Of a stretch of DNA of 64,000 nt, positions 1 through 64,000 are shown piece after piece (positions within the stretch are counted from its first letter, which is position 1; every line of letters begins with the position of its first letter). The stretch is from Prevotella sp. (lineage in GTDB: Bacteria > Bacteroidota > Bacteroidia > Bacteroidales > Dysgonomonadaceae). The translations under genes and the position numbers were made by a program. The notes below the pieces were generated by a model. It searched no databases. It worked only from the letters and a program-made list of their open reading frames with translations, and was not told the DNA's origin. The DNA lies in the NCBI GenBank assembly GCA_031285625.1, contig JAITVV010000093.1:62001-126000 (forward strand), written 5' to 3'.

Positions 1-1815
1 AGTCTTACCAAAGCCAACATCTCCACATATAAGGCGGTCCATTGGTTTGCTGTTCTCCATATCATGCTTAACGTCTGCTGTGGCTTTTACCTGATCGGGA
101 GTATCTTCGTAGATAAATGATGCTTCAAGCTCATTCTGGAGGAAAGAGTCGGGAGAAAATGTAAAACCTTCTTCCTGACGGCGTTTAGCATATAATTGAA
201 TCAGATCCCGGGCAATATCTTTAACCTTACTTTTGGTCTTTTCCTTGATCTTATTCCATGCTCCGGTACCTAATTTATTTATACGTGGAGGTTCGCCTTC
301 TTTCCCCCTGTATTTCGATATTTTATGTAGAGAGTGAAGGGAAACGAAGATAACATCGTTATTGAGGTAAATTAGTTTTATTAATTCCTGCATCTTTCCA
401 TTCATATCGGAACGGACAAGGCCTCCGAACTGTCCCACACCATGATCTATATGTACAATATAATCCCCGATCTGGAATTGTTGTAATTCTTTTAACGATA
501 ATGCAAATTTACCGGAACGCACTCTGTCTGATTTCAGATTGTATTTGTGGTAACGGTCGAAAATCTGATGGTCTGTAAAACAACAGATTCTCAATGTTTC
601 ATCCAGAAAACCATCTGACAGTGTTCTCTCCACAGGTATAAAGTCTATATTATCTCCTCTGTCTTCAAATATAGATTGCAACCGTTTTTGCTGCTTTTCA
701 CTATCACTCAGGATATAGATTTTGTAATCTTTATCAATATATTTATGAAAAGTCTCACTGATCAGGTCGAAATTCTTGTGAAATGAAGGTTGTATATCTG
801 TCTTAAACTCAATTACAGCTTCAGAATGTATTTTATTTCCAAAATGAACATGCTTGAATGTAGATATTAGACTTTCGTATTCGCCTCTGGTTGTTAATTT
901 ATTCTGTATATCTTTCTCATATTCAGGATTATCTAGTATAGCAGAATCATTGTATATACTATCTACTTTGTCGCCTGCCCATACAAAATCTTTAAATGCA
1001 ATAACTGTATCCTGAGGAATTAGTTTTAAAAGAGAAGCTCGCTCCAGATTTGATTTTTGCATATCGGGAATTATTTGTATCTGTTGCAGTTTCTCTTTTG
1101 ATAGCTGAGTTTCTATATCAAAAGTGCGGATTGTGCTTACTTCATCGCCAAAAAAGTCGACACGGTATGGGAATTCACTCGAAAAAGAAAAAACATCCAG
1201 AATACTACCACGAATAGCATATTGTCCTGGTTCGTAAACATAATCTACATACTCAAAACCGAAGGTATCCAGCATTTCAGACACAAAATCCCTGTCAATT
1301 TCTTCATCAACAGACATTTGTATTGTATTCTTTTTCAGAACATCTTTAGCTACAGCCTTTTCGGCTAATGCTTCCGGATATGTTACAATAATAAGGTGCT
1401 TCTCCCGGATCTGTAACTGTCCCATTACTTCTGTACGAAGTATTTCATTAGCGGCATCTATCTGCCCGTATTTAATAGCTCTCTTGTATGCTGAAGGGAA
1501 AAATAAGACCTTATCAGAATCAAGGATCTGATTCAGATCATGATAAAAATAGCCGGCACTTTCCTGATCATTTAAAACAAATAATAGACAATTATCCGTT
1601 TTGTGAAATAATGCTGCGGCAAACATCGATGCAGCCGAGCCTTGCAATCCCTTTACATAAATGTTTTTATATTTGTCTAAAAGGCTTGTTACAGCTGTTA
1701 TATTTTTGTGAGTTTCAAAAACTTCTTGTAAAGCTGATAGTTTCAAAGCAGTAGTAATTATTAATTTGGGATGCAAAATTAATAAAAAGCTACAAATTAT
1801 GTGCCGTTTATGCAT
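1..1815 (-). CDS. mfd: Transcription-repair coupling factor Mfd (N-terminal part, runs off the window)
   Basis: Mfd is a DNA translocase that removes stalled RNA polymerase and recruits UvrA. The minus frame is open from 1815 to the window edge (605 codons). Its last residues, MDRLICGDVGFGKT (1-42), are the Walker A motif of the translocase domain. Just before it lies the CarD-like RNA polymerase interaction domain, with the motif HIDHGVGQFGGL (about 420-460). The N-terminal half is UvrB-like, including YVYEPGQYAIRGSILDVF (about 1195-1245). The start is uncertain: ATG at 1815 is in frame, but similarity to relatives (KLSALQEVFE...) would fit a TTG start at 1746. The C-terminal helicase and UvrA-binding regions lie outside the window. 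A dyad element lies upstream at 1878-1929. Confidence 0.93.
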   Translation of the reverse strand, partial: MHKRHIICSFLLILHPKLIITTALKLSALQEVFETHKNITAVTSLLDKYKNIYVKGLQGSAASMFAAALFHKTDNCLLFVLNDQESAGYFYHDLNQILDSDKVLFFPSAYKRAIKYGQIDAANEILRTEVMGQLQIREKHLIIVTYPEALAEKAVAKDVLKKNTIQMSVDEEIDRDFVSEMLDTFGFEYVDYVYEPGQYAIRGSILDVFSFSSEFPYRVDFFGDEVSTIRTFDIETQLSKEKLQQIQIIPDMQKSNLERASLLKLIPQDTVIAFKDFVWAGDKVDSIYNDSAILDNPEYEKDIQNKLTTRGEYESLISTFKHVHFGNKIHSEAVIEFKTDIQPSFHKNFDLISETFHKYIDKDYKIYILSDSEKQQKRLQSIFEDRGDNIDFIPVERTLSDGFLDETLRICCFTDHQIFDRYHKYNLKSDRVRSGKFALSLKELQQFQIGDYIVHIDHGVGQFGGLVRSDMNGKMQELIKLIYLNNDVIFVSLHSLHKISKYRGKEGEPPRINKLGTGAWNKIKEKTKSKVKDIARDLIQLYAKRRQEEGFTFSPDSFLQNELEASFIYEDTPDQVKATADVKHDMENSKPMDRLICGDVGFGKT

Positions 1816-1877
1816 ATATAAAAGTAACAATCTATTTATAATGCAAATATTTGTTGTACATTATCTTACAAACAAAA

Positions 1878-1929
1878 GGTGACAAAAGTGACATGTTTTT
1901 ACTATATTTTTCTTGTTACTTTTTTAGAT
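1878..1929. promoter_or_regulatory. Dyad element, copy 1 (upstream of mfd)
   Basis: GGTGACAAAAGTGACA (1878-1893) and TGTTACTTTTTTAGAT (1914-1929) face each other across a 20-bp AT-rich spacer. The same arms and spacing recur at 7620-7673 and 31797-31850. On the minus strand the arm nearest mfd reads TGTCACTTTTGTCACC and ends 62 bp before the ATG at 1815. It contains CACTTTTG, one base from the -7 promoter consensus TAnnTTTG. It may be an operator or part of a promoter; no binding protein is known to me. Confidence 0.55.
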
Positions 1930-2051
1930 ATTTTTGTTATATCAATGATCTTATTATAGATAATTATATACAGATAAATGAATATAGTTGGTAAAAGATA
2001 TTCTATTTACTTTATCAGTTTCCCCAACAACTTAAAAAAACGCTGATAAAA

Positions 2052-2081
2052 TTTGTTTTTAAAAAAAAGTTTATAACTTTG
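2052..2081 (+). promoter_or_regulatory. Promoter of the ilv operon
   Basis: TTTG (2052-2055) and TAACTTTG (2074-2081) match the Bacteroidetes -33/-7 consensus TTTG and TAnnTTTG, with an 18-bp spacer (usual about 19). Transcription should begin near 2088, just ahead of the leader peptide start at 2104, giving a leader of about 170 nt before ilvD. Confidence 0.7.
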
Positions 2082-2103
2082 TGATCACTTTTAAAGCGAA
2101 ATA

Positions 2104-2166
2104 ATGACAAATTGCTTTTTACATATCCTAAACCTCGTTATTCTCCTCGTCGGTCAGAGTAAATGA
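2104..2166 (+). CDS. ilv operon leader peptide (20 residues)
   Basis: A short ORF lies between the ilv promoter and the attenuator. It reads MTNCFLHILNLVILLVGQSK and stops at TGA (2164-2166). Nine of 20 residues are Leu, Ile or Val, and seven of them fall in codons 9-16, the composition expected of a leader peptide that senses charged tRNA-Leu, -Ile and -Val. Its stop codon lies inside the 5' arm of the antiterminator (2162-2172). A ribosome that finishes the peptide would therefore cover that arm, while one stalled at the Leu/Val codons (2134-2151) would leave it free. No similarity search was possible; the call rests on composition, position and the overlapping RNA structure. Confidence 0.85.
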   Translation: MTNCFLHILNLVILLVGQSK

Positions 2167-2242
2167 GAAAGGTATGTATATTAGTTTGATAATATAAGGA
2201 ATCAATATAGCCTTTCTCATTCGTGGGAAAGGTTTTTTTTTT
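2162..2242 (+). terminator. Transcription attenuator of the ilv operon
   Basis: Two exclusive structures can be drawn. The antiterminator pairs AATGAGAAAGG (2162-2172) with CCTTTCTCATT (2211-2221), 11 bp without mismatch. The terminator pairs CCTTTCTCA (2211-2219) with TGGGAAAGG (2224-2232), nine pairs including one G-U, closed by a TTCG tetraloop (2220-2223) and followed by ten T (2233-2242). Both use 2211-2219. A weaker protector pairing, TTCTC (2141-2145, within the leader Ile-Leu codons) with GAGAA (2165-2169), completes the classical 1:2, 2:3, 3:4 scheme. ilvD begins 15 nt after the T run. Confidence 0.87.
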
Positions 2243-2257
2243 AATAGTTATATCGTT

Positions 2258-4087
2258 ATGGGATTTGAATTAAGAAGTTCGACCAGTACACAAGGTAGGC
2301 GTATGGCCGGAGCCAGAGCTCTTTGGAGAGCTAATGGAATGAAAGAAGAACAAATGGGCAAACCTCTTATTGCCATCGTGAACTCATTTACTCAGTTTGT
2401 TCCCGGGCATGTCCATTTGCATGAGATTGGCCAGAAAGTAAAGGCTGAGATCGAAGCGCTTGGTTGTTTTGCAGCCGAATTTAATACCATAGCCATTGAC
2501 GATGGTATTGCCATGGGGCACGACGGAATGCTGTATTCGCTCCCTTCTCGCGATCTGATTGCCGATAGTGTAGAATATATGGTAAATGCCCACAAAGCCG
2601 ATGCTATGATCTGTATCAGTAATTGCGATAAAATCACTCCAGGCATGCTAATGGCAGCTATGAGGCTGAATATACCTACTATATTTGTTTCAGGTGGGCC
2701 AATGGAAGCGGGTGAACTTGGCGACCAGCACCTAGACCTGATAGATGCAATGACTAAGGCTGCTGATGATACGGTTTCGGATAAAGAAGTAAATGCTATT
2801 GAACGTGCGGCTTGCCCTACTTGCGGCTCTTGTTCCGGTATGTTTACAGCCAATTCGATGAACTGCCTGAATGAAGCAATAGGTCTGGCATTGTCGGGTA
2901 ATGGTACTATTGTAGCTACTCACGCCAACCGTCTTAAACTGTTTCAGGATGCTGCAAAACAGATCGTTGAAAATGCTTACCGTTACTACCGGGATGGAGA
3001 CAAATCTGTGTTACCTCGCAATATTGCTTCCAAAACAGCTTTTCTGAATGCTATGACATTAGATATTGCAATGGGGGGATCTACAAATACAATTCTTCAC
3101 CTCTTAGCTATTGCACAGGAAGGTGAAGTTGATTTTACTATGCAGGATATAGATAAACTTTCCCGCAAAACTCCTTGTCTTTGCAAGGTAGCACCAAATA
3201 CTCAGAAATATCATATTCAGGATGTAAACCGCGCCGGAGGTATTCTGGGCTTAATGAACGAACTGGACAAAGGAAACTTAATCGATACTAGTGTGTCGAG
3301 GGTTGACGGAATGACGCTTTCACAAGCAATTGATAAGTATGATATTACAAAAAGCAATCCGCAGAAAGAAGCAGAAACCCTCTATAAATCGGCTCCCGGA
3401 AATAGATTTAATCTTGTGATGGGATCACAGAATAATTATTATCCGGCTTTGGATATAGACCGGACAGGTGGCTGTATACGTGATATGGAGCATGCATATA
3501 CCAAAGATGGTGGTTTGGCTATCTTGAAAGGCAATATAGCCCTTAATGGTTGTGTTGTGAAAACTGCCGGAGTAGACGAAAGTATTTTCAAATTTTCAGG
3601 AAAAGCTAAAGTATTCCATTCTCAGGAGGATGCGTGCGAGGGTATCTTGAAAGACAAAGTAGTTGCAGGAGATGTAGTGGTAATTATCTATGAAGGTCCT
3701 AAAGGAGGTCCCGGTATGCAGGAAATGCTTTATCCCACTTCTTACATAAAATCAAAACATCTGGGTAAAGAATGTGCTTTGATCACAGATGGACGCTTTT
3801 CAGGTGGGACATCAGGCCTGTCAATAGGCCATGTATCGCCGGAAGCAGCATCAGGTGGAGCTATAGGGCTAATCAAGGATGGTGATATTATTGAAATAGA
3901 TATTCCGAATCGCTCCATCAATGTAAAAATATCCGATACAGAATTAGAAGCCCGTCGTCAGCAAGAATTAGCTAAAGGTAAAGATGCTTTTAAACCTAAC
4001 CGTAACCGTACAGTATCCAAGGCATTACGTGCTTATGCCAGTATGGTTAGTTCAGCCGACTTGGGAGGAATCAGAATTATAGAATAA
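2258..4087 (+). CDS. ilvD: Dihydroxy-acid dehydratase
   Basis: IlvD dehydrates 2,3-dihydroxy-isovalerate and 2,3-dihydroxy-3-methylvalerate to the 2-keto acid precursors of valine and isoleucine, in the cytoplasm. At 609 residues it is full length. The iron-sulfur and metal motifs are visible: [13 protein letters not shown] (about 120-132), [19 protein letters not shown] (about 188-206) and GGSTNT (about 273-278), with the C-terminal [10 protein letters not shown]. It is the first structural gene of the operon; ATG follows the attenuator T run by 15 nt. A 12-nt gap leads to the next gene, so transcription is likely continuous. Confidence 0.98.
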
Positions 4088-4098
4088 ACAGACAAACT

Positions 4099-4638
4099 AT
4101 GCAAGAAAACGAACAAAGTCAAAACTTATCAATAGAAAATATTGATGAAATTGTAGATGAAAGTTTATATTACAGGACTTTCTTTAATAAGGATCCCGAT
4201 TATTATATTGAGCGCTATGAAAAAATTACAGCAGGGCAAAATGTTGTTTTTAATGGTTATGCTTTTTTCTTTGGTTTCCTATGGCTTGCATATCGCAAAA
4301 TGTATGTAGAAATCTTAGCATTGATTGCTATAATGGCTACTATTGACTGTATCTTCATCTTTGCACTTGAGATAGACAATTCGGGTTTGGATAGGGTGAT
4401 CAATATTATTTGGGCAGTTACTATAGGCTGTTTTGCAAACTTGTTCTATATAATGAAAGCAAAACGTACAATACAAAAGGCAAAAGAAGCATATAATAAT
4501 ACAGGAGATCAATTAGATTATATAGAAAAAACTGGAGGTGTTTCTGTTATAGCACCTATTGTGACAGGAATCTTTTTCATTGGATTAATGGTCGGCGGAC
4601 TATTGCTAAGTGAATATGCCGAAAGTTTTTATTACTAA
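4099..4638 (+). CDS. Small membrane protein, DUF2628-like
   Basis: The function is unknown. The 179-residue protein has a polar N-terminus (residues 1-50), then the segment FFFGFLWLAYRKMYVEILALIAIMAT, whose aromatic run followed by YRKM resembles DUF2628-type membrane proteins, and two or three further hydrophobic segments (about 95-113 and 148-172). It lies between ilvD and ilvB with gaps of 11 and 29 nt on the same strand, so it is probably co-transcribed and under the same attenuator. Such a gene is not part of the usual ilv gene set; a later insertion into the operon is likely. Confidence 0.75.
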   Translation: MQENEQSQNLSIENIDEIVDESLYYRTFFNKDPDYYIERYEKITAGQNVVFNGYAFFFGFLWLAYRKMYVEILALIAIMATIDCIFIFALEIDNSGLDRVINIIWAVTIGCFANLFYIMKAKRTIQKAKEAYNNTGDQLDYIEKTGGVSVIAPIVTGIFFIGLMVGGLLLSEYAESFYY

Positions 4639-4667
4639 AAATATTTAAGCCACAATATTATATAAAT

Positions 4668-6365
4668 ATGGAAAATAAAACAACAGGACGCGAGGCTCTA
4701 ATCAAGGCATTACTTGATGAAGGTGTTGAAACGATTTTCGGGTACCCGGGTGGTCAGATAATACCTGTATTCGATGCGTTATATGATTATAAAGATAAAA
4801 TCAACCATATTCTCGTCAGGCACGAACAAGGTGCTACACATGCGGCACAAGGATATGCACGCACATCGGGTAAAGTTGGGGTGGCACTTGTGACTTCCGG
4901 TCCTGGGGCTACCAATACGATAACAGGTATAGCTGATGCTATGCTGGATAGTACACCTATTGTTGTAATATCGGGGCAGGTACCTACATCCTTGTTGGGT
5001 AGCGATGCTTTTCAGGAAGCCGATGTTGTGGGCATTACCCAACCTATATCAAAATGGTCTTATCAGATACGTAAGGCCGAGGATATTCCATGGGCCATTG
5101 CAAGGGCTTTCTATATCGCTTCCACAGGCCGCCCCGGTCCAGTAGTTATAGATATTACGAAAGATGCACAAAATGGTTTTTTGGATTATCAGTATAAAAA
5201 AGAAACTTACATTCGTAGCTATCAACCTAAACCTGATGTAAAACCTAATGAGATAGAAACTGCTGCAGAGATAATAAATAATGCAAAGAAACCGTTGGCT
5301 CTGGTAGGACAGGGAGTTATTCTGGGTAGTGCCGAGAAAGAACTATTAGCCTTCCTGGAAAAGGCCGGTATTCCTGCTGCATCTACTGTTCTGGGCCTAT
5401 CGGCAATACCAACCGATCATCCATTACAGATAGGGATGCTGGGTATGCATGGAAATATTGGTCCGAACCTAAAGACAAATGAATGTGATGTACTTATAGG
5501 TATAGGCATGCGTTTCGATGATCGTGTTACCGGAGATCTGAATACTTATGCCAAACAAGCCAAAATAATTCATTTTGACATAGATAAAGCTGAGATAAAT
5601 AAGAATGTACCTGTTACAGCACGCGTACTTGGTGATGTGAAAGAAACTCTGCCAAAAGTAACAGAGTTACTTAAACCTGCTAACCGTCCGGAATGGCTTG
5701 ATGAATTTAAGGCTTGCTACAAGAGGGAGTATGATGCTGTCATTGAAAGTGAGCTATACTCAACATCGGGGCAATTAAAGATGGGTGAGGTCATCAATAA
5801 AGTATCTGAAGCTACTCGGAATAAGGCTGTATTAGTTACAGATGTAGGCCAGCACCAAATGATGGCTGTACGATACTTCAAATATAGTCAGAGCCGTAGT
5901 GTAGTCACCTCCGGAGGATTAGGCACTATGGGATATGGGCTTCCAGCTGCGATTGGCGCTAAATATGGAACGCCTGACCGTACAGTATGTTTGTTTGTAG
6001 GCGATGGTGGCATTCAAATGACAATACAGGAATTAGGTACAATTATGCAATATGATGTAGATGTTAAAATAATCCTGTTGAATAATCATTTTCTGGGAAT
6101 GGTGCGCCAATGGCAAGAACTGTTCTTTAATGAACGCTACTCCGAAACAATAATGAAAAACCCTGATTTTGTAAAAATTGGAGAGGCATATAATATCCCG
6201 TCACGAAAAGTTGAAACCCGGGAAGAACTGGATCAGGCAATTGCGGATATGATTAATCATAAAGGAGCTTTCCTGTTGGATGTACAGGTTGAGACAAAAG
6301 GGATGGTATACCCTATGGTTCCGGCAGGTGCATCTGTGACGAATATATTATTGGGGGATGAGTAA
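4668..6365 (+). CDS. ilvB: Acetolactate synthase, large subunit
   Basis: A thiamine-diphosphate enzyme that condenses two pyruvates to acetolactate, or pyruvate with 2-oxobutyrate to acetohydroxybutyrate. The 565-residue length is standard. The catalytic glutamate lies in VRHEQGATHAAQGYAR (about 50-65), and the ThDP/Mg motif GDGGIQMTIQELGTI (about 446-460) is followed by LLNNHFLGMVRQWQELFF. The small subunit IlvN follows one gene later. The stop codon overlaps the start of the next gene by 8 nt (6358-6365), which suggests translational coupling to the inserted lipoprotein gene. Confidence 0.97.
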   Translation: MENKTTGREALIKALLDEGVETIFGYPGGQIIPVFDALYDYKDKINHILVRHEQGATHAAQGYARTSGKVGVALVTSGPGATNTITGIADAMLDSTPIVVISGQVPTSLLGSDAFQEADVVGITQPISKWSYQIRKAEDIPWAIARAFYIASTGRPGPVVIDITKDAQNGFLDYQYKKETYIRSYQPKPDVKPNEIETAAEIINNAKKPLALVGQGVILGSAEKELLAFLEKAGIPAASTVLGLSAIPTDHPLQIGMLGMHGNIGPNLKTNECDVLIGIGMRFDDRVTGDLNTYAKQAKIIHFDIDKAEINKNVPVTARVLGDVKETLPKVTELLKPANRPEWLDEFKACYKREYDAVIESELYSTSGQLKMGEVINKVSEATRNKAVLVTDVGQHQMMAVRYFKYSQSRSVVTSGGLGTMGYGLPAAIGAKYGTPDRTVCLFVGDGGIQMTIQELGTIMQYDVDVKIILLNNHFLGMVRQWQELFFNERYSETIMKNPDFVKIGEAYNIPSRKVETREELDQAIADMINHKGAFLLDVQVETKGMVYPMVPAGASVTNILLGDE

Positions 6366-6978
6366 ATTGAAATGGTATTGCCTAAGTATAATATTAGTAT
6401 CTTTGTTTTCATCATGTAAACAAAGAGATAATAAAAATTATGCTACCATTTCAGATACTATAAATCAGTTTACAGATACATTGAAGGAAATGCATGTATA
6501 TAAAGTTGCTTCACCGCTTGAAGCAGACGATTTTCCTCAATTTGTATTTAAAAGCGATTATACAGATAAGGGATATAATAGTGACAGCTTAACTAAAATC
6601 GTAATATACAACAAAGGCGTTGTGGTACAGATGTTAGATAATCTACATGCTTTCCCTGGTCAAAATAAAATTTATCTGGAGGATATTAATTTTGACGGAT
6701 ATCCGGACCTTGCTCTTGATACACAATGGTTAGCCCGTGGTGGGATATATAAATATTGGCTTTATAATGCAGACAAAGAAAAGTTTGAGCACACCAATAT
6801 TTTGGATAGCATTTATTATTCATGTGATGATAAGGAAATAGATTATAAAAACAAGACTGTTACCATAACACAACCTAATGGCTATAATTCATATTTAACA
6901 GAAATATATCGCTGGGAAGATAATAAATATTCTTTAGTAGAATCTGGTACATTTGAGATTGATGAAGATGGTGAATAA
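6358..6978 (+). CDS. Hypothetical lipoprotein inside the ilv operon
   Basis: The protein has 206 residues with a lipoprotein signal (lipobox LFSSC, Cys about residue 20), so it is probably anchored in an envelope membrane. The segment DINFDGYPDLALDTQW resembles the calcium-binding FG-GAP/XAC2610-type motif, in which a structure or tool result is described as a field of aspartates. Function unknown. Its ATG lies inside the last codons of ilvB (8-nt overlap, different frame), and ilvN starts 17 nt after its stop. An envelope lipoprotein between the two acetolactate synthase subunit genes is unusual. Confidence 0.8.
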   Translation: MSKLKWYCLSIILVSLFSSCKQRDNKNYATISDTINQFTDTLKEMHVYKVASPLEADDFPQFVFKSDYTDKGYNSDSLTKIVIYNKGVVVQMLDNLHAFPGQNKIYLEDINFDGYPDLALDTQWLARGGIYKYWLYNADKEKFEHTNILDSIYYSCDDKEIDYKNKTVTITQPNGYNSYLTEIYRWEDNKYSLVESGTFEIDEDGE

Positions 6979-6995
6979 CATTAATAAAAAAAATT

Positions 6996-7550
6996 ATGCA
7001 AGATAAAACATTATATACCATAACTATATTTTCTGAAAATACAGTTGGTCTTTTAAGCCAGGTAACGAGTGTATTTGTTCGTCGCCAATTAAACATCGAA
7101 ACTCTTTCTGTTTCTGCTTCGGCGCTGGAAGGAATACATAAATTTACAATCACTGTATTTTGTGACGAAGAGGTTATCAAGAAAGTTGTACTACAGATAG
7201 ATAAACGTGTAGATGTGCTTAAAGCATATTATAATACAAATGAAGAACTTATCCATCAGGAAATTGCTCTTTATAAATTATCTACATCAGATTTCTTAAA
7301 GATAGAATCAGTAGAAGAACTTATAAGAAAGCATAATGCGCGTATACTGGATATCAATGAAAATAGTGTGGTACTTCAAAAAACAGGACATTATCAGGAA
7401 ACGCAAGACTTGTTTGAAGAACTAAGTAAGACAATCGGAGTCCTGCAATTTATACGCTCAGGACGAATTGCAATTACAAAATCTAAAATTGAAAGGTTGA
7501 GTGATATGCTTACTAAGTTGGACGAAAAGCATAAAGGCAGTACAAAGTAA
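6996..7550 (+). CDS. ilvN: Acetolactate synthase, small regulatory subunit
   Basis: The regulatory subunit activates IlvB and confers feedback inhibition by valine. An N-terminal ACT domain is clear (YTITIFSENTVGLLSQVTSVF, then RRQLNIETLSVS, residues 6-40) and is followed by the C-terminal domain of the family (IRSGRIAITKS near 150). At 184 residues it is of the usual size. It is 17 nt downstream of the inserted lipoprotein gene and 174 nt upstream of the thioesterase gene; that gap carries dyad element copy 2 and a possible second promoter, so the operon may be divided here. Confidence 0.95.
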   Translation: MQDKTLYTITIFSENTVGLLSQVTSVFVRRQLNIETLSVSASALEGIHKFTITVFCDEEVIKKVVLQIDKRVDVLKAYYNTNEELIHQEIALYKLSTSDFLKIESVEELIRKHNARILDINENSVVLQKTGHYQETQDLFEELSKTIGVLQFIRSGRIAITKSKIERLSDMLTKLDEKHKGSTK

Positions 7551-7619
7551 TAAACAGAATGTAATGTAATAATATTTCAATATAATTATCTGTATACAAA
7601 TAGTTTAAAATAATACTCG

Positions 7620-7673
7620 GGTAAGAAAAAGTTACAATCAAAAAGATGTATAAAAACTGTTACTTTTGTCACC
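7620..7673. promoter_or_regulatory. Dyad element, copy 2, with possible promoter (upstream of the thioesterase gene)
   Basis: GGTAAGAAAAAGTTACA (7620-7636) and TGTTACTTTTGTCACC (7658-7673) face each other over a 21-bp spacer, as in the copies at 1878 and 31797. The 3' arm contains TACTTTTG (7661-7668), an exact TAnnTTTG -7 box; the 5' arm would then occupy the -33 region. The start codon of the thioesterase gene is 51 bp downstream. The element could be an internal promoter for the thioesterase and ilvC, or an operator covering it. Confidence 0.6.
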
Positions 7674-7724
7674 TTTTGAGTGTATTTATCTGGAAATTAA
7701 TTAATTAAAAAAGTAACATTTTAG

Positions 7725-8462
7725 ATGGTTGCACCTATAGGAAGATACGAATTTACGATCGATGCATACTTAACTGATTTCAGAGGTAAAGCGACATTGC
7801 CGATGATTGGTGGATTTATGCTGCAAGCCGCAACTAAACATGCTGATGAGCGCGGGTTTGGATATTCATCAATGACTTCACAACAACGTGTCTGGGTCTT
7901 GTCCCGTATGGCTATTGAAGTATTCGAATATCCTAAAAATGATACTGTAATGACCATCAATACTTGGATTGTCAGCGTAAACCGCTTATTCACCGAGCGT
8001 CATTTCTCATTTGAGGATAGTGATGGTAACATAATCGGATTTGCCAGATCCTTATGGGCATCCATAGATTTGGAAACCCGTAGACCAACTAATTTGCTGG
8101 AACTATATGGACTATCAGATTATATTCATGCAAATCAAGAATGCCTGATAGAAGGAATGACTAAAATTCCGGCATTGAAGGATAATTATGAACTGGCTTC
8201 TGAGTTTGTTGTAAAATATAGTGATGTAGACATAAACAAGCACCTGAACAGTATGAAATATATTGAACATTTTGTAGATGTATTTGATATCGAAATGTTC
8301 AGAGATAAAGAAATCAAGCGTATCGAGGTTAATTATATTGCAGAAGGGCAATATGGAGCAAAACTCGATATATTGAAAAGGGAAGAAGAAAACTCCAGTT
8401 TTATATTGGAGATGAAAGACGGAGAAACAAATGTTTGTTCTACCCGTATCACATGGAAATAA
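7725..8462 (+). CDS. Acyl-ACP thioesterase (FatA/FatB family)
   Basis: The enzyme releases fatty acids from acyl carrier protein. The 245-residue protein has two hot-dog domains; the catalytic loop is visible in the second, DVDINKHLNSMKYIEH (about 167-182), with the Asn, His and Asn expected in the acyl-ACP thioesterase family. It sits between ilvN and ilvC, which is the common arrangement in Bacteroidales. The context suggests a link between branched-chain keto acids and branched fatty acids, but that is inference. The gene has its own upstream dyad and -7 box and is 47 nt from ilvC. Confidence 0.9.
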   Translation: MVAPIGRYEFTIDAYLTDFRGKATLPMIGGFMLQAATKHADERGFGYSSMTSQQRVWVLSRMAIEVFEYPKNDTVMTINTWIVSVNRLFTERHFSFEDSDGNIIGFARSLWASIDLETRRPTNLLELYGLSDYIHANQECLIEGMTKIPALKDNYELASEFVVKYSDVDINKHLNSMKYIEHFVDVFDIEMFRDKEIKRIEVNYIAEGQYGAKLDILKREEENSSFILEMKDGETNVCSTRITWK

Positions 8463-8509
8463 CAATCACAATATTTTGATTTTTAATTTAATAAAAACAT
8501 TTACTAAAA

Positions 8510-9556
8510 ATGGCAGAAATGAACTTTGGCGGTGTAACAGAGAAAGTAGTTACCCGTGAAGAATTTCCTTTGGAAAAAGCAAGAGAAGTACTAAAAAATG
8601 AAACAATAGCCGTAATCGGTTATGGTGTACAAGGTCCCGGACAGGCATTAAACCTTAGAGATAACGGTTTTAATGTAATCATCGGACAACGCAAAGGTGG
8701 TAAAACCTGGGAAAAAGCTATCGCAGATGGTTGGGTACCTGGTGAAACACTTTTCGACATAGAAGAAGCTGCAGCCAAAGGTACAATCATACAGTATTTA
8801 TTGTCTGATGCTGCTCAGATAGAAGTATGGCCACGTCTTAAACCTCATTTAACTGCAGGAAAAGCTTTGTATTTCTCTCATGGATTTGGTATTACATACA
8901 AAGAACGTACAGGAATCATACCTCCGGCAGATATTGATGTTATCCTTGTGGCTCCTAAAGGATCAGGAACAAGCCTTCGCCGTATGTTCCTTGAAGGTCG
9001 CGGATTAAATTCCAGTTATGCTATATTCCAGGATGCTACAGGCCGTGCATTCGAACGTACAGTATCTTTAGGTATCGGCGTTGGATCAGGATATTTGTTC
9101 GAAACAGATTTCAAACGTGAGGTATATTCCGACCTTACAGGTGAGCGTGGTACATTGATGGGTGCTATCCAAGGTATTTTGCTTGCTCAATATGAAGTAT
9201 TACGCGAAAATGGTCACTCTCCATCAGAAGCCTTCAATGAGACAGTAGAAGAATTAACTCAATCATTGATGCCTTTGTTTGCTGAAAAAGGTATGGACTG
9301 GATGTATGCCAACTGTTCTACTACAGCACAGCGTGGTGCTTTAGACTGGATGACTCCTTTCCACGATGCTACAAAACCGGTTTTTGCTAAACTTTATTCT
9401 GAAGTAGCTAATGGTAATGAAGCACAACGTTCTATCGATACTAATTCAAAACCTGATTATCGCGAAAAACTGGAAGAAGAACTGAAAGCTCTTCGCGAAA
9501 GTGAAATGTGGCGTACAGGTGCAGTTGTAAGAAAACTCAGACCGGAAAACAATTAA
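8510..9556 (+). CDS. ilvC: Ketol-acid reductoisomerase, class I
   Basis: IlvC isomerises and reduces acetolactate and acetohydroxybutyrate using NAD(P)H. Its 348 residues place it in class I. The nucleotide-binding motif AVIGYGVQGPGQALNLRDNG (about 34-53) is followed by the cofactor loop GQRKGGKTW, where the basic residues suggest NADPH preference. The metal-binding region begins with TDFKREVYSDLTGERG. It is the last gene of the operon and is followed by a strong bidirectional terminator at 9578-9607. Confidence 0.98.
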   Translation: MAEMNFGGVTEKVVTREEFPLEKAREVLKNETIAVIGYGVQGPGQALNLRDNGFNVIIGQRKGGKTWEKAIADGWVPGETLFDIEEAAAKGTIIQYLLSDAAQIEVWPRLKPHLTAGKALYFSHGFGITYKERTGIIPPADIDVILVAPKGSGTSLRRMFLEGRGLNSSYAIFQDATGRAFERTVSLGIGVGSGYLFETDFKREVYSDLTGERGTLMGAIQGILLAQYEVLRENGHSPSEAFNETVEELTQSLMPLFAEKGMDWMYANCSTTAQRGALDWMTPFHDATKPVFAKLYSEVANGNEAQRSIDTNSKPDYREKLEEELKALRESEMWRTGAVVRKLRPENN

Positions 9557-9577
9557 TATTTAATTGTACATAAATAA

Positions 9578-9607
9578 AATGAGGCTATTCATTTGAATAG
9601 CCTCATT
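9578..9607. terminator. Bidirectional terminator between ilvC and the nitroreductase gene
   Basis: AATGAGGCTATTCA (9578-9591) and TGAATAGCCTCATT (9594-9607) form a perfect 14-bp stem with a 2-nt loop between two convergent genes. The flanks are AT-rich rather than long T runs. Confidence 0.8.
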
Positions 9608-9627
9608 CATGTAATAAGATTCTATAT

Positions 9628-10230
9628 TTATTTAATATATCCTACAGGCTGTACTATTGTAATCTCCTGTTTGTCTGTCAGTTTCAACGCTTCATGTAAT
9701 CCCGGTCTTGTAAATGAGGCGCGAACTACAGATCCCAATCCAGCAGAAGCACAATATAAATATACATTCTGGGCAATGAATCCACTATCTATGAATCCGG
9801 CTTCACGGTTAGAAGCTTTATCCAGATTGGCTACATAAACTAGTGATAATGAAGCATTATCAGAAATATTTGCTTGTCCAAGAGCTTTTCTGAAATCACC
9901 TTTCTCTACCAGTTTAAGTACATTTGCTTTAGCATCATACAGATAAACACCATTGCTAAACATTACATATAGATCGATCTCTTGTTTGTTTTGAGATGAT
10001 GGCACAGTACGTTTATCATCCCTGTTGAACCCATAAGCAGCCCATAAAAGGTCTGACAACGTTTGTGCAGGTAAATCCTTCTTCTCAAAAGATCTATGCG
10101 ATTGACGATCACTCAACGCTTCCATTAATGGCTTACCACCAGTCTTGTTGGGTGATACCAATTGTATGTCTTGTGCCGAAACACAACCTATTAAACAAAA
10201 TAAAGCAATAACTAATAATCCTTTTCTCAT
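9628..10230 (-). CDS. Exported nitroreductase-family protein (SagB/ThcOx-like)
   Basis: The protein has 200 residues and a signal sequence (MRKGLLVIALFCLIGCVSAQ). The LIGC motif could be a lipobox, or cleavage could fall after VSAQ. The rest follows the FMN-dependent nitroreductase fold: RQSHRSFEKKDLPAQTLSDLLWAAYGFNR near the N-terminus, and GFIAQNVYLYCASAGLGSVVR in the second half. Export of such a flavoprotein is seen in many Bacteroidota; the substrate is unknown. It converges on ilvC and is probably transcribed alone. Confidence 0.85.
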   Translation of the reverse strand: MRKGLLVIALFCLIGCVSAQDIQLVSPNKTGGKPLMEALSDRQSHRSFEKKDLPAQTLSDLLWAAYGFNRDDKRTVPSSQNKQEIDLYVMFSNGVYLYDAKANVLKLVEKGDFRKALGQANISDNASLSLVYVANLDKASNREAGFIDSGFIAQNVYLYCASAGLGSVVRASFTRPGLHEALKLTDKQEITIVQPVGYIK

Positions 10231-10398
10231 AATTGAAACCTGGTTTATGTTTTTAACAAAAGCAAAAATATGGAATAATATTAATTTATAACGTCTTGGA
10301 TAGACACTAAGTTTTTCATACAGGAGCTGTTTTTAAGTAAAATTCACAACTGCCGGAAAATATATAAACTTATAAATAAATTCTATTGCTTATTGTTC

Positions 10399-10406
10399 TA
10401 TATTTG
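10399..10406 (+). promoter_or_regulatory. -7 box for the DUF4105 operon
   Basis: TATATTTG matches TAnnTTTG and lies 29 bp before the ATG at 10435. It also argues against the upstream ATG at 10393, which would fall before the transcription start. No clear -33 TTTG is visible. Confidence 0.5.
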
Positions 10407-10434
10407 TAAAGTAAAATCTACTTATAGGTATAAA

Positions 10435-11673
10435 ATGCGAAATTTACTTCTGTTCCTCTTTTTTACTGTATCCTTTTCGCAGGGATTATATTCACAATCC
10501 AAGCCCTCTCAGGAACCTATATTACTTAGTGATACAGCACAGATAAGCCTGCTAACCAGTTCTGCCTGGGAAGAAGCAGTATATGCATTATATGGTCATA
10601 CAGCTATTCGAGTGTGTGATACAACCCGTAATTTAGATATAGTGTTTAACTATGGGCTGTTCGATTTTAACAGCTCTAATTTTGTATTTCGTTTTGTGAA
10701 AGGCGATACAAATTATATGGTAGGTGCTGTTCAATATAAATACTATATAGAAGAGTATAGAGAGCGTGGGGTGGGAGTTACCGAACAAATATTCAATCTG
10801 AGTTTGAAGGAAAAACAAGATATACTGGATGCCTTAATAAATAATACTCTTCCAGAAAACCGGGTTTACCTCTATAATTTCTTTTATGATAATTGTGCTA
10901 CACGTCCACGCGATATAATCGAAAAATATGTACATGGTGAAATTGAATATACACCTACAAATAAGAGCCAGACTTATCGCGACTTGGTTTGGGAATGTGT
11001 AAGTATCCAGCCATGGACTCAATTTGGAATAGATTTGATCATTGGCGCTGATGCAGATAAAATAATTAGTGACAGACAAAAAGACTTTCTGCCATATTAT
11101 CTGATGAAAGCTTATGAAGGCAGCAAGGTGAAAAGTGCTGATGGTACAGTGCGTGACTTTATTTTAAAAGAAAACCGGCTTTTGACACCTGTTGAATCTC
11201 CTGATAAGGATTCGCATATTTTACCATTGTATGCTGGTTGTATTTTATTGGTAGTAACTGTTTTGTTATCACTTGTAGTATGGAAGAAAAAGTGGTTTGC
11301 TTTAGGCAAAGTATTTGACACCATACTATTCATTATAGCAGGATTAGCAGGATGTGTTATTTTCTTCCTGATGTTTTTTTCTATACATCCATGTGTTAAT
11401 CCAAACTGGAATATTATATGGTTAAATCCGCTCCAGTTGATCGTTGCATTTTTATTCTTTGTAAAATCTCTTTCAAAATTCATAAATTGTTATCATTTTA
11501 TTAACTTTGTGGCGCTTTTGGCATTTCTTTTGGCATGGAGTTTGATGCCACAACAATTAGAAATAGCTTTTATTCCTTTCATCTTATCTATATGTATGAG
11601 GTCAGGAATGAATATTTTGCAACTTAAAAAGTTTAAGAAAAAAGCTGATTATAGCTTACCAAAGCGAAAATGA
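10435..11673 (+). CDS. DUF4105 membrane protein, Lnb-type lipoprotein N-acyltransferase candidate
   Basis: With the start at 10435 (signal sequence MRNLLLFLFFTVSFSQGLYSQ) the protein has 412 residues: a periplasmic DUF4105 domain (about 30-270), then four or five membrane segments. A cysteine-protease-like catalytic pair is visible: His55 in ALYGHTAIRV and Cys154 in NFFYDNCATRPRD. I recall that a DUF4105 protein of Bacteroides was described as the lipoprotein N-acyltransferase Lnb; I cannot verify this here. The next gene overlaps its stop by 4 nt (ATGA), and secA follows, giving an envelope-biogenesis cluster. An upstream ATG at 10393 is possible but would hide the signal peptide. Confidence 0.8.
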   Translation: MRNLLLFLFFTVSFSQGLYSQSKPSQEPILLSDTAQISLLTSSAWEEAVYALYGHTAIRVCDTTRNLDIVFNYGLFDFNSSNFVFRFVKGDTNYMVGAVQYKYYIEEYRERGVGVTEQIFNLSLKEKQDILDALINNTLPENRVYLYNFFYDNCATRPRDIIEKYVHGEIEYTPTNKSQTYRDLVWECVSIQPWTQFGIDLIIGADADKIISDRQKDFLPYYLMKAYEGSKVKSADGTVRDFILKENRLLTPVESPDKDSHILPLYAGCILLVVTVLLSLVVWKKKWFALGKVFDTILFIIAGLAGCVIFFLMFFSIHPCVNPNWNIIWLNPLQLIVAFLFFVKSLSKFINCYHFINFVALLAFLLAWSLMPQQLEIAFIPFILSICMRSGMNILQLKKFKKKADYSLPKRK

Positions 11674-13262
11674 TAAGAATAATAACCTCTTTAGTAGCAG
11701 TACTAACCATTACATCGGTTCAGGCGCAGACAACTGTGCGTGAAGCACCTAAGTTGGTTATTGGTATTACTATCGACCAGTTGAGAGGTGATTATCTGGA
11801 ACTATTTCAAAGTACATTTTCTGAGAGAGGATTCAAGCGCCTTTTGAATGAAGGATTGGTTTATCAAAATATAAAATTTGATTTTCCAAACCTTGATGAT
11901 GCTTCGGCGATAGCAACTATTTATACGGGAGCACCTCCTTTTTATCATGGTATTGTCGGGAATAAAAAATATATAGCATCTAAACAACAGGAAGTTTCGG
12001 CATTCTCCGATCCCACGTATTTGGGTAATTATACAGAAGATAAGGTATCTCCTTTAGCTCTGAAAACATCTACAATTACAGATGAACTTAAAATTGCATC
12101 ACAGGGTAATTCAGATGTTTATGCCTTTGCTCCACAAGTAGCTCAATCTCTTATTACTGCAGGACAAAGAGGAAATGCAGCTTTCTGGGTTGATGACTAT
12201 ACTGGTAAATGGGCTTCCACTACCTATTATAAAAACTTCTACTGGTCAGTAGATCAGGATAATCGCAGTGGTTCTGACTTCGCTACCAAAGCATGGGGAA
12301 TGCAATGGGTACCTTCACAAGATATAAATACTTATAAGGCATTTTCATATACCAAAAGTGCTCCTTCTTTCCAGCATTTCATGGGAGGAGACAAGCAAAC
12401 ATATATTCTGGCCAAACAGACACCTGCCGTTAATGAGAATGTTATAAATTCAGCAATAACGTTATTATCTAAAGCCGAATTAGGAAAGCGGACAAATCCT
12501 GATTTTTTGTCACTGACATTTTATGCAGGCAACTTTCCGGGTGTTTCCGATTACTCTTACGAGATACAGGATGTTTATGTACGTTTAGACAAAGAAATTG
12601 AAAAATTACTGGATGAAGTAGAAAAAACAGTCGGCCTGAAAAATACACTGATTTTCGTTACTTCAACAGGATATTATAATTCTGCAGATATAAATTCGAC
12701 TGAATCGGACAATTCGAATATACCTGTCAATAAATTCTTTATAAATCGTTGTGAGGCTCTTCTTAACATGTATCTGATGGCGATATATGGCAGAGAAAAC
12801 CAATGGGTTGATAAGTTTTATAATGGGCAAGTATACTTGAACAGGGAATTAATAAAGAATAAAAATATATCGTTACAGGAAATTCAGGATAAAGCCGCAG
12901 AGTTTGTTTCTGAATTTACAGGTGTTCAAGAGGTATATACCTCATTCCAGCTACAACATGGACAGTGGAATCCTGTAATGGAGTACTATAAGAACGGATA
13001 CACTAAAGAAACCTCTGGTGACTTATTTGTAGAACTTCAGCCGGGGTATAAGATTGTAAACGAGCCGGATGCTTCATTTAAAGAAAAGCAGGTCAGAAAC
13101 AATGCAGTTGTTGCTCCTGTTATATTCTTTGGTAATAATATAAAGCCGGTTAGGATAAAGAGGACAATAAAAGCTACCGAAATAGCGCCTACAGTGGCCT
13201 ATATTATGCGTATAAGGTCTCCCAATGCTGCAAAAGAAGAACCTTTATCAGAATTACTTTAG
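11670..13262 (+). CDS. Alkaline phosphatase superfamily protein lacking its metal ligands (PafA-like pseudoenzyme)
   Basis: This 530-residue exported protein (signal sequence ending SVQAQ) follows the PafA fold closely: VIGITIDQLRGDY at the first ligand Asp36, IATIYTGAPPFYHGIVGN, and DVYVRLDKEIEKLLDEVEKTVG. The other catalytic positions are changed. The usual threonine-nucleophile and GHA(S/A)xYTG region reads LDDASAIATIYTG. The usual D-x-x-x-H reads NFPGV (about 287-291). The usual TADHG reads TSTGY. The last ligand His before the PxIFxG strand is also missing. A phosphatase activity is therefore unlikely. It starts within the stop of the DUF4105 gene (ATGA overlap) and precedes secA by 47 nt, suggesting a structural or partner role in envelope biogenesis. 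Confidence 0.85.
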   Translation: MIRIITSLVAVLTITSVQAQTTVREAPKLVIGITIDQLRGDYLELFQSTFSERGFKRLLNEGLVYQNIKFDFPNLDDASAIATIYTGAPPFYHGIVGNKKYIASKQQEVSAFSDPTYLGNYTEDKVSPLALKTSTITDELKIASQGNSDVYAFAPQVAQSLITAGQRGNAAFWVDDYTGKWASTTYYKNFYWSVDQDNRSGSDFATKAWGMQWVPSQDINTYKAFSYTKSAPSFQHFMGGDKQTYILAKQTPAVNENVINSAITLLSKAELGKRTNPDFLSLTFYAGNFPGVSDYSYEIQDVYVRLDKEIEKLLDEVEKTVGLKNTLIFVTSTGYYNSADINSTESDNSNIPVNKFFINRCEALLNMYLMAIYGRENQWVDKFYNGQVYLNRELIKNKNISLQEIQDKAAEFVSEFTGVQEVYTSFQLQHGQWNPVMEYYKNGYTKETSGDLFVELQPGYKIVNEPDASFKEKQVRNNAVVAPVIFFGNNIKPVRIKRTIKATEIAPTVAYIMRIRSPNAAKEEPLSELL

Positions 13263-13309
13263 GAGACATTGAACAAATAATTAAATAGAAAAATAAACAA
13301 ACTAAATAT

Positions 13310-16300
13310 ATGGGATTCGCTGACATTTTAACATCATTATTCGGAAACAAGGCTCAACGAGACTTGAAAGAAATAACTCCGTATGTAGATCGTATTAAAG
13401 CAGTATACCCTGAAATACAACGTCTGTCACATGATGAACTGCGTGCTAAAACAGCAGAAATCAGACAGCAAGTTCAGGATTACGTTGCCACAGAAAAAGC
13501 TAAAATTGCTGAATTGAAAGCCAGTGTGGAAACATTGGATATAGATCAGCGTGAAGAAATATGGGCAGAAGTTGATAAGCTGGAAAAGGAGGTAACAGAA
13601 AAATATGAAGAAGTATTGGAAAAAGTACTTCCTGAAGCATTTTCTGTTGTCAAAGAAACTGCCCGTCGTTTAACAGAAAACGAAGAAATAGAAGTTCTTG
13701 CGACAGAATTTGACAAGGAATTAGCTGAGACACACGACTTTGTTCGCATTGAAGGTGATAAAGCTATTTATCAAAATCATTGGGTCGCAGGAGGTACAGA
13801 AATACAATGGAATATGGTCCATTATGATGTACAGCTATTTGGTGGGGTCGTATTGCATAAGGGTAAAATAGCCGAAATGGCAACAGGTGAAGGTAAAACA
13901 TTGGTTGGAACTTTACCTGTATTTCTAAACGCTCTCACAGGAAATGGCGTTCATGTTGTAACCGTGAATGATTACCTGGCAAAACGTGACTCGGAGTGGA
14001 TGGGACCTATCTATATGTTCAATGGATTATCTGTTGATTGTATCGATAAACATCAACCTAATTCGGAAGGTCGTCGTAAGGCATATCAGGCAGATATCAC
14101 TTTTGGTACAAATAATGAGTTTGGGTTCGACTATCTGCGTGACAATATGGCAATCAATCCTTCCGATCTTGTACAGCGCAAGCATAATTATGCAATTGTC
14201 GACGAGGTTGACTCTGTATTGATTGATGATGCCCGTACACCATTGATTATATCAGGTCCGATACCTAGAGGAGAACAACAACTGTTTGAAGAGTTTCGCC
14301 CCCGTGTAGAGATTATAGTAAAAGCTCAGAGAGATCTATGTACTAGGTTATTAGCGGAAGCAAAAGCAAAAATGGCTTCGGATGATAAGAAAGAACAAGA
14401 AGAAGGATCACTGTTACTATATCGCTCATTTAAGGGCTTACCTAAAAACAAGCCACTCATCAAATTCCTGAGTGAATCGGGAATTAAAGCCTCAATGTTG
14501 AAAACCGAGGAGCATTATATGGCAGAACAAAGCCGTAATATGCATATCGTTACAGATGAATTGTATTTCGTTATTGATGAGAAAAATAATAGCATAGAAC
14601 TTACAGATAAGGGTATAGACCTGTTGACGGGTAACTCTGATGACCCTCAGTTCTTCGTTTTACCAGATATAGGTGCATTACTTTCAGATCTTGAAAATCA
14701 GTCGTTGACAGATAGTCAAAAAGCTGAAAAGAAAGATGAATTGATGCAGAACTATTCTATTAAATCTGAACGTGTTCATACAGTGAATCAGTTACTTAAA
14801 GCATATGCATTGTTTGATAAAGACGATGAATATGTTGTGATTGACAATAAGGTAATGATTGTAGACGAGCAGACCGGCCGTATTATGGATGGTCGCCGTT
14901 ATTCAGATGGATTACACCAGGCTATTGAAGCAAAAGAGCGTGTGAAAGTAGAAGCTGCTACACAGACATTTGCAACCATTACTTTGCAGAATTATTTCCG
15001 TATGTATCACAAACTTTCGGGTATGACAGGTACGGCTGAAACGGAAGCAGGCGAATTGTGGAATATCTATAAACTAGATGTAGTTGTTATTCCTACTAAT
15101 AAGCCAATTGCGCGTAATGATATGAACGACCGCATATATAAGACTAAGCGTGAAAAATATACTGCGGTTATACAAGAAATAGAAAAGCTGGTAGCAGAAG
15201 GACGTGCAGTACTTGTAGGTACAACTTCCGTTGAAATATCTGAGTTGCTTGGTAAAATGCTTACCATGCGTAAGATCAAACATAATGTATTGAATGCCAA
15301 GTTGCATCAGCGTGAAGCTGAAGTTGTTGCCCTTGCCGGACAACCAGGTGCAGTAACCATTGCAACCAATATGGCTGGTCGTGGTACCGACATTAAGTTG
15401 GCTCCTAGCGTTAAGGAAGCCGGAGGTTTGGCTATCATTGGTACAGAAAGACATGAGTCTCGTCGTGTAGACCGTCAGTTACGTGGTCGTGCAGGGCGTC
15501 AGGGAGACCCGGGATCTTCTGTATTCTATATATCATTAGAAGACGATTTGATGCGTTTATTTGCATCGGAACGTATCGCTGGTATGATGGACCGTATGGG
15601 CTTCAAAGAAGGCGAAATGCTTGAGCACAATATGCTTAGCAAGTCTGTAGAGAGAGCTCAGAAGAAAGTTGAAGAAAATAACTTCGGTATCCGCAAGCGC
15701 TTGCTGGAATACGATGATGTGATGAACTCTCAGCGTGAAGTTGTATACAAACGTCGCCGCCATGCTTTGATGGGTGAGCGTATTGGAATCGACATTGTAA
15801 ATATGTTCTATGATACGGCTGTGAGTCTGGCTGAACAATATAGTGATAGTCTTGATTATGAAGGATTAAAAATCGACATGCTTAGATTATTTGCCGTTGA
15901 AACACCGTTTGATGAAGCTACATTCCGTTCAACTAAGCCTGAAACGCTGGCTGATATGATGTATGAATCGGCTGTTCAGAATTTCAAACAAAAAATGGAT
16001 CGTCTGGCAGAAATCGCTAATCCGGTAATTAAACAGGTTTATGAAGAACAAGGTGATAAATTTGAAAATATATTAATTCCTATTTCTGACGGAAGAAGGG
16101 TTTATAATATCTCTTGTAATCTGAAAGAAGCATATGACAGCCACTCAAAGGATATTATTAAGTCTTTTGAAAAAGCAATAATGTTACACACTATAGATGA
16201 AGAGTGGAAAGAACATCTTCGTGGAATGGACGAATTGCGTCAATCTGTACAGAATGCCAGCTATGAGCAAAAAGATCCGTTATTGATTTATAAGCTGGAA

Positions 16301-16615
16301 TCTTTCAATCTGTTTAAAACAATGCTTAACAGCATTAATAATAAAGCGGTTACGATCCTTATGCGTGGCCAGATACCAGTGCGTGAACCTGAACAGGTGA
16401 AACAGGCAGCTCCAGAGCAAAAAACAGATTATAGCCGTTACCGTACCGAACGTAATGATATGGAGCCTAATCCACAACAACAAACTCCGGGACAAGGACC
16501 AGAAAGACCAAAAGCTATGGCTCCGATCCATGTAGATAAAAAACCAGGAAGAAATGACCCTTGTTTCTGTGGTAGTGGCAAGAAATATAAAAACTGTCAT
16601 GGTCAAAATGACTAA
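13310..16615 (+). CDS. secA: Preprotein translocase ATPase SecA
   Basis: SecA drives protein export through SecYEG. At 1101 residues it has the extended length typical of Bacteroidota. Visible motifs include Walker [15 protein letters not shown] (about 189-202), the [19 protein letters not shown] block, the second nucleotide domain with [11 protein letters not shown] and [13 protein letters not shown], and [14 protein letters not shown]. The C-terminus carries a proline- and glutamine-rich linker and the zinc-binding SecB-contact motif [14 protein letters not shown]. It ends the cluster that begins at 10435 and is followed by a terminator at 16707. Confidence 0.98.
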
Positions 16616-16706
16616 TTATTAGTAAATTCCAGAATCAGAAGTATTTTGTAAAAGCAGATTGTTTTTCAATTTACACATTCTAAAAATTTCTAATTTTAAA
16701 ATTTAA

Positions 16707-16743
16707 GAAAGCCCGATGAATACTAAATTTGTGGGGCTTTTTT
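16707..16743 (+). terminator. Terminator after secA
   Basis: AAAGCCC (16708-16714) pairs with GGGGCTTT (16733-16740), and the T run continues to 16743. Confidence 0.7.
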
Positions 16744-16770
16744 GCGTTATAATATTTTCTTAATACAAAC

Positions 16771-16778
16771 TAAATTTG
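16771..16778 (+). promoter_or_regulatory. -7 box upstream of gyrA
   Basis: TAAATTTG matches TAnnTTTG and would give a leader of about 80 nt before gyrA. The matching -33 element is not clear. Confidence 0.4.
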
Positions 16779-16866
16779 TATCTTAGCATGTTTTTTAATT
16801 AACAGAAAAACTGCGTAAAAATACTTTGCAAATATTTGAGAATTAGTAAAATTTTAACTTAAGATA

Positions 16867-19455
16867 ATGGCAGAATCAGAGGACAGAATTATCAAGATCA
16901 ACATCGAGGATGAAATGAAGTCGGCATACATCGACTATTCCATGTCAGTAATTGTATCACGTGCATTACCCGATGTAAGAGATGGTTTTAAACCTGTTCA
17001 CCGTCGTATCCTTTTTGGGATGAGTGAATTAGGAAATGCATCGAATAAACCCCACAAAAAATCCGCGAGAATCGTAGGGGAGGTTTTAGGTAAATATCAC
17101 CCACATGGCGATTCTTCTGTTTATTTTGCAATGGTGCGTATGGCTCAGGAGTGGAGTATGCGTTATCTTTTGGTAGACGGACAAGGTAATATGGGTAGTG
17201 TAGACGGTGATAGTCCTGCGGCTATGCGTTATACCGAGGCCAGATTAAGCCGTTTGGCCGAAGAAATGCTAAAAGATATTGATAAAGAAACTGTAGACTT
17301 CCAACTTAACTTTGACGATACATTGAAGGAACCGACAGTTCTTCCAACACGTATTCCAAATTTACTTATAAACGGAGCATCGGGTATTGCTGTAGGTATG
17401 GCAACCAATATGGCTCCTCACAATATGACAGAAGTTATCAATGCTACTATTGCTTATATTGATAACAAAGAAATTGACACAGAAGGTCTGATGCAACATG
17501 TAAAGGCTCCCGATTTCCCATCAGGTGGCTTTATTTACGGATATCAGGGTGTAAGGGATGCTTTTGAAACAGGACGCGGACGTGTTGTTATGCGTGGACG
17601 TGCTGAAATAGAAATGGAAGGTAACCACGAAAAGATCGTGATCACTGAAATTCCATATCTGGTTAATAAGGCTGAGCTAATAAAACATATTGCTGATCTG
17701 GTAGGTGAGAAAAGACTTGAGGGTATCAGCAATGTCAATGATGAATCAGACCGTCAGGGAATGCGCATTGTAGTGGATATTAAGCGTGATGCAAATGCAA
17801 ATGTTGTACTTAATAAATTATATAAATTAACAGCATTACAATCTTCATTCAGTGTAAACAATATTGCACTGGTAAAAGGGCGCCCTCGCACTCTCAATCT
17901 TAAAGATATGATCTTTTACTTTGTAGAGCACAGGGTGGATGTTGTTATTCGCAGAGCTATTTACGATCTGCGTAAAGCAGAAGAACGTGCACATATTCTG
18001 GAAGGATTAATAATTGCTTCTGATAATATAGATGAAGTGATTGCTATAATCCGGGGATCCAAATCCCCACAGGAAGCCATAGAAGCTTTGATTAAAAGAT
18101 TTGATCTTACTGAAATACAATCCCGTGCGATTGTAGAGATGCGTCTTCGCCAGTTGACAGGGCTGGAACAAGATAAGCTGCGCAATGAATACGACGAAAT
18201 ACAAAAATTAATAGCTTATTTGAATGAAATTCTTTCAAATGAAGAACTTCGTATGCAGGTTATTAAAGATGAGCTTGTTGAGATAAGAGATAAATATGGC
18301 GATGAACGTCGTACCGAAATTGTATATGCATCAGAAGAACTTAATCCTGAAGATTTCTATTCAAATGATGAGATGATCATTACAGTCTCTCATTTAGGCT
18401 ATATTAAGCGTACCCCATTAACTGAGTTTAGAGCTCAACATAGAGGTGGAGTAGGGGCTAAGGGCTCTGAAACCCGTGATACAGACTTTATTGAGCATAT
18501 CTATCCGGCCTCGATGCACAATTATATATTACTATTTACCCAAAAAGGTAAGTGTTACTGGTTACGTGTATTCGATATTCCTGAAGGTACAAAAAATTCA
18601 AAAGGAAGAGCAATTCAAAATCTATTGAATATAGATTCGGATGACAAAGTGACAGCATTTATCCGTGTCAGAGGTTTTAGTGATACAGATTTCATCAATA
18701 GTCATTATCTGATATTCTGTACAAAACAAGGTGTTATCAAGAAAACAAGTCTTGAGGCATATTCCCGTCCTCGTCAGAATGGCGTGAATGCTATTACCAT
18801 CCGCGAAGATGACAAAGTTATCGAAGTATTGATGACTGATGGAGACAGCGAAATTCTTTTAGCAAACCGTAACGGACGTGCTATCCGTTTCAATGAAAAG
18901 GATGTTCGTGTAATGGGACGTACAGCTACTGGAGTTCGCGGTATGCGTATCGATGAAGATGGCCAGGATGAAGTAATTGGTATGTTGGCAATGTCTAAAG
19001 AAGCTCAGAAAACAGAAACAATCATGGTGGTATCTGAGCAGGGATATGGTAAACGTACAAATCTGAATGAAAAAGACGAAGAAGGAAACGAAATATTAGA
19101 TGAAAACGGAGAAATTATTCCTGTTTACCGTATAACCAGCAGAGGAGGTAAAGGTGTTAAAACACTGAATATTACAGACAAGACAGGTAAATTGGTCTCT
19201 ATAAATAGTGTGACAGATGAAAACGATTTAATGATAATTAACAAGTCAGGTATCACAATTCGTCTAAAAGTTTCAGATATTCGCACTATGGGAAGAGCCA
19301 CACAAGGGGTCAGACTCATAAACTTAGGCAAACGAAACGACGAAATAGCATCAATATGTAAAGTAGAATCTGAAAATGACGTTGAAGAACCGATTGAAGA
19401 TACAGATTTGGAAAATGGTGCTGCTGAGAGCAATAATGAAGAAATCAATAACTAG
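16867..19455 (+). CDS. gyrA: DNA gyrase subunit A
   Basis: GyrA carries the DNA cleavage-reunion activity of gyrase. The 862-residue protein has the catalytic tyrosine in [10 protein letters not shown] (Tyr122, same number as in E. coli) and the C-terminal beta-pinwheel. The gyrase box reads QHRGGVG, a divergent form. In the quinolone-resistance region [12 protein letters not shown], Ser83 is kept but position 87 is Phe instead of the Asp of E. coli. The C-terminus is an acidic tail rich in Glu and Asn. A TPR protein gene follows after 23 nt, so the two are likely co-transcribed. Confidence 0.97.
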
Positions 19456-19478
19456 AATATGAACTAAATCAATAATTT

Positions 19479-20771
19479 ATGAAACGAACTTTATTAGTAA
19501 TAACATTATGTGCTTTTGCAGGCTTCTCTTTTGCTCAGAAAAAAGCAGTAAAAGATGCTAAGTCAGCAATGAAGAATGTTGATGAAGCAAGAGAATTGAT
19601 TAAGCCCGCACTTACAAACCCTGAAACCTCACAAGACCCTGAAACATGGAAAGTAGCAGGAGATATTGAATATAAAGCATTTGATGATGAACGTACATTG
19701 GAAATGCAAAAAGAAATTACAGGTAAGGGAGGTAATGAAGAAAAAATGTATATCGGATTATATAACATGTACGATCCATATATCAAAGCTGATGAACTAG
19801 GCCAAATGCCGAATGAAAAAGGTCAGGTAAAGAATAAAGTTAGAAAAGATGTAGTAAAGAATATGAGAGATGGCCACAGATTTTATATTAATGGTGGTGT
19901 ATTCTATAATGACAAGCAGGATTATAAGAGAGCTGCCGATTTCTTTGAGAGATATTGGGAACTTCCTACATTAGCTATGTTTGAAGATACAAGAGGCGAT
20001 TTTAACACTCAGGACAGTATTTACCAAACAATTAAATATTATGCTGTTATCAGCTCTATTCAATCTAAAGACCATCCTCGTTCTATCAAATTATTGAAGA
20101 AGATCATTTCTGAACCTTATGTATCAAACAGCACATATAAAGAAAGCGATGTGTATGAATTATTAGCAAGTGAATATCAGCAAGTTGATGATAGTTTAGC
20201 TTATGTTCAGGCATTGAACGAAGGTGCAAGAAAATTCCCTGGTAACAAATATTTTACACCAAACTTGATTAATGAGTTTATCAGAGGTGGAAAAACCGGA
20301 GAAGCAATGGCATACCTAGATCAGGCAATTGCTAATGATCCAAGCAACACTTGTGAGTTGATGGGAGTAAAGGCTTCATTATTAGCTGAACAAAAAGATT
20401 ATGCTGGAGCCGAACCTGCATACCAACAAGCTGTTGCTGCTGATGCAAACTGCGAAAAAGCTCTTGAAGGTTTAGGTGTATTATACATATTACAAGCACA
20501 GGATCTTAAAGAAAAAGCTGGACAAACAACAAGCAGAAGCGAGCAGGCTCAGTTTGATAAACAAACATCAGAATTTTATCAAAAGTCATTACCATATCTT
20601 GAAAAATACAGAGATTTGTTGAAAGGTAGAAATGCTGATTTTGATATGGAGATCAAACCGGCTTTGATGAAATTACAGAATGTATATTACAACTTAAGCT
20701 TGTTGAATGTAGATAAATCTAAAGAATACGAAGCAGTTCAAAAAGAGCTGGGTATTTCTGACAATCAATAA
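19479..20771 (+). CDS. Exported tetratricopeptide-repeat protein
   Basis: The 430-residue protein has a signal peptide (MKRTLLVITLCAFAGFSFAQ) and several helical repeats. The clearest TPR units lie at about 270-350 (GEAMAYLDQAIANDP, then YAGAEPAYQQAVAADANCEKALEGLGVLY). It is probably a periplasmic or outer-membrane-facing scaffold; the partner is unknown. It begins 23 nt after gyrA and ends at a strong terminator, so gyrA and this gene likely form one transcription unit. Confidence 0.85.
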   Translation: MKRTLLVITLCAFAGFSFAQKKAVKDAKSAMKNVDEARELIKPALTNPETSQDPETWKVAGDIEYKAFDDERTLEMQKEITGKGGNEEKMYIGLYNMYDPYIKADELGQMPNEKGQVKNKVRKDVVKNMRDGHRFYINGGVFYNDKQDYKRAADFFERYWELPTLAMFEDTRGDFNTQDSIYQTIKYYAVISSIQSKDHPRSIKLLKKIISEPYVSNSTYKESDVYELLASEYQQVDDSLAYVQALNEGARKFPGNKYFTPNLINEFIRGGKTGEAMAYLDQAIANDPSNTCELMGVKASLLAEQKDYAGAEPAYQQAVAADANCEKALEGLGVLYILQAQDLKEKAGQTTSRSEQAQFDKQTSEFYQKSLPYLEKYRDLLKGRNADFDMEIKPALMKLQNVYYNLSLLNVDKSKEYEAVQKELGISDNQ

Positions 20772-20795
20772 TATAAAAAAATTATTATAGGATAG

Positions 20796-20828
20796 ACGTC
20801 TGAAGTTTGTTACTTCAGACGTTTTTTT
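20796..20828 (+). terminator. Terminator after the TPR gene
   Basis: ACGTCTGAAG (20796-20805) pairs with CTTCAGACGT (20813-20822) over a 7-nt loop, followed by a run of seven T. Confidence 0.9.
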
Positions 20829-20942
20829 GTATATTGTTTATAGAATTTTTACGATTGTCCGGGAGATTAAAAGTAAGTGAAACCTTATTTCTTTTTGTTA
20901 AATTATACAGTAATCATCTTATTATATAAGAATTGTTTTTAG

Positions 20943-20950
20943 TAAATTTG
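20943..20950 (+). promoter_or_regulatory. -7 box upstream of the universal stress protein gene
   Basis: TAAATTTG matches TAnnTTTG, 31 bp before the start codon. Confidence 0.45.
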
Positions 20951-20981
20951 TTAGAAAGAGATATATTAAACTGTAATAGAT

Positions 20982-22091
20982 ATGAAAGATAATAATGAAC
21001 TAATTACCATAGCTATTCACACAACTGAAAAAGCTCATATACTTAAGCAGGTTCTTAAAGAAAAGGGCATCGAAGCCTTTCTAGTAGATATAGAAGAAGG
21101 TGACAATTCCTCTAAAGGATTGGCCGTAAGGATAAAGCAATCAGATCTTACCAGAGCCTTATCTGTGATTGAGGGTGCCAGGTTATTCAGATATGATGAT
21201 GAACAGACTCAAAAAATGGATGACGGGCGCAAGAGAATACTGGTTGCTGTCGATTTCTCAGATTATTCGATAAAAGCATGTCGTGCAGCTTTCCTTGTAG
21301 CACACCAAATAAATGCTAAGGTGAAAATATTGCACGTATACAGAGTTCATTTTCCTATAACTTTCCCTTTTGCTGATTCTCCGGAGAATGATAAAGAAGA
21401 TGTTTTATCAGTTGCAAGAAGAAGAATGTTGGATTTCTGTTATGAAATAGATAAAAGAATAATAGAAAAAGACTTTCCATCAGTAAATTATTCTTATTCT
21501 CTTAGAGAAGGCATTGTTGAAGAAGAAATTGAGAATTTTATAGAAGAATATAAACCTTTCATTCTTGTTTTGGGAAGAAAAGGATTGAGTAACAACAAAC
21601 GGAATATAATGGGGAATGTTACAGCTGATATCATTGAGATGACCAATGTTCCTGTGATGGTTGTGCCTGAGAATTCTAAATTTAAAGATATTTCAGCAAT
21701 TAAGCATATTGCTTTCCTTACCAACTTTCAAAAAAGGGATTTAGAGTCATTTGATCATTTAGTGAATATATTGAGGCCATATCCAGATATGAAAGTTACT
21801 TTATTGCATGTAAATGTTATTAGTAAAAAAGGTGAAAAATGGAAAGAATCGGAACTATTGGAGATGCAAAAATATTTTAATATGAAATATCCTGAATTTA
21901 ATATTGGCTATAAATTGATCGACAGCCCGAATATGATAGAAACGATAAACAATTTTATTAAAGAAGAAAATGTCAATATCGTTTCTCTAAATACACGTAG
22001 GAGAAATTTATTCGGAAGAATATTTCTTCCTAGCATTTCCCGCAAAGTTTTAAGTGAGTCTGATGTCACTTTAGTTATCTTCAGAGGATAA
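20982..22091 (+). CDS. Tandem universal stress protein with an N-terminal DUF2007-like domain
   Basis: The protein has 369 residues in three parts. Residues 1-68 (ITIAIHTTEKAHILKQVLKEKGIEAFLVD...) resemble the DUF2007 'putative signal transducing' domain. Residues 85-225 form a first UspA domain (RILVAVDFSDYSIKACRAA, ending in NVPVMVVPE, with the nucleotide-loop-like GRKGLSNNKRNIMGNVT). Residues 235-369 form a second, more divergent UspA domain, ending SDVTLVIFRG. A role in stress or energy-state sensing is expected from the family. It is monocistronic, between two terminators. Confidence 0.88.
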   Translation: MKDNNELITIAIHTTEKAHILKQVLKEKGIEAFLVDIEEGDNSSKGLAVRIKQSDLTRALSVIEGARLFRYDDEQTQKMDDGRKRILVAVDFSDYSIKACRAAFLVAHQINAKVKILHVYRVHFPITFPFADSPENDKEDVLSVARRRMLDFCYEIDKRIIEKDFPSVNYSYSLREGIVEEEIENFIEEYKPFILVLGRKGLSNNKRNIMGNVTADIIEMTNVPVMVVPENSKFKDISAIKHIAFLTNFQKRDLESFDHLVNILRPYPDMKVTLLHVNVISKKGEKWKESELLEMQKYFNMKYPEFNIGYKLIDSPNMIETINNFIKEENVNIVSLNTRRRNLFGRIFLPSISRKVLSESDVTLVIFRG

Positions 22092-22097
22092 TTCTTT

Positions 22098-22136
22098 ATT
22101 GCCTGATCCTTCTGTTTGGTTCAGGCAATATTTTTA
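22098..22136 (+). terminator. Terminator after the universal stress protein gene
   Basis: ATTGCCTGA (22098-22106) pairs with TCAGGCAAT (22121-22129), followed by a T-rich stretch. Confidence 0.85.
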
Positions 22137-22281
22137 TCATATATCTGTTATATAATTACTATTATGTTTAATTATTCTTTTGAACTTAATTTGATTCATC
22201 AAAATTGACTTATAAAGCTCCTATTTTTTACTATATTTACACTTTAAATAAAAAGTCTACTTATACTCAAAAATAGAATTC

Positions 22282-23376
22282 ATGGAACATATAGAAAATG
22301 ATGACCAATTCCAAGGATTAAAAGTAAATAAAGGTATTTCAGAACAACCTACAGTTAATCCGTATCTAAATAACTTCAAAAGATTTAAACGTAAAACATA
22401 TACCGTTTCAGAATACGTTGAAGGAATTCGCAAAGGTGACATTTCTATTCTGGGACAAGCTGTAACACTCATTGAGAGTTCAAAACAAGAACATCAATCC
22501 ATAGCTCAGGAAGTTATTGAAAAATGCCTGCCATATACTGGGGATTCTGTTCGTGTAGGGATTACAGGAGTTCCAGGAGCGGGAAAAAGCACCTCCATTG
22601 ATGCCTTTGGAATGCATATATTAAAGGGAAACAACAAGTTAGCAGTGTTAGCGATAGATCCGTCGAGTGAGATGACTAAAGGGAGCATATTAGGTGATAA
22701 AACCCGTATGGAACGTTTATCTATAGAAAAAAATGCATTTATCCGTCCCTCCCCTTCTGCAGGTTCATTAGGTGGAGTTGCCCGTAAAACCCGTGAAACT
22801 ATCATCTTATGCGAAGCTGCCGGATTTAATCGTATTATTGTTGAAACTGTTGGTGTAGGGCAATCAGAGACGGCTGTTCATTCGATGGTTGATTTCTTTT
22901 TACTTATACAGTTAGCTGGTACAGGTGACGAGCTACAAGGAATTAAGCGCGGAATAATGGAAATGGCTGATGGGATTGTTATAAATAAGGCTGATGGCAA
23001 CAATATTGAAAAAGCCCGTCTAGCCCAATCACATTTCCAGAATGCACTACATCTGTTTCCGCTACCGGATTCGGGTTGGGCTCCTAAAGTATTAACTTAT
23101 TCGGGGTATTACGAAATAGGTATTGAAGAAGTATGGAATATGATAGATGAATACATCGGATTTGTAAAACAGAATGGTTACTTTGATCACAGACGTAATG
23201 ATCAGGCACGTTTTTGGATGTATGAAACAATAAATGAACGATTAAAAAACGACTTCTATAATAATCCTGCCGTACAAGCAGAATTAAAAATCTGTGAACA
23301 ACAGGTTCTTAGTTCACAAATTACTCCTTTTTCGGCTGCTAATAAGGCATTAAATACATTTACGAAACATCGATAA
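22282..23376 (+). CDS. meaB: Methylmalonyl-CoA mutase-associated GTPase MeaB
   Basis: A G3E-family GTPase that guards cobalamin loading of methylmalonyl-CoA mutase. It has Walker A GVPGAGKSTSIDAFG (about 95-109), the LAIDPSSEMTKGSILGDKTRM block, PSPSAGSLGGVARKTRE and the NKADGNN base-recognition motif. The length of 364 residues is normal, including the C-terminal helical dimerisation region. The mutase genes are not adjacent and probably lie elsewhere. It is transcribed alone between a terminator and the sugar-kinase promoter. Confidence 0.93.
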   Translation: MEHIENDDQFQGLKVNKGISEQPTVNPYLNNFKRFKRKTYTVSEYVEGIRKGDISILGQAVTLIESSKQEHQSIAQEVIEKCLPYTGDSVRVGITGVPGAGKSTSIDAFGMHILKGNNKLAVLAIDPSSEMTKGSILGDKTRMERLSIEKNAFIRPSPSAGSLGGVARKTRETIILCEAAGFNRIIVETVGVGQSETAVHSMVDFFLLIQLAGTGDELQGIKRGIMEMADGIVINKADGNNIEKARLAQSHFQNALHLFPLPDSGWAPKVLTYSGYYEIGIEEVWNMIDEYIGFVKQNGYFDHRRNDQARFWMYETINERLKNDFYNNPAVQAELKICEQQVLSSQITPFSAANKALNTFTKHR

Positions 23377-23421
23377 ATATAGTCTGTATTTATTCAGAAA
23401 ACACACATAATTGCCATCATT

Positions 23422-23455
23422 TGGCTAAATATTTTGCCAGAAATAGTTATATTTG
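23422..23455 (+). promoter_or_regulatory. Promoter and palindromic operator of the ROK kinase gene
   Basis: The -7 box TATATTTG lies at 23448-23455. Just upstream, TGGCTAAATATTTTGCCA (23422-23439) is an 18-bp palindrome with a single mismatched pair. Its position over the -15 to -40 region suggests control by a dimeric repressor. No regulator gene is adjacent. Confidence 0.5.
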
Positions 23456-23508
23456 TAGGCTTTACTAAAAAAATAATTTCATTGTTGAATTAACATTATA
23501 TATAAATC

Positions 23509-24471
23509 ATGGAAAAACCATATGCTATTGGAATTGATATCGGTGGAACTAATTCTGTTTTTGGTGTAGTTGATAAACGTGGACACATCATCAATCAGGG
23601 TTCTATCAAAACTGGAGCTTACAAAGAGATTAATGAATACGTAAACCATTTATCAGCTGGGGTTCAGGAGATTATAGATCAAGTGGGCGGTGCAGGCAAT
23701 ATAAAGGGTATTGGAGTTGGTGCTCCCAACGGGAATTTCTTTACAGGTTGTATCGAATTTGCTCCTAATCTGCCATGGAAAGGCGTGATTCCATTAGCAC
23801 AAATGTTAACAGATAAATTAAATGTACCTGTAGCTCTTACTAATGATGCTAATGCAGCAGCAATTGGAGAAATGACATATGGTGCAGCTCGTGGAATGAA
23901 AGATTTTATCGTTATCACTCTGGGAACAGGTGTTGGTAGCGGTATTGTTGTTAATGGGCAATTGGTATATGGCCATGATGGCTTTGCCGGAGAGCTTGGC
24001 CATACTACTATCCAGCGTCAGGGACGTATGTGTGGATGTGGTAAAAAAGGTTGTCTTGAAACATATAGCTCCGCAACAGGTGTTGCCAGAACAGCGAGAG
24101 AATTCCTTGAAACAAGAAAAGAACCAAGTTTATTAAGAGAACTAAATGCAGAAGAAATTACATCAAAAGATGTATACGATGCTGCAGTAAAAGGTGATGC
24201 CTTAGCTAAAGAAATATTTGATTTTACAGGACAAATGCTGGGTGAAGCTTTTGCTGATTTTGTTGCATTCTCAAGCCCTGAAGCTATTATACTATTTGGT
24301 GGATTAACAAAATCAAGCAAGTTTATTTTCGATCCTATCCGTAAGCATATGGAAGAAAATATGTTACCAATTTACCGTAACAAAATAAAATTATTAATAT
24401 CCGAACTTAAAGAAAGCGATGCTGCCGTACTTGGAGCCAGCGCTTTGGGTTGGGAAGTGAAAGACTATTAA
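23509..24471 (+). CDS. ROK-family sugar kinase (glucokinase-like)
   Basis: Phosphorylates a hexose, probably glucose, in the cytoplasm. The 320-residue protein shows the ATP-binding GIDIGGTNSVFGVVD motif at 8-22, the catalytic Asp in LTNDANAAAIGE (about 110-121), GTGVGSGIVV, the ROK zinc-binding sequence CGCGKKGCLETYSS (about 176-189), and the substrate histidine in GELGHTT. No helix-turn-helix is present, so it is an enzyme and not a ROK repressor. It has its own promoter with a palindrome at 23422 and a terminator at 24518. Confidence 0.92.
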   Translation: MEKPYAIGIDIGGTNSVFGVVDKRGHIINQGSIKTGAYKEINEYVNHLSAGVQEIIDQVGGAGNIKGIGVGAPNGNFFTGCIEFAPNLPWKGVIPLAQMLTDKLNVPVALTNDANAAAIGEMTYGAARGMKDFIVITLGTGVGSGIVVNGQLVYGHDGFAGELGHTTIQRQGRMCGCGKKGCLETYSSATGVARTAREFLETRKEPSLLRELNAEEITSKDVYDAAVKGDALAKEIFDFTGQMLGEAFADFVAFSSPEAIILFGGLTKSSKFIFDPIRKHMEENMLPIYRNKIKLLISELKESDAAVLGASALGWEVKDY

Positions 24472-24517
24472 TAATTTTAGAAATAGAATTAATATAATAA
24501 CTCATTATCATATTATA

Positions 24518-24550
24518 AAAGCGGCATTGATATGATGCCGCTTTCTTATT
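24518..24550 (+). terminator. Terminator after the ROK kinase gene
   Basis: AAAGCGGCAT (24518-24527) pairs with ATGCCGCTTT (24535-24544), then a T-rich tail. The fucosidase ATG is only about 20 nt further on. Confidence 0.85.
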
Positions 24551-24565
24551 TAAAAAAACACAATC

Positions 24566-26368
24566 ATGAAAAGAATAATAATTATTCTTACTCTCCTATT
24601 CTTATGGGCTTCTTCATCTGTTAATGCCCAACAAAAAGTGGAACCTACTTGGGAATCTATCCAGGAACGGGGTTATCCAGAGTGGTTTAATGACGCTAAA
24701 CTTGGAATTTTTATTCATTGGGGTCTATATTCAGTACCTTCATGGACTAAGAAAGAAGGCTATTCAGAATGGGCATACAAGGGGTGGCGCGATGGCAATT
24801 CACAAGCCGTAGATTTTGCGAAAAAGGTCTATGGAAAAGACTTCGAGTATAAGGATTTTCGGGATATGTTCAAAGCAGAACTATTTGATGCTCAGGAATG
24901 GGCTGACCTCTTTAAACGTGCCGGTGCTAAATACGTTGTTCTAGTATCGAAACATCACGATGGTTATGCCATGTGGGACAGCAAATATTCCCCGGGATGG
25001 AATTCTGTAGAAACAGGTCCAAAACGTGATATTGTGGGGGAACTGACCGACGCAGTAAAAAAGGATGGGCTGAAAATGGGACTATATTATTCATTACCGG
25101 AGTGGTCAAACAAGATCCATCGTTGGGAAATAGACGACAACGATTCCATAGGCAAATATGTAGATCAACATATGGTACCTCAGTTTAAAGAATTAGTTAG
25201 CAAATATAAACCTTCCCTTATCTTCACTGATGGAGAATGGTGGAATACAGCTGAACAATGGCATGCACGTGAGTTAATAGCCTGGTATTATAATCTTATA
25301 GGAGATGATGCTATAGTTAATGATCGCTGGGGATACGGAGCTGATTATGGCTACAAAACACCGGAATATAGCGCAGGAATTACTATGACAGACCGTCCAT
25401 GGGCAGAGGTACGTGGAATAGGGCGTTCATTCGGACTGAATAGAAACGAGCCTATCGAAAATTATTTAACTGAAGATGATCTTATTCGTCATTTTGCTAC
25501 ATTAGTTGCAAATGGAGGAGGTCTTACATTAAATGTTGGTCCGGCAGGAGATGGACAGATTCCTCTTTTACAGCAAGAGAGGTTATTACAATTAGGTAAC
25601 TGGCTTAATGTGAATGGCGAAGCCATATATGGTACCCGGGCTTATAAAAAGCATACAGAAGAAAAAGAAATAAGCATAACCCGCATCGATTCTACAATAA
25701 ATTTTAACTGGGTACGTAATTCTCCGGATTCACGTATTCGTGTAGATCATTTTACAGGAGAATGGAACGGATTTATAAGTCCGTCTTACAACGAAGAATA
25801 TACATTTACAGCTAAAGCTGATGATGGTGTTAAAGTGTGGATCGATGGTAAGTTAATCATAGATCAATGGAATAAACAAGATCAAACTCTGGATGGTTTT
25901 GTACAAGGTGCAGAGACTACCCAGACACATATAAGTAAAATCAAATTGAAAAAGGGAGAAAAATATCCAATAAAAGTTGAATACTTTGAAGATGTTCAGA
26001 ATGCATCTATTGAGGTAAAATGGAGTTCTAAGTCCCAAAAAGAAGAGATAATCCCCTACTCTAGCCTGTATGTTGATAGCTCCTTAAACTCAAGGAATGG
26101 TTTAAATGCAAAATACAGTTCATTTAAATCATATATAGCTTATACTCAAAAAGGTAATAATATTTATGCTATACTACTTGAGTGGCAAGATGATAGATGT
26201 ATTCTGAATATAGACAGACCAGCGGATAATACAAAAGTAACTATGCTGGGCATAGACAAAGATTTACCTTGGAAATATGAAAAAGGTCAGATGATCATTG
26301 ATATGACTCCTATCAAATTCTCTGAAATACCATGTCACTCAGCATGGACATTAAAGATTTCACAATAA
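24566..26368 (+). CDS. Alpha-L-fucosidase, GH29, with a PA14-type domain
   Basis: An exported glycosidase of 600 residues (signal ending SVNAQ) that should release L-fucose from glycans. The GH29 barrel spans about 25-360: HWGLYSVPSW near 51, KHHDGYAMW near 129 and the nucleophile region LIFTDGEWW with Asp222. Residues about 380-505 form a PA14-like beta domain (EEYTFTAKADDGVKVWIDGKLIIDQW), which probably binds carbohydrate. The C-terminus has the usual GH29 beta-sandwich. The gene stands alone between two terminators, outside any SusCD locus. Confidence 0.92.
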   Translation: MKRIIIILTLLFLWASSSVNAQQKVEPTWESIQERGYPEWFNDAKLGIFIHWGLYSVPSWTKKEGYSEWAYKGWRDGNSQAVDFAKKVYGKDFEYKDFRDMFKAELFDAQEWADLFKRAGAKYVVLVSKHHDGYAMWDSKYSPGWNSVETGPKRDIVGELTDAVKKDGLKMGLYYSLPEWSNKIHRWEIDDNDSIGKYVDQHMVPQFKELVSKYKPSLIFTDGEWWNTAEQWHARELIAWYYNLIGDDAIVNDRWGYGADYGYKTPEYSAGITMTDRPWAEVRGIGRSFGLNRNEPIENYLTEDDLIRHFATLVANGGGLTLNVGPAGDGQIPLLQQERLLQLGNWLNVNGEAIYGTRAYKKHTEEKEISITRIDSTINFNWVRNSPDSRIRVDHFTGEWNGFISPSYNEEYTFTAKADDGVKVWIDGKLIIDQWNKQDQTLDGFVQGAETTQTHISKIKLKKGEKYPIKVEYFEDVQNASIEVKWSSKSQKEEIIPYSSLYVDSSLNSRNGLNAKYSSFKSYIAYTQKGNNIYAILLEWQDDRCILNIDRPADNTKVTMLGIDKDLPWKYEKGQMIIDMTPIKFSEIPCHSAWTLKISQ

Positions 26369-26381
26369 ATATTATCAAATA

Positions 26382-26417
26382 AACAGCTTGTTGTCTTAAA
26401 AACACAAGCTGTTTTAT
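26382..26417 (+). terminator. Terminator after the fucosidase gene
   Basis: AACAGCTTGT (26382-26391) pairs with ACAAGCTGTT (26404-26413), followed by a T-rich tail. Confidence 0.85.
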
Positions 26418-26442
26418 TATTTTTATATTACCTCTATTTTAT

Positions 26443-26450
26443 TAACTTTG
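26443..26450 (+). promoter_or_regulatory. -7 box upstream of purM
   Basis: TAACTTTG matches TAnnTTTG, 23 bp before the purM start codon. Confidence 0.5.
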
Positions 26451-26473
26451 CAGCTTAAAATATATCCATAAAA

Positions 26474-27640
26474 ATGAGTGACCAGCGATACAATCAGCGA
26501 GGCGTTTCAGCATCCAAAGAAGATGTACATAATGCAATCAAAAATATAGACAAGGGCATATTTCCTAAGGCATTTTGCAAGATTATTCCTGATATACTAG
26601 GTGGTGATCCCGAATATTGTAATATAATGCATGCCGATGGAGCCGGAACAAAGTCTTCATTAGCTTATATGTACTGGAAAGAAACCGGCGATATCTCTAT
26701 ATGGAGAGGGATTGCTCAGGATGCCCTGATTATGAATATTGATGACTTGCTATGTGTAGGAGCTACAGATAATATTTTGCTTTCTTCTACAATTGGTAGA
26801 AATAAAATGCTGATTCCCGGTGAAGTTATTTCAGCAATAATCAATGGTACAAATGATTTGTGTAATGAATTATCGGAACTCGGAGTTAATATTTATCCTA
26901 CGGGCGGTGAAACTGCTGATGTAGGAGATCTGGTACGCACTATTATTGTAGACAGCACCGTTGCATGCAGAATGAAGCGTGCTGATGTGATATCAAATGA
27001 TAAAATACATGGTGGAGACGTAATTGTTGGACTATCTTCTTACGGACAAGCTACCTACGAGAAAGAATATAACGGAGGAATGGGTAGTAACGGCTTGACT
27101 TCGGCCCGTCACGATGTTTTTGCTAATTATCTGGCAACTAAGTACCCTGAAAGCTATGATTCTTCAATCCCTGCAAATTTGGTTTATTCAGGCAAGATGA
27201 ATTTAACAGATAAGATTGAAGGACTGGATATAGATGCCGGAAAACTTGTGCTCTCCCCTACCCGCACCTATGCGCCTGTTATTAAACAAATACTTGAAAA
27301 GTTGAGATCGGTTATACATGGTATGGTACATTGTTCTGGAGGTGCGCAGACAAAAGTGCTTCACTTTGTAGATAATGTACAAATCACCAAAAATAATATG
27401 TTTCCTGTCCCACCTCTTTTCAAATTGATCCAGGAACAATCTGGGACAGATTGGAAAGAGATGTACAAAGTCTTTAATATGGGACATCGCATGGAGATAT
27501 ACTTGCCTTCGGAATATGCTCAGGAGGTGATTGATATATCCAAATCATTTGGTATAGATGCACAGATTGTAGGGTATGTAGAGAAGTCAGATAAGACAGA
27601 ATTAGTGATTGAAAGTGAATTTGGTAGATTTGAATACTAA
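26474..27640 (+). CDS. purM: Phosphoribosylformylglycinamidine cyclo-ligase (AIR synthetase)
   Basis: PurM closes the imidazole ring in purine synthesis. The 388-residue protein has the family motifs MHADGAGTKSSLAY (about 53-66), DALIMNIDDLLCVGA (about 86-100), PTGGETADVGD (about 144-154) and VGLSSYGQATYEKEY. The long form (about 390 residues) is the type found in Bacteroidota. It is followed by no clear terminator, but a new promoter precedes the next gene. Confidence 0.93.
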   Translation: MSDQRYNQRGVSASKEDVHNAIKNIDKGIFPKAFCKIIPDILGGDPEYCNIMHADGAGTKSSLAYMYWKETGDISIWRGIAQDALIMNIDDLLCVGATDNILLSSTIGRNKMLIPGEVISAIINGTNDLCNELSELGVNIYPTGGETADVGDLVRTIIVDSTVACRMKRADVISNDKIHGGDVIVGLSSYGQATYEKEYNGGMGSNGLTSARHDVFANYLATKYPESYDSSIPANLVYSGKMNLTDKIEGLDIDAGKLVLSPTRTYAPVIKQILEKLRSVIHGMVHCSGGAQTKVLHFVDNVQITKNNMFPVPPLFKLIQEQSGTDWKEMYKVFNMGHRMEIYLPSEYAQEVIDISKSFGIDAQIVGYVEKSDKTELVIESEFGRFEY

Positions 27641-27709
27641 TTTAGAATCATTGTATATAGGAGATTACAGTTTTAACTTCCGTTAATGTTGTTTTAACCA
27701 AATTGCTTC

Positions 27710-27717
27710 TATATTTG
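27710..27717 (+). promoter_or_regulatory. -7 box for the Cys/Lys-rich secreted protein
   Basis: TATATTTG matches TAnnTTTG. Transcription would start near 27724, which excludes the ATG at 27703 and supports the start at 27763. Confidence 0.5.
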
Positions 27718-27762
27718 CAACATACAAATACTTTAATTATTTACATTAATAAAGTGAAAAGG

Positions 27763-27972
27763 ATGAAAAAACTAGTTATGTCAGCGATCATGTGTATAGC
27801 TTTGGCTGCTTCTACAAGTGTAATGGCTCAGGATAAAACTCCAAAGAAAGACTGTTGCAAAGATAAAACAGAATGTACAAAAGACAAGAAAGACTGTAGC
27901 AAAGATAAAAAAGCTTGTACTAAAGATGGTGAGAAATGCACTAAAGATAAAGCTGCTGCTGACAAAAAATAA
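27763..27972 (+). CDS. Small secreted protein with Cys/Lys/Asp heptads
   Basis: From 27763 the product has 69 residues: a signal peptide (MKKLVMSAIMCIALAASTSVMAQ) and a mature part almost wholly made of Lys, Asp, Cys and Thr. Cysteines follow a near-heptad rhythm in units such as C-TKDKKD-C-SKDKKA-C-TKDGEK-C, after a CC pair. Six cysteines in about 46 residues suggest metal binding or disulfide cross-linking in the periplasm. I know no named family. It has its own promoter and terminator, so it is a small independent transcription unit. Confidence 0.8.
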   Translation: MKKLVMSAIMCIALAASTSVMAQDKTPKKDCCKDKTECTKDKKDCSKDKKACTKDGEKCTKDKAAADKK

Positions 27973-27994
27973 TAAAGAATATCACATAGAGTAT

Positions 27995-28026
27995 AAAGAG
28001 CTATCCCATTATTGAGGTAGCTCTTT
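27995..28026 (+). terminator. Terminator after the Cys/Lys-rich gene
   Basis: AAAGAGCTA (27995-28003) pairs with TAGCTCTTT (28018-28026); a T-rich stretch follows. The same arms recur at 28192-28222. Confidence 0.8.
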
Positions 28027-28064
28027 GTTTATTATTAAAAAAGCACAACTAATACAAGCTATAA

Positions 28065-28190
28065 ATGATAAAAAGAACAGCTATTCTTATTGTTTTATTC
28101 CTGTCTATCTTCCTTAAATCCTATGCAACAGATTCTATAAGTCCTGAAAATGCCGAATATTCTAGATCTATTAAAATAGATATTATATAA
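28065..28190 (+). CDS. 41-codon ORF with a signal-peptide-like sequence, possible gene remnant
   Basis: The ORF encodes a hydrophobic N-terminus (MIKRTAILIVLFLSIFLKSYA) followed by only 20 polar residues ending IKIDII. It may be a genuine small secreted peptide or the 5' remnant of a decayed gene for an exported protein. It lies between two hairpins with the same arms (27995-28026 and 28192-28222). No recognisable promoter precedes it. Confidence 0.35.
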   Translation: MIKRTAILIVLFLSIFLKSYATDSISPENAEYSRSIKIDII

Positions 28191-28191
28191 T

Positions 28192-28222
28192 CAAAGAGCT
28201 AATCGGATCAGATAGCTCTTTG
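28192..28222. terminator. Second hairpin with the same arms as the one at 27995
   Basis: CAAAGAGCTA (28192-28201) and TAGCTCTTTG (28213-28222) form a perfect 10-bp stem. It lacks a T run, so termination is less certain. Confidence 0.5.
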
Positions 28223-28265
28223 ATATAAGCTCATAAACGACTCATTATGAATCTATAAACAAGTT

Positions 28266-28299
28266 AAATAAAAAAAGACCACCAAATTATGGTAGTCTT
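28266..28299 (-). terminator. Terminator of the SRP RNA / tRNA-Thr unit
   Basis: On the minus strand AAGACTACC (28299-28291) pairs with GGTGGTCTT (28283-28275), with one G-U pair and a 7-nt loop, followed by a T run. It begins 4 nt after the tRNA 3' end. Confidence 0.85.
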
Positions 28300-28302
28300 T
28301 TG

Positions 28303-28376
28303 AGCCTCTTGTCGGATTCGAACCAACGACCCCGAGATTACAAATCACGTGCTCTGGCCAACTGAGCTAAAGAGGC
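28303..28376 (-). tRNA. tRNA-Thr (anticodon TGT)
   Basis: The minus strand folds as a complete cloverleaf: acceptor GCCTCTT pairing with AAGAGGC, D arm with TAGCTCAGTTGGCCAGAGC, anticodon loop TTTGTAA giving anticodon TGT (threonine, ACA codons), and T arm GGTTCGAATCC. The 3' CCA is not encoded, and the discriminator base is T. It lies directly downstream of the probable SRP RNA in the same transcript. Confidence 0.95.
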
Positions 28377-28379
28377 AGG

Positions 28380-28476
28380 TGGGCAAGCTTACTATATCGC
28401 GTCGCTACAACCGACGGCCCTTGCTGCGATCAAACCCTGGGGGATTAATCGGGAGCTGACCGTATAGGACTTACCC
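28380..28476 (-). ncRNA. ffs: Probable signal recognition particle RNA (4.5S type)
   Basis: On the minus strand a transcript of about 97 nt is closed by GGGTAAG pairing with CTTGCCC and by CTATA pairing with TATAG. The apical region has CCCCCAGG, 10 nt, then AGCAAGGG, which matches the conserved SRP symmetric-loop pattern CAGG-N10-AGCA flanked by a C/G stem. A second hairpin, CGTCG-GTTGTAG-CGACG, carries TGTAGC as in the 3' part of E. coli 4.5S RNA. The exact GGAA tetraloop is not present (the loop reads about TGAT), so I hold this at moderate confidence. A perfect promoter lies upstream and tRNA-Thr follows within 4 nt. Confidence 0.7.
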
Positions 28477-28480
28477 GCGA

Positions 28481-28511
28481 CAAAAGTAGATAAATTTTTC
28501 ATATTCACAAA
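28481..28511 (-). promoter_or_regulatory. Strong promoter of the SRP RNA / tRNA-Thr unit
   Basis: On the minus strand TTTG (28511-28508) and TACTTTTG (28488-28481) are separated by exactly 19 bp, a full match to the Bacteroidetes housekeeping promoter. Transcription should start near 28476, at the GGGTAAG that begins the RNA. Confidence 0.85.
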
Positions 28512-28706
28512 ATGTGAATTGCATTTTTTCCTTTGATTTCCTTTTATTACATTTGTGTGGAACTCGTTTTCGAAAAAAATCAGTTAGTTGTCAGATAGTT
28601 ATAATTATCTACTTTTTTTGAAAAAAGTGAACTGAAAAATGAGATTTGGAGTAGAATACTATAATAAAATGTAAAAATTATATTTCAAAAGAAAACAAAC
28701 TGGATT

Positions 28707-29792
28707 ATGAAAAAAGTATTTGGCTCCTTTATTCTTTTTTTATTGGGATGTGTAGCTTGCAGTAGCGATGATGATGAAAAAATGAGGATAGGATATTCAG
28801 GAAAAGATATAAGTAATCAGGTAGAGATAGTTCGTGATGCTGAAACAAAAAAAGCTACAATGAATGTCACGACAGATAATGAGTGGAAACTTTATGCCGG
28901 TCCGACTGTTGAAGCTATAGATTTGACACAGATTGTATTAACAGGAACCAGCAAAGGAGAATTTAATCTGGCTTTGGATGCTGACAAGCGATATATCTTC
29001 CAGTTTGAAACAAAAGAAGGACAAGCTCTTGTTGCAGAAAAACGGTTGCCAATTAAGGGTGGCTATAATTTCCGTGATATGGGCGGAATGAAGAATAAAG
29101 AAAATAAATTTGTGCGCTGGGGGCGACTGTTTCGTACCGATGAAATGAATAAGCTTACCGATGAAGACCTTACATATGTAGCTAGTACAGGTCTTCTTAC
29201 AGTTGTTGATTTCCGTACTTCCAGCGAAAAAGAAGGAGGTTTGGGTGGCATGATACCTTCTGCACCGGATAAACTGGCAGTAAGTATAAAGAATACATAT
29301 GACTTACCTATTTCTGCTGGCAATATCTTCTCAGACGAAGCAATGAATAAGATAAGACAAGGTGCGACATCAGATGAATTAGCGGAAGTAATGAAAAACT
29401 CATATATAGAGTTGGTAAGTAAGGATGAATATGTAGCATCTTTGAAAACATTCTTTTCGTATATTCAGGATGAAAGTAAATTACCTTTAAGCTTTCATTG
29501 TTCGGCAGGAAAAGATCGTGTCGGAGTAGTTTCAATGCTTATATATTCGGCTTTGGATATAGATAAGGAAACAATAATGAAAGATTATATGTTAAGTAAG
29601 CAATATATAGCCGGCAAATATGACAGATATGTAATGGTATATCCATCTATAGGTCCATTGGTAACCGTAGATGAAGCATATCTGGAAGCTGCATATACAA
29701 CTATAGAGCAAAAATATGGTTCAATGAATAAATTTTTAACAGAAGTTCTGAATATAGATATAAATAAGATGGAGAAGCTGTATCTTTATTGA
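28707..29792 (+). CDS. Lipoprotein tyrosine phosphatase-like protein
   Basis: The 361-residue protein begins with a lipoprotein signal (FLLGCVACSS) followed by acidic residues, as in surface-exposed Bacteroidota lipoproteins. Residues about 35-110 look like a small beta domain. The rest is a Y_phosphatase3-type domain: YNFRDMGGM near 120, VVDFRTSSE near 167 and the catalytic loop HCSAGKDRVG with Cys265 and Arg271. It may act on phosphoprotein, phosphoinositide or another phosphate ester outside the cytoplasm; the substrate is unknown. It is 40 nt upstream of pepT. Confidence 0.87.
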   Translation: MKKVFGSFILFLLGCVACSSDDDEKMRIGYSGKDISNQVEIVRDAETKKATMNVTTDNEWKLYAGPTVEAIDLTQIVLTGTSKGEFNLALDADKRYIFQFETKEGQALVAEKRLPIKGGYNFRDMGGMKNKENKFVRWGRLFRTDEMNKLTDEDLTYVASTGLLTVVDFRTSSEKEGGLGGMIPSAPDKLAVSIKNTYDLPISAGNIFSDEAMNKIRQGATSDELAEVMKNSYIELVSKDEYVASLKTFFSYIQDESKLPLSFHCSAGKDRVGVVSMLIYSALDIDKETIMKDYMLSKQYIAGKYDRYVMVYPSIGPLVTVDEAYLEAAYTTIEQKYGSMNKFLTEVLNIDINKMEKLYLY

Positions 29793-29832
29793 GGAATTAA
29801 GGTTATACAACAATTAAAATATAAATACTGAA

Positions 29833-31062
29833 ATGAGCATAACAGTAGTAGATCGTTTTTTGAAATACGTAAAATTTGATACAGAATCAAGTACAGAAAC
29901 AGGTGTAACGCCCAGCACTCCGGGGCAGATGGTTTTAGCCCGCGAGATTGAAAAAGAATTACATGAAATGGGATTAGAAGATATATCCTTAGATGATAAG
30001 GGGTATATAATGGCAACTCTTCCTGCCAATACAGACAAAAAAATACCTGCAATAGGATTTGTAGCCCATATGGATACCAGTCCTGATTTGACGGGAAAAG
30101 ATGTAAATCCCCGTATTGTTGAAAATTATAATGGAAAGGATATTATATTGAATAAGGAACTCAACATAATCCTCTCTCCTTCCGACTTCCCTGAAATGAA
30201 GGATTATACAGGTCAGGATTTGATTGTTACAGATGGCAAAACACTGCTAGGCGCAGATGATAAAGCCGGGATTGCAGAGATTCTTACCGCTATTCAATAT
30301 CTAAAAGACCATCCTGAAATTAAGCATGGAAAGATACGTATAGGATTTACTCCGGATGAAGAAATAGGTGCCGGAGCAGATTATTTTGATGTCGAAAAGT
30401 TCGGTTGCGAGTGGGCTTATACGATGGACGGAGGTCCTATTGGAGAATTGGAATACGAGAACTTCAATGCTGCAGGAGTAAAGATCAGCATTCAGGGGCG
30501 TAGTGTACATCCCGGATATGCAAAAGATAAAATGGTAAATGCTTTGGTTGTTGCAAACAAATTGACTTCCCTTTTACCTCAGAACGAAAGGCCTGAACAT
30601 ACAACCGGATATGAGGGATTCTATCACCTTACTAATATTTCGGGTACGGTAGATGCCGCCACAGTTGGTTATATTATTCGTGATCATAACCGTGATATAT
30701 TTGAAAAGCGTAAACAATTGATGCTCGATACAGTTGATTATATAAATAAACTATATCCGGAGAGTACAACTGTAGAAATAAAAGATCAATATTACAATAT
30801 GCGTGAAAAGGTAGAACCGGTAATACATATTGTAAATCTGGCATTTGAAGCTATGACCTCAGTTGGTGTTACTCCTATCGTAAAACCGATCAGAGGTGGA
30901 ACCGATGGTGCCCGTCTGTCTTTTATGGGTTTGCCTTGTCCTAATATCTTTGCAGGAGGACATAATTTTCATGGCAGATATGAATTTGTACCGGTACAAT
31001 CAATGAAAAAAGCCGTTGAAGTAATTGTAAAGATTACTGAATTAGTAGCGTCTAAAGGCTAA
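29833..31062 (+). CDS. pepT: Peptidase T (tripeptide aminopeptidase)
   Basis: An M20-family dizinc enzyme that removes N-terminal residues from tripeptides. It has 409 residues with metal ligands and catalytic residues in VAHMDTSPD (about 77-85), [14 protein letters not shown] (about 139-152), [11 protein letters not shown] (about 174-184), [10 protein letters not shown] and a C-terminal [13 protein letters not shown]. It is the usual length. A lipoprotein gene begins 4 nt after its stop, indicating co-transcription. Confidence 0.95.
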
Positions 31063-31065
31063 AAC

Positions 31066-31773
31066 ATGAGAAAAGTAGCATTACCGATAATTATATCACT
31101 ATTATTCTGCCTGTCAGCTTGTAATAAGCATAAAAACGGCTGTGATATGCGCTCGGAAGTTTCTCTGGGTAGTCTGGATTATACGACCTGGATTTATAAG
31201 AATGAGGGTATAAATATCGAATGGAAACTGCCTCACGGTTGGTACACTACAGAGGTTGTTGGTGAATCTGCGGATAACTATACAACTCATTCGGTGCGTA
31301 TAGGAGATGAAAAAGATAAGAAAACCCCTCCCTATTCTATTACTTTGTCTGATTTGAAAAAAACGGAGAGTAAGAATAGTTTCACAATGTTCTTTGCCAT
31401 CACCAAAGATTCGGTAGGGTCTGATATAAATATAAAAACACCATCCATGTATGTTGGACTCATTTTCTCAGAAAAGCTGAATCCCATAAAAGATCTGGAG
31501 CTAATAGAAAAAAGAAGCGCCAAAATGCGTGCAAACAAAGTTAAATTAATTAAATCGGCTATAAAAGAAGGGTTACCAGTAGGCGATTGGGAACAACCAT
31601 ACTGGGAAGCAACATCAGAAGACAGTAATGATGGAACTAAGGCCTATGGAATTGTTACCCTGAAAGACTACGGATGCTATAATTTCTATATTATGGCAAC
31701 ATACTTTAATGAGGGAGAAAAAGGAGAAATTCTGGAAATTCTAAAAAATAATATAAGTACAATTAATAATTAA
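31066..31773 (+). CDS. Hypothetical lipoprotein downstream of pepT
   Basis: The 235-residue protein has a lipobox (LFCLSAC, Cys about 19). No named family was recognised. The mature part includes INIEWKLPHGWYTTEV and ends in a strand-rich segment, a pattern like that of PsbP/DUF1795-type beta proteins, but this is a weak likeness. Its start is 4 nt after the pepT stop. The dyad element copy 3 and gcvT follow. Confidence 0.75.
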   Translation: MRKVALPIIISLLFCLSACNKHKNGCDMRSEVSLGSLDYTTWIYKNEGINIEWKLPHGWYTTEVVGESADNYTTHSVRIGDEKDKKTPPYSITLSDLKKTESKNSFTMFFAITKDSVGSDINIKTPSMYVGLIFSEKLNPIKDLELIEKRSAKMRANKVKLIKSAIKEGLPVGDWEQPYWEATSEDSNDGTKAYGIVTLKDYGCYNFYIMATYFNEGEKGEILEILKNNISTINN

Positions 31774-31796
31774 ATTATCTAATATAAGGAAAGCGG

Positions 31797-31850
31797 GGTA
31801 ACAAAAGGTAACACAGCAAAAAACGATAATAACTGTCACCTTTGTCACTT
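31797..31850. promoter_or_regulatory. Dyad element, copy 3 (upstream of gcvT)
   Basis: GGTAACAAAAGGTAACA (31797-31813) and TGTCACCTTTGTCACTT (31834-31850) face each other over a 20-bp spacer. Each arm is itself a direct repeat of GTAAC or GTCAC. Copies 1 and 2 lie at 1878 and 7620. The 3' arm ends 28 bp before the gcvT start. Confidence 0.6.
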
Positions 31851-31877
31851 TTTAATAAAAACATAAATTTAAGAAAA

Positions 31878-32975
31878 ATGAAAAAAACACCATTTACTGA
31901 CATTCACATAGCCTTAGGTGCGAAGATGCATGAGTTTGCGGGATATAATATGCCAATTGAATATTCCGGAATAATAGACGAGCATATGACTGTATGCAAA
32001 AGTGTGGGTTTATTTGATGTGTCGCATATGGGGGAAATATGGGTAAAAGGTCCTCGGGCATTATCCTTTCTTCAAAAAATGTTGAGTAATAATGTGGCTG
32101 CTTTAGAAATAGGAAAAGCTCAATATTCATGCATTATCAATGATCAGGGTGGTATTGTGGATGATATTATTGTATATCACTACGAGCCTGAAAAATATAT
32201 GCTGGTTGTAAATGCTTCAAATATAGAAAAAGACTGGAATTGGCTTTCAGAGCATAATGATGAATTTGCAGATTTGGAAAATTCATCGGACAATATTGCA
32301 CAGTTGGCCATACAAGGGCCTAAGGCTCTGGAAACATTACAGAAATTGACAAAAATAGATTTAACCAAAATACCTTATTATACCTTTGTAATAGGCAGTA
32401 TGGAAGGTTCGGCTCTAGATAATGTTATTATTTCGAACACTGGATATACAGGTGCCGGAGGTTTTGAGATTTACTTTTACCCTCAATATGGTGTTGATAT
32501 CTGGAATGCTATTTTTGAGGCTGGAAAGGAATTCGGTATCAAGCCAATTGGTTTGGGAGCACGCGATACATTGCGTTTAGAGATGGGATTCTGTCTGTAT
32601 GGTAATGATCTGGATGATACTACTACCCCTATTGAAGCAGGCTTGGGGTGGATTACTAAATTTGTTGATGGTAAAGACTTTACGGCGCGTGCTATACTAG
32701 AAAAGCAAAAGAAAGAAGGTGTTAGCTGTAAATTATGTGGTTTTCAGATGCTGGAAAAAGGAATACCCCGCCATGGATACGACATAGTAAACGATAAGGA
32801 TGAAAAGATCGGTGTTGTAACATCAGGAACAATGGCCCCAACGACTAAGATCGGTGTTGGGCTTGGATATGTTAAACCTGAATATGCTACTATTGAGACT
32901 CCGATATATATTAAAGTAAGAGATAAAAAGCTTAAAGCTGAAGTAGTAAAACCTCCTTTTAGAAAATTAGACTGA
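31878..32975 (+). CDS. gcvT: Glycine cleavage system T protein (aminomethyltransferase)
   Basis: GcvT transfers the methylene group of glycine from the H protein to tetrahydrofolate. Starting at 31878 ([26 protein letters not shown]) the protein has 365 residues, as usual. Motifs include [13 protein letters not shown] (about 43-55), [33 protein letters not shown] and the C-terminal TSGTMAPT. The longer reading from 31842 overlaps the dyad and would add 12 atypical residues. The other gcv genes are not nearby. No glycine riboswitch is visible upstream. Confidence 0.95.
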
Positions 32976-32983
32976 TAAAAAAC

Positions 32984-33020
32984 AGGGGGGATTTTTCAAC
33001 ATCTCCCCTACTCTATTTTT
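32984..33020. terminator. Bidirectional terminator between gcvT and the Crp-type gene
   Basis: AGGGGGGAT (32984-32992) pairs with ATCTCCCCT (33001-33009), with one G-U pair. T runs lie on both sides in the respective directions, as fits the convergent genes. Confidence 0.8.
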
Positions 33021-33032
33021 AAGCTACTTTAA

Positions 33033-33734
33033 TTACAGGTTCTGCATCAAAGCCTTACTATTAAGTATCTTCACTTCCCGGCCCGACATTTCAATCAATC
33101 CTTCGTCTATCATATTCTTTATTTCCCTGGCTAATGCCGGACGGGTAACATTCATGTATTCAGCCAGTTGAGTTTGATTATGGGCTATTGTTATCATATT
33201 CTGTTCATCAGGCTTATATTCAAACAGATAATAAACGAAACGGCTTCTTATATTCTTATATGCCAGAATCCTTAATCGGCTTACAGTGCATACATTGCAG
33301 TTTCCGGTTAGTCTCAGGAAGTTCTTGAGCATTTCCGGTTCTGAGCTAATTAGCCTGAATGCAGATTCTTTCGTAGCCCTCATTAGCAAACCATCTTCTG
33401 CCACTGTAAATGTAGCCGGAAAAATACTATTCCCATCAAAAAGATGTGGGGTTGCAAATGACCTGGGAGCAACCAAGTCTTCCACTTTTATATTGTTGCC
33501 GGAGACATCAATGATATTTACATCAAGCTTTCCTGCTAATAGGATGTGCATATGATTACATGGTGTATCCTGCCTGATTATCACCTCACCTTTTTTCAGT
33601 GGAGTAAGGAAATAATCGAGCCTGTTTAGAAGATCTTTTTTAGCTTCTTCAGATATACCCCTGAATAAAGGTATTTTATGTATTATATTTATTTGTTGCT
33701 CTGTCAAATCTATGTGATTGTCCATTGCTTCCAT
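33033..33734 (-). CDS. Crp/Fnr-family transcription regulator
   Basis: The N-terminal half is a cyclic-nucleotide-binding beta-roll (FLTPLKKGEVIIRQDTPCNHMHILLAGKLDV). The C-terminal half is a winged helix (NQTQLAEYMNVTRPALAREIKNMIDEGLIEMSGREVKIL). The Fnr iron-sulfur cysteines at the N-terminus are missing, although CNVC is present in the linker (about residue 150). ATG at 33764 is also in frame, but the minus-strand sequence TATCTTTA (33759-33752), a possible -7 box, lies between the two, so I prefer 33734 (MEAMDNHID...). It diverges from the PurF-like gene and could regulate it. Confidence 0.85.
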   Translation of the reverse strand: MEAMDNHIDLTEQQINIIHKIPLFRGISEEAKKDLLNRLDYFLTPLKKGEVIIRQDTPCNHMHILLAGKLDVNIIDVSGNNIKVEDLVAPRSFATPHLFDGNSIFPATFTVAEDGLLMRATKESAFRLISSEPEMLKNFLRLTGNCNVCTVSRLRILAYKNIRSRFVYYLFEYKPDEQNMITIAHNQTQLAEYMNVTRPALAREIKNMIDEGLIEMSGREVKILNSKALMQNL

Positions 33735-33888
33735 TTTATTAGATCCGAATATAAAGATAATCATTTCCCGAATACAAATAAATCCTAAATGTTAAAGAAA
33801 CCTCTATTTTGATATAGTATATCCTTATATCGTGAAATTTCTAGTAAATTTACAGTCTTTAATCTGAACTTAATAAACACAAATAAAA

Positions 33889-35292
33889 ATGGGTGGTTTT
33901 TTCGGAACAATATCTACTTCGGCTTGTGCTACTGATCTTTTTTATGGCACTGACTACAATTCTCATTTAGGAACCCGTAAAGGTGGTATGGCAACCTTAC
34001 ATGAAGGGGTTTTTAAAAGATCAATACATAACTTGGAGAATTCTTATTTCCGATTACGCTTTGAAGCCGAGTTGGATAAATTTAAGGGAAATTCCGGCAT
34101 TGGTATTATTAGTGATACTGATCCACAGCCTATATTTATTAGTTCACACCTGGGCAAATATGCCATTGTTACAGTAGCAAAAGTAAATAATCTGGATGAG
34201 CTTGAAAAAGAATTGTTAGATAAAGGTTCTCATTTCACAGAGTTTAATTCAGGAAAAATTAATCAAACAGAGTTGATTGCTCTTCTTATATCTCAAGGGA
34301 AATCTTTTAAAGAAGGTATTGAGCTGGTATATGATAAAATACAGGGCTCTTGCTCAATGTTGATCCTTACCGAAAGTGGCATAATTGCAGCACGTGATAA
34401 ATGGGGACGCACCCCTGTTATTGTAGGTAAAAAAGAAGGTGCATATGCGGTTTCAAGTGAGCCATGTAGTTTTCCAAACCTCGATTTTGAGATTGAATAT
34501 AATGTTGGGCCAGGTGAAATAGTCCTGTTAACAGCAGATAAAATGGAACAATTACGTAAGCCCAATAAGAAAATGCAGGTTTGCTCTTTCCTTTGGGTTT
34601 ATTATGGTTATCCGGTTTCAGATTATGAAGGGATAAATGTGGATGCAGTACGTTATGCCAGCGGAGTAACGATGTCAAAGAAAGATGATATTGAAGCTGA
34701 TTATGTATCAGCCATTCCCGATTCCGGAATCGGTATGGGGTTGGGGTATGCAGAAGGGAAAGGAATTCCTTATCGTCGTGCAATTATCAAATACACTCCA
34801 ACATGGCCTCGTAGTTTTACTCCGGCTAATCAGATAGTAAGAGATTTGGTTGCCAAAATGAAGTTAATACCAAACCGCGATATATTAAGAGATAAGCGTG
34901 TAATCTTTTGTGACGACTCTATTGTTAGGGGAACACAACTCCACGACAATGTAAATATACTATACGGATATGGGGCGAAAGAAGTACATATTCGTCTGGG
35001 TAGTCCTCCAATATTGCATTCATGCCCTTTTGTCGGTTTCTCTGCATCCAAGTCACATCTCGAACTGATCACCCGCCGCACAATAAAAGAATTGGAGGGA
35101 GATGATTCTAAAGATTTGGATAAGTATGCAACTGCAGGATCTGAGCAATATTGTAATATGATAGAATATATCCGTAAGAAACTTAATATTACAACATTAA
35201 AATTTATTACTGTCGAAGATCTGGTAGAGTCTATAGGGCTTCCTAAAGAATGCGTATGTACATATTGTTACAATGCAGCTACAATAGAATAG
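33889..35292 (+). CDS. PurF-like amidophosphoribosyltransferase without the glutaminase cysteine
   Basis: The 467-residue protein has the PurF layout: an N-terminal Ntn domain and a phosphoribosyltransferase domain with VIFCDDSIVRGTQL (about 338-351) and GSPPILHSC. The N-terminus is MGGFFGTIS where PurF has M-C-G-(I/V)-(V/F)-G, so the nucleophile Cys is Gly. The GHVRYST and HNGN motifs of the glutaminase pocket are also missing. The iron-sulfur ligands of the B. subtilis type appear to be kept: Cys232 (CSFLWVYYG), the Cys of HSCPFVGF and the C-terminal CVCTYC. It may use ammonia or have a different role. Confidence 0.85.
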   Translation: MGGFFGTISTSACATDLFYGTDYNSHLGTRKGGMATLHEGVFKRSIHNLENSYFRLRFEAELDKFKGNSGIGIISDTDPQPIFISSHLGKYAIVTVAKVNNLDELEKELLDKGSHFTEFNSGKINQTELIALLISQGKSFKEGIELVYDKIQGSCSMLILTESGIIAARDKWGRTPVIVGKKEGAYAVSSEPCSFPNLDFEIEYNVGPGEIVLLTADKMEQLRKPNKKMQVCSFLWVYYGYPVSDYEGINVDAVRYASGVTMSKKDDIEADYVSAIPDSGIGMGLGYAEGKGIPYRRAIIKYTPTWPRSFTPANQIVRDLVAKMKLIPNRDILRDKRVIFCDDSIVRGTQLHDNVNILYGYGAKEVHIRLGSPPILHSCPFVGFSASKSHLELITRRTIKELEGDDSKDLDKYATAGSEQYCNMIEYIRKKLNITTLKFITVEDLVESIGLPKECVCTYCYNAATIE

Positions 35293-35351
35293 ATTAATAT
35301 AAATTAATTACTTGTATAACAGAAGATAATATGAACAATATTATCTTTTGC

Positions 35352-35359
35352 TATCTTTG
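35352..35359 (+). promoter_or_regulatory. -7 box of the ECF sigma gene
   Basis: TATCTTTG matches TAnnTTTG but ends only 8 bp before the ATG at 35368, so the transcript would be leaderless or nearly so. Confidence 0.4.
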
Positions 35360-35367
35360 TCTTCGTT

Positions 35368-35943
35368 ATGAACGAAAAAGAGAGTATAATAGATTATTTA
35401 AAAGAGATTGCCCAACACGACTGTCCTGACTCATTTCACCAGTTGTATGATCACTATTATACACGTTTATTTCGCCAGGCATTATATTATCTGAATAATA
35501 ACCCTGACTATGCACAGGAAGTCGTAGCCGATGTTTTCGTTGCTCTATGGCAGAGTAGAAAAGTTTTGCAGCGTATTACAGAACCGGACTCCTATTTATT
35601 TATCGCCCTTAAGCATGCCGCAGCCAGATATATAGAAAAGAACTATAAAGATAAATTAGTACTTGTTACAGAAAAATTACCTGAAACGGACTATAGGTGT
35701 AGCGATTCTACAGATTTCAATATGATGGATGTGGAACTACAGACCAAATATGAGACTGCGCTAAAAAATCTGCCACCAAGATGTGCTGAAGTTTTTCGTC
35801 TGGTAAGAGAAGAAAGAAAAAAATATAGTGAGGTTGCCGAGTTACTGGGAATATCAGTTAAGACTGTTGATAACCAAATGAATAAAGCAGTAAAACTACT
35901 ATATGAACAATTAAAAGAAAATCTTTTTTCAATTTTTTTCTAA
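35368..35943 (+). CDS. ECF RNA polymerase sigma factor (FecI-like)
   Basis: The 191-residue protein contains region 2 (YTRLFRQALYYLNNNPDYAQEVVADVFVALWQSR) and region 4 (LPPRCAEVFRLVREERKKYSEVAELLGISVKTVDNQMNKAVKLL). It should direct transcription of the receptor operon downstream when released by the FecR-type anti-sigma factor. The next gene begins 57 nt after its stop. The set sigma, FecR, STN-containing receptor is the arrangement used for trans-envelope signalling. Confidence 0.93.
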   Translation: MNEKESIIDYLKEIAQHDCPDSFHQLYDHYYTRLFRQALYYLNNNPDYAQEVVADVFVALWQSRKVLQRITEPDSYLFIALKHAAARYIEKNYKDKLVLVTEKLPETDYRCSDSTDFNMMDVELQTKYETALKNLPPRCAEVFRLVREERKKYSEVAELLGISVKTVDNQMNKAVKLLYEQLKENLFSIFF

Positions 35944-36000
35944 ATTCGTATAGGGGTATTTTTATTTTCTATACTCTTTATTATTGTAAGAGATAAAACA

Positions 36001-36972
36001 ATGATAATGAAATATAAAAATAAAATACAAACCGCACGCAAAAAATACCTGGAAACTGAAGTTCTTTCTGAGAATGACCGGAACTTGATAGATAGAGATT
36101 TGGCAGGAAAGGATTATATCAATTTTCTGTTTGATAATCAAAATTTTATTTTACCGGAAAAATATTCAGCAGAAACTACCTATCAGCTAATCAATGAAAA
36201 GATAGTTAAGGTAAATAAAGACCTTAAATTTGCAAACATTATAAGGTATACAAAATATGCTGCAGCAATAATTGTTATAGCATTAATTTCCACTTATGTA
36301 TATAAATACGTTTTATCTTCACCAGAAATGATTTACGCCTCGACGTCTTATGGTGAGAGAAAAGAGATTATGCTTCCTGATGGTTCCATTGTAATCCTTA
36401 ATAGCTTATCCCATCTGTCGTATCCGGAAAAGATGGATGGAGATACCCGTGAAGTCAGCCTGAATGGCGAAGCTTATTTTGATGTAATAAAGAATCCTCA
36501 AAAGACATTTATTGTAAATGTCAAAGATCTAGATATAAAAGTTTTAGGAACTAAATTTAATATAGAGGCTTATGAAACCCAAGAATCCATCACTACCACT
36601 TTATTTGAAGGTGCTGTATCTGTTAATCTGGATAACGGATATACCAAGCAACTTGAGCCAGGCCAGCAAGCAACTTATAACAAAATTAAAAATGAAATCG
36701 ATGTCCAGTCACCAGCAAACATTGATGGAAAACTACAATGGCAAACAGGTATATTAACTTTTGAGAATGAGAAACTATTTAATATATTAGATGTGCTAGG
36801 CAGAGAACACAATGTTAGTTTTGATATATCAGACAATCAGTTGAAGCAATTGCGCGTTACAGTACGTTTCAATGCTAAGGAACCGATAGAGACAGTATTA
36901 GCAATTATAGGTGAATCCGCCAATTTTAGCTTTATCAAACAAGGTAATATTTATAAGATTACAGCTAAGTAA
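36001..36972 (+). CDS. FecR-family anti-sigma factor
   Basis: A single-span inner-membrane regulator of 323 residues. The cytoplasmic N-terminus (1-78) lacks a strong known motif. A membrane segment lies at about 80-98 (AAAIIVIALISTYVYKYVL). The FecR domain follows (about 110-215: GERKEIMLPDGSIVILNSLSHLSYP), and a C-terminal DUF4974-like domain (about 245-320) contains FENEKLFNILDVLGREHNV. It would pass the signal from the STN domain of the receptor to the ECF sigma factor. ATG at 36001 or the second Met (36007) may be used. Confidence 0.93.
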   Translation: MIMKYKNKIQTARKKYLETEVLSENDRNLIDRDLAGKDYINFLFDNQNFILPEKYSAETTYQLINEKIVKVNKDLKFANIIRYTKYAAAIIVIALISTYVYKYVLSSPEMIYASTSYGERKEIMLPDGSIVILNSLSHLSYPEKMDGDTREVSLNGEAYFDVIKNPQKTFIVNVKDLDIKVLGTKFNIEAYETQESITTTLFEGAVSVNLDNGYTKQLEPGQQATYNKIKNEIDVQSPANIDGKLQWQTGILTFENEKLFNILDVLGREHNVSFDISDNQLKQLRVTVRFNAKEPIETVLAIIGESANFSFIKQGNIYKITAK

Positions 36973-36989
36973 ACCTTGTTTATTATATT

Positions 36990-39560
36990 ATGAATATTAG
37001 AAAAATACTTTTAACACTTTCTTTTAGCTTATTTGTTTGTTTTCTCAGTGCTCAGACTAAGAAGATAACAATAGATACGAGTACAACTTTACGTGAAATA
37101 GCAAAAAATATTGAAAGTCAATGTGATTACTCATTTGTGTATACAGAGAATATCGATATGGATCAATCAAAAAAAGTATTGTTAAAAAATATGGCTTTAG
37201 AAGAAAGCTTAAATAATATCTTTGATAAAACAGGTATTCTTTGGCGTATTTCAGATAAGTATATTATCTTATATAATTCCAAATATATAACAATATCTGG
37301 CTATGTGACTGATGGAAAATCTCAGGAAACACTTATCGATGCCCCTATACAGGACAAAAATTCGCGTAATGGTAGTTTCTCAAATTCATATGGCTTTTAT
37401 ACAATACAGGTTGCTCCAGGGACAATAGAAATGCAAGCATCTTATATTGGTTATGCTCCTTCAATCAAAAAATTTGAAGCTAAAAAAGATACTGTAGTCA
37501 ATTTCCCTTTGGCCATTTCTGAAATATATCTGAAAGACATCGTAATACAAAATACAAAGTCATTTTCGCCATCCAGTGGTTCGGTGGAGTTTACAGGAAG
37601 TACTATAAAGTCTATGCCTGCTTCTTTTGCGGAGAGCGATGTATTAAAATCTTTACAATTTATACCAGGTATTCAATCTGGAGTAGAAGGTTCTGCAGGT
37701 ATATACGTTCGCGGAGGCGGGCCCGATCAGAATTTGATACTCATCGATGACGTTCCTGTTTATAATACAGGTCATGCATTTGGTTTATTCTCAGTTTTTA
37801 ATGGTGATGCAATCAAAAAGGTTTCTGTTCATAAAGGAAGCTTTCCGGCACGCTATGGGGGTAGATTATCGTCAGTAATTGATATACGATTCAGAGATGG
37901 CGACATGCAAAATTATCATGCCAGTGCCAGTATAGGATTATTGGCTGCCCGTGTAAATATTGAAGGTCCTATAATAAAAGGTAAAACATCATTTAATTTT
38001 TCGGCCAGGCGCTCTTATATTGATGGTTTTTTACGGATAGCACGAAGTTTTACTGATGAGAATGTACCTGTATTTTACATTTATGATGTGAATGCTAAGA
38101 TCAATCATAAATTTTCGGATAGGAGCCGTCTTTATTTGAGTTTTTATGAGGGTAGAGATGCACTGAATACAGGTCTTAAAGGACGAGATTATAATAATAA
38201 GAGATATGACCTTACAAAGCTAGAATATAAATGGGGTAATACGATAGCCTCTCTTCGTTGGAATTATATTTTTAATAGTAACTTATTTATGAATGCAACT
38301 GTTGCATATAATAGATATAAGTTCAATTTTGAATCACGCTCCGAAAACCGGAGTGAATATATAAACAGTATTTATTCAAATTTTCAATATTCAGGTATTA
38401 ATGACTGGCAGTTTAGTGCTGATTGGCAATATAGTCCTAATAACAAGCATCATATACGTTTCGGTAGTAGTTTTATTATGCATAAGTTTAGCCCGGAAGT
38501 AAACGGAAGCCATTCAAAAGAAACCGATAAGGAAGAGCATAAAAACAAAACGAACTATTATCTCTTTAATATAAATAGAGGTAAGGAAATGTCTCTGTAT
38601 GCTGAAGATGAGTTTCCTATCACAGAAAAATTTAAAACAAATCTAGGTGTACATTTCTCTCTAATCAATACAGAAGGAAAAACATATAAATCCTTGCAAC
38701 CACGCGCATCTTTTGGATACGAATTGAGCTCCAAATTAGCAGTGAAAACATCGTATACAAAGATGAATCAATATGTAAATCTTTTAACGTCGAATGCTAC
38801 GAGCCAGCCTACAGACCTTTGGGTGCCAATAACACGCAATCTCGAACCAATGTCTTCTCATCAGTTTACATTAGGGGCATTCTGGGATTCTCAATCCGGC
38901 TATAGCTTTTCTGTGGAAGGTTTTTACAAGAAAATGAACAATGTATTGGAATATAAAGACGGCTCATCGTGGAAAGATGCTTACATATCATGGGAAAGCC
39001 AAGTGGAAGCAGGCAAAGGATGGGGATATGGAGTTGAACTGTTTGCTCAAAAGAAAACAGGACGATTTGTTGGTTGGATAGGCTATACATTGGCTTGGAA
39101 TGACAGACAGTTTAAAACAATAAATTACGGAAAACGTTTCCCTGCAAAATATGATCGCAGGCACGATTTCAACATTACCGGAACATACAAGCTCAATTCG
39201 AAAGTTGATTTTTCAGCATCATGGATGTATGCCACAGGCAATAATACAACACTGGCTTTGGAAGAGTACCAGGTACTACCACATCCCGATTTAGGCTCAT
39301 ACTGGTATGAAACAGTACCATATGTTAAACAAAGAAATAATTATAGGTTGTCTCCTACTCATCATTTAGATGTTGATATGAAATACTATTATTCACCTAA
39401 AAAAATGTGGACATTCAGTATTTATAATATATATAATCGGCAAAATACTTATTTGGCCGAACCTGGCTATAGTAAAAAAGATAAAGGAAAACAAGTAGTA
39501 TATGAATATAACTTTTTGGGAATAGTGCCATCTATCTCATTTACTTATAAGTTTAGATAA
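36990..39560 (+). CDS. TonB-dependent outer-membrane receptor with an STN signalling domain
   Basis: The 856-residue protein has, in order: a signal peptide (ending FLSAQ), an STN secretin/TonB-type domain (about 25-95), a carboxypeptidase-regulatory-like domain (about 103-180, YVTDGKSQETLIDAPI), a plug with PGIQSGVEGSAGIYVRGG (about 226-243), and a long beta barrel ending in FSFTYKFR-like YKFR. The STN domain shows that binding of ligand is signalled to FecR. The following gene encodes DUF4249 and not SusD, so a peptide, metal chelate or another small ligand is more likely than a glycan. It shares a 1-nt gap with the next gene. Confidence 0.93.
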   Translation: MNIRKILLTLSFSLFVCFLSAQTKKITIDTSTTLREIAKNIESQCDYSFVYTENIDMDQSKKVLLKNMALEESLNNIFDKTGILWRISDKYIILYNSKYITISGYVTDGKSQETLIDAPIQDKNSRNGSFSNSYGFYTIQVAPGTIEMQASYIGYAPSIKKFEAKKDTVVNFPLAISEIYLKDIVIQNTKSFSPSSGSVEFTGSTIKSMPASFAESDVLKSLQFIPGIQSGVEGSAGIYVRGGGPDQNLILIDDVPVYNTGHAFGLFSVFNGDAIKKVSVHKGSFPARYGGRLSSVIDIRFRDGDMQNYHASASIGLLAARVNIEGPIIKGKTSFNFSARRSYIDGFLRIARSFTDENVPVFYIYDVNAKINHKFSDRSRLYLSFYEGRDALNTGLKGRDYNNKRYDLTKLEYKWGNTIASLRWNYIFNSNLFMNATVAYNRYKFNFESRSENRSEYINSIYSNFQYSGINDWQFSADWQYSPNNKHHIRFGSSFIMHKFSPEVNGSHSKETDKEEHKNKTNYYLFNINRGKEMSLYAEDEFPITEKFKTNLGVHFSLINTEGKTYKSLQPRASFGYELSSKLAVKTSYTKMNQYVNLLTSNATSQPTDLWVPITRNLEPMSSHQFTLGAFWDSQSGYSFSVEGFYKKMNNVLEYKDGSSWKDAYISWESQVEAGKGWGYGVELFAQKKTGRFVGWIGYTLAWNDRQFKTINYGKRFPAKYDRRHDFNITGTYKLNSKVDFSASWMYATGNNTTLALEEYQVLPHPDLGSYWYETVPYVKQRNNYRLSPTHHLDVDMKYYYSPKKMWTFSIYNIYNRQNTYLAEPGYSKKDKGKQVVYEYNFLGIVPSISFTYKFR

Positions 39561-39561
39561 A

Positions 39562-40521
39562 ATGAAAAGACTTTTTTATATAATATTAATTATCTCAATT
39601 TCAGTACCTTCCTGTCAGTTTGAAAGGGAAGTTGAGACTAATATAAAACCTATAGAGCCTCATTTAGTTTTAAATAGTCTTCTATTTACAGAAAGAGACT
39701 CCAGCTATTTTTACTTAACCAAGAGCCGCAGTGCGTTCTATGAAACTGATACTACATGGTGGGGCATGCAGAAGAAAGATTTTGAATATATAGGAGATGC
39801 CAAGTTTCAGCTACAGGTTAACGGAACTACTTTTAATTTAGAATATAGTTTGAAAGATAGTGCATACATTTATCCTGCTAAATTGAGTTCTGATGATAAT
39901 ATTGAAGTAATGGTGAACCAGAAGGATGGGGAGCTAAAATCTAAAGCTATTTTACCATTCCCTCCTTCTGTTTTATCTGTGGATACCTCCAAGATTCATA
40001 AATTAGTCAACAACGTTGAAAATGATTATCTTCAGTTTGAAGTAAAAATTAAAGATTATCCGGGTCAGAGTAATTACTACCGATTACTTGTAAACATGAA
40101 AATACCTTATTATGGTTGGGTTGGCTGGTGGAATAGCCAACAGTATTATACAGATGATCCGGTTCTTAAAAATGGGATGCCTAGCAATGTTGATGATCCC
40201 GATTTTAACTTAATACGATTCCCTGAAAATTATTTATCAATTTTTAGAGATATGCTGTTCGAAGGAGATGAATATACCTTAACATTTTATATAGATTATC
40301 CTTATGAATTATTTAGTAATAATGAGAGTGGAGGCTTTATATTGATCAAACTGCAGTCAATATCAGAAGATCTGTATAATTATTATTTTTCATTGCAGCG
40401 TAACCAGTATCTTGGAAATGAATTTAATGAACCGATTGTCGTTTTCAATAATATTGAAGGTGGCCTAGGTATCCTAGGGACCTGCAGTGAAACGACCGTT
40501 TTCAATTTTGATAAGAAATGA
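39562..40521 (+). CDS. DUF4249 lipoprotein
   Basis: The 319-residue protein has a lipobox (ISVPSC, Cys about 18). It belongs to the DUF4249 family by its typical N-terminal theme (IKPIEPHLVLNSLLFTERDSSYFYLTKSRS) and aromatic beta-rich remainder. DUF4249 proteins usually follow an STN-containing TonB receptor and are believed to be its surface partner, by analogy to SusD. It begins 1 nt after the receptor stop, so the two are translationally coupled. Confidence 0.87.
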   Translation: MKRLFYIILIISISVPSCQFEREVETNIKPIEPHLVLNSLLFTERDSSYFYLTKSRSAFYETDTTWWGMQKKDFEYIGDAKFQLQVNGTTFNLEYSLKDSAYIYPAKLSSDDNIEVMVNQKDGELKSKAILPFPPSVLSVDTSKIHKLVNNVENDYLQFEVKIKDYPGQSNYYRLLVNMKIPYYGWVGWWNSQQYYTDDPVLKNGMPSNVDDPDFNLIRFPENYLSIFRDMLFEGDEYTLTFYIDYPYELFSNNESGGFILIKLQSISEDLYNYYFSLQRNQYLGNEFNEPIVVFNNIEGGLGILGTCSETTVFNFDKK

Positions 40522-40572
40522 AATAAGCGCGCCAAATATATAATTACTAATTTTTTAACAAACAATTTTAGC

Positions 40573-41244
40573 ATGAAGAAATTATGTCTATTAACGGCAT
40601 TGTTATGCACTTTTTGTGTCTCAATAACAGCTCAGCGAAAAGATTTTTTCAAAGATAAAAAACATGAATTGCGTTTATCATTAGGCTCAGTCAATGATGA
40701 TGGATATCATAGCAGCAGATATTATGTTCCATATGGGTATGGGTACATGTATCAAGGAGGCTATGGTTGGTATGGTGGAGATTATTACGAAGCAGCAAAC
40801 TATATGGGAGCTACAAAAACCTTAGGAGTAATTGGTTTGAGTTATTTTTATCATTTGCCTGATACCAGATTCTCATTTGGTAGTACTTTATCTTATAATG
40901 GGTATAATACCAACTTTTATCAACGTACAGATAATGCAAAAGTAGGCCATTTTAAAGAATATAATCTCGGATTTACTCCTTCTGTTCGATATGCGTGGAT
41001 TGTCAAAGATTGGTTTCAACTTTATTCCGGTGTAGGGGTTAGTTTATACTTTAATAGCACCCGATATAAATTGGAAATGAATGAGGGGAAAAAATCTTAT
41101 GAATCAAACAACACTTCTTTTGAGCAAAATGTTCAGATTACTCCTATCGGATTTTCAGTAGGAAGAACAATTTTTGCATTCGGAGAAGCCAATATTGGTG
41201 GGCGAACCGGAACATTTGTAGGTGGTATAGGATATCGTTTTTAA
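40573..41244 (+). CDS. Outer-membrane beta-barrel protein
   Basis: The 223-residue protein has a signal peptide (ending SITAQ), alternating hydrophobic strands and a C-terminal Phe (GGIGYRF), the mark of a barrel recognised by the BAM complex. Residues about 50-75 are Tyr/Gly rich (YVPYGYGYMYQGGYGWYGG). No specific function can be assigned. It lies in line with the receptor and DUF4249 genes and is probably part of the same sigma-controlled unit. Confidence 0.8.
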   Translation: MKKLCLLTALLCTFCVSITAQRKDFFKDKKHELRLSLGSVNDDGYHSSRYYVPYGYGYMYQGGYGWYGGDYYEAANYMGATKTLGVIGLSYFYHLPDTRFSFGSTLSYNGYNTNFYQRTDNAKVGHFKEYNLGFTPSVRYAWIVKDWFQLYSGVGVSLYFNSTRYKLEMNEGKKSYESNNTSFEQNVQITPIGFSVGRTIFAFGEANIGGRTGTFVGGIGYRF

Positions 41245-41269
41245 TAAATAATAGAAATAAACAAAGATT

Positions 41270-42079
41270 ATGAACAAACTTATATATGTAATATCAGTAT
41301 TTATTCTGCTTATAACGGGATTTACAGCATGTGAGGTAGAAGATGGTGGATATGAAACCAGACCAACATTGCAAGGGCTAATTGCTTTTCAAACAACACA
41401 AACATGTATTTATGATGGAGTTGCAATTCTCGATTTAATGTCCAGAATAGATTATTATGCCCAGGCTTCTAATGACGAAAAAGAAGGCATAAAAAATTAT
41501 TATCTGAAAGAATATGAAATAAGCAAAACTGATCAAACATGGAAATTAAAATCCATAGGGTCTGAAGTAATATTTACCCATAATAGTAAATCGATAAATG
41601 AGATAGGTGCTGTTTGGACTGTACATATTACTTACAATGAAGGTCAATATAAGCAAACCGTTATAGATAATAATAATTTTCGTCTGGAAAGTAGTGGTGA
41701 TAAAAAATGGAGTATTAAGATAACGGATATGCTGTGTAATTATATGTATAATCCAAATAAAGATGAGACGCATTCAGGAGAATTTATTTTTACTGGAAGT
41801 ATTGCTAGTAATAAATCTCCTTTCTTATATGATTTTAAAATAGAATCCGGTACAGGAAAAATAAAATCATCTCCGATTTTAGACTATGAAGTAAAAGAAG
41901 CATTATCATACTTTTATATCTCAGACTATTATGCTGCTCCAACACTAACAAAAGGAGTATTAGTAATAAAAGCAGATAACAAAGATGATATTATAGCTAA
42001 TATCTCAATACCAGGTTCATTTCCTTCATATCAAATCACTTTTAACGGTATTACAGAAGATTGGGGATATTACCATTAA
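41270..42079 (+). CDS. Hypothetical lipoprotein, calycin-like
   Basis: The 269-residue protein has a lipobox (ITGFTAC, Cys about 21), acidic residues after the Cys and a strand-rich body (for example WTVHITYNEGQYKQTVIDNNNFRLESSGDKKWSIKI). This suggests a beta-barrel lipoprotein fold, but no family is recognised with certainty. It is the last gene of the receptor operon, 25 nt after the OMP gene, and is followed by a terminator. Confidence 0.75.
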   Translation: MNKLIYVISVFILLITGFTACEVEDGGYETRPTLQGLIAFQTTQTCIYDGVAILDLMSRIDYYAQASNDEKEGIKNYYLKEYEISKTDQTWKLKSIGSEVIFTHNSKSINEIGAVWTVHITYNEGQYKQTVIDNNNFRLESSGDKKWSIKITDMLCNYMYNPNKDETHSGEFIFTGSIASNKSPFLYDFKIESGTGKIKSSPILDYEVKEALSYFYISDYYAAPTLTKGVLVIKADNKDDIIANISIPGSFPSYQITFNGITEDWGYYH

Positions 42080-42113
42080 CCCTAACAGAGATTTATAAAA
42101 CTACAATTAGAAA

Positions 42114-42151
42114 ATAATCAGAGGACTTGAGTGATCTCTGATTATTTTTTC
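42114..42151 (+). terminator. Terminator of the receptor operon
   Basis: ATAATCAGAG (42114-42123) pairs with CTCTGATTAT (42136-42145), followed by six T. Confidence 0.88.
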
Positions 42152-42181
42152 TATTTTATTTTTTATTATCCAATAAATAAT

Positions 42182-42205
42182 TATCTTTGTTGAATAATCG
42201 TTCAA
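42182..42205 (+). promoter_or_regulatory. Promoter and operator of the TetR-family gene
   Basis: The -7 box TATCTTTG (42182-42189) is followed at once by TTGAATAATCGTTCAA (42190-42205), an inverted repeat of TTGAA/TTCAA with a 6-bp centre. The same element occurs before the SMR gene at 42838. Bound repressor would cover the transcription start, so autoregulation is likely. Confidence 0.75.
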
Positions 42206-42215
42206 TGAATAAATT

Positions 42216-42821
42216 ATGGTCTCAGAAGATTTGATATTGAAAAAAACTTTTAAGTTATTATTGCTCAAAGGTTTTGATAGAGTATCCATAACGGATATAC
42301 AGAATGCAACGGGACTTTCCAGAGGGCTTTTATACCATTATTATAAAAATAAAGAAGATTTGTTTATACAAGTAACAGAAAAATATTTTATAGAAATATT
42401 TGATTTCGATATACGCAAAGTTACAGATCTGACTATATTTGAATTTATTGATTTTATGTTTAAGCGCTTCGATAGAATCGAACATGCAATATTGGATATT
42501 GTTAAGAATACTAATGATATACAAGGTGTTTCAATGCTCAATTATCATTTTTTATTCTATCAGGTAATGCAACGCGATGCTATATTCAGAAACAGATATC
42601 AGGCTACGATAGAAAAGGAGAAAATCGGCTGGGAAAACGCTTTAAAGAATAGTATAACTAAAAAGGAAATTAAGAGTGATACTAATATTGTTATATCTGC
42701 CAAAGAGTTAGTAACGTTGACAGATGGTGTTTGGTTTCAAAGTATTTATAGTGTGGATGGTAAGTTTATGATTCAAAAATTGGAGACTACTCTATTTCAT
42801 TATATTGATCTATTAAAATAA
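42216..42821 (+). CDS. TetR-family transcription repressor
   Basis: The 201-residue protein has an N-terminal helix-turn-helix typical of TetR regulators: KLLLLKGFDRVSITDIQNATGLSRGLLYHYYKNKEDLFIQV (about 10-50). The C-terminal helical domain would bind an inducer. It probably represses itself and the SMR exporter, because both genes are preceded by the palindrome TTGAAnAATCrTTCAA. The SMR gene starts 47 nt downstream in the same direction. Confidence 0.92.
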   Translation: MVSEDLILKKTFKLLLLKGFDRVSITDIQNATGLSRGLLYHYYKNKEDLFIQVTEKYFIEIFDFDIRKVTDLTIFEFIDFMFKRFDRIEHAILDIVKNTNDIQGVSMLNYHFLFYQVMQRDAIFRNRYQATIEKEKIGWENALKNSITKKEIKSDTNIVISAKELVTLTDGVWFQSIYSVDGKFMIQKLETTLFHYIDLLK

Positions 42822-42837
42822 TTTTTTTGTATTATAA

Positions 42838-42853
42838 TTGAACAATCATTCAA
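42838..42853 (+). promoter_or_regulatory. Operator upstream of the SMR gene
   Basis: TTGAACAATCATTCAA (42838-42853) matches the operator before the TetR gene in 14 of 16 positions. TATAATTG (42833-42840), one base from TAnnTTTG, overlaps its left end. Confidence 0.72.
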
Positions 42854-42868
42854 TAAAATATAGCTATT

Positions 42869-43195
42869 ATGGGATGGATTTATTTATTATTCGCAAGTTT
42901 GTTTGAAGTGGGATTTACATTTTGTCTATCAAAAGCAAAGGAAGCTGTTGCGCCTCATTCTCATTATTGGTATATAGGATTTGGTATCTGTTTGGTTGTA
43001 GGTATGTCATTACTTGTAAAAGCTACACAAACAATATCGATGGGAACCGCTTATGCAATATTTACAGGAATAGGAGCTGCAGGTACTGTGTTACTAGGCA
43101 TAGTTGTTTTTAAAGAACCAGCCAATCTTTTACGTGTATTTTTTATATTTACACTTATAGCTTCTGTGGTAGGGTTAAAAGCTGTATCTCACTAG
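42869..43195 (+). CDS. Small multidrug resistance family exporter (Gdx/SugE-like)
   Basis: A 108-residue protein with four transmembrane helices. The essential membrane-embedded glutamate is Glu13 (LFASLFEVGF). The segment GTAYAIFTGIGAAGTVLLGIVVFKEP is closer to SugE/Gdx guanidinium exporters than to EmrE-type drug pumps, and the Lys near the C-terminus (VVGLKAVSH) also fits. Its expression is probably controlled by the TetR repressor encoded immediately upstream. Confidence 0.9.
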   Translation: MGWIYLLFASLFEVGFTFCLSKAKEAVAPHSHYWYIGFGICLVVGMSLLVKATQTISMGTAYAIFTGIGAAGTVLLGIVVFKEPANLLRVFFIFTLIASVVGLKAVSH

Positions 43196-43232
43196 TATGG
43201 AAGTATTTTATGAATGGCACAGTATCTTTATG

Positions 43233-43268
43233 GTGATGGCCCTGCCCGCCAATCCATCACCTTTGTTC
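43233..43268 (+). terminator. Possible terminator after the SMR gene
   Basis: GGTGATGG (43233-43240) pairs with CCATCACC (43255-43262) over a GC-rich 14-nt loop, followed by TTTGTT. The rest of the 430-bp gap (43196-43625) has no ORF of note; TTTGTGATTT (43362-43371) and AAATCACAAA (43457-43466) are inverted copies of unknown meaning. Confidence 0.5.
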
Positions 43269-43577
43269 TAAAAGAAACAATATTGTATTCCGATCTTGGA
43301 GTCAATAGCTATTACTACGTTTATATCCAACATAATTTATAAGCTGGTAGTTTTTCATAGTTTGTGATTTTTTGTCTGTTTCCTAATATACAAAATGTAT
43401 AAATAATATGTAGAGTTGGGGATGGGATGGCTTATAATTCCACAATATTTTTGAGCAAATCACAAAAAATGAAGAATAAAATGTTAAAATTAAAAAAACA
43501 TGTAACCTTTTACCTTAATTTGCGACATATATAGAAAAAAGTTTGATACAAATATTTTCGGGTAAAATATATAACGT

Positions 43578-43585
43578 TAATTTTG
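43578..43585 (+). promoter_or_regulatory. -7 box of the efflux operon
   Basis: TAATTTTG matches TAnnTTTG, 40 bp before the GTG start of the ATPase gene. Confidence 0.5.
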
Positions 43586-43625
43586 TGCTGCAAACAATAC
43601 TATAAACTATCTAACTGCAACAAGC

Positions 43626-44321
43626 GTGATAAGGATAAAAGATTTAAACAAAACTTATTGGGGAATATCACCACTACATGTCTTGAAAGGAATCAATATG
43701 GAAGTAGAAAGAGGAGAGTTGGTGTCTATCATGGGGGCCTCGGGTTCTGGAAAATCGACTCTTCTTAATATCTTAGGTATTTTGGATACATATGATACCG
43801 GAGAATACTATTTGGATGATGTTCTTATTAAGAACTTAAGTGAAACAAAAGCAGCCGAATTAAGAAATAAAAAAATAGGATTTATATTTCAGTCATTCAA
43901 TCTGATAAGCTTCAAAAATGCTTTGGAGAATGTAGCGCTTCCTTTATACTATCAGGGCGTTTCCCGCAAAAAGCGAAATGTGATCGCCATGGAGTATCTT
44001 GAAAAAATGGGATTAGCAAGTCATGCAAACCATATGCCGAATGAATTATCGGGAGGACAAAAACAACGTGTTGCTATTGCGAGAGCATTGATCGCACAAC
44101 CTCAGATAATACTCGCCGACGAACCTACTGGAGCATTAGATAGTAAAACATCCAGAGATGTTATGGAATTACTTCGCCAGATTAACACAGATGATGGTAT
44201 AACGATGTTGGTTGTTACACATGAGCAAGCTGTTGCAGACGCTACAGATCGTGTGATTCATATTAAAGATGGTGTTATTGGTTCTATAGAAGTAAATGAA
44301 AACCCTGTAATAGCAATGTAA
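43626..44321 (+). CDS. ABC transporter ATP-binding protein (MacB/LolD type)
   Basis: A 231-residue ATPase with Walker A GASGSGKSTLLNIL (about 37-50), signature LSGGQKQRVAIARAL (about 140-154), Walker B PQIILADEPTGALDSKT and the switch His (VVTHEQ). It starts with GTG at 43626 (IRIKDLNKTYWG). Sequence type is that of the exporter ATPases that work with FtsX-fold permeases. The permease gene begins 1 nt after its stop. Together with the four genes downstream it forms a MacAB-TolC-like efflux system. Confidence 0.94.
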   Translation: MIRIKDLNKTYWGISPLHVLKGINMEVERGELVSIMGASGSGKSTLLNILGILDTYDTGEYYLDDVLIKNLSETKAAELRNKKIGFIFQSFNLISFKNALENVALPLYYQGVSRKKRNVIAMEYLEKMGLASHANHMPNELSGGQKQRVAIARALIAQPQIILADEPTGALDSKTSRDVMELLRQINTDDGITMLVVTHEQAVADATDRVIHIKDGVIGSIEVNENPVIAM

Positions 44322-44322
44322 T

Positions 44323-45576
44323 ATGTTTGATTTCGATTCATTACGCGAAATATTCTCTACTATCAGTAAAAACAAGTTACGAACTTTTCTTACCAGTTTT
44401 GCGGTTGCCTGGGGTATATTTATGCTTATTATTTTACTTGCGGCAGGTAATGGACTTAGAAATGGGGTTACATCAAACTTTGCACGAAGAGCTCAAAATT
44501 CGGTTACCTTATGGCCAGGATGGACTTCTATGCCATACAATGGGCTTCCTTCCGACCGGCAGATTAAATTTGACCACAAAGACTATGATCTCATAAGAAA
44601 TAAAATACCTGAAGTAGAATATGTTTCTGTAAGACTAAGTCAAAGAGCTACCCTCTCATATGAAAAAGAATATGGATCGTGGAATCTTGAAGGAGTTTCT
44701 CAGGATGCAACCTATATCAATAACCTGAAGGTCGCTAATGGGAATGGGCGCTTTCTGAATAAAATGGATATTGACAACAGGCGTAAAGTAATTGTGATAA
44801 GCCCTGACATGAAAAAAGTATTATTTAAAGATCAGGATCCAATTGATAAATATGTTGTAGCTGATAATAATATAGCTTACCAGATTATTGGTGTATATGA
44901 TAATGAAGATATATATGACAACAATCCCCCTGCATATATTCCGTTCACTACAGCACAAATGCTATATAATAAGGGATACGGATTCAGACGGATAGACTTT
45001 ACAGTCGTTGGATTAAAGACAAAGGAAGCTAACGAGAAATTTGTAGAGAGTATAAGACAGAGAATGGGCAAATTGCATAGTTTCGATCCAAGTGACAGGT
45101 CTGCTTTATATGTACGAAATACCGCAGAAGACATGCTTGAATCAGAAAATATATTCTCTACTATAACTTTTTTCATAATTATAGTTGGTGCAGCATCACT
45201 GATGGCTGGTATTGTCGGGGTAGGTAATATAATGCTTATTACAGTAAAAGAACGCACACGGGAAATAGGTATAAGGAAAGCAATTGGAGCCACACCCTTT
45301 TCGGTATTGAAACTTATCATATTTGAAGCTATTATGATTACAACTGCTGCCGGCTATATAGGTATGGTTTTGGGTATAGGTCTAACTGAATTAATCAGTA
45401 CTGCCATGGAAAATTCGCCATCAGACGGGCCTTCCGTATTTCAAAATCCGACAGTTGATTTAGCAACAGTAATATGGTCAACCTTAGCATTGATAATTGC
45501 CGGAACTGTAGCGGGTCTTATACCAGCTCTTAAAGCTACCAGAGTTAGTCCTATTGAGGCCATGAGAGCCGAATAA
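44323..45576 (+). CDS. ABC transporter permease, FtsX/MacB type (first)
   Basis: The 417-residue protein has an N-terminal membrane segment (LRTFLTSFAVAWGIFMLIILLAAGNGL), a periplasmic MacB-like domain (about 50-270), and three C-terminal membrane helices with the conserved VKERTREIGIRKAIGAT motif (about 305-321). It should couple ATP hydrolysis to mechanotransmission across the periplasm. The next permease gene begins 20 nt later and is a homologue; they likely form a heterodimer. Confidence 0.93.
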   Translation: MFDFDSLREIFSTISKNKLRTFLTSFAVAWGIFMLIILLAAGNGLRNGVTSNFARRAQNSVTLWPGWTSMPYNGLPSDRQIKFDHKDYDLIRNKIPEVEYVSVRLSQRATLSYEKEYGSWNLEGVSQDATYINNLKVANGNGRFLNKMDIDNRRKVIVISPDMKKVLFKDQDPIDKYVVADNNIAYQIIGVYDNEDIYDNNPPAYIPFTTAQMLYNKGYGFRRIDFTVVGLKTKEANEKFVESIRQRMGKLHSFDPSDRSALYVRNTAEDMLESENIFSTITFFIIIVGAASLMAGIVGVGNIMLITVKERTREIGIRKAIGATPFSVLKLIIFEAIMITTAAGYIGMVLGIGLTELISTAMENSPSDGPSVFQNPTVDLATVIWSTLALIIAGTVAGLIPALKATRVSPIEAMRAE

Positions 45577-45596
45577 TATAAAAGAAACAGAAAAAT

Positions 45597-46853
45597 ATGT
45601 TTGATTTAGATAATTGGCAGGAAATATGGGCGACAATCACCCGGAATAAGCTTCGAAGCTTTTTGACTGGCTTTGGTGTCTTTTGGGGAATTTTTATGTT
45701 GATCATACTTATTGGGGTCGGCAATGGTTTTCAGGGTGGTATTATGAAGAATGTAAATGGTTTTGCCTCTAATTCATGTTTCTTCTGGACTGATGTTACA
45801 AGTGAACCATATAAAGGATTCAGGAAAGGGCGCTTCTGGTCTATGAATCGTAAAGATGTAACTTTGATCAGGCAAAAAGCACAATCTGTAGAATATATAT
45901 CCCCTGTACTATTTGGTAATAGCGGTGATAAAAATGTAGTGAGAGGCCCTAAATCAGGATCATATGGAACCAGAGGAGTTTATCCTGATCATTTTAAAAT
46001 AGAGCAGCAACATGTACTTCAGGGACGATTATTTAATGAAATAGATATCAGCGAAACCCGCAAAGTATGCGTTATCGGGAGAGAAGTATACGAGACTCTA
46101 TTTCAACCGGGAGAAAATCCCCAGGGGCAATATATTAGAGTCAACGGGATATATTTTCAGGTGATTGGCGTAATACGCCCTAAATCGAATATGTCGATAG
46201 GAGGAGACGTTGAATCCTCGGTATTTATACCGTTTACCACAATGCAGCAAGCATTCAACCAGGGAGATAAGGTTTACTTTATGGCATGTACGGCTAAACC
46301 AGGATATCCCGCATCTATAGTACAGGAAGAAGTAACCAATATTATAAAAACAGCACATGATATATCACCAACTGATGAAAAAGCTGTAGGTAGTTTCAAT
46401 ATAGAAAAACAGTTCCAGATCTTCAATAATTTGTTCATCGGAATAGATGTACTTATCTGGATTGTCGGTCTAGGGGCGCTTATGTCGGGAATTATAGGCA
46501 TTAGTAATATTATGCTGGTTACAGTACGGGAAAGAACCAGGGAAATTGGTGTACGTCGGGCTATTGGGGCTAAACCAATAACTATAGTTAAGCAAATATT
46601 AAGTGAAAGTTTTGTGCTCACAGCTATTGCTGGATTTTTAGGTTTTCTGGTTGGAGTCCTTATTCTTGAAGCCATTCATTCGGCAATGACAGGAAGTATG
46701 GATGAAGATACATTTATGATTCCTCCGTTTGTGTCTTTCGATACAGCTCTGATTGCTATGATAATACTCATTATATCAGGAATATGTGCCGGATTTATGC
46801 CAGCCATGAGAGCATTACGGATAAAAGCTATTGATGCTATTAGAGACGAATAA
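45597..46853 (+). CDS. ABC transporter permease, FtsX/MacB type (second)
   Basis: A 418-residue paralogue of the preceding permease, with the same layout: N-terminal membrane helix (LRSFLTGFGVFWGIFMLIILIGVGNGF), periplasmic domain and the VRERTREIGVRRAIGAKP motif before the last helices. Two adjacent permeases of the same family suggest that the complex uses a heterodimer. The periplasmic adaptor gene follows after 44 nt. Confidence 0.93.
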   Translation: MFDLDNWQEIWATITRNKLRSFLTGFGVFWGIFMLIILIGVGNGFQGGIMKNVNGFASNSCFFWTDVTSEPYKGFRKGRFWSMNRKDVTLIRQKAQSVEYISPVLFGNSGDKNVVRGPKSGSYGTRGVYPDHFKIEQQHVLQGRLFNEIDISETRKVCVIGREVYETLFQPGENPQGQYIRVNGIYFQVIGVIRPKSNMSIGGDVESSVFIPFTTMQQAFNQGDKVYFMACTAKPGYPASIVQEEVTNIIKTAHDISPTDEKAVGSFNIEKQFQIFNNLFIGIDVLIWIVGLGALMSGIIGISNIMLVTVRERTREIGVRRAIGAKPITIVKQILSESFVLTAIAGFLGFLVGVLILEAIHSAMTGSMDEDTFMIPPFVSFDTALIAMIILIISGICAGFMPAMRALRIKAIDAIRDE

Positions 46854-46897
46854 GAAAGAAATAAACAAATATAAGATAATTATAAACTAAATATAAT

Positions 46898-48016
46898 ATG
46901 AAAAAGGTTCTTAGAATTGCGCTTATTGCAATCATAGCAATTATTGTAATCGGTACATTCGTTTTTCTTTGGAAAAAATCTCAACCTAAAAAGGTTACCT
47001 ATGAGATTACTACTGTAGAATCCGGGGATATCGAAAATACGACTGTTGCCACAGGGAAAGTATCCCCGCGCGACGAAATCTTGATTAAACCTCAGATTTC
47101 AGGTATCATTTCTGAAGTATTAAAAGAAGCAGGAGATTATGTAAACGAAGGAGACATAATTGCTACTGTGAAAGTAATACCGGAAGTAGCTCAACTTAAC
47201 ACAGCCGAATCGAGGGTAAATGTTGCACGTATTAATCTGAATCAGATCAAGGCAGAATATGACAGACAAAAACAACTTTTCGGAAAAGGAGTAATAGCCA
47301 GAGAAGAAATGGATAAGTCGGAAGCTGATTATAAAAAAGCCGTTGAAGAACTAGATAACTCTAAAGATAATCTGGATATCGTAAAAAGTGGTATTTCCAA
47401 AAAAACAGCACAATATAGTAATACTCAAATCAGGTCTACTATTACAGGTATGATATTAGATGTTCCTGTTAAAGTCGGAAACTCGGTTATTCAGGCTAAT
47501 ACATTCAATGATGGTACTACGATTGCCAGTGTAGCCAACATGAACGATATGATATTTATCGGGAAAGTAGATGAGACAGAAGTAGGCAGAATACATACAA
47601 GTATGCCAATGAAGTTATCTGTTGGGGCTATCGAAAATAAAAAATTCGATGCTACATTGGAATATATAGCTCCAAAAGGAGTGGAAGAAAATGGAGCTAT
47701 ACTATTTGAAATCAAGGCTGCCGCCCGTATTCCAGATACTGTAGTTATACGTGCAGGATACAGTGCAAATGCAGAAATAGTATTAGCTAAAGCAGAAAAA
47801 GTATTAACAATACCTGAAAGTACGATCACATTCAGTAATGATTCTGCATATGTATATATATTAAAGGATTCTCTAAACCATGAACAGACATTTGACAAAA
47901 AACATATTAAAATTGGTCTATCTGATGGCATTAGAGTTGAAGTTAAATCAGGCTTGAGTCAAGGAAACCGAATCAGAGGAAATGAAATTTCGGATAAACC
48001 TAAAGCAGGAAAATAG
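46898..48016 (+). CDS. Periplasmic adaptor (MacA/HlyD family)
   Basis: The membrane fusion protein links the inner-membrane permeases with the TolC channel. It has 372 residues: a membrane anchor (about 7-25), the lipoyl half motif VATGKVSPRDEILIKPQISGIISEV, a coiled-coil hairpin (about 105-170, with QIKAEYDRQKQLFGKGVIAREEMDKSEADY), and beta-barrel and membrane-proximal domains. The TolC gene begins 35 nt downstream. Confidence 0.93.
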   Translation: MKKVLRIALIAIIAIIVIGTFVFLWKKSQPKKVTYEITTVESGDIENTTVATGKVSPRDEILIKPQISGIISEVLKEAGDYVNEGDIIATVKVIPEVAQLNTAESRVNVARINLNQIKAEYDRQKQLFGKGVIAREEMDKSEADYKKAVEELDNSKDNLDIVKSGISKKTAQYSNTQIRSTITGMILDVPVKVGNSVIQANTFNDGTTIASVANMNDMIFIGKVDETEVGRIHTSMPMKLSVGAIENKKFDATLEYIAPKGVEENGAILFEIKAAARIPDTVVIRAGYSANAEIVLAKAEKVLTIPESTITFSNDSAYVYILKDSLNHEQTFDKKHIKIGLSDGIRVEVKSGLSQGNRIRGNEISDKPKAGK

Positions 48017-48051
48017 GAATAGGAACTATACAATATAATGATATACTTATT

Positions 48052-49842
48052 ATGAAAAAAACGATAATATTCTGCGGCCTGTTATGCTTATGCCTGTCTA
48101 TACAAGCACAAACACAAACAAGAAGGAGAACATATATTGAAAAGGCTAAAGATCCAAGACCGGAACAGGTTCAAAGCCAATCAGCACAAACAGAAGAGCC
48201 TGTTCAACGTGTGACGGTTCAGGTCAAAGAAGAACCTAAAGAAGAATTACCTGCTCAGCCTGTAATAATAAGGAAGGAGCAAGAAGTTTCGACTTCTGCA
48301 GAGGTACTTCCTCAATCAAAGGAAGAGGTTGTACCGGAACAACCAATTATTCAGCAAAAAGAACCTACTCCTGTACAACCTGTAGTAGAAACCAAAAAAG
48401 AACCTGCGATCCCGGTAGAACAACCTAAGGCAGAACCAAAAAGAGAGATACCTAAAACAGTTACACCACCTGTAACTCAAAAAAAGGAAACTCCACTAGT
48501 TCAGCCTGAGCCGGATTATGCTCCAATACAAGAAGCTGTACAGGTAAAAGCACCTCTTTTTGCTCAGGGAACAGGTAAATGGACACTAAGGCAATGTGTA
48601 GATTATGCAGTTGAGAATAATATTGATCTAAGACAACAATTGTTGAAGGTTAAAAATGCAGAAATAGACCTTAGTACCACAAAGAATAGTCGTTTGCCTG
48701 ATTTAACAGCCAGTGTCGGACAAGATTTCAGCTTTGGACGGTCAACATTGGGAGATAATACTTCCCAATCAGTAAATTCAACAAGAACTTCATTTGGAGT
48801 ATCGTCAAGCACACCTATTTTTACGGGATTCAGGATTCCCAACCAAACAAAAGCTGACCAGCTAACTCTATTTTCAGTTACTGAAGGCTTGAAAAAAGCC
48901 AAAGAGAATCTTGAACTACAGGTAGTATCATTGTATCTTGATGTATTATTTAAAAAGGAAATATTAAAAGCATATCAAGAGCAAGTTGAATACAGCTATC
49001 AACAAGTAGAGCGTACTAAAATATTATTTGAATCAGGCAAGATTCCTGCATCTCAGCTTTATGATATAAATGCACAGCTTGCTAAAGATGAATTAAATGT
49101 TACAATGGCAGTCAATGATTTGGATCTGTCTTTATTAAATTTGTCACAAGCTTTAAATTTGCCGCAAACTGAAAATTTTGACATAGAAGAACCAAATCTT
49201 GGTGATGTAATTTATAATAATATTTCAAGTGTAATTCCTCCTGATCAGGTCTATAATTTGGCATTAGGTATAAAACCTCATGTAAAAGAAGCTGAGTATA
49301 AACTTCAGAGTAGTGAAAAATTACTTAAAGTAGCACAATCTGGGTATTGGCCGACATTGAGTCTTGGACTAGGCTATAGTACATCATACAGAACTGTTTC
49401 AGGACAGGATACTCCAAGTTTTGGTAAACAAATAAAGGATTATGGATCGGAGTATATCAGCTTATCTTTAAGTATTCCAATCTTTAACCGTTTTCAAACA
49501 CGTAATCAGGTCCGCAGTGCCCGTTTGAATATTGAAAACGAAACCCTAGCTCTTGATAATGTTAAACTAGCTTTATACAAAGAGATACAGCAAGCATATC
49601 AAAGTGCGACAGCTGCACAAGCAAAATACTCTTCTACAGCTAAGGCTTATGATGCCGCAGATGAGTCATTTAAATATGCGCAGGAGCGCTATGAAATAGG
49701 AAAGTCGACTGTATTTGAATTTAATGAAGCTAAAACAAAGTTATTAACCAGCAGATCTGAACAGATACAAGCAAAATATGACTTCTTATTCAGGAGTAAA
49801 ATTTTAGACTTTTATCAGGGAAAACCAATTGATATAGAGTAA
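48052..49842 (+). CDS. TolC-family outer-membrane channel with a Pro/Glu/Gln-rich N-terminal extension
   Basis: The 596-residue protein has a signal peptide (ending SIQAQ). Residues about 25-165 are a low-complexity stretch rich in Pro, Glu, Gln, Val and Lys (for example PVQPVVETKKEPAIPVEQPK). Then two OEP repeats of the TolC fold start at TGKWTLRQCVDYAVENNIDLRQQ (about 172). Typical TolC proteins of this class have about 440 residues, so the extension is unusual. It closes the efflux operon, before the terminator at 49873. Confidence 0.92.
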   Translation: MKKTIIFCGLLCLCLSIQAQTQTRRRTYIEKAKDPRPEQVQSQSAQTEEPVQRVTVQVKEEPKEELPAQPVIIRKEQEVSTSAEVLPQSKEEVVPEQPIIQQKEPTPVQPVVETKKEPAIPVEQPKAEPKREIPKTVTPPVTQKKETPLVQPEPDYAPIQEAVQVKAPLFAQGTGKWTLRQCVDYAVENNIDLRQQLLKVKNAEIDLSTTKNSRLPDLTASVGQDFSFGRSTLGDNTSQSVNSTRTSFGVSSSTPIFTGFRIPNQTKADQLTLFSVTEGLKKAKENLELQVVSLYLDVLFKKEILKAYQEQVEYSYQQVERTKILFESGKIPASQLYDINAQLAKDELNVTMAVNDLDLSLLNLSQALNLPQTENFDIEEPNLGDVIYNNISSVIPPDQVYNLALGIKPHVKEAEYKLQSSEKLLKVAQSGYWPTLSLGLGYSTSYRTVSGQDTPSFGKQIKDYGSEYISLSLSIPIFNRFQTRNQVRSARLNIENETLALDNVKLALYKEIQQAYQSATAAQAKYSSTAKAYDAADESFKYAQERYEIGKSTVFEFNEAKTKLLTSRSEQIQAKYDFLFRSKILDFYQGKPIDIE

Positions 49843-49872
49843 TAAAAGTTTAGTAGAACCATTTGTAATTAA

Positions 49873-49909
49873 AATCCGTGAATAGCCTGCTATTTCACGG
49901 ATTTTTTTT
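49873..49909 (+). terminator. Terminator of the efflux operon
   Basis: AATCCGTGAA (49873-49882) pairs with TTCACGGATT (49893-49902), followed by a continuous T run. Confidence 0.93.
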
Positions 49910-49953
49910 GCAATAATAACATTTTTCTATAATAGATTATTCCAAATAAATAT

Positions 49954-49961
49954 TATATTTG
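49954..49961 (+). promoter_or_regulatory. -7 box of the NfeD-flotillin unit
   Basis: TATATTTG matches TAnnTTTG. Transcription would start near 49968, about 60 nt before the start at 50028. Confidence 0.5.
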
Positions 49962-50027
49962 TATAAAGCATGAAAGCTTTTAATGATAAACAGATACCTC
50001 TAATAAAACATCAAAACATACCACACT

Positions 50028-50603
50028 ATGAAAGAGTTTTTTGCAAGTATGGATGGTGCCCAACAATTCTACTGGTACATAGCCATCGGAGCGAGTGTTA
50101 TTTTCATCATTCAAACTATTATGACCTTTATTGGAGCAGATGCCGACACTGGTGTTGATGCCGATTTTGATGGAAACCTGGATGGTGGTGATTCACCTTT
50201 TCAATTATTCTCTTTAAGGAATCTGATCAATTTTTTATTAGGATTTGGTTGGACAGGAGTATCATTATATAATCTCATTCCTAATAAAATTGTACTGGGA
50301 GTCGTTGCCCTTTTTGTTGGGATTGTGTTTATTGCTATATTTTTCTTCATAATGAGAGCCTTGATGAAACTTTCTGAAGATAATAGCTTTAAGATTGAAG
50401 AAACAATAGGAAAAACCGCAGATGTATACCTCACTATACCGGCAGCCAAAAGTGGAAAAGGCAAAATCTTCATCAGTGTAAAAGGCTCTACACACGAACT
50501 ATCTGCCATAACCGCTGATATGGCGGAGATAAAGAATGGAACACTGGTAAAGGTTATAGGAATAGAAGGGGATATTCTGGTAGTAACACCTTTGAGTTTA
50601 TAA
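50028..50603 (+). CDS. NfeD-like membrane protein (YuaF/YqiJ type)
   Basis: The 191-residue protein has an N-terminal membrane segment (WYIAIGASVIFIIQTIMTFIG), an acidic stretch (DADTGVDADFDGNLDGGD), a pair of membrane helices (about 60-115) and a C-terminal OB-fold-like domain (IGKTADVYLTIPAAKSGKGKIFISVKGSTHEL...). Proteins of this group usually pair with flotillin in membrane-domain organisation, as here: the flotillin gene begins 28 nt downstream. Confidence 0.87.
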   Translation: MKEFFASMDGAQQFYWYIAIGASVIFIIQTIMTFIGADADTGVDADFDGNLDGGDSPFQLFSLRNLINFLLGFGWTGVSLYNLIPNKIVLGVVALFVGIVFIAIFFFIMRALMKLSEDNSFKIEETIGKTADVYLTIPAAKSGKGKIFISVKGSTHELSAITADMAEIKNGTLVKVIGIEGDILVVTPLSL

Positions 50604-50630
50604 ACTAATTAAAATTAAGATATAGAAATT

Positions 50631-52208
50631 ATGGAAGGATTATTTGAAGGATACAGTGTTCTTTTTATAGCACTGATCGTTGTTCTTTTTGTTCTTGTTA
50701 TGACGATGGTATCGAGATATAAGCGATGCCCATCTGACAAGATACTAGTTGTATATGGAAAAACGGGAGGCACATCAGCCAAATGTATTCATGGTGGTGG
50801 AGCTTTTATTATCCCGGTTATTCAGGATTTTGCATACCTGGATCTGAAGCCGATATCGATTGAAGCAAACCTCACAAGTGCTTTGAGTAAGCAAAATATT
50901 CGTGTAGATGTACCATGTCGCTTTACAATAGCCATTTCTACCGAAAAAGAGAATATGAATAATGCAGCTGAAAGATTGTTAGGATTAACTACTTCTCAGA
51001 TACAAGAGTTAGCAAAGGATATTCTTTTTGGTCAATTACGTCTGGTAATTGCCACCATGATGATTGAAGAGATTAATTCGGACAGGGATAAATTTCTGGA
51101 TAACATATCTAAGAATGTTGATACAGAGTTACGTAAAATCGGTTTAAAACTGATAAATGTAAATGTAACCGACATTAATGATGAATCAGGTTATATAGAA
51201 GCACTAGGTAAAGAAGCAGCTGCAAAAGCTATAAATGAGGCCAAAGTAAGTGTTGCAGAACAAGAGAAAATAGGAGAAACAGGAAAAGCTGTAGCAGACA
51301 GAATGCGGGATGTTCAGATTGCCGAAACTCATAGAGATAGAGATGTTTCTATTGCTATGGCACAAAAAGACAAAGAAGTTAGCATAGCTGGTGCATTCAG
51401 AGACGAATCTATTGGTAAAGCCGAAGCAGACAGAGATACACGTGTAAAAACTGCAGAAGCAAATGCGATAGCAGTAAAAGGAGAAAATACGGCGAAGATA
51501 GAAATTGCCGGATCGGATGCCTTACGCCGCGAGAAAGAAGCAGAAGCCGCAAGACTGGCTGTAGCTGCAGAGAAGGTGCAACAAGCTAAGGCTCTCGAAG
51601 AAGCTTATGTAGCAGAACAAAAAGCCGAGTTGGCCCGTTCGGAAAGAGAACGCTCTACACAGATTGCCAACGTGGTAGTTCCTGCCGAAATAGAAAAACA
51701 AAAGATGATAATCGAAGCTCAGGCAGTTGCGGAACGAGTAAGAGAACAGGCTAAAGGTGAAGCTGATGCTATATTCGCTAAAATGGATGCAGAAGCCCGC
51801 GGTTTATTCGAAATACTATCAAAACAAGCTGAAGGTTACAAAGGTGTTGTTAATGCCGCCGGAGGTGATCCTGTTGCCGCATACCAATTATTATTGATTG
51901 AAAAATTACCCGAATTGGTTAAAACGCAGGTTGAAGCAATCAAAAACCTTAAGATCGATAAGATTACAGTTTGGGATTCTCCGGGAAGTAATACGAATGG
52001 CAATACCACAACTGCTAACTTTGTATCGGGTCTGATGAAGTCTGTACCACCATTGAATGATTTATTCAATATGGCGGGCATGGCTCTTCCTTCATATCTG
52101 AAAGGCGACGCAGAGAGTGCAGGAGTGACAATACCTTTAGCCCCTACTGTTGAAGATGAAAAAAATTCATCAAAAGGGACACCTAAAGGAAAAGATAAAA
52201 AAGAGTAA
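50631..52208 (+). CDS. floA: Flotillin-like SPFH protein
   Basis: The 525-residue protein has one N-terminal membrane segment (SVLFIALIVVLFVLVMTMVSRY), an SPFH/PHB domain (about 35-190, CPSDKILVVYGKTGGTSAKCIHGGGAFIIPVIQ) and a long Ala/Glu-rich coiled coil (about 195-375) as in YqiK/flotillin. The C-terminal LPELVKTQVEAIKNLKIDKITVWD motif is typical. It organises functional membrane microdomains with the NfeD partner encoded upstream. A floA-type role is inferred; yqiK would be as suitable a name. Confidence 0.9.
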   Translation: MEGLFEGYSVLFIALIVVLFVLVMTMVSRYKRCPSDKILVVYGKTGGTSAKCIHGGGAFIIPVIQDFAYLDLKPISIEANLTSALSKQNIRVDVPCRFTIAISTEKENMNNAAERLLGLTTSQIQELAKDILFGQLRLVIATMMIEEINSDRDKFLDNISKNVDTELRKIGLKLINVNVTDINDESGYIEALGKEAAAKAINEAKVSVAEQEKIGETGKAVADRMRDVQIAETHRDRDVSIAMAQKDKEVSIAGAFRDESIGKAEADRDTRVKTAEANAIAVKGENTAKIEIAGSDALRREKEAEAARLAVAAEKVQQAKALEEAYVAEQKAELARSERERSTQIANVVVPAEIEKQKMIIEAQAVAERVREQAKGEADAIFAKMDAEARGLFEILSKQAEGYKGVVNAAGGDPVAAYQLLLIEKLPELVKTQVEAIKNLKIDKITVWDSPGSNTNGNTTTANFVSGLMKSVPPLNDLFNMAGMALPSYLKGDAESAGVTIPLAPTVEDEKNSSKGTPKGKDKKE

Positions 52209-52236
52209 AGGACAAAACATGTCTTGTGATAAAAGT

Positions 52237-52266
52237 AAAAGCCCGCAAAATATTGCGGGCTTTTTT
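52237..52266. terminator. Bidirectional terminator between flotillin and GH3 genes
   Basis: AAAAGCCCGCAA (52237-52248) and TTGCGGGCTTTT (52253-52264) form a 12-bp perfect stem flanked by A and T runs, between convergent genes. Confidence 0.93.
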
Positions 52267-52285
52267 ATGGATTATATTAAATCAT

Positions 52286-54499
52286 TTAATCAATGATGAA
52301 GTCATTACCTATGATTTCAAAGGTTTTATCAACTATCGGTAATTGTTTTGCATTAGTTTTTGAAGGAGAAGTTCCGCCAATAGTTATTTTTCTTTTACCA
52401 GCACTAATTTTCAATGTACCATTGTCATCAACAAGTCCTAATTCTCTAGGTGATAAGTTAAATTCTACATTCTTACTTTCACCAGCTTTCAGAGATATTC
52501 TTTCAAAGCCTTTTAATGCTTGTAAAGGTATTTGCCCCTTACTATCAGGATAAGAGATGTAAAGTTGTACAACTTCTTCGCCCTCAGTCTTACCCGCATT
52601 TTTTACATTCACAGATACCTTTACATTATCACCAGCTTTCACACTTGATGGCATTTGTATCGGAGCATATTCAAATTTTGTATAACTCAATCCATATCCG
52701 AAAGGATAAAGAACCTGCCCGTCAAAATAACGATATGTGCGATTTTTCATCTCATAAGAATTGAATGCAGGAAGATCACTATCTTTTTCATAGAATGTAA
52801 CAGGCAATTTTCCGGATGGGTTATAATCTCCAAAAAGAACATCTGCAATAGCGGTTCCTGCATCTTGTCCGCCATACCAAGCATTGAGTATTGCCGGAAT
52901 ATTTTGTGATTCCCATTCAGTTGCAATAGCACTACCTGTCATCATAACAAATACAGTCGGTATATTTTCAGCAGAAAGAGCCTTCATTAAGTCTGTTTGT
53001 ATTTTTGGCAGTTTAATAGATGTTCTGTCACCACCGGTAAATCCTTCTATATTTACAGGCATCTCCTCCCCTTCCAGTTCAGGAGATATACCACCCACAA
53101 AAACAACAATATCATTTCCTTTTAATCGCTTAACCAGAGCAGTAATCTCGTCCTTACTATTGCCTGTTGGCACTACAAAATCAATACCTTTTTCAAATGT
53201 TACTTCAGCATTTTTAAGCTTAGCTTTGATAGCTTCATAAGGTGTTACTATTTCAGTCGGGAATCCGCTATAATTACCCAATACGGATACTTCATTATTT
53301 GCATTAGGGCCAATAACAGCTACTTTCTTTAATTTCTTGCTCAAGGGCAGGAAGTTGTTTTCATTTTTTAATAATACAATTGACTCCCGTGTTATTTTCA
53401 GCGCGAGATCTTTATGCTTTTGAGATTCCAGAACAGATAATCCCAGTTTTGAATATTGTACATTCTCAGCCGGGTCGAACATACCCAACCTGAATCTGAT
53501 ATTAAATAAGCGTTTTAAGGATACGTCAATTTGTGCTTCGCTTATCAATCCGGTGTTTACAGCATCTACAAGCGCCTTGTATGCTTCGTTTCCACAATCG
53601 ATATCTGTTCCATGGAATACAGCATCAGCAGCAGCATATTTTGCATCTGGATGCGTCTTATGATGTCTATAAAAGTCATCTATAGCACCACAGTCGGATG
53701 TTACATATCCTGTAAAATTCCATTTCTCTCTCAATATTTGTTGCATAAGCTGCTCATTACCACAACAAGGTTCTCCGCTATATGCATTATATGCGCACAT
53801 CACACCTGCAACATTTGCATCTTCTACCAAGTCGCGAAAAGCAGGAAGATAAGTATCCCACAAATCATACGTAGTTACAAATGTGTTAAATGTGTGGCGT
53901 GTATTTTCCGGACCGCTATGAACAGCATAGTGTTTTGCACAAGCAGCAGCCTTTAGATATTTAGGATCATCACCCTGTAAGCCGATAACAAATGATTTAC
54001 CTAAAGTTCCTGTAAGAAACGGATCTTCTCCATATGTTTCTTGTCCACGCCCCCAGCGGGGATCACGAAATATATTAACATTAGGCGTCCAATATGTTAA
54101 ACCGTGATATATAGCACGGTTACCTTTCGAAGAAGCATCATTATAAATAGCTCTTCCTTCATCCGAAATAGCTATTGCAACATCTTTCATTAGGTTCTTA
54201 TCCCACGCCGCAGCCATACCTATAGCCTGAGGAAAAACTGTAACTTTATATTCAGTTCGTCCTATACCATGTAGACATTCATTCCACCAATTATAAGATG
54301 GAATTCCTAATCTTTCTATTGCAGGTGCATTATTTAACATCTGCAAAACCTTCTCTTCTAATGTTAATTTTGACACTAAGTCGGAGACTCGTTCTTCAAT
54401 TGGCAAGTTCGGATTTTGGAAAGGATAATTTTGTCCAAGTAGTGGAAAACAGCAGGATACGTTAATAAAAATAAACAGGGCTAGTTTCAGTTTTTTCAT
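52286..54499 (-). CDS. GH3 family glycoside hydrolase (beta-glucosidase/beta-xylosidase)
   Basis: A 737-residue exported enzyme that cleaves terminal beta-linked sugars. It has the GH3 N-terminal barrel with YWTPNVNIFRDPRWGRGQETYGEDPFL (about 136-162), KHYAVHSGPENTRH and the nucleophile Asp269 in GYVTSDCGAIDDFY, as in BxlA-type xylosidases. A C-terminal GH3 domain and a fibronectin III-like domain (about 640-725) follow. The signal sequence (FINVSCCFPLLGQ) may allow lipidation. Substrate cannot be fixed from sequence alone. Confidence 0.94.
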   Translation of the reverse strand: MKKLKLALFIFINVSCCFPLLGQNYPFQNPNLPIEERVSDLVSKLTLEEKVLQMLNNAPAIERLGIPSYNWWNECLHGIGRTEYKVTVFPQAIGMAAAWDKNLMKDVAIAISDEGRAIYNDASSKGNRAIYHGLTYWTPNVNIFRDPRWGRGQETYGEDPFLTGTLGKSFVIGLQGDDPKYLKAAACAKHYAVHSGPENTRHTFNTFVTTYDLWDTYLPAFRDLVEDANVAGVMCAYNAYSGEPCCGNEQLMQQILREKWNFTGYVTSDCGAIDDFYRHHKTHPDAKYAAADAVFHGTDIDCGNEAYKALVDAVNTGLISEAQIDVSLKRLFNIRFRLGMFDPAENVQYSKLGLSVLESQKHKDLALKITRESIVLLKNENNFLPLSKKLKKVAVIGPNANNEVSVLGNYSGFPTEIVTPYEAIKAKLKNAEVTFEKGIDFVVPTGNSKDEITALVKRLKGNDIVVFVGGISPELEGEEMPVNIEGFTGGDRTSIKLPKIQTDLMKALSAENIPTVFVMMTGSAIATEWESQNIPAILNAWYGGQDAGTAIADVLFGDYNPSGKLPVTFYEKDSDLPAFNSYEMKNRTYRYFDGQVLYPFGYGLSYTKFEYAPIQMPSSVKAGDNVKVSVNVKNAGKTEGEEVVQLYISYPDSKGQIPLQALKGFERISLKAGESKNVEFNLSPRELGLVDDNGTLKISAGKRKITIGGTSPSKTNAKQLPIVDKTFEIIGNDFIID

Positions 54500-54519
54500 G
54501 ATTAGTTTTGATTCTGAAT

Positions 54520-54567
54520 ATTAAAAAATATACACAAAGCCCCTGAAAATCAATCAAGAGGCTTTGT
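54520..54567 (-). terminator. Terminator after the HPrK-like gene
   Basis: ACAAAGCC (54534-54541) pairs with GGCTTTGT (54560-54567); on the minus strand a T-rich stretch follows. It separates the HPrK-like gene from the GH3 gene. Confidence 0.65.
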
Positions 54568-54581
54568 AAATATATAATTTA

Positions 54582-56315
54582 TTATTCATTAATCAAAGAG
54601 AAAAGCTCCTCAGCTGCCTCTCTCGGACCATCTTTTGATTTACCATCGATGGCTAGTGAAGTATGCATTTCACCGATCTGTATTCCGGCATTTTTCATGT
54701 CTTTGAAATATGAACGAACAAGTTTTTCAGTTTCTGTTCTTTCCTGTACTGGTCCAAAAGGATTTGCAAAATAAGATTTCACTAAACCTTTTTCAGTAGT
54801 AGTTCCTTTTGCCTTACGTGCCCCATCTTCAAAAACAGTAATTGCTTTATCCAAATCATCATAAATAAGGATTTTCTTATCAGCTTCATTATAGTTATTT
54901 GCATAAAGGAAGTAATCAATCGGATATCCTCTGGAAATAATCTCGTATGTAGAAATTGGAATTGTCACACGTGCATTTACTTTATCCATATTTGTATATA
55001 CGCCCCTGTCAAGCTGTGCAAATGCATAGGCAGGATCAAGGTCATCTACACGAACAAAAGCACCAATCTCAGTACCATAAGCTTTGATAGTACCATCATC
55101 TTCTTTCTTCAGGTATCCCATATCGTCGAAGATCACACGCATATGACGAATATAATTTTCATTTAATGTACGGAATGCTTCAAGACTCTCCGATTTTCCG
55201 GCTCCACTATCTCCAACGATTATGATATTCGATTCTTTACCATTACGAAGCACAATATTTACCATTGCACCATGGATAGGTAGCCGCTTATTTTCTATTT
55301 GCTTCACATTATGTAATGTAAGAAGCATTTTCTTCATATAACCAAAATAGTCTATATCATCACAATAGTTTGCATATCCGATAAGGATATCATTTTTCTT
55401 GTCTTTATAATAGAACGTACGTTTTTCTTCATGTCCGTCAGGATATCCGAATACATAAATCATATCCGGCTTTTTACCTATATATTCTGTTTCGGTAGCT
55501 AATTCGAACAAATTAGATAATCCGACACCGTGTACCATAAAATCTTTATGGAAATACACAAAAGTAAGCAGATTACCTACTTTTACCGGAAATACAAACC
55601 AATCATCTTCATTCAGAACGATATTTTTAATTGGGTTCTGAGGACTTTCCTGAAAAATTCCATCACGGGTGTTTCTTTTTGTATATGAGATATATGGCGG
55701 ATGGAAAACAACTGTGCTAATAAATGGTATAGGAGTTAGACCTTTATATTCTACCGGACAGTTCCAGTTTACATCGTTGAGCGTAAGGCCGGCATTTGCT
55801 CCTGCTGTTGATTGGCGGAATATGCGTGACTCACGGCCATTTACAGTAGCCTGTATTCTACGACCTGTAGATAATATGAGGTCATTAAACATATCATTAG
55901 CCTGGATGAATCGTACATTTTGCAGTCCTTCACCCAAACGATTATTCCTTACAATAGTATAACGTTCTAATCTTTTCCAATATGCAAAAAGTAACTCAGT
56001 AACTTCAATAAATAAATCTTTATCCTCAAAGAATTTTGAGTATTTATTATCAACCGCAATAACTTCATCAATATTAAATACTGTCAATAGTTTAAAAACT
56101 TCAATAAATGAATCGACAAGTTCATCTTCAGAGCCAAAGTGTTCTGTATAGAAGTCATAAATTACAACTTCATCCTTTTTAAGTACTTGTTTTATAAATG
56201 ATTCGACCACGCGTCTAAAACCGTAGCTATTGAGAAGTTTTTGCTTTGTATCACAATATTTTAACGTAAAATTGATCATCGCTCTTCCTCTCGAAAGCGT
56301 AAATTCATGTAACAT
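54582..56315 (-). CDS. HPr kinase/PEP-carboxykinase-like P-loop protein
   Basis: The 577-residue protein has a long N-terminal region with no clear family (about 1-330) and a C-terminal HPrK/PEPCK-like kinase domain. Walker A GDSGAGKSES lies at about 368-377, the pattern of HPr kinases (GDSGxGKSE) rather than classical PEPCK, and is followed by RVIFDDMGYL as a metal-binding acidic pair. Similar proteins are often labelled 'phosphoenolpyruvate carboxykinase', but the sequence does not support that reaction. The substrate is unknown. It is divergent from the glycolytic fbaB gene. An internal Met at residue 13 may be the start. Confidence 0.8.
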   Translation of the reverse strand: MLHEFTLSRGRAMINFTLKYCDTKQKLLNSYGFRRVVESFIKQVLKKDEVVIYDFYTEHFGSEDELVDSFIEVFKLLTVFNIDEVIAVDNKYSKFFEDKDLFIEVTELLFAYWKRLERYTIVRNNRLGEGLQNVRFIQANDMFNDLILSTGRRIQATVNGRESRIFRQSTAGANAGLTLNDVNWNCPVEYKGLTPIPFISTVVFHPPYISYTKRNTRDGIFQESPQNPIKNIVLNEDDWFVFPVKVGNLLTFVYFHKDFMVHGVGLSNLFELATETEYIGKKPDMIYVFGYPDGHEEKRTFYYKDKKNDILIGYANYCDDIDYFGYMKKMLLTLHNVKQIENKRLPIHGAMVNIVLRNGKESNIIIVGDSGAGKSESLEAFRTLNENYIRHMRVIFDDMGYLKKEDDGTIKAYGTEIGAFVRVDDLDPAYAFAQLDRGVYTNMDKVNARVTIPISTYEIISRGYPIDYFLYANNYNEADKKILIYDDLDKAITVFEDGARKAKGTTTEKGLVKSYFANPFGPVQERTETEKLVRSYFKDMKNAGIQIGEMHTSLAIDGKSKDGPREAAEELFSLINE

Positions 56316-56374
56316 AATGTTTTGTATATAGTTAATTTAATATAAAAAGAGTAATTTCCTTACAATGAGTTAAG

Positions 56375-56382
56375 CAAAGATA
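56375..56382 (-). promoter_or_regulatory. -7 box of the HPrK-like gene
   Basis: On the minus strand TATCTTTG (56382-56375) matches TAnnTTTG, about 60 bp before the start codon at 56315. Confidence 0.45.
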
Positions 56383-56554
56383 AAGAAATAATTTCTGTTT
56401 ACAGTTATTTTGATAAAGTATATAACGGTGCCATATGTTAATATTTCTTGTAGAATAGCGTAATTGAATGGCTATTTCTAAACTAAAAACGTCCAGCTTT
56501 GTTCTAATAATAAACAAGGAAATTATACATAATTCAATATAAAATTAAAATATT

Positions 56555-57613
56555 ATGGCTAGTTCAAAAATTACAAAAATTTTAGGTGACCAAAGCGAAT
56601 ATTTACTTGGCCATGTGAGTAAAACTATTGATAAATCACTAATTCATGCACCTGAACCAAATGCGATTGAAAATGTATGGATAGATTCGGACAGAAATAT
56701 ACCTACATTAAATAGCTTGCAAAGATTGTTTGGTCATGGAAGATTAGCAGATACCGGATATTTGTCCATTTTGCCCGTTGATCAGGATATAGAACATACA
56801 GCCGGTGCATCTTTTGCTCCTAACCCTATCTACTTTGATTCTGAGAACATCGTTAAACTGGCTCTTGAATCAGGTTGTAGTGCTGTAGCTTCTACATATG
56901 GTGTTCTCGGCTCAGTAGCACGTAAATATGCTCACAAAATACCTTTTGTAGTTAAAATTAATCATAATGAACTTTTAACGTACCCTAATTCATATGACCA
57001 GGTTCTGTTTGGAACAATCAAGGAAGCCTGGAATATGGGAGCAGCGGCAGTCGGTGCTACAATCTACTTTGGTTCGGAAGAGAGCCGCAGGCAGATTGTA
57101 GATATTGCCAAGGCTTTTGAATATGCTCATGAGTTGGGTATGGCTACTATTCTATGGTGTTATTTAAGAAATAGCTCTTTCAAGAAAGATGGAGTGGACT
57201 ACCACAGTGCAGCTGACCTGTCATCTCAGGCAAATCACATTGGTGTAACTATTAAGGCAGATATTGTAAAGCAGAAACTTCCTACTAATAATGGAGGATT
57301 TAAAGCTATTAATTTTGGAAAATGGGATGAGCGTATGTACACCGAATTATCGAGTGATCACCCTATTGATCTATGCCGTTATCAGGTTGCAAACGGCTAT
57401 ATGGGACGTGTAGGACTTATTAATTCAGGAGGAGAATCTCATGGAGCATCAGATCTCAAAGATGCGGTTTACACTGCAGTTGTAAACAAACGTGCCGGAG
57501 GTATGGGATTGATTTGTGGACGTAAAGCATTCCAACGATCAATGAAAGAAGGTGTTGAATTGATTAACACAATACAGGATGTATATTTGGATAAGGATAT
57601 AACTTTAGCGTGA
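56555..57613 (+). CDS. fbaB: Fructose-bisphosphate aldolase, class I (FbaB/DhnA type)
   Basis: The enzyme cleaves fructose-1,6-bisphosphate by a Schiff-base mechanism. Its 352 residues match E. coli FbaB (350). Motifs of the DhnA-like family are visible: [21 protein letters not shown] (about 71-91, split here by natural Ser/Asp positions), [24 protein letters not shown] and [15 protein letters not shown], whose lysine is a candidate for the Schiff base. It is divergently transcribed from the HPrK-like gene. Confidence 0.93.
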
Positions 57614-57645
57614 GCTTAAAGTCTAGTGTTTTTATTATAGTTGCT

Positions 57646-57684
57646 GAAGGGCCCTTGTGCAAATGCGCGGGGCTTCTTTATTTA
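57646..57684 (+). terminator. Probable terminator after fbaB
   Basis: GAAGGGCCC (57646-57654) pairs with GGGGCTTC (57669-57676) with a small bulge, followed by TTTATTT. Confidence 0.6.
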
Positions 57685-57803
57685 AAAGCTCTGATACAAG
57701 TATTTTTAAAGGAAGAATAAACCAGATAGTAAATCTAGTTGTTCTATTGTTATTTTTATTCATTTTATTTACAGATAGCAATAATAAAGCAATTTAAATC
57801 TAT

Positions 57804-59144
57804 ATGGAATATTACTATGTGATTATATTTCTTCTCTTTATAGCCATTGCAATGTCTGCAATAGCTCCTAAAATAAAGGTCCCATATCCGGTATTACTAA
57901 TGGCTGTGGGAATTATAGTAGGATTTGTGCCGGGTTTCCATTATGTACCTATTGATCCGGATGTCGTATTTTTACTTTTTCTACCTCCCCTACTCTATGA
58001 TGCTGCTGTAAATATAAATTTTCATGATTTTAAAGTAAATATCCGTACTATTTCAATGATGGCAATAACTTTGGTATTTATAACCATGCTTGTAATTGCT
58101 ATAGTTGTAAGATTCCTTATCCCTGATATTTCCTGGCCTATGGCTTTTGTTATAGGGGCTATTTTATCACCACCAGATGCAGTTGCAGCCTCAGGTATTA
58201 CGAAAAGTCTGAATTTGTCTCATCGGACCAATACAATATTAGAAGGTGAAAGCCTCATAAATGATGCGTCTGCTCTTACAGCCTACCGTGTAGCTTTAGG
58301 GGTTGTTACTGGTGGCGCTTTTATATTCTGGGAAGCAGGGCTCGAATTTATTATAACCCTAGTTGGAGGTTGTCTGGTCGGTTTCTTTATGGCTTTTGTT
58401 TTTGGATATACGCTGAAGAAAGTTAATCTGGATAGTACAGCTATCGTAAGCTATAATTTATTGCTTCCGTTTGTAGCATACCAATTTGCAGAAGAATTGC
58501 ATGTATCCGGTGTTTTAGCAGTAGTTACTATGGGAATACTGATAGCCGGAAGGGTACATAAAGATAAAATATTTTCGGATATCACCAGAGTGCAGTCCAG
58601 ATCTGTTTGGTCTACAATTATATATTTATTTAGTGGATTGATATTTATTCTGATAGGATTAGAATTTCTCCAGGTATTAAGGGAGATACCATCCGATTCT
58701 ATCGTTCCCCTTATAATAAGTGCGATTGCTATTTTTTTGATGGCAATGATCATACGTATAATCATTGTTTTCAGACATAAGTTTAAGATGGATAAAGTAA
58801 TCACTGTGATAAATAGTGACGAATATAAAAAGAAACATAAAATCTCCGTAAGGCATAACAATTTAGCGAAAGAAATGGAGCCTCTCAGTTGGAAAGAGGC
58901 TCTAATTATAGGTTGGTCTGGTATGCGTGGAATCGTTTCTGTAGCTACCGCCATTGCATTACCTGTAACTTTATCAAGCGGAGAGGTATTTCATCAACGT
59001 AATAGTATTATTTTCCTCACAGTTTTGGTAGTCATTCTGATGCTACTCATACAGGGAATGGGGCTGCCAATACTTATCAAACTACTAAAGATGGATACTA
59101 TTGTGGAAAAAACTGCTATAGAGGAAGACGAGAAAATAGTATAG
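57804..59144 (+). CDS. Na+/H+ antiporter, CPA1 (NhaP/YjcE) family
   Basis: A 446-residue membrane protein with about 12 helices. Conserved CPA1 motifs include FLPPLLYDAAVN (about 59-70), GAILSPPDAVAASGI (about 110-124) and the ion-binding region ILEGESLINDASALTAYRVAL (about 137-157). Near the C-terminus GWSGMRGIVSVATAIALP (about 372-389) is also typical. It is expected to export Na+ in exchange for H+ and support pH homeostasis. It is transcribed alone. Confidence 0.94.
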   Translation: MEYYYVIIFLLFIAIAMSAIAPKIKVPYPVLLMAVGIIVGFVPGFHYVPIDPDVVFLLFLPPLLYDAAVNINFHDFKVNIRTISMMAITLVFITMLVIAIVVRFLIPDISWPMAFVIGAILSPPDAVAASGITKSLNLSHRTNTILEGESLINDASALTAYRVALGVVTGGAFIFWEAGLEFIITLVGGCLVGFFMAFVFGYTLKKVNLDSTAIVSYNLLLPFVAYQFAEELHVSGVLAVVTMGILIAGRVHKDKIFSDITRVQSRSVWSTIIYLFSGLIFILIGLEFLQVLREIPSDSIVPLIISAIAIFLMAMIIRIIIVFRHKFKMDKVITVINSDEYKKKHKISVRHNNLAKEMEPLSWKEALIIGWSGMRGIVSVATAIALPVTLSSGEVFHQRNSIIFLTVLVVILMLLIQGMGLPILIKLLKMDTIVEKTAIEEDEKIV

Positions 59145-59210
59145 TTAGACATAAGGTTCTATATATCTTTGTAGTAGTCAATAGGTAATTATTTGACTCC
59201 TAATTGAGAA

Positions 59211-59262
59211 TGTCTGTAAACTCACAAATAATTTTAACAATTTATTTGTAAGTTTGCAGACA
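59211..59262. promoter_or_regulatory. 52-bp palindrome covering the promoter of the sensor operon
   Basis: Two 21-bp arms (59211-59231 and 59242-59262) match each other as an inverted repeat with two differences, around a 10-bp centre (TTTTAACAAT). The left arm begins TGTCTGTAAACTC and the right arm ends AGTTTGCAGACA. The -7 box TAAGTTTG (59249-59256) lies inside the right arm, and the ATG is at 59264. If the box is used, the transcript is leaderless and the palindrome acts at the DNA level as an operator. Confidence 0.65.
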
Positions 59263-59263
59263 T

Positions 59264-60283
59264 ATGTCAACAGATAAAACGAAAGATTTCTTATATAAGT
59301 TATTTACAAGCCCTGATTTTAGAGTTTGGAGACATATACTCCTGATCGTTATATTCACCTTTATTGCTATAGGCCAGTCATTGATCGTATTTGGTGAACA
59401 CATATCTTCTATCAGCAGTAATACTCTTTATTTTTTTGGAGCAATCAATGTCATAGGACTGTCTGCTCTGGTATACTTCAACTTAATTATTCTTACTCGT
59501 CACATACTATTAAAGCGCAAGTATGTAGAGTATTTTCTTTGTCTGTTTGTTATTATTTCAGTATACCTGTTTATCAAAGGTACAATAGAAATACAGATAT
59601 TTACTGGAATTGGCATAGATAGAAAATTTAATGGTATCATGTTATTGGATACCATTTCAAATTTAATGATTTATGCGATTTGTATTGCCAGTAGTTCGGT
59701 ATCGGTACTCTTTGGGCAATGGGCGACCGATACACAACAAATAACCGATCTGCAAAACAGACAACTGAAAAGTAGCGTAGAGAAATTAAAGAATCAGATC
59801 AACCCCAAATTTCTAACAGACACACTCGACTATGTCATAGATAAAATAAAGACCGATACGAAGGAAGTACCAATTATATTACTCAGGTTGAGTAAAATTT
59901 TAAGGTATGGATTATACGACTGCATGCGGGAAAAGGTTTTGCTAAAATCCGACATTGAACACATAAATAACTATCTGTCATTGGATCGGCTTAGTACTAA
60001 AAACAAATACACATATAGCATAAATGTCACAGGAAATGCAGACATATTTATCGCCCCGTTCCTCTTTATGCCTGTATTACAGCGAATTTTTGAAAAACAT
60101 CCTACGGACGTGCAGTTAAAATTCGATATTATTGATACAACAATTGCTTTCGAATGTAAAGTACAGGGAACCGATCTTACGAGCTGTGATTTCACAGAAG
60201 AAGAGCAAAGGTTGGAGATGTTTTACAAAAAGGAGTGCAGCAGAAACAGAGATGTTGTAAAATATTGCCTAGAAAGATGCTGA
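59264..60283 (+). CDS. Degenerate LytS/YehU-type sensor (histidine kinase homologue without the His)
   Basis: The 339-residue protein has four membrane helices in its first 155 residues, then a coiled segment (ITDLQNRQLKSSVEKLKNQ), as in LytS-type histidine kinases. Where these have NPHFLFNTLN it reads NPKFLTDTLDYV (about 178-189): the phospho-accepting His is Lys. The ATP-binding N and G boxes (for example PxxIENAxKH) are also missing from the C-terminus, which reads FMPVLQRIFEKHPTD. It cannot autophosphorylate and probably acts as a sensor partner of the intact kinase encoded next, with which it overlaps by 7 nt. Confidence 0.87.
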   Translation: MSTDKTKDFLYKLFTSPDFRVWRHILLIVIFTFIAIGQSLIVFGEHISSISSNTLYFFGAINVIGLSALVYFNLIILTRHILLKRKYVEYFLCLFVIISVYLFIKGTIEIQIFTGIGIDRKFNGIMLLDTISNLMIYAICIASSSVSVLFGQWATDTQQITDLQNRQLKSSVEKLKNQINPKFLTDTLDYVIDKIKTDTKEVPIILLRLSKILRYGLYDCMREKVLLKSDIEHINNYLSLDRLSTKNKYTYSINVTGNADIFIAPFLFMPVLQRIFEKHPTDVQLKFDIIDTTIAFECKVQGTDLTSCDFTEEEQRLEMFYKKECSRNRDVVKYCLERC

Positions 60284-61302
60284 AAAAGATAAATGACATA
60301 TTCCCTGATTTTTTGCTGAAACCTAAATATAAGTTTTACAGGCATTTGGTATTACAAATCGTAATACTTACAACCACTATCAATATATTTTGGGATGAGC
60401 CGGATAAGGTTGTACAAGGCAGATTCTTGGCTTGGTTAATTTACAGCTTACAAGTAAATTTTATCATATACCTGAACATGTATTTACTCGTCCCGAAACT
60501 GCTGATTAAAGGCAAAACCTTGTACTACCTTCTGTCACTCTTTCTACTTGTTTTCGGGTTTAATACGCTTTTTTCGGTTGGAGCTTTGCAGGATATATCT
60601 TCTGAAAATCAGTTTGTCATAGTATTGCTAGAATCGTTTTCGGCTCTTGTTGCATTTTTTGTCTTTTATATTGGAATGACCTCCATACAGCTATTTAAAT
60701 ACCATATCCAAAACAACCAGAAAATAAGCGAACTAAAAAATGCAACAACAACTATCGAACTGGCTAACCTACAGAATCAGATCAATCCGCATTTTCTTTT
60801 CAATACCCTTAATAATGCCAATATCTTAGCAGACGATGCCGAAAAGTCTACCTATATACTTCAAACACTTAATGATTTGCTACGTTATCAAACCCAGGGA
60901 GAAGCCAATGGAGAAGTAAGATTATCTGATGACATAACCTTTCTGAACGACTATCTCAGCCTTGAAAAGACCCGTCGCGACAGGTTTGAGTATACGATCA
61001 GCACTGAAGGCGATTGTAATGTTAATATTCCTCCGTTGCTATTTATTCCCTTTATTGAGAATGCCATAAAACATAATCCCGAAAGCGATTCATTTATTCA
61101 TATTTTTTTTCAAAGAAAACGAGAGAAACTCTATTTTAGGTGCGAAAACTCTAAAGCTAAATTAGTTCAGGAAAAAAAAGAGGGCGGAATCGGATTGAAA
61201 AATATAAAAAAACGATTACAATTGCTGTTTGGAAAAGATTACACATTAAATCTACACAACGGAAAAGATACATATACCGTAACATTGGAATTTAAGATAT
61301 GA
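60277..61302 (+). CDS. LytS/YehU-type sensor histidine kinase
   Basis: Starting at ATG 60277 (MLKKINDIFPDFLLKPKYKFYRH), which overlaps the previous stop by 7 nt, the protein has 341 residues. Four membrane helices are followed by the His_kinase domain with LQNQINPHFLFNTLNNANIL (His about 171) and by the ATPase domain with PLLFIPFIENAIKHNPES and GGIGLKNIKKRLQLLFG. It should phosphorylate the LytTR regulator whose gene starts 4 nt before its own stop (ATGA). The start at 60235 is open but would overlap the previous gene by 49 nt. Confidence 0.93.
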   Translation: MLKKINDIFPDFLLKPKYKFYRHLVLQIVILTTTINIFWDEPDKVVQGRFLAWLIYSLQVNFIIYLNMYLLVPKLLIKGKTLYYLLSLFLLVFGFNTLFSVGALQDISSENQFVIVLLESFSALVAFFVFYIGMTSIQLFKYHIQNNQKISELKNATTTIELANLQNQINPHFLFNTLNNANILADDAEKSTYILQTLNDLLRYQTQGEANGEVRLSDDITFLNDYLSLEKTRRDRFEYTISTEGDCNVNIPPLLFIPFIENAIKHNPESDSFIHIFFQRKREKLYFRCENSKAKLVQEKKEGGIGLKNIKKRLQLLFGKDYTLNLHNGKDTYTVTLEFKI

Positions 61303-62012
61303 GATGCATTATAGTTGATGATGAACCTATTGCCCGTCAAGGAATCAAAAAAATGGTAGATAGCATAAGCCGGCTAAAACTGTTAGGAACTTTTGAAAAT
61401 GCCCGGACTGCCGGTGGGTTTATGAAAGATAATTTAGTTGACCTGATTTTTTTAGATATAAAAATGCCGGGTATTAATGGTATCGACTTTGCACGGAGCA
61501 TTCACAAAAACACGTTGATAATATTTACCACTGCCTATTCTGAATATGCACTCGACAGTTACGAGGTAGATGCGGTTGATTATCTTGTAAAACCAATTGA
61601 TACAGCCAAGTTCCGCAAAGCTGTAGAGAAAGCGGTGGCCTATCACTCCCTACTGTTGGATGGAGATAAGAAAAGTGTTGAAAATGTCGAAAACGAACGC
61701 ATCTTTGTTAAGTCTGACAGGCGTTTTTTTAAGGTAAATCTGAAAGATATTCTATTTATCGAAGGACTAAAAGATTACGTCATCATCCAATTGGAAGACC
61801 AACGCATCATTACACGCATGAGCGTGAAGAATATACACGACCTTCTACCCAAAGTTACTTTTCTAAGAATAAACAGGTCGTATATAGTGAATAAGAATCA
61901 GATAGACTCGTTCAATAACAATGATGTGTTTATCAAGAAGTATGAGATAGCGATAGGAAATTATTATCGGGATGCTTTTTTTGAGGAACTTATGAATAAT
62001 AAGTCGCTGTAA
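61299..62012 (+). CDS. LytTR-type response regulator
   Basis: The 237-residue protein has a receiver domain (Asp7, Asp8 and phospho-acceptor Asp53 in LIFLDIKMPG, Lys in VDYLVKP) and a C-terminal LytTR DNA-binding domain (about 140-230: ERIFVKSDRRFFKVNLKDILFIEGLKDYVIIQ). It is the partner of the two membrane sensors encoded upstream. The natural targets are unknown; the palindrome at 59211 is a candidate for self-control. Confidence 0.95.
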   Translation: MRCIIVDDEPIARQGIKKMVDSISRLKLLGTFENARTAGGFMKDNLVDLIFLDIKMPGINGIDFARSIHKNTLIIFTTAYSEYALDSYEVDAVDYLVKPIDTAKFRKAVEKAVAYHSLLLDGDKKSVENVENERIFVKSDRRFFKVNLKDILFIEGLKDYVIIQLEDQRIITRMSVKNIHDLLPKVTFLRINRSYIVNKNQIDSFNNNDVFIKKYEIAIGNYYRDAFFEELMNNKSL

Positions 62013-62132
62013 ATAGAAATTACAGTTATCCATCGTTATCTTTTTCTAGAAACGATAAATGTTATGTCACATATGACTAGTTTTTATACTAAAATGACTT
62101 GAAATTACACTCTTTTATCAGACTGAATGGTC

Positions 62133-62140
62133 TATTTTTG
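62133..62140 (+). promoter_or_regulatory. -7 box of the DUF418 gene
   Basis: TATTTTTG matches TAnnTTTG. The resulting start site near 62147 excludes the ATG at 62099 and supports the start at 62180. Confidence 0.5.
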
Positions 62141-62179
62141 CAATCTCGGAAACTAACTATTAATGCCTGTGACACTATC

Positions 62180-63385
62180 ATGAATCAAACATTAAACTTG
62201 ACCCCCAAGAAACGTATCAACTCTATTGACGCTCTCCGGGGGGGTGCATTATTTGGTATTCTAATGTTTCACTGCATGGAACATTTCGATCTAATGCTTA
62301 TTCCGGAATTGACTTCACCTTTTTGGCAAAATGTGGATAATAAAGTATATGAAATTATAGCTTTCCTATTTGCAGGTAAGGCCTATGCTATTTTCTCGTT
62401 GCTTTTCGGCCTTAGTTTCTTTATGCAAATGGATTCACAAGCAGATAAAGGAGTTGATTTCCGTCTGCGATTTTTATGGCGGCTGACAATATTGCTAGTA
62501 TTGGGTTATCTCAATGGAATCATATATATGGGTGAATTCTTCGTAGTATATGCAATCCTTGGAGTCTTTCTTATTCCTCTCTTTAAGGTACCCACTAAAT
62601 GGTTAGTTGCTTTGGGTATACTATTATTTCTTCAGATTCCTGATATTATCAGCTTTATTTCATTATTGAGTGGTAATGAACCAAATGAACCAAGTAGTGC
62701 TGTTATATTTATGGATCAGTTATATAAAGAATGTGCCAATATCTTCATACATGGTTCATTAACCGATGTTCTCGAATTTAACTTATGGAAAGGGCAGGCA
62801 GCTAAATTACTGTGGGTATTCAATAATGCTCGCTATCCACAGCTTATTGGCTTATTCATAACAGGCATGCTCATAGGACGTTATGGTATCCACAAAAGCG
62901 AGGAGAAGATGGTAAGGTACAGCCGCAAAGCTCTTCCTTTTAGTATTCTGGTTTTCGTTGTATTTTATACTGTAGTATCATTGCTTCCATATTTGGGAAT
63001 AGATGGTTTTGCTTTACAGGTAGGTACAACATTATTCAAATCATATGCCAATCTGGGTATGATGATGATGTACATATGTTGCTTTATACTAATATATTAT
63101 AATACAAGCTTCAAAAAAGGATTAGACTATATAGCTCCGGTTGGACGTATGAGTGTAACCAATTACATGATGCAGTCTCTTATTGGAGTAACATTATTTT
63201 ATGGATTTGGAGCTAATCTTGCAGTACAATTGAGCTTCGTGCAATGTCTGCTATTAGGTTTAGTTATCTATACTGTGCAGATCATCTATAGTAACTGGTG
63301 GATGAAGCGTCATTATTATGGACCTGTAGAGTGGGTATGGCGGGTACTCACATGGTTAAAGCCTATTCCCCTTCGTAGAAAATAG
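62180..63385 (+). CDS. DUF418 family membrane protein
   Basis: From ATG 62180 the product has 401 residues and about ten membrane helices. It begins with RINSIDALRGGALFGILMFHCMEHF, the motif shared by DUF418/YeiB and acyltransferase-3-type proteins, and has the DUF418 region in the second half (GRMSVTNYMMQSLIGVTLFYGFG, ending YGPVEWVWRVLTW). Function is uncertain; transport or acyl transfer at the membrane is possible. The upstream ATG at 62099 precedes the likely promoter. Confidence 0.87.
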   Translation: MNQTLNLTPKKRINSIDALRGGALFGILMFHCMEHFDLMLIPELTSPFWQNVDNKVYEIIAFLFAGKAYAIFSLLFGLSFFMQMDSQADKGVDFRLRFLWRLTILLVLGYLNGIIYMGEFFVVYAILGVFLIPLFKVPTKWLVALGILLFLQIPDIISFISLLSGNEPNEPSSAVIFMDQLYKECANIFIHGSLTDVLEFNLWKGQAAKLLWVFNNARYPQLIGLFITGMLIGRYGIHKSEEKMVRYSRKALPFSILVFVVFYTVVSLLPYLGIDGFALQVGTTLFKSYANLGMMMMYICCFILIYYNTSFKKGLDYIAPVGRMSVTNYMMQSLIGVTLFYGFGANLAVQLSFVQCLLLGLVIYTVQIIYSNWWMKRHYYGPVEWVWRVLTWLKPIPLRRK

Positions 63386-63408
63386 AAGAAAGCTTTTAAT
63401 AAAAAGTG

Positions 63409-63484
63409 TGCAATCGTTTGCAATCTTTTTTAGTCAAGATAAGAATTGTAAGCAATAATGGTTCAAATAAATAGCATAGTTTTG
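63409..63484 (+). promoter_or_regulatory. LacI-type operator and -7 box of the amylase-like gene
   Basis: TGCAATCGTTTGCA (63409-63422) is a palindrome (TGCAA-n-CG-n-TTGCA) with the central CG typical of LacI/GalR operators. The -7 box TAGTTTTG (63477-63484) lies 39 bp before the start codon. The operator is about 55 bp upstream of the box, so activation or looping is as possible as simple repression. Confidence 0.5.
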
Positions 63485-63522
63485 CTGTTGATAAATCTAT
63501 ATCAATCTAATAATTTAAAACC

Positions 63523-64000
63523 ATGAAATTTTTACGATTATTTCTTCCATTTCTATTTTTTATACTTTTAGCTTGCAGTGATGATTCCACTCCAAACATC
63601 ACTATACCGGAACCTGGAACAGTACCTGCACAATTACGTGATGGTATAAATATCATTAGTGATGATTCACTTGGTTTCGTACTATTTGCACCTAAGAAAG
63701 AAACAGTACATCTTATTGGTGATTTTAACAACTGGCAGGTCTCAGACTCATATAAGATGAAAAAAGACGGGGATCGTTTCTGGATAAAAATTGGAAATTT
63801 GGAAAAAGGAAAAGAATATGTTTGTCAATACTTAATAGATAATTCTATAAAAATAGCAGATCCCTATGCCTCAAAAATAGCAGATCCGTGGAATGATAAA
63901 GATATATCAAGCACAATATATCCCAGCTTAATATCCTATCCTACAGGCAAAACAACCGAAATAGCAATGGTTGTAAATACAGCGCCAGCATCATATTCAT
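63523..64000 (+). CDS. Amylase-like lipoprotein (N-terminal part, runs off the window)
   Basis: The visible 159 residues start with a lipoprotein signal (FFILLACSDD, Cys about 17). Then follows an E-set/CBM48-like domain: LGFVLFAPKKETVHLIGDFNNWQVSDSYKMKKDGDRFWIKI, then GKEYVCQYLIDNSIKIADPYASKIADPWNDKDI. This pattern is that of GH13 alpha-amylases and branching-type enzymes with N-terminal CBM48. The catalytic barrel lies beyond the window, so the call is provisional. The operator at 63409 fits a maltodextrin-responsive gene. Confidence 0.8.
   Translation, partial: MKFLRLFLPFLFFILLACSDDSTPNITIPEPGTVPAQLRDGINIISDDSLGFVLFAPKKETVHLIGDFNNWQVSDSYKMKKDGDRFWIKIGNLEKGKEYVCQYLIDNSIKIADPYASKIADPWNDKDISSTIYPSLISYPTGKTTEIAMVVNTAPASYS

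Follow-up and report, generated by a model that had tools for sequence, protein, structure and literature searches.

A putative leader-peptide attenuator upstream of the ilv gene cluster in Bacteroidales

The ilv gene cluster and its leader

The window, meaning the whole 64-kb stretch of DNA that was analysed, belongs to a genome of 4.84 Mb and carries near its beginning a cluster of genes for the synthesis of the branched-chain amino acids, in which ilvD, ilvB, ilvN, and ilvC are interspersed with three other genes. An earlier reading made from the letters alone (the sequence-only reading) had assigned the host to the Bacteroidales, and rightly so, the closest named relatives of its ilvD among the matches listed being those of Dysgonomonas sp. 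521 (93%) and D. mossii (92%). The cluster is composed of the following genes:

2258-4087, + strand: ilvD, dihydroxy-acid dehydratase, first gene of the cluster (NCBIfam NF009103, 1074.6 bits; TIGR00110, 788.5 bits)
4099-4638, + strand: hypothetical protein between ilvD and ilvB, no NCBIfam match
4668-6365, + strand: ilvB, acetolactate synthase large subunit (TIGR00118, 729.4 bits)
6358-6978, + strand: XAC2610-related protein, overlapping the end of ilvB (NF047539, 65.4 bits)
6996-7550, + strand: ilvN, acetolactate synthase small subunit (TIGR00119, 87.4 bits, over its cut-off)
7725-8462, + strand: acyl thioesterase-like protein (tentative name) between ilvN and ilvC (TIGR00051, 23.5 bits, under its cut-off)
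8510-9556, + strand: ilvC, ketol-acid reductoisomerase (TIGR00465, 326.4 bits)

The occurrence of an XAC2610-related gene and a thioesterase-like gene within an ilv cluster is recorded here as a separate observation, as is a Bacteroidales small SRP RNA found directly beside a tRNA gene further along the window (28303-28483, minus strand).

The region ahead of ilvD holds a series of overlapping elements:

2052-2081, + strand: candidate Bacteroidetes-type promoter (TTTG at 2052-2055, an 18-nt spacer, and TAACTTTG at 2074-2081)
2104-2166, + strand: leader peptide ORF of 20 aa, reading MTNCFLHILNLVILLVGQSK-stop, with its TGA stop at 2164-2166
2120-2125, 2127-2129, and 2134-2139, + strand: predicted protector strand 1 (1:2), inside codons 6-12, from the minimum free energy (MFE) fold
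2162-2172, + strand: strand 2 of the antiterminator (2:3), AATGAGAAAGG, with the leader stop codon within it
2170-2178, + strand: 3' part of the predicted protector, AGGTATGTA, partner of strand 1
2211-2221, + strand: strand 3, CCTTTCTCATT, partner of strand 2 or 5' arm of the terminator
2209-2242, + strand: candidate intrinsic terminator (3:4), with 11 pairs, a TTCG loop, and ten T at 2233-2242

This anatomy is read directly from the DNA and largely agrees with what the sequence-only reading had described. The 20-residue ORF with nine Leu, Ile, or Val residues lies exactly at 2104-2166, so that codons for the end products of the pathway make up 9 of its 20 and are clustered. The TTTG and TAACTTTG elements fit the Bacteroidetes promoter consensus, in keeping with the promoter proposed earlier, and among 32 leaders from the genus and its near relatives 24 have, just 5' of their ATG, a match to a regular expression for TTTG-N17..21-TAnnTTTG. 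None of 32 leaders from this same group carries a Shine-Dalgarno (SD)-like GGAG, GAGG, or AGGA within 20 nt 5' of the leader start, and SD-like 4-mers occur in 3 of 121 ilv leaders against 9.8 expected from shuffles. Translation initiation in Bacteroidota is largely SD-independent.

The stop codon of the ORF falls, as claimed, inside one arm of an 11-bp antiterminator, in which AATGAGAAAGG forms 11 perfect pairs with CCTTTCTCATT, and the latter arm overlaps the 5' half of the terminator exactly as had been reported. All parts of the nine-pair hairpin described there (2211-2219 with 2224-2232, the TTCG loop at 2220-2223, and the ten T) are present; on folding, it grows to 11 pairs (2209-2219 with 2224-2234; -12.9 kcal/mol) and stands as an intrinsic terminator between the leader ORF and ilvD, whose start lies 15 nt past the T run. 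The leader RNA as a whole folds beyond chance (z = -2.39; 6 of 200 shuffles fold equally well), and the pattern GAGAAAGG-N35..60-CCTTTCTC, which is self-complementary and therefore matches on both strands, has a single site in the whole genome, the ilv leader.

The one element that did not hold up is the 5-nt protector suggested between 2141-2145 and 2165-2169. These segments are complementary, yet the pairing is absent from the predicted fold, and 7 of 29 aligned rows have CTG in place of CTC, a change in the last base of its 5' side; it was dropped in favour of a longer predicted stem. In the MFE fold, UACAUA and CCU (2120-2125 and 2127-2129) pair with AGGUAUGUA (2170-2178), and a further stem is formed by CUCGUU (2134-2139) and AAUGAG (2162-2167).

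Conservation of the leader across Bacteroidales

The ilvD gene was found in 24 of the 25 genomes of the genus that were searched, and the leader lies upstream of it in 24 of 24. The peptide is of the type MTNCFLHxLxLxILLVGxNK, with drift, while strands 2 and 3 are near-invariant, as expected if each of them must satisfy two pairings. Beyond the genus, the sequence-only reading had named as a supporting sign that Leu, Ile, and Val codons are kept as the peptide drifts, and this is what is seen: the window has MTNCFLHILNLVILLVGQSK, Parabacteroides distasonis (L154) has MNNVLHIILVVVLLVISR, and Bacteroides fragilis (L191) has MNNHTSINLAVLHIIRVVVIPSRA.

For a broader survey, ilvD upstream regions were collected from the genus, from 85 of the 91 matching genomes of the family, from 57 of 88 order genomes, and from the best 80 of at least 547 named relatives. 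Removal of regions identical over their last 200 nt left 205 distinct upstreams, nearly all from Bacteroidales and including one paralogue (L025) and one region from a Pseudoflavonifractor record (L210). The combination of a short ORF, having L/I/V at seven or more of 12 residues, and a terminator after it is detected in 125 of the 205, compared with 7 of 205 reversed sequences and 8 of 615 dinucleotide shuffles; with the stricter requirement of at least nine L/I/V in 12, the same combination is found in 104 of 205, against 0 of 205 reversed and 0 of 615 shuffled. The ORF was also scored alone over the last 260 nt, in a set of 155 comprising the regions without a detected leuB and the one leuB region that passes. 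At the threshold of nine, 104 of 155 regions pass, as do none of the 155 reversed and 7 of the 775 shuffled ones; at the threshold of seven, the corresponding counts are 127 of 155, 29 of 155, and 133 of 775. Among the 125 passing upstreams, a few (L134, L196, and L207) are probably chance matches.

A natural negative control is provided by the 51 of 205 upstreams in which leuB lies within 450 nt of ilvD, a position that makes ilvD internal to a leu-ilv operon; just 1 of these 51 passes, and they account for 50 of the 80 upstreams that do not. Twenty leuB-type genomes were followed over approximately 8 kb upstream. All have a leader ahead of leuA, of the type MxxxxDILVISILLLExFGG in the 19 detected by script, with that of the twentieth (L265) recognised by inspection; the element is thus placed where the operon begins. 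A further 30 of the 205 upstreams show neither a detected leader with terminator nor leuB. They comprise three incomplete regions, the paralogue L025, some leaders whose terminator was missed (that of B. fragilis, for example, the terminator filter missing short T tracts both there and in L265), and others in which no leader was seen, among them L044, L157, L195, L203, and L216.

Elsewhere in the class, 7 of 20 ilvD upstreams (taken from 41 genomes with a match) pass the same detection. In more distant genomes of the phylum, V/I/L-rich short ORFs, which are candidate leaders, were noted 112-119 nt before the longest-frame start of ilvD at a minimum of 11 of 29 loci (L227, L229, L231, L234, L235, L236, L239, L240, L242, L248, and L249). 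A separate case is L190, from another member of the Bacteroidia, where in the last 60 nt before ilvD a CCTTTCTC...GAGAAAGG terminator comes straight after a promoter-like stretch and the ORF is reduced to four codons (MTFL), an arrangement that looks like loss of the sensing part. Since one leader design recurs across many Bacteroidales relatives, the element is real and widespread, though its kind is well known.

Alternative pairings and the proposed mechanism

Statistical support for the antiterminator was obtained by scoring the 2:3 duplex against 200 shuffles of the strand 2 region. The duplex beats 95% of shuffles in 105 of 125 ilvD leaders, 25 of 40 leuA leaders, and 4 of 7 leaders from other members of the class; after thinning of similar sequences the corresponding counts are 53 of 70, 11 of 13, and 4 of 7, such that 17 of the 70 ilvD representatives fail this test. 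Because strands 2 and 3 hardly vary within the genus, covariation comes from distant relatives only. There, two-sided changes are seen at four pair positions among the 22 registered of 23 gapless duplexes, the changes being given as positions and not as tree events (L280 was left out and L152 stands in the wrong register, neither of which affects the four positions). Examples are GAGAAAGG/CCTTTCTC, AGAATGGT/GCCATTCT, and GAAGAAAGG/CCTTTCTTC. Antiterminator and terminator strands thus change together in distant relatives, and the compensatory stem changes that had been proposed as a check are present. In 79 representatives the 2:3 duplex reaches -10 kcal/mol or better; of these, 56 have a stop codon that overlaps strand 2, 15 have strand 2 after the stop, and 8 have it inside the ORF.

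Support for a protector that joins the leader codons to strand 2 comes both from folding and from permutation of codons within each ORF, which keeps the composition of the peptide. Over 88 of 90 representatives (two ORFs longer than 32 codons were left out), the mean z is -1.81, 45 fall below -1.64, and in 75 the probability that strand 2 pairs with the ORF exceeds 0.5. Nine 1:2 pairs (2120-2125 and 2127-2129 with 2170-2178) were checked in 22 distinct rows from the genus and its near relatives, and 185 of 198 cells hold standard pairs, compared with 49 and 48 of 198 when the strands are slid by one base in either direction and 117 and 131 of 198 when slid by -2 and +2. These counts were made on anchored segments, as the MAFFT alignment misplaces a codon gap in strand 1, and within the genus the changes in 1:2 pairs are mainly one-sided.

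Taken together, this comparative sequence evidence makes the ilv element very probably (roughly 0.93) a transcription attenuator of the classical ribosome-mediated type, which would sense charged Leu, Ile, and Val tRNA and control ilvD. Control would probably extend to ilvB, ilvN, and ilvC behind ilvD in a presumed single operon. In the proposed model, RNA polymerase would start near 2087 and a ribosome would translate the leader. When branched-chain amino acids are ample, the ribosome would reach the stop at 2164-2166 and, since this stop lies inside strand 2, would cover that strand, allowing the 3:4 terminator to form and transcription to end near 2242. Under a shortage of Leu, Ile, or Val, the ribosome would stall at codons 8-16, covering strand 1 and leaving strand 2 free to pair with strand 3 (2162-2172 with 2211-2221), which would block the terminator and let the ilv genes be read. 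With no ribosome on the leader, strand 1 would hold strand 2 in the protector and the terminator would likewise form. The ribosome footprints used in this model follow established knowledge of attenuation.

It is conceivable that attenuation is real and acts mainly through translation coupling or Rho, with the intrinsic terminator in a lesser part. The short T tract in B. fragilis and some others would suit such a mechanism, as would the position of the ilvD start so soon after the T run in the window; against it stand the ten T that follow the hairpin here and the presence of a hairpin with a T tract in 125 of 205 ilvD upstreams, and we regard it as very improbable.

Candidate leaders of other operons and known systems

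Further candidate leaders precede other amino acid biosynthesis genes in the same genome, as follows:

leuA: MNLHSNIISSLILLWRNLG, rich in Leu/Ile and followed by a terminator (contig C24, locus L308, 728-787)
hisG: MSNKLHHHHFTLLPLGE, His4 (contig C18, locus L342)
trpB: MNFLLTNTFWWWHSQLEKS, Trp3, inside a Bacteroid-trp (RF01692) match of 51.3 bits (contig C30, locus L328)
pheA: MKNFSYTYFFFFYFYFKR, with FFFFYFYF, Phe4 (contig C35, locus L384)

Across the genus, a leuA leader of this kind is present in 23 of 24 loci, the remaining locus being incomplete, and 16 of 25 hisG loci have four His in eight residues. Bacteroid-trp matches occur in 18 of 25 genomes and exceed the cut-off in 15, although for the trpB leader of this genome the generic script gave no 2:3 duplex (-3.1 kcal/mol) despite the RF01692 match. 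A Phe-rich leader stands before pheA in 22 of 22 loci. By contrast, no Thr/Ile-rich leader was seen before thrA (aspartokinase/homoserine dehydrogenase) in the eight regions examined, out of 21 genomes with the gene, which indicates that not every pathway is controlled in this way. That the residue follows the pathway before leuA, hisG, trpB, and pheA is strong independent support for attenuation.

The same evidence bears on the idea that the short ORF encodes a functional small hydrophobic, perhaps membrane, protein and that the hairpin is merely the terminator of its gene. The peptide is indeed hydrophobic and conserved in the genus, but the peptides of other families share little past their richness in L/I/V, runs of His, Trp, and Phe occupy the same position before hisG, trpB, and pheA, and the alternative pairings would be left without a role. 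Because the leader residues change from one pathway to another, this idea was rejected, and its chances appear minimal.

Sensing by a riboswitch, a T-box, or an RNA-binding protein, with an incidental ORF, would account for the structured nature of the region (z -2.39) but is equally hard to credit. At the gathering score, the sole Rfam 15 matches in the window are those to an SRP RNA and a tRNA, with no T-box or riboswitch, and the ilv leader is matched by no Rfam family, either here or in three relatives (L142, L154, and L191). The best matches at E<=10 are weak (PyrR, 26.9 bits for a cut-off of 54; trpB motif, 24.1 bits for a cut-off of 59), and on these grounds a riboswitch, T-box, or ribosomal-protein leader was rejected; what is conserved across families is the Leu/Ile/Val codons and the alternative strands. 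An origin by chance is rejected by the reversed, shuffled, leuB, and codon-permutation controls.

The attenuator reading of the ilv leader thus concerns a kind of mechanism that is already known, in a phylum where it is not new. Branched-chain and other attenuators were reportedly predicted by Vitreschak et al. in 2004, some of them also in Bacteroidetes/Chlorobi. Weinberg et al. (2010, PMC2864571) list Bacteroid-trp among Bacteroidetes motifs, and Rfam names it the Bacteroidete tryptophan peptide leader RNA (RF01692). Both it and the ilv leader are leader-peptide elements of one phylum, though RF01692 has Trp codons and another sequence; at its cut-off of 49 bits the ilv leader gives no match, and of the nine loci scanned only the trpB leader (L328) does. 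The transcriptome of Flavobacterium psychrophilum, a species of the same phylum, is described as giving strong clues for leader-peptide attenuation upstream of amino acid biosynthesis operons, in a report whose main text does not contain the term "ilv" (PMC9723704), and that of B. thetaiotaomicron includes 5' UTR sORFs reminiscent of leader peptides (PMC7366714). A Bacteroidales leader-peptide attenuator would not be a first for the phylum, given RF01692 and the clues from F. psychrophilum. No paper on a Bacteroidales ilv leader was found in the literature searched, which was mostly that of openly accessible journals.

With the candidates before ilvD, leuA, hisG, trpB, and pheA in view, we lean towards the view that Bacteroidia in general use leader-peptide attenuation as a default way to control their amino acid biosynthesis, with an ilv leader that is old in Bacteroidales and stands before whichever gene heads the operon. 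If this is true, then, given that the ilv leaders start without an SD-like motif, tight coupling of transcription and translation would work in a phylum with largely SD-independent initiation. Since attenuation of the classical type depends on a ribosome that follows RNA polymerase closely, an attenuator that works would allow such coupling to be tested directly in Bacteroidota. For Bacteroides, Parabacteroides, and Dysgonomonas, on which the literature consulted offers mostly hints, it would provide a specific mechanism of branched-chain amino acid sensing that can be put to the test, and the Bacteroidales leaders, whose short ORFs are easily overlooked by annotation, could become an Rfam-type family.

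The classical ilv/leu attenuators are those of Proteobacteria, exemplified by E. coli ilvGMEDA and leuABCD. Unlike these, the Bacteroidales leader has no match to an Rfam model, lacks an SD-like motif, is preceded by a candidate Bacteroidetes-type promoter, and in most representatives (56 of 79) places its stop codon within strand 2. In common with them, it encodes a peptide rich in the residues of its pathway, combines mutually exclusive protector, antiterminator, and terminator pairings, and heads the cognate operon.
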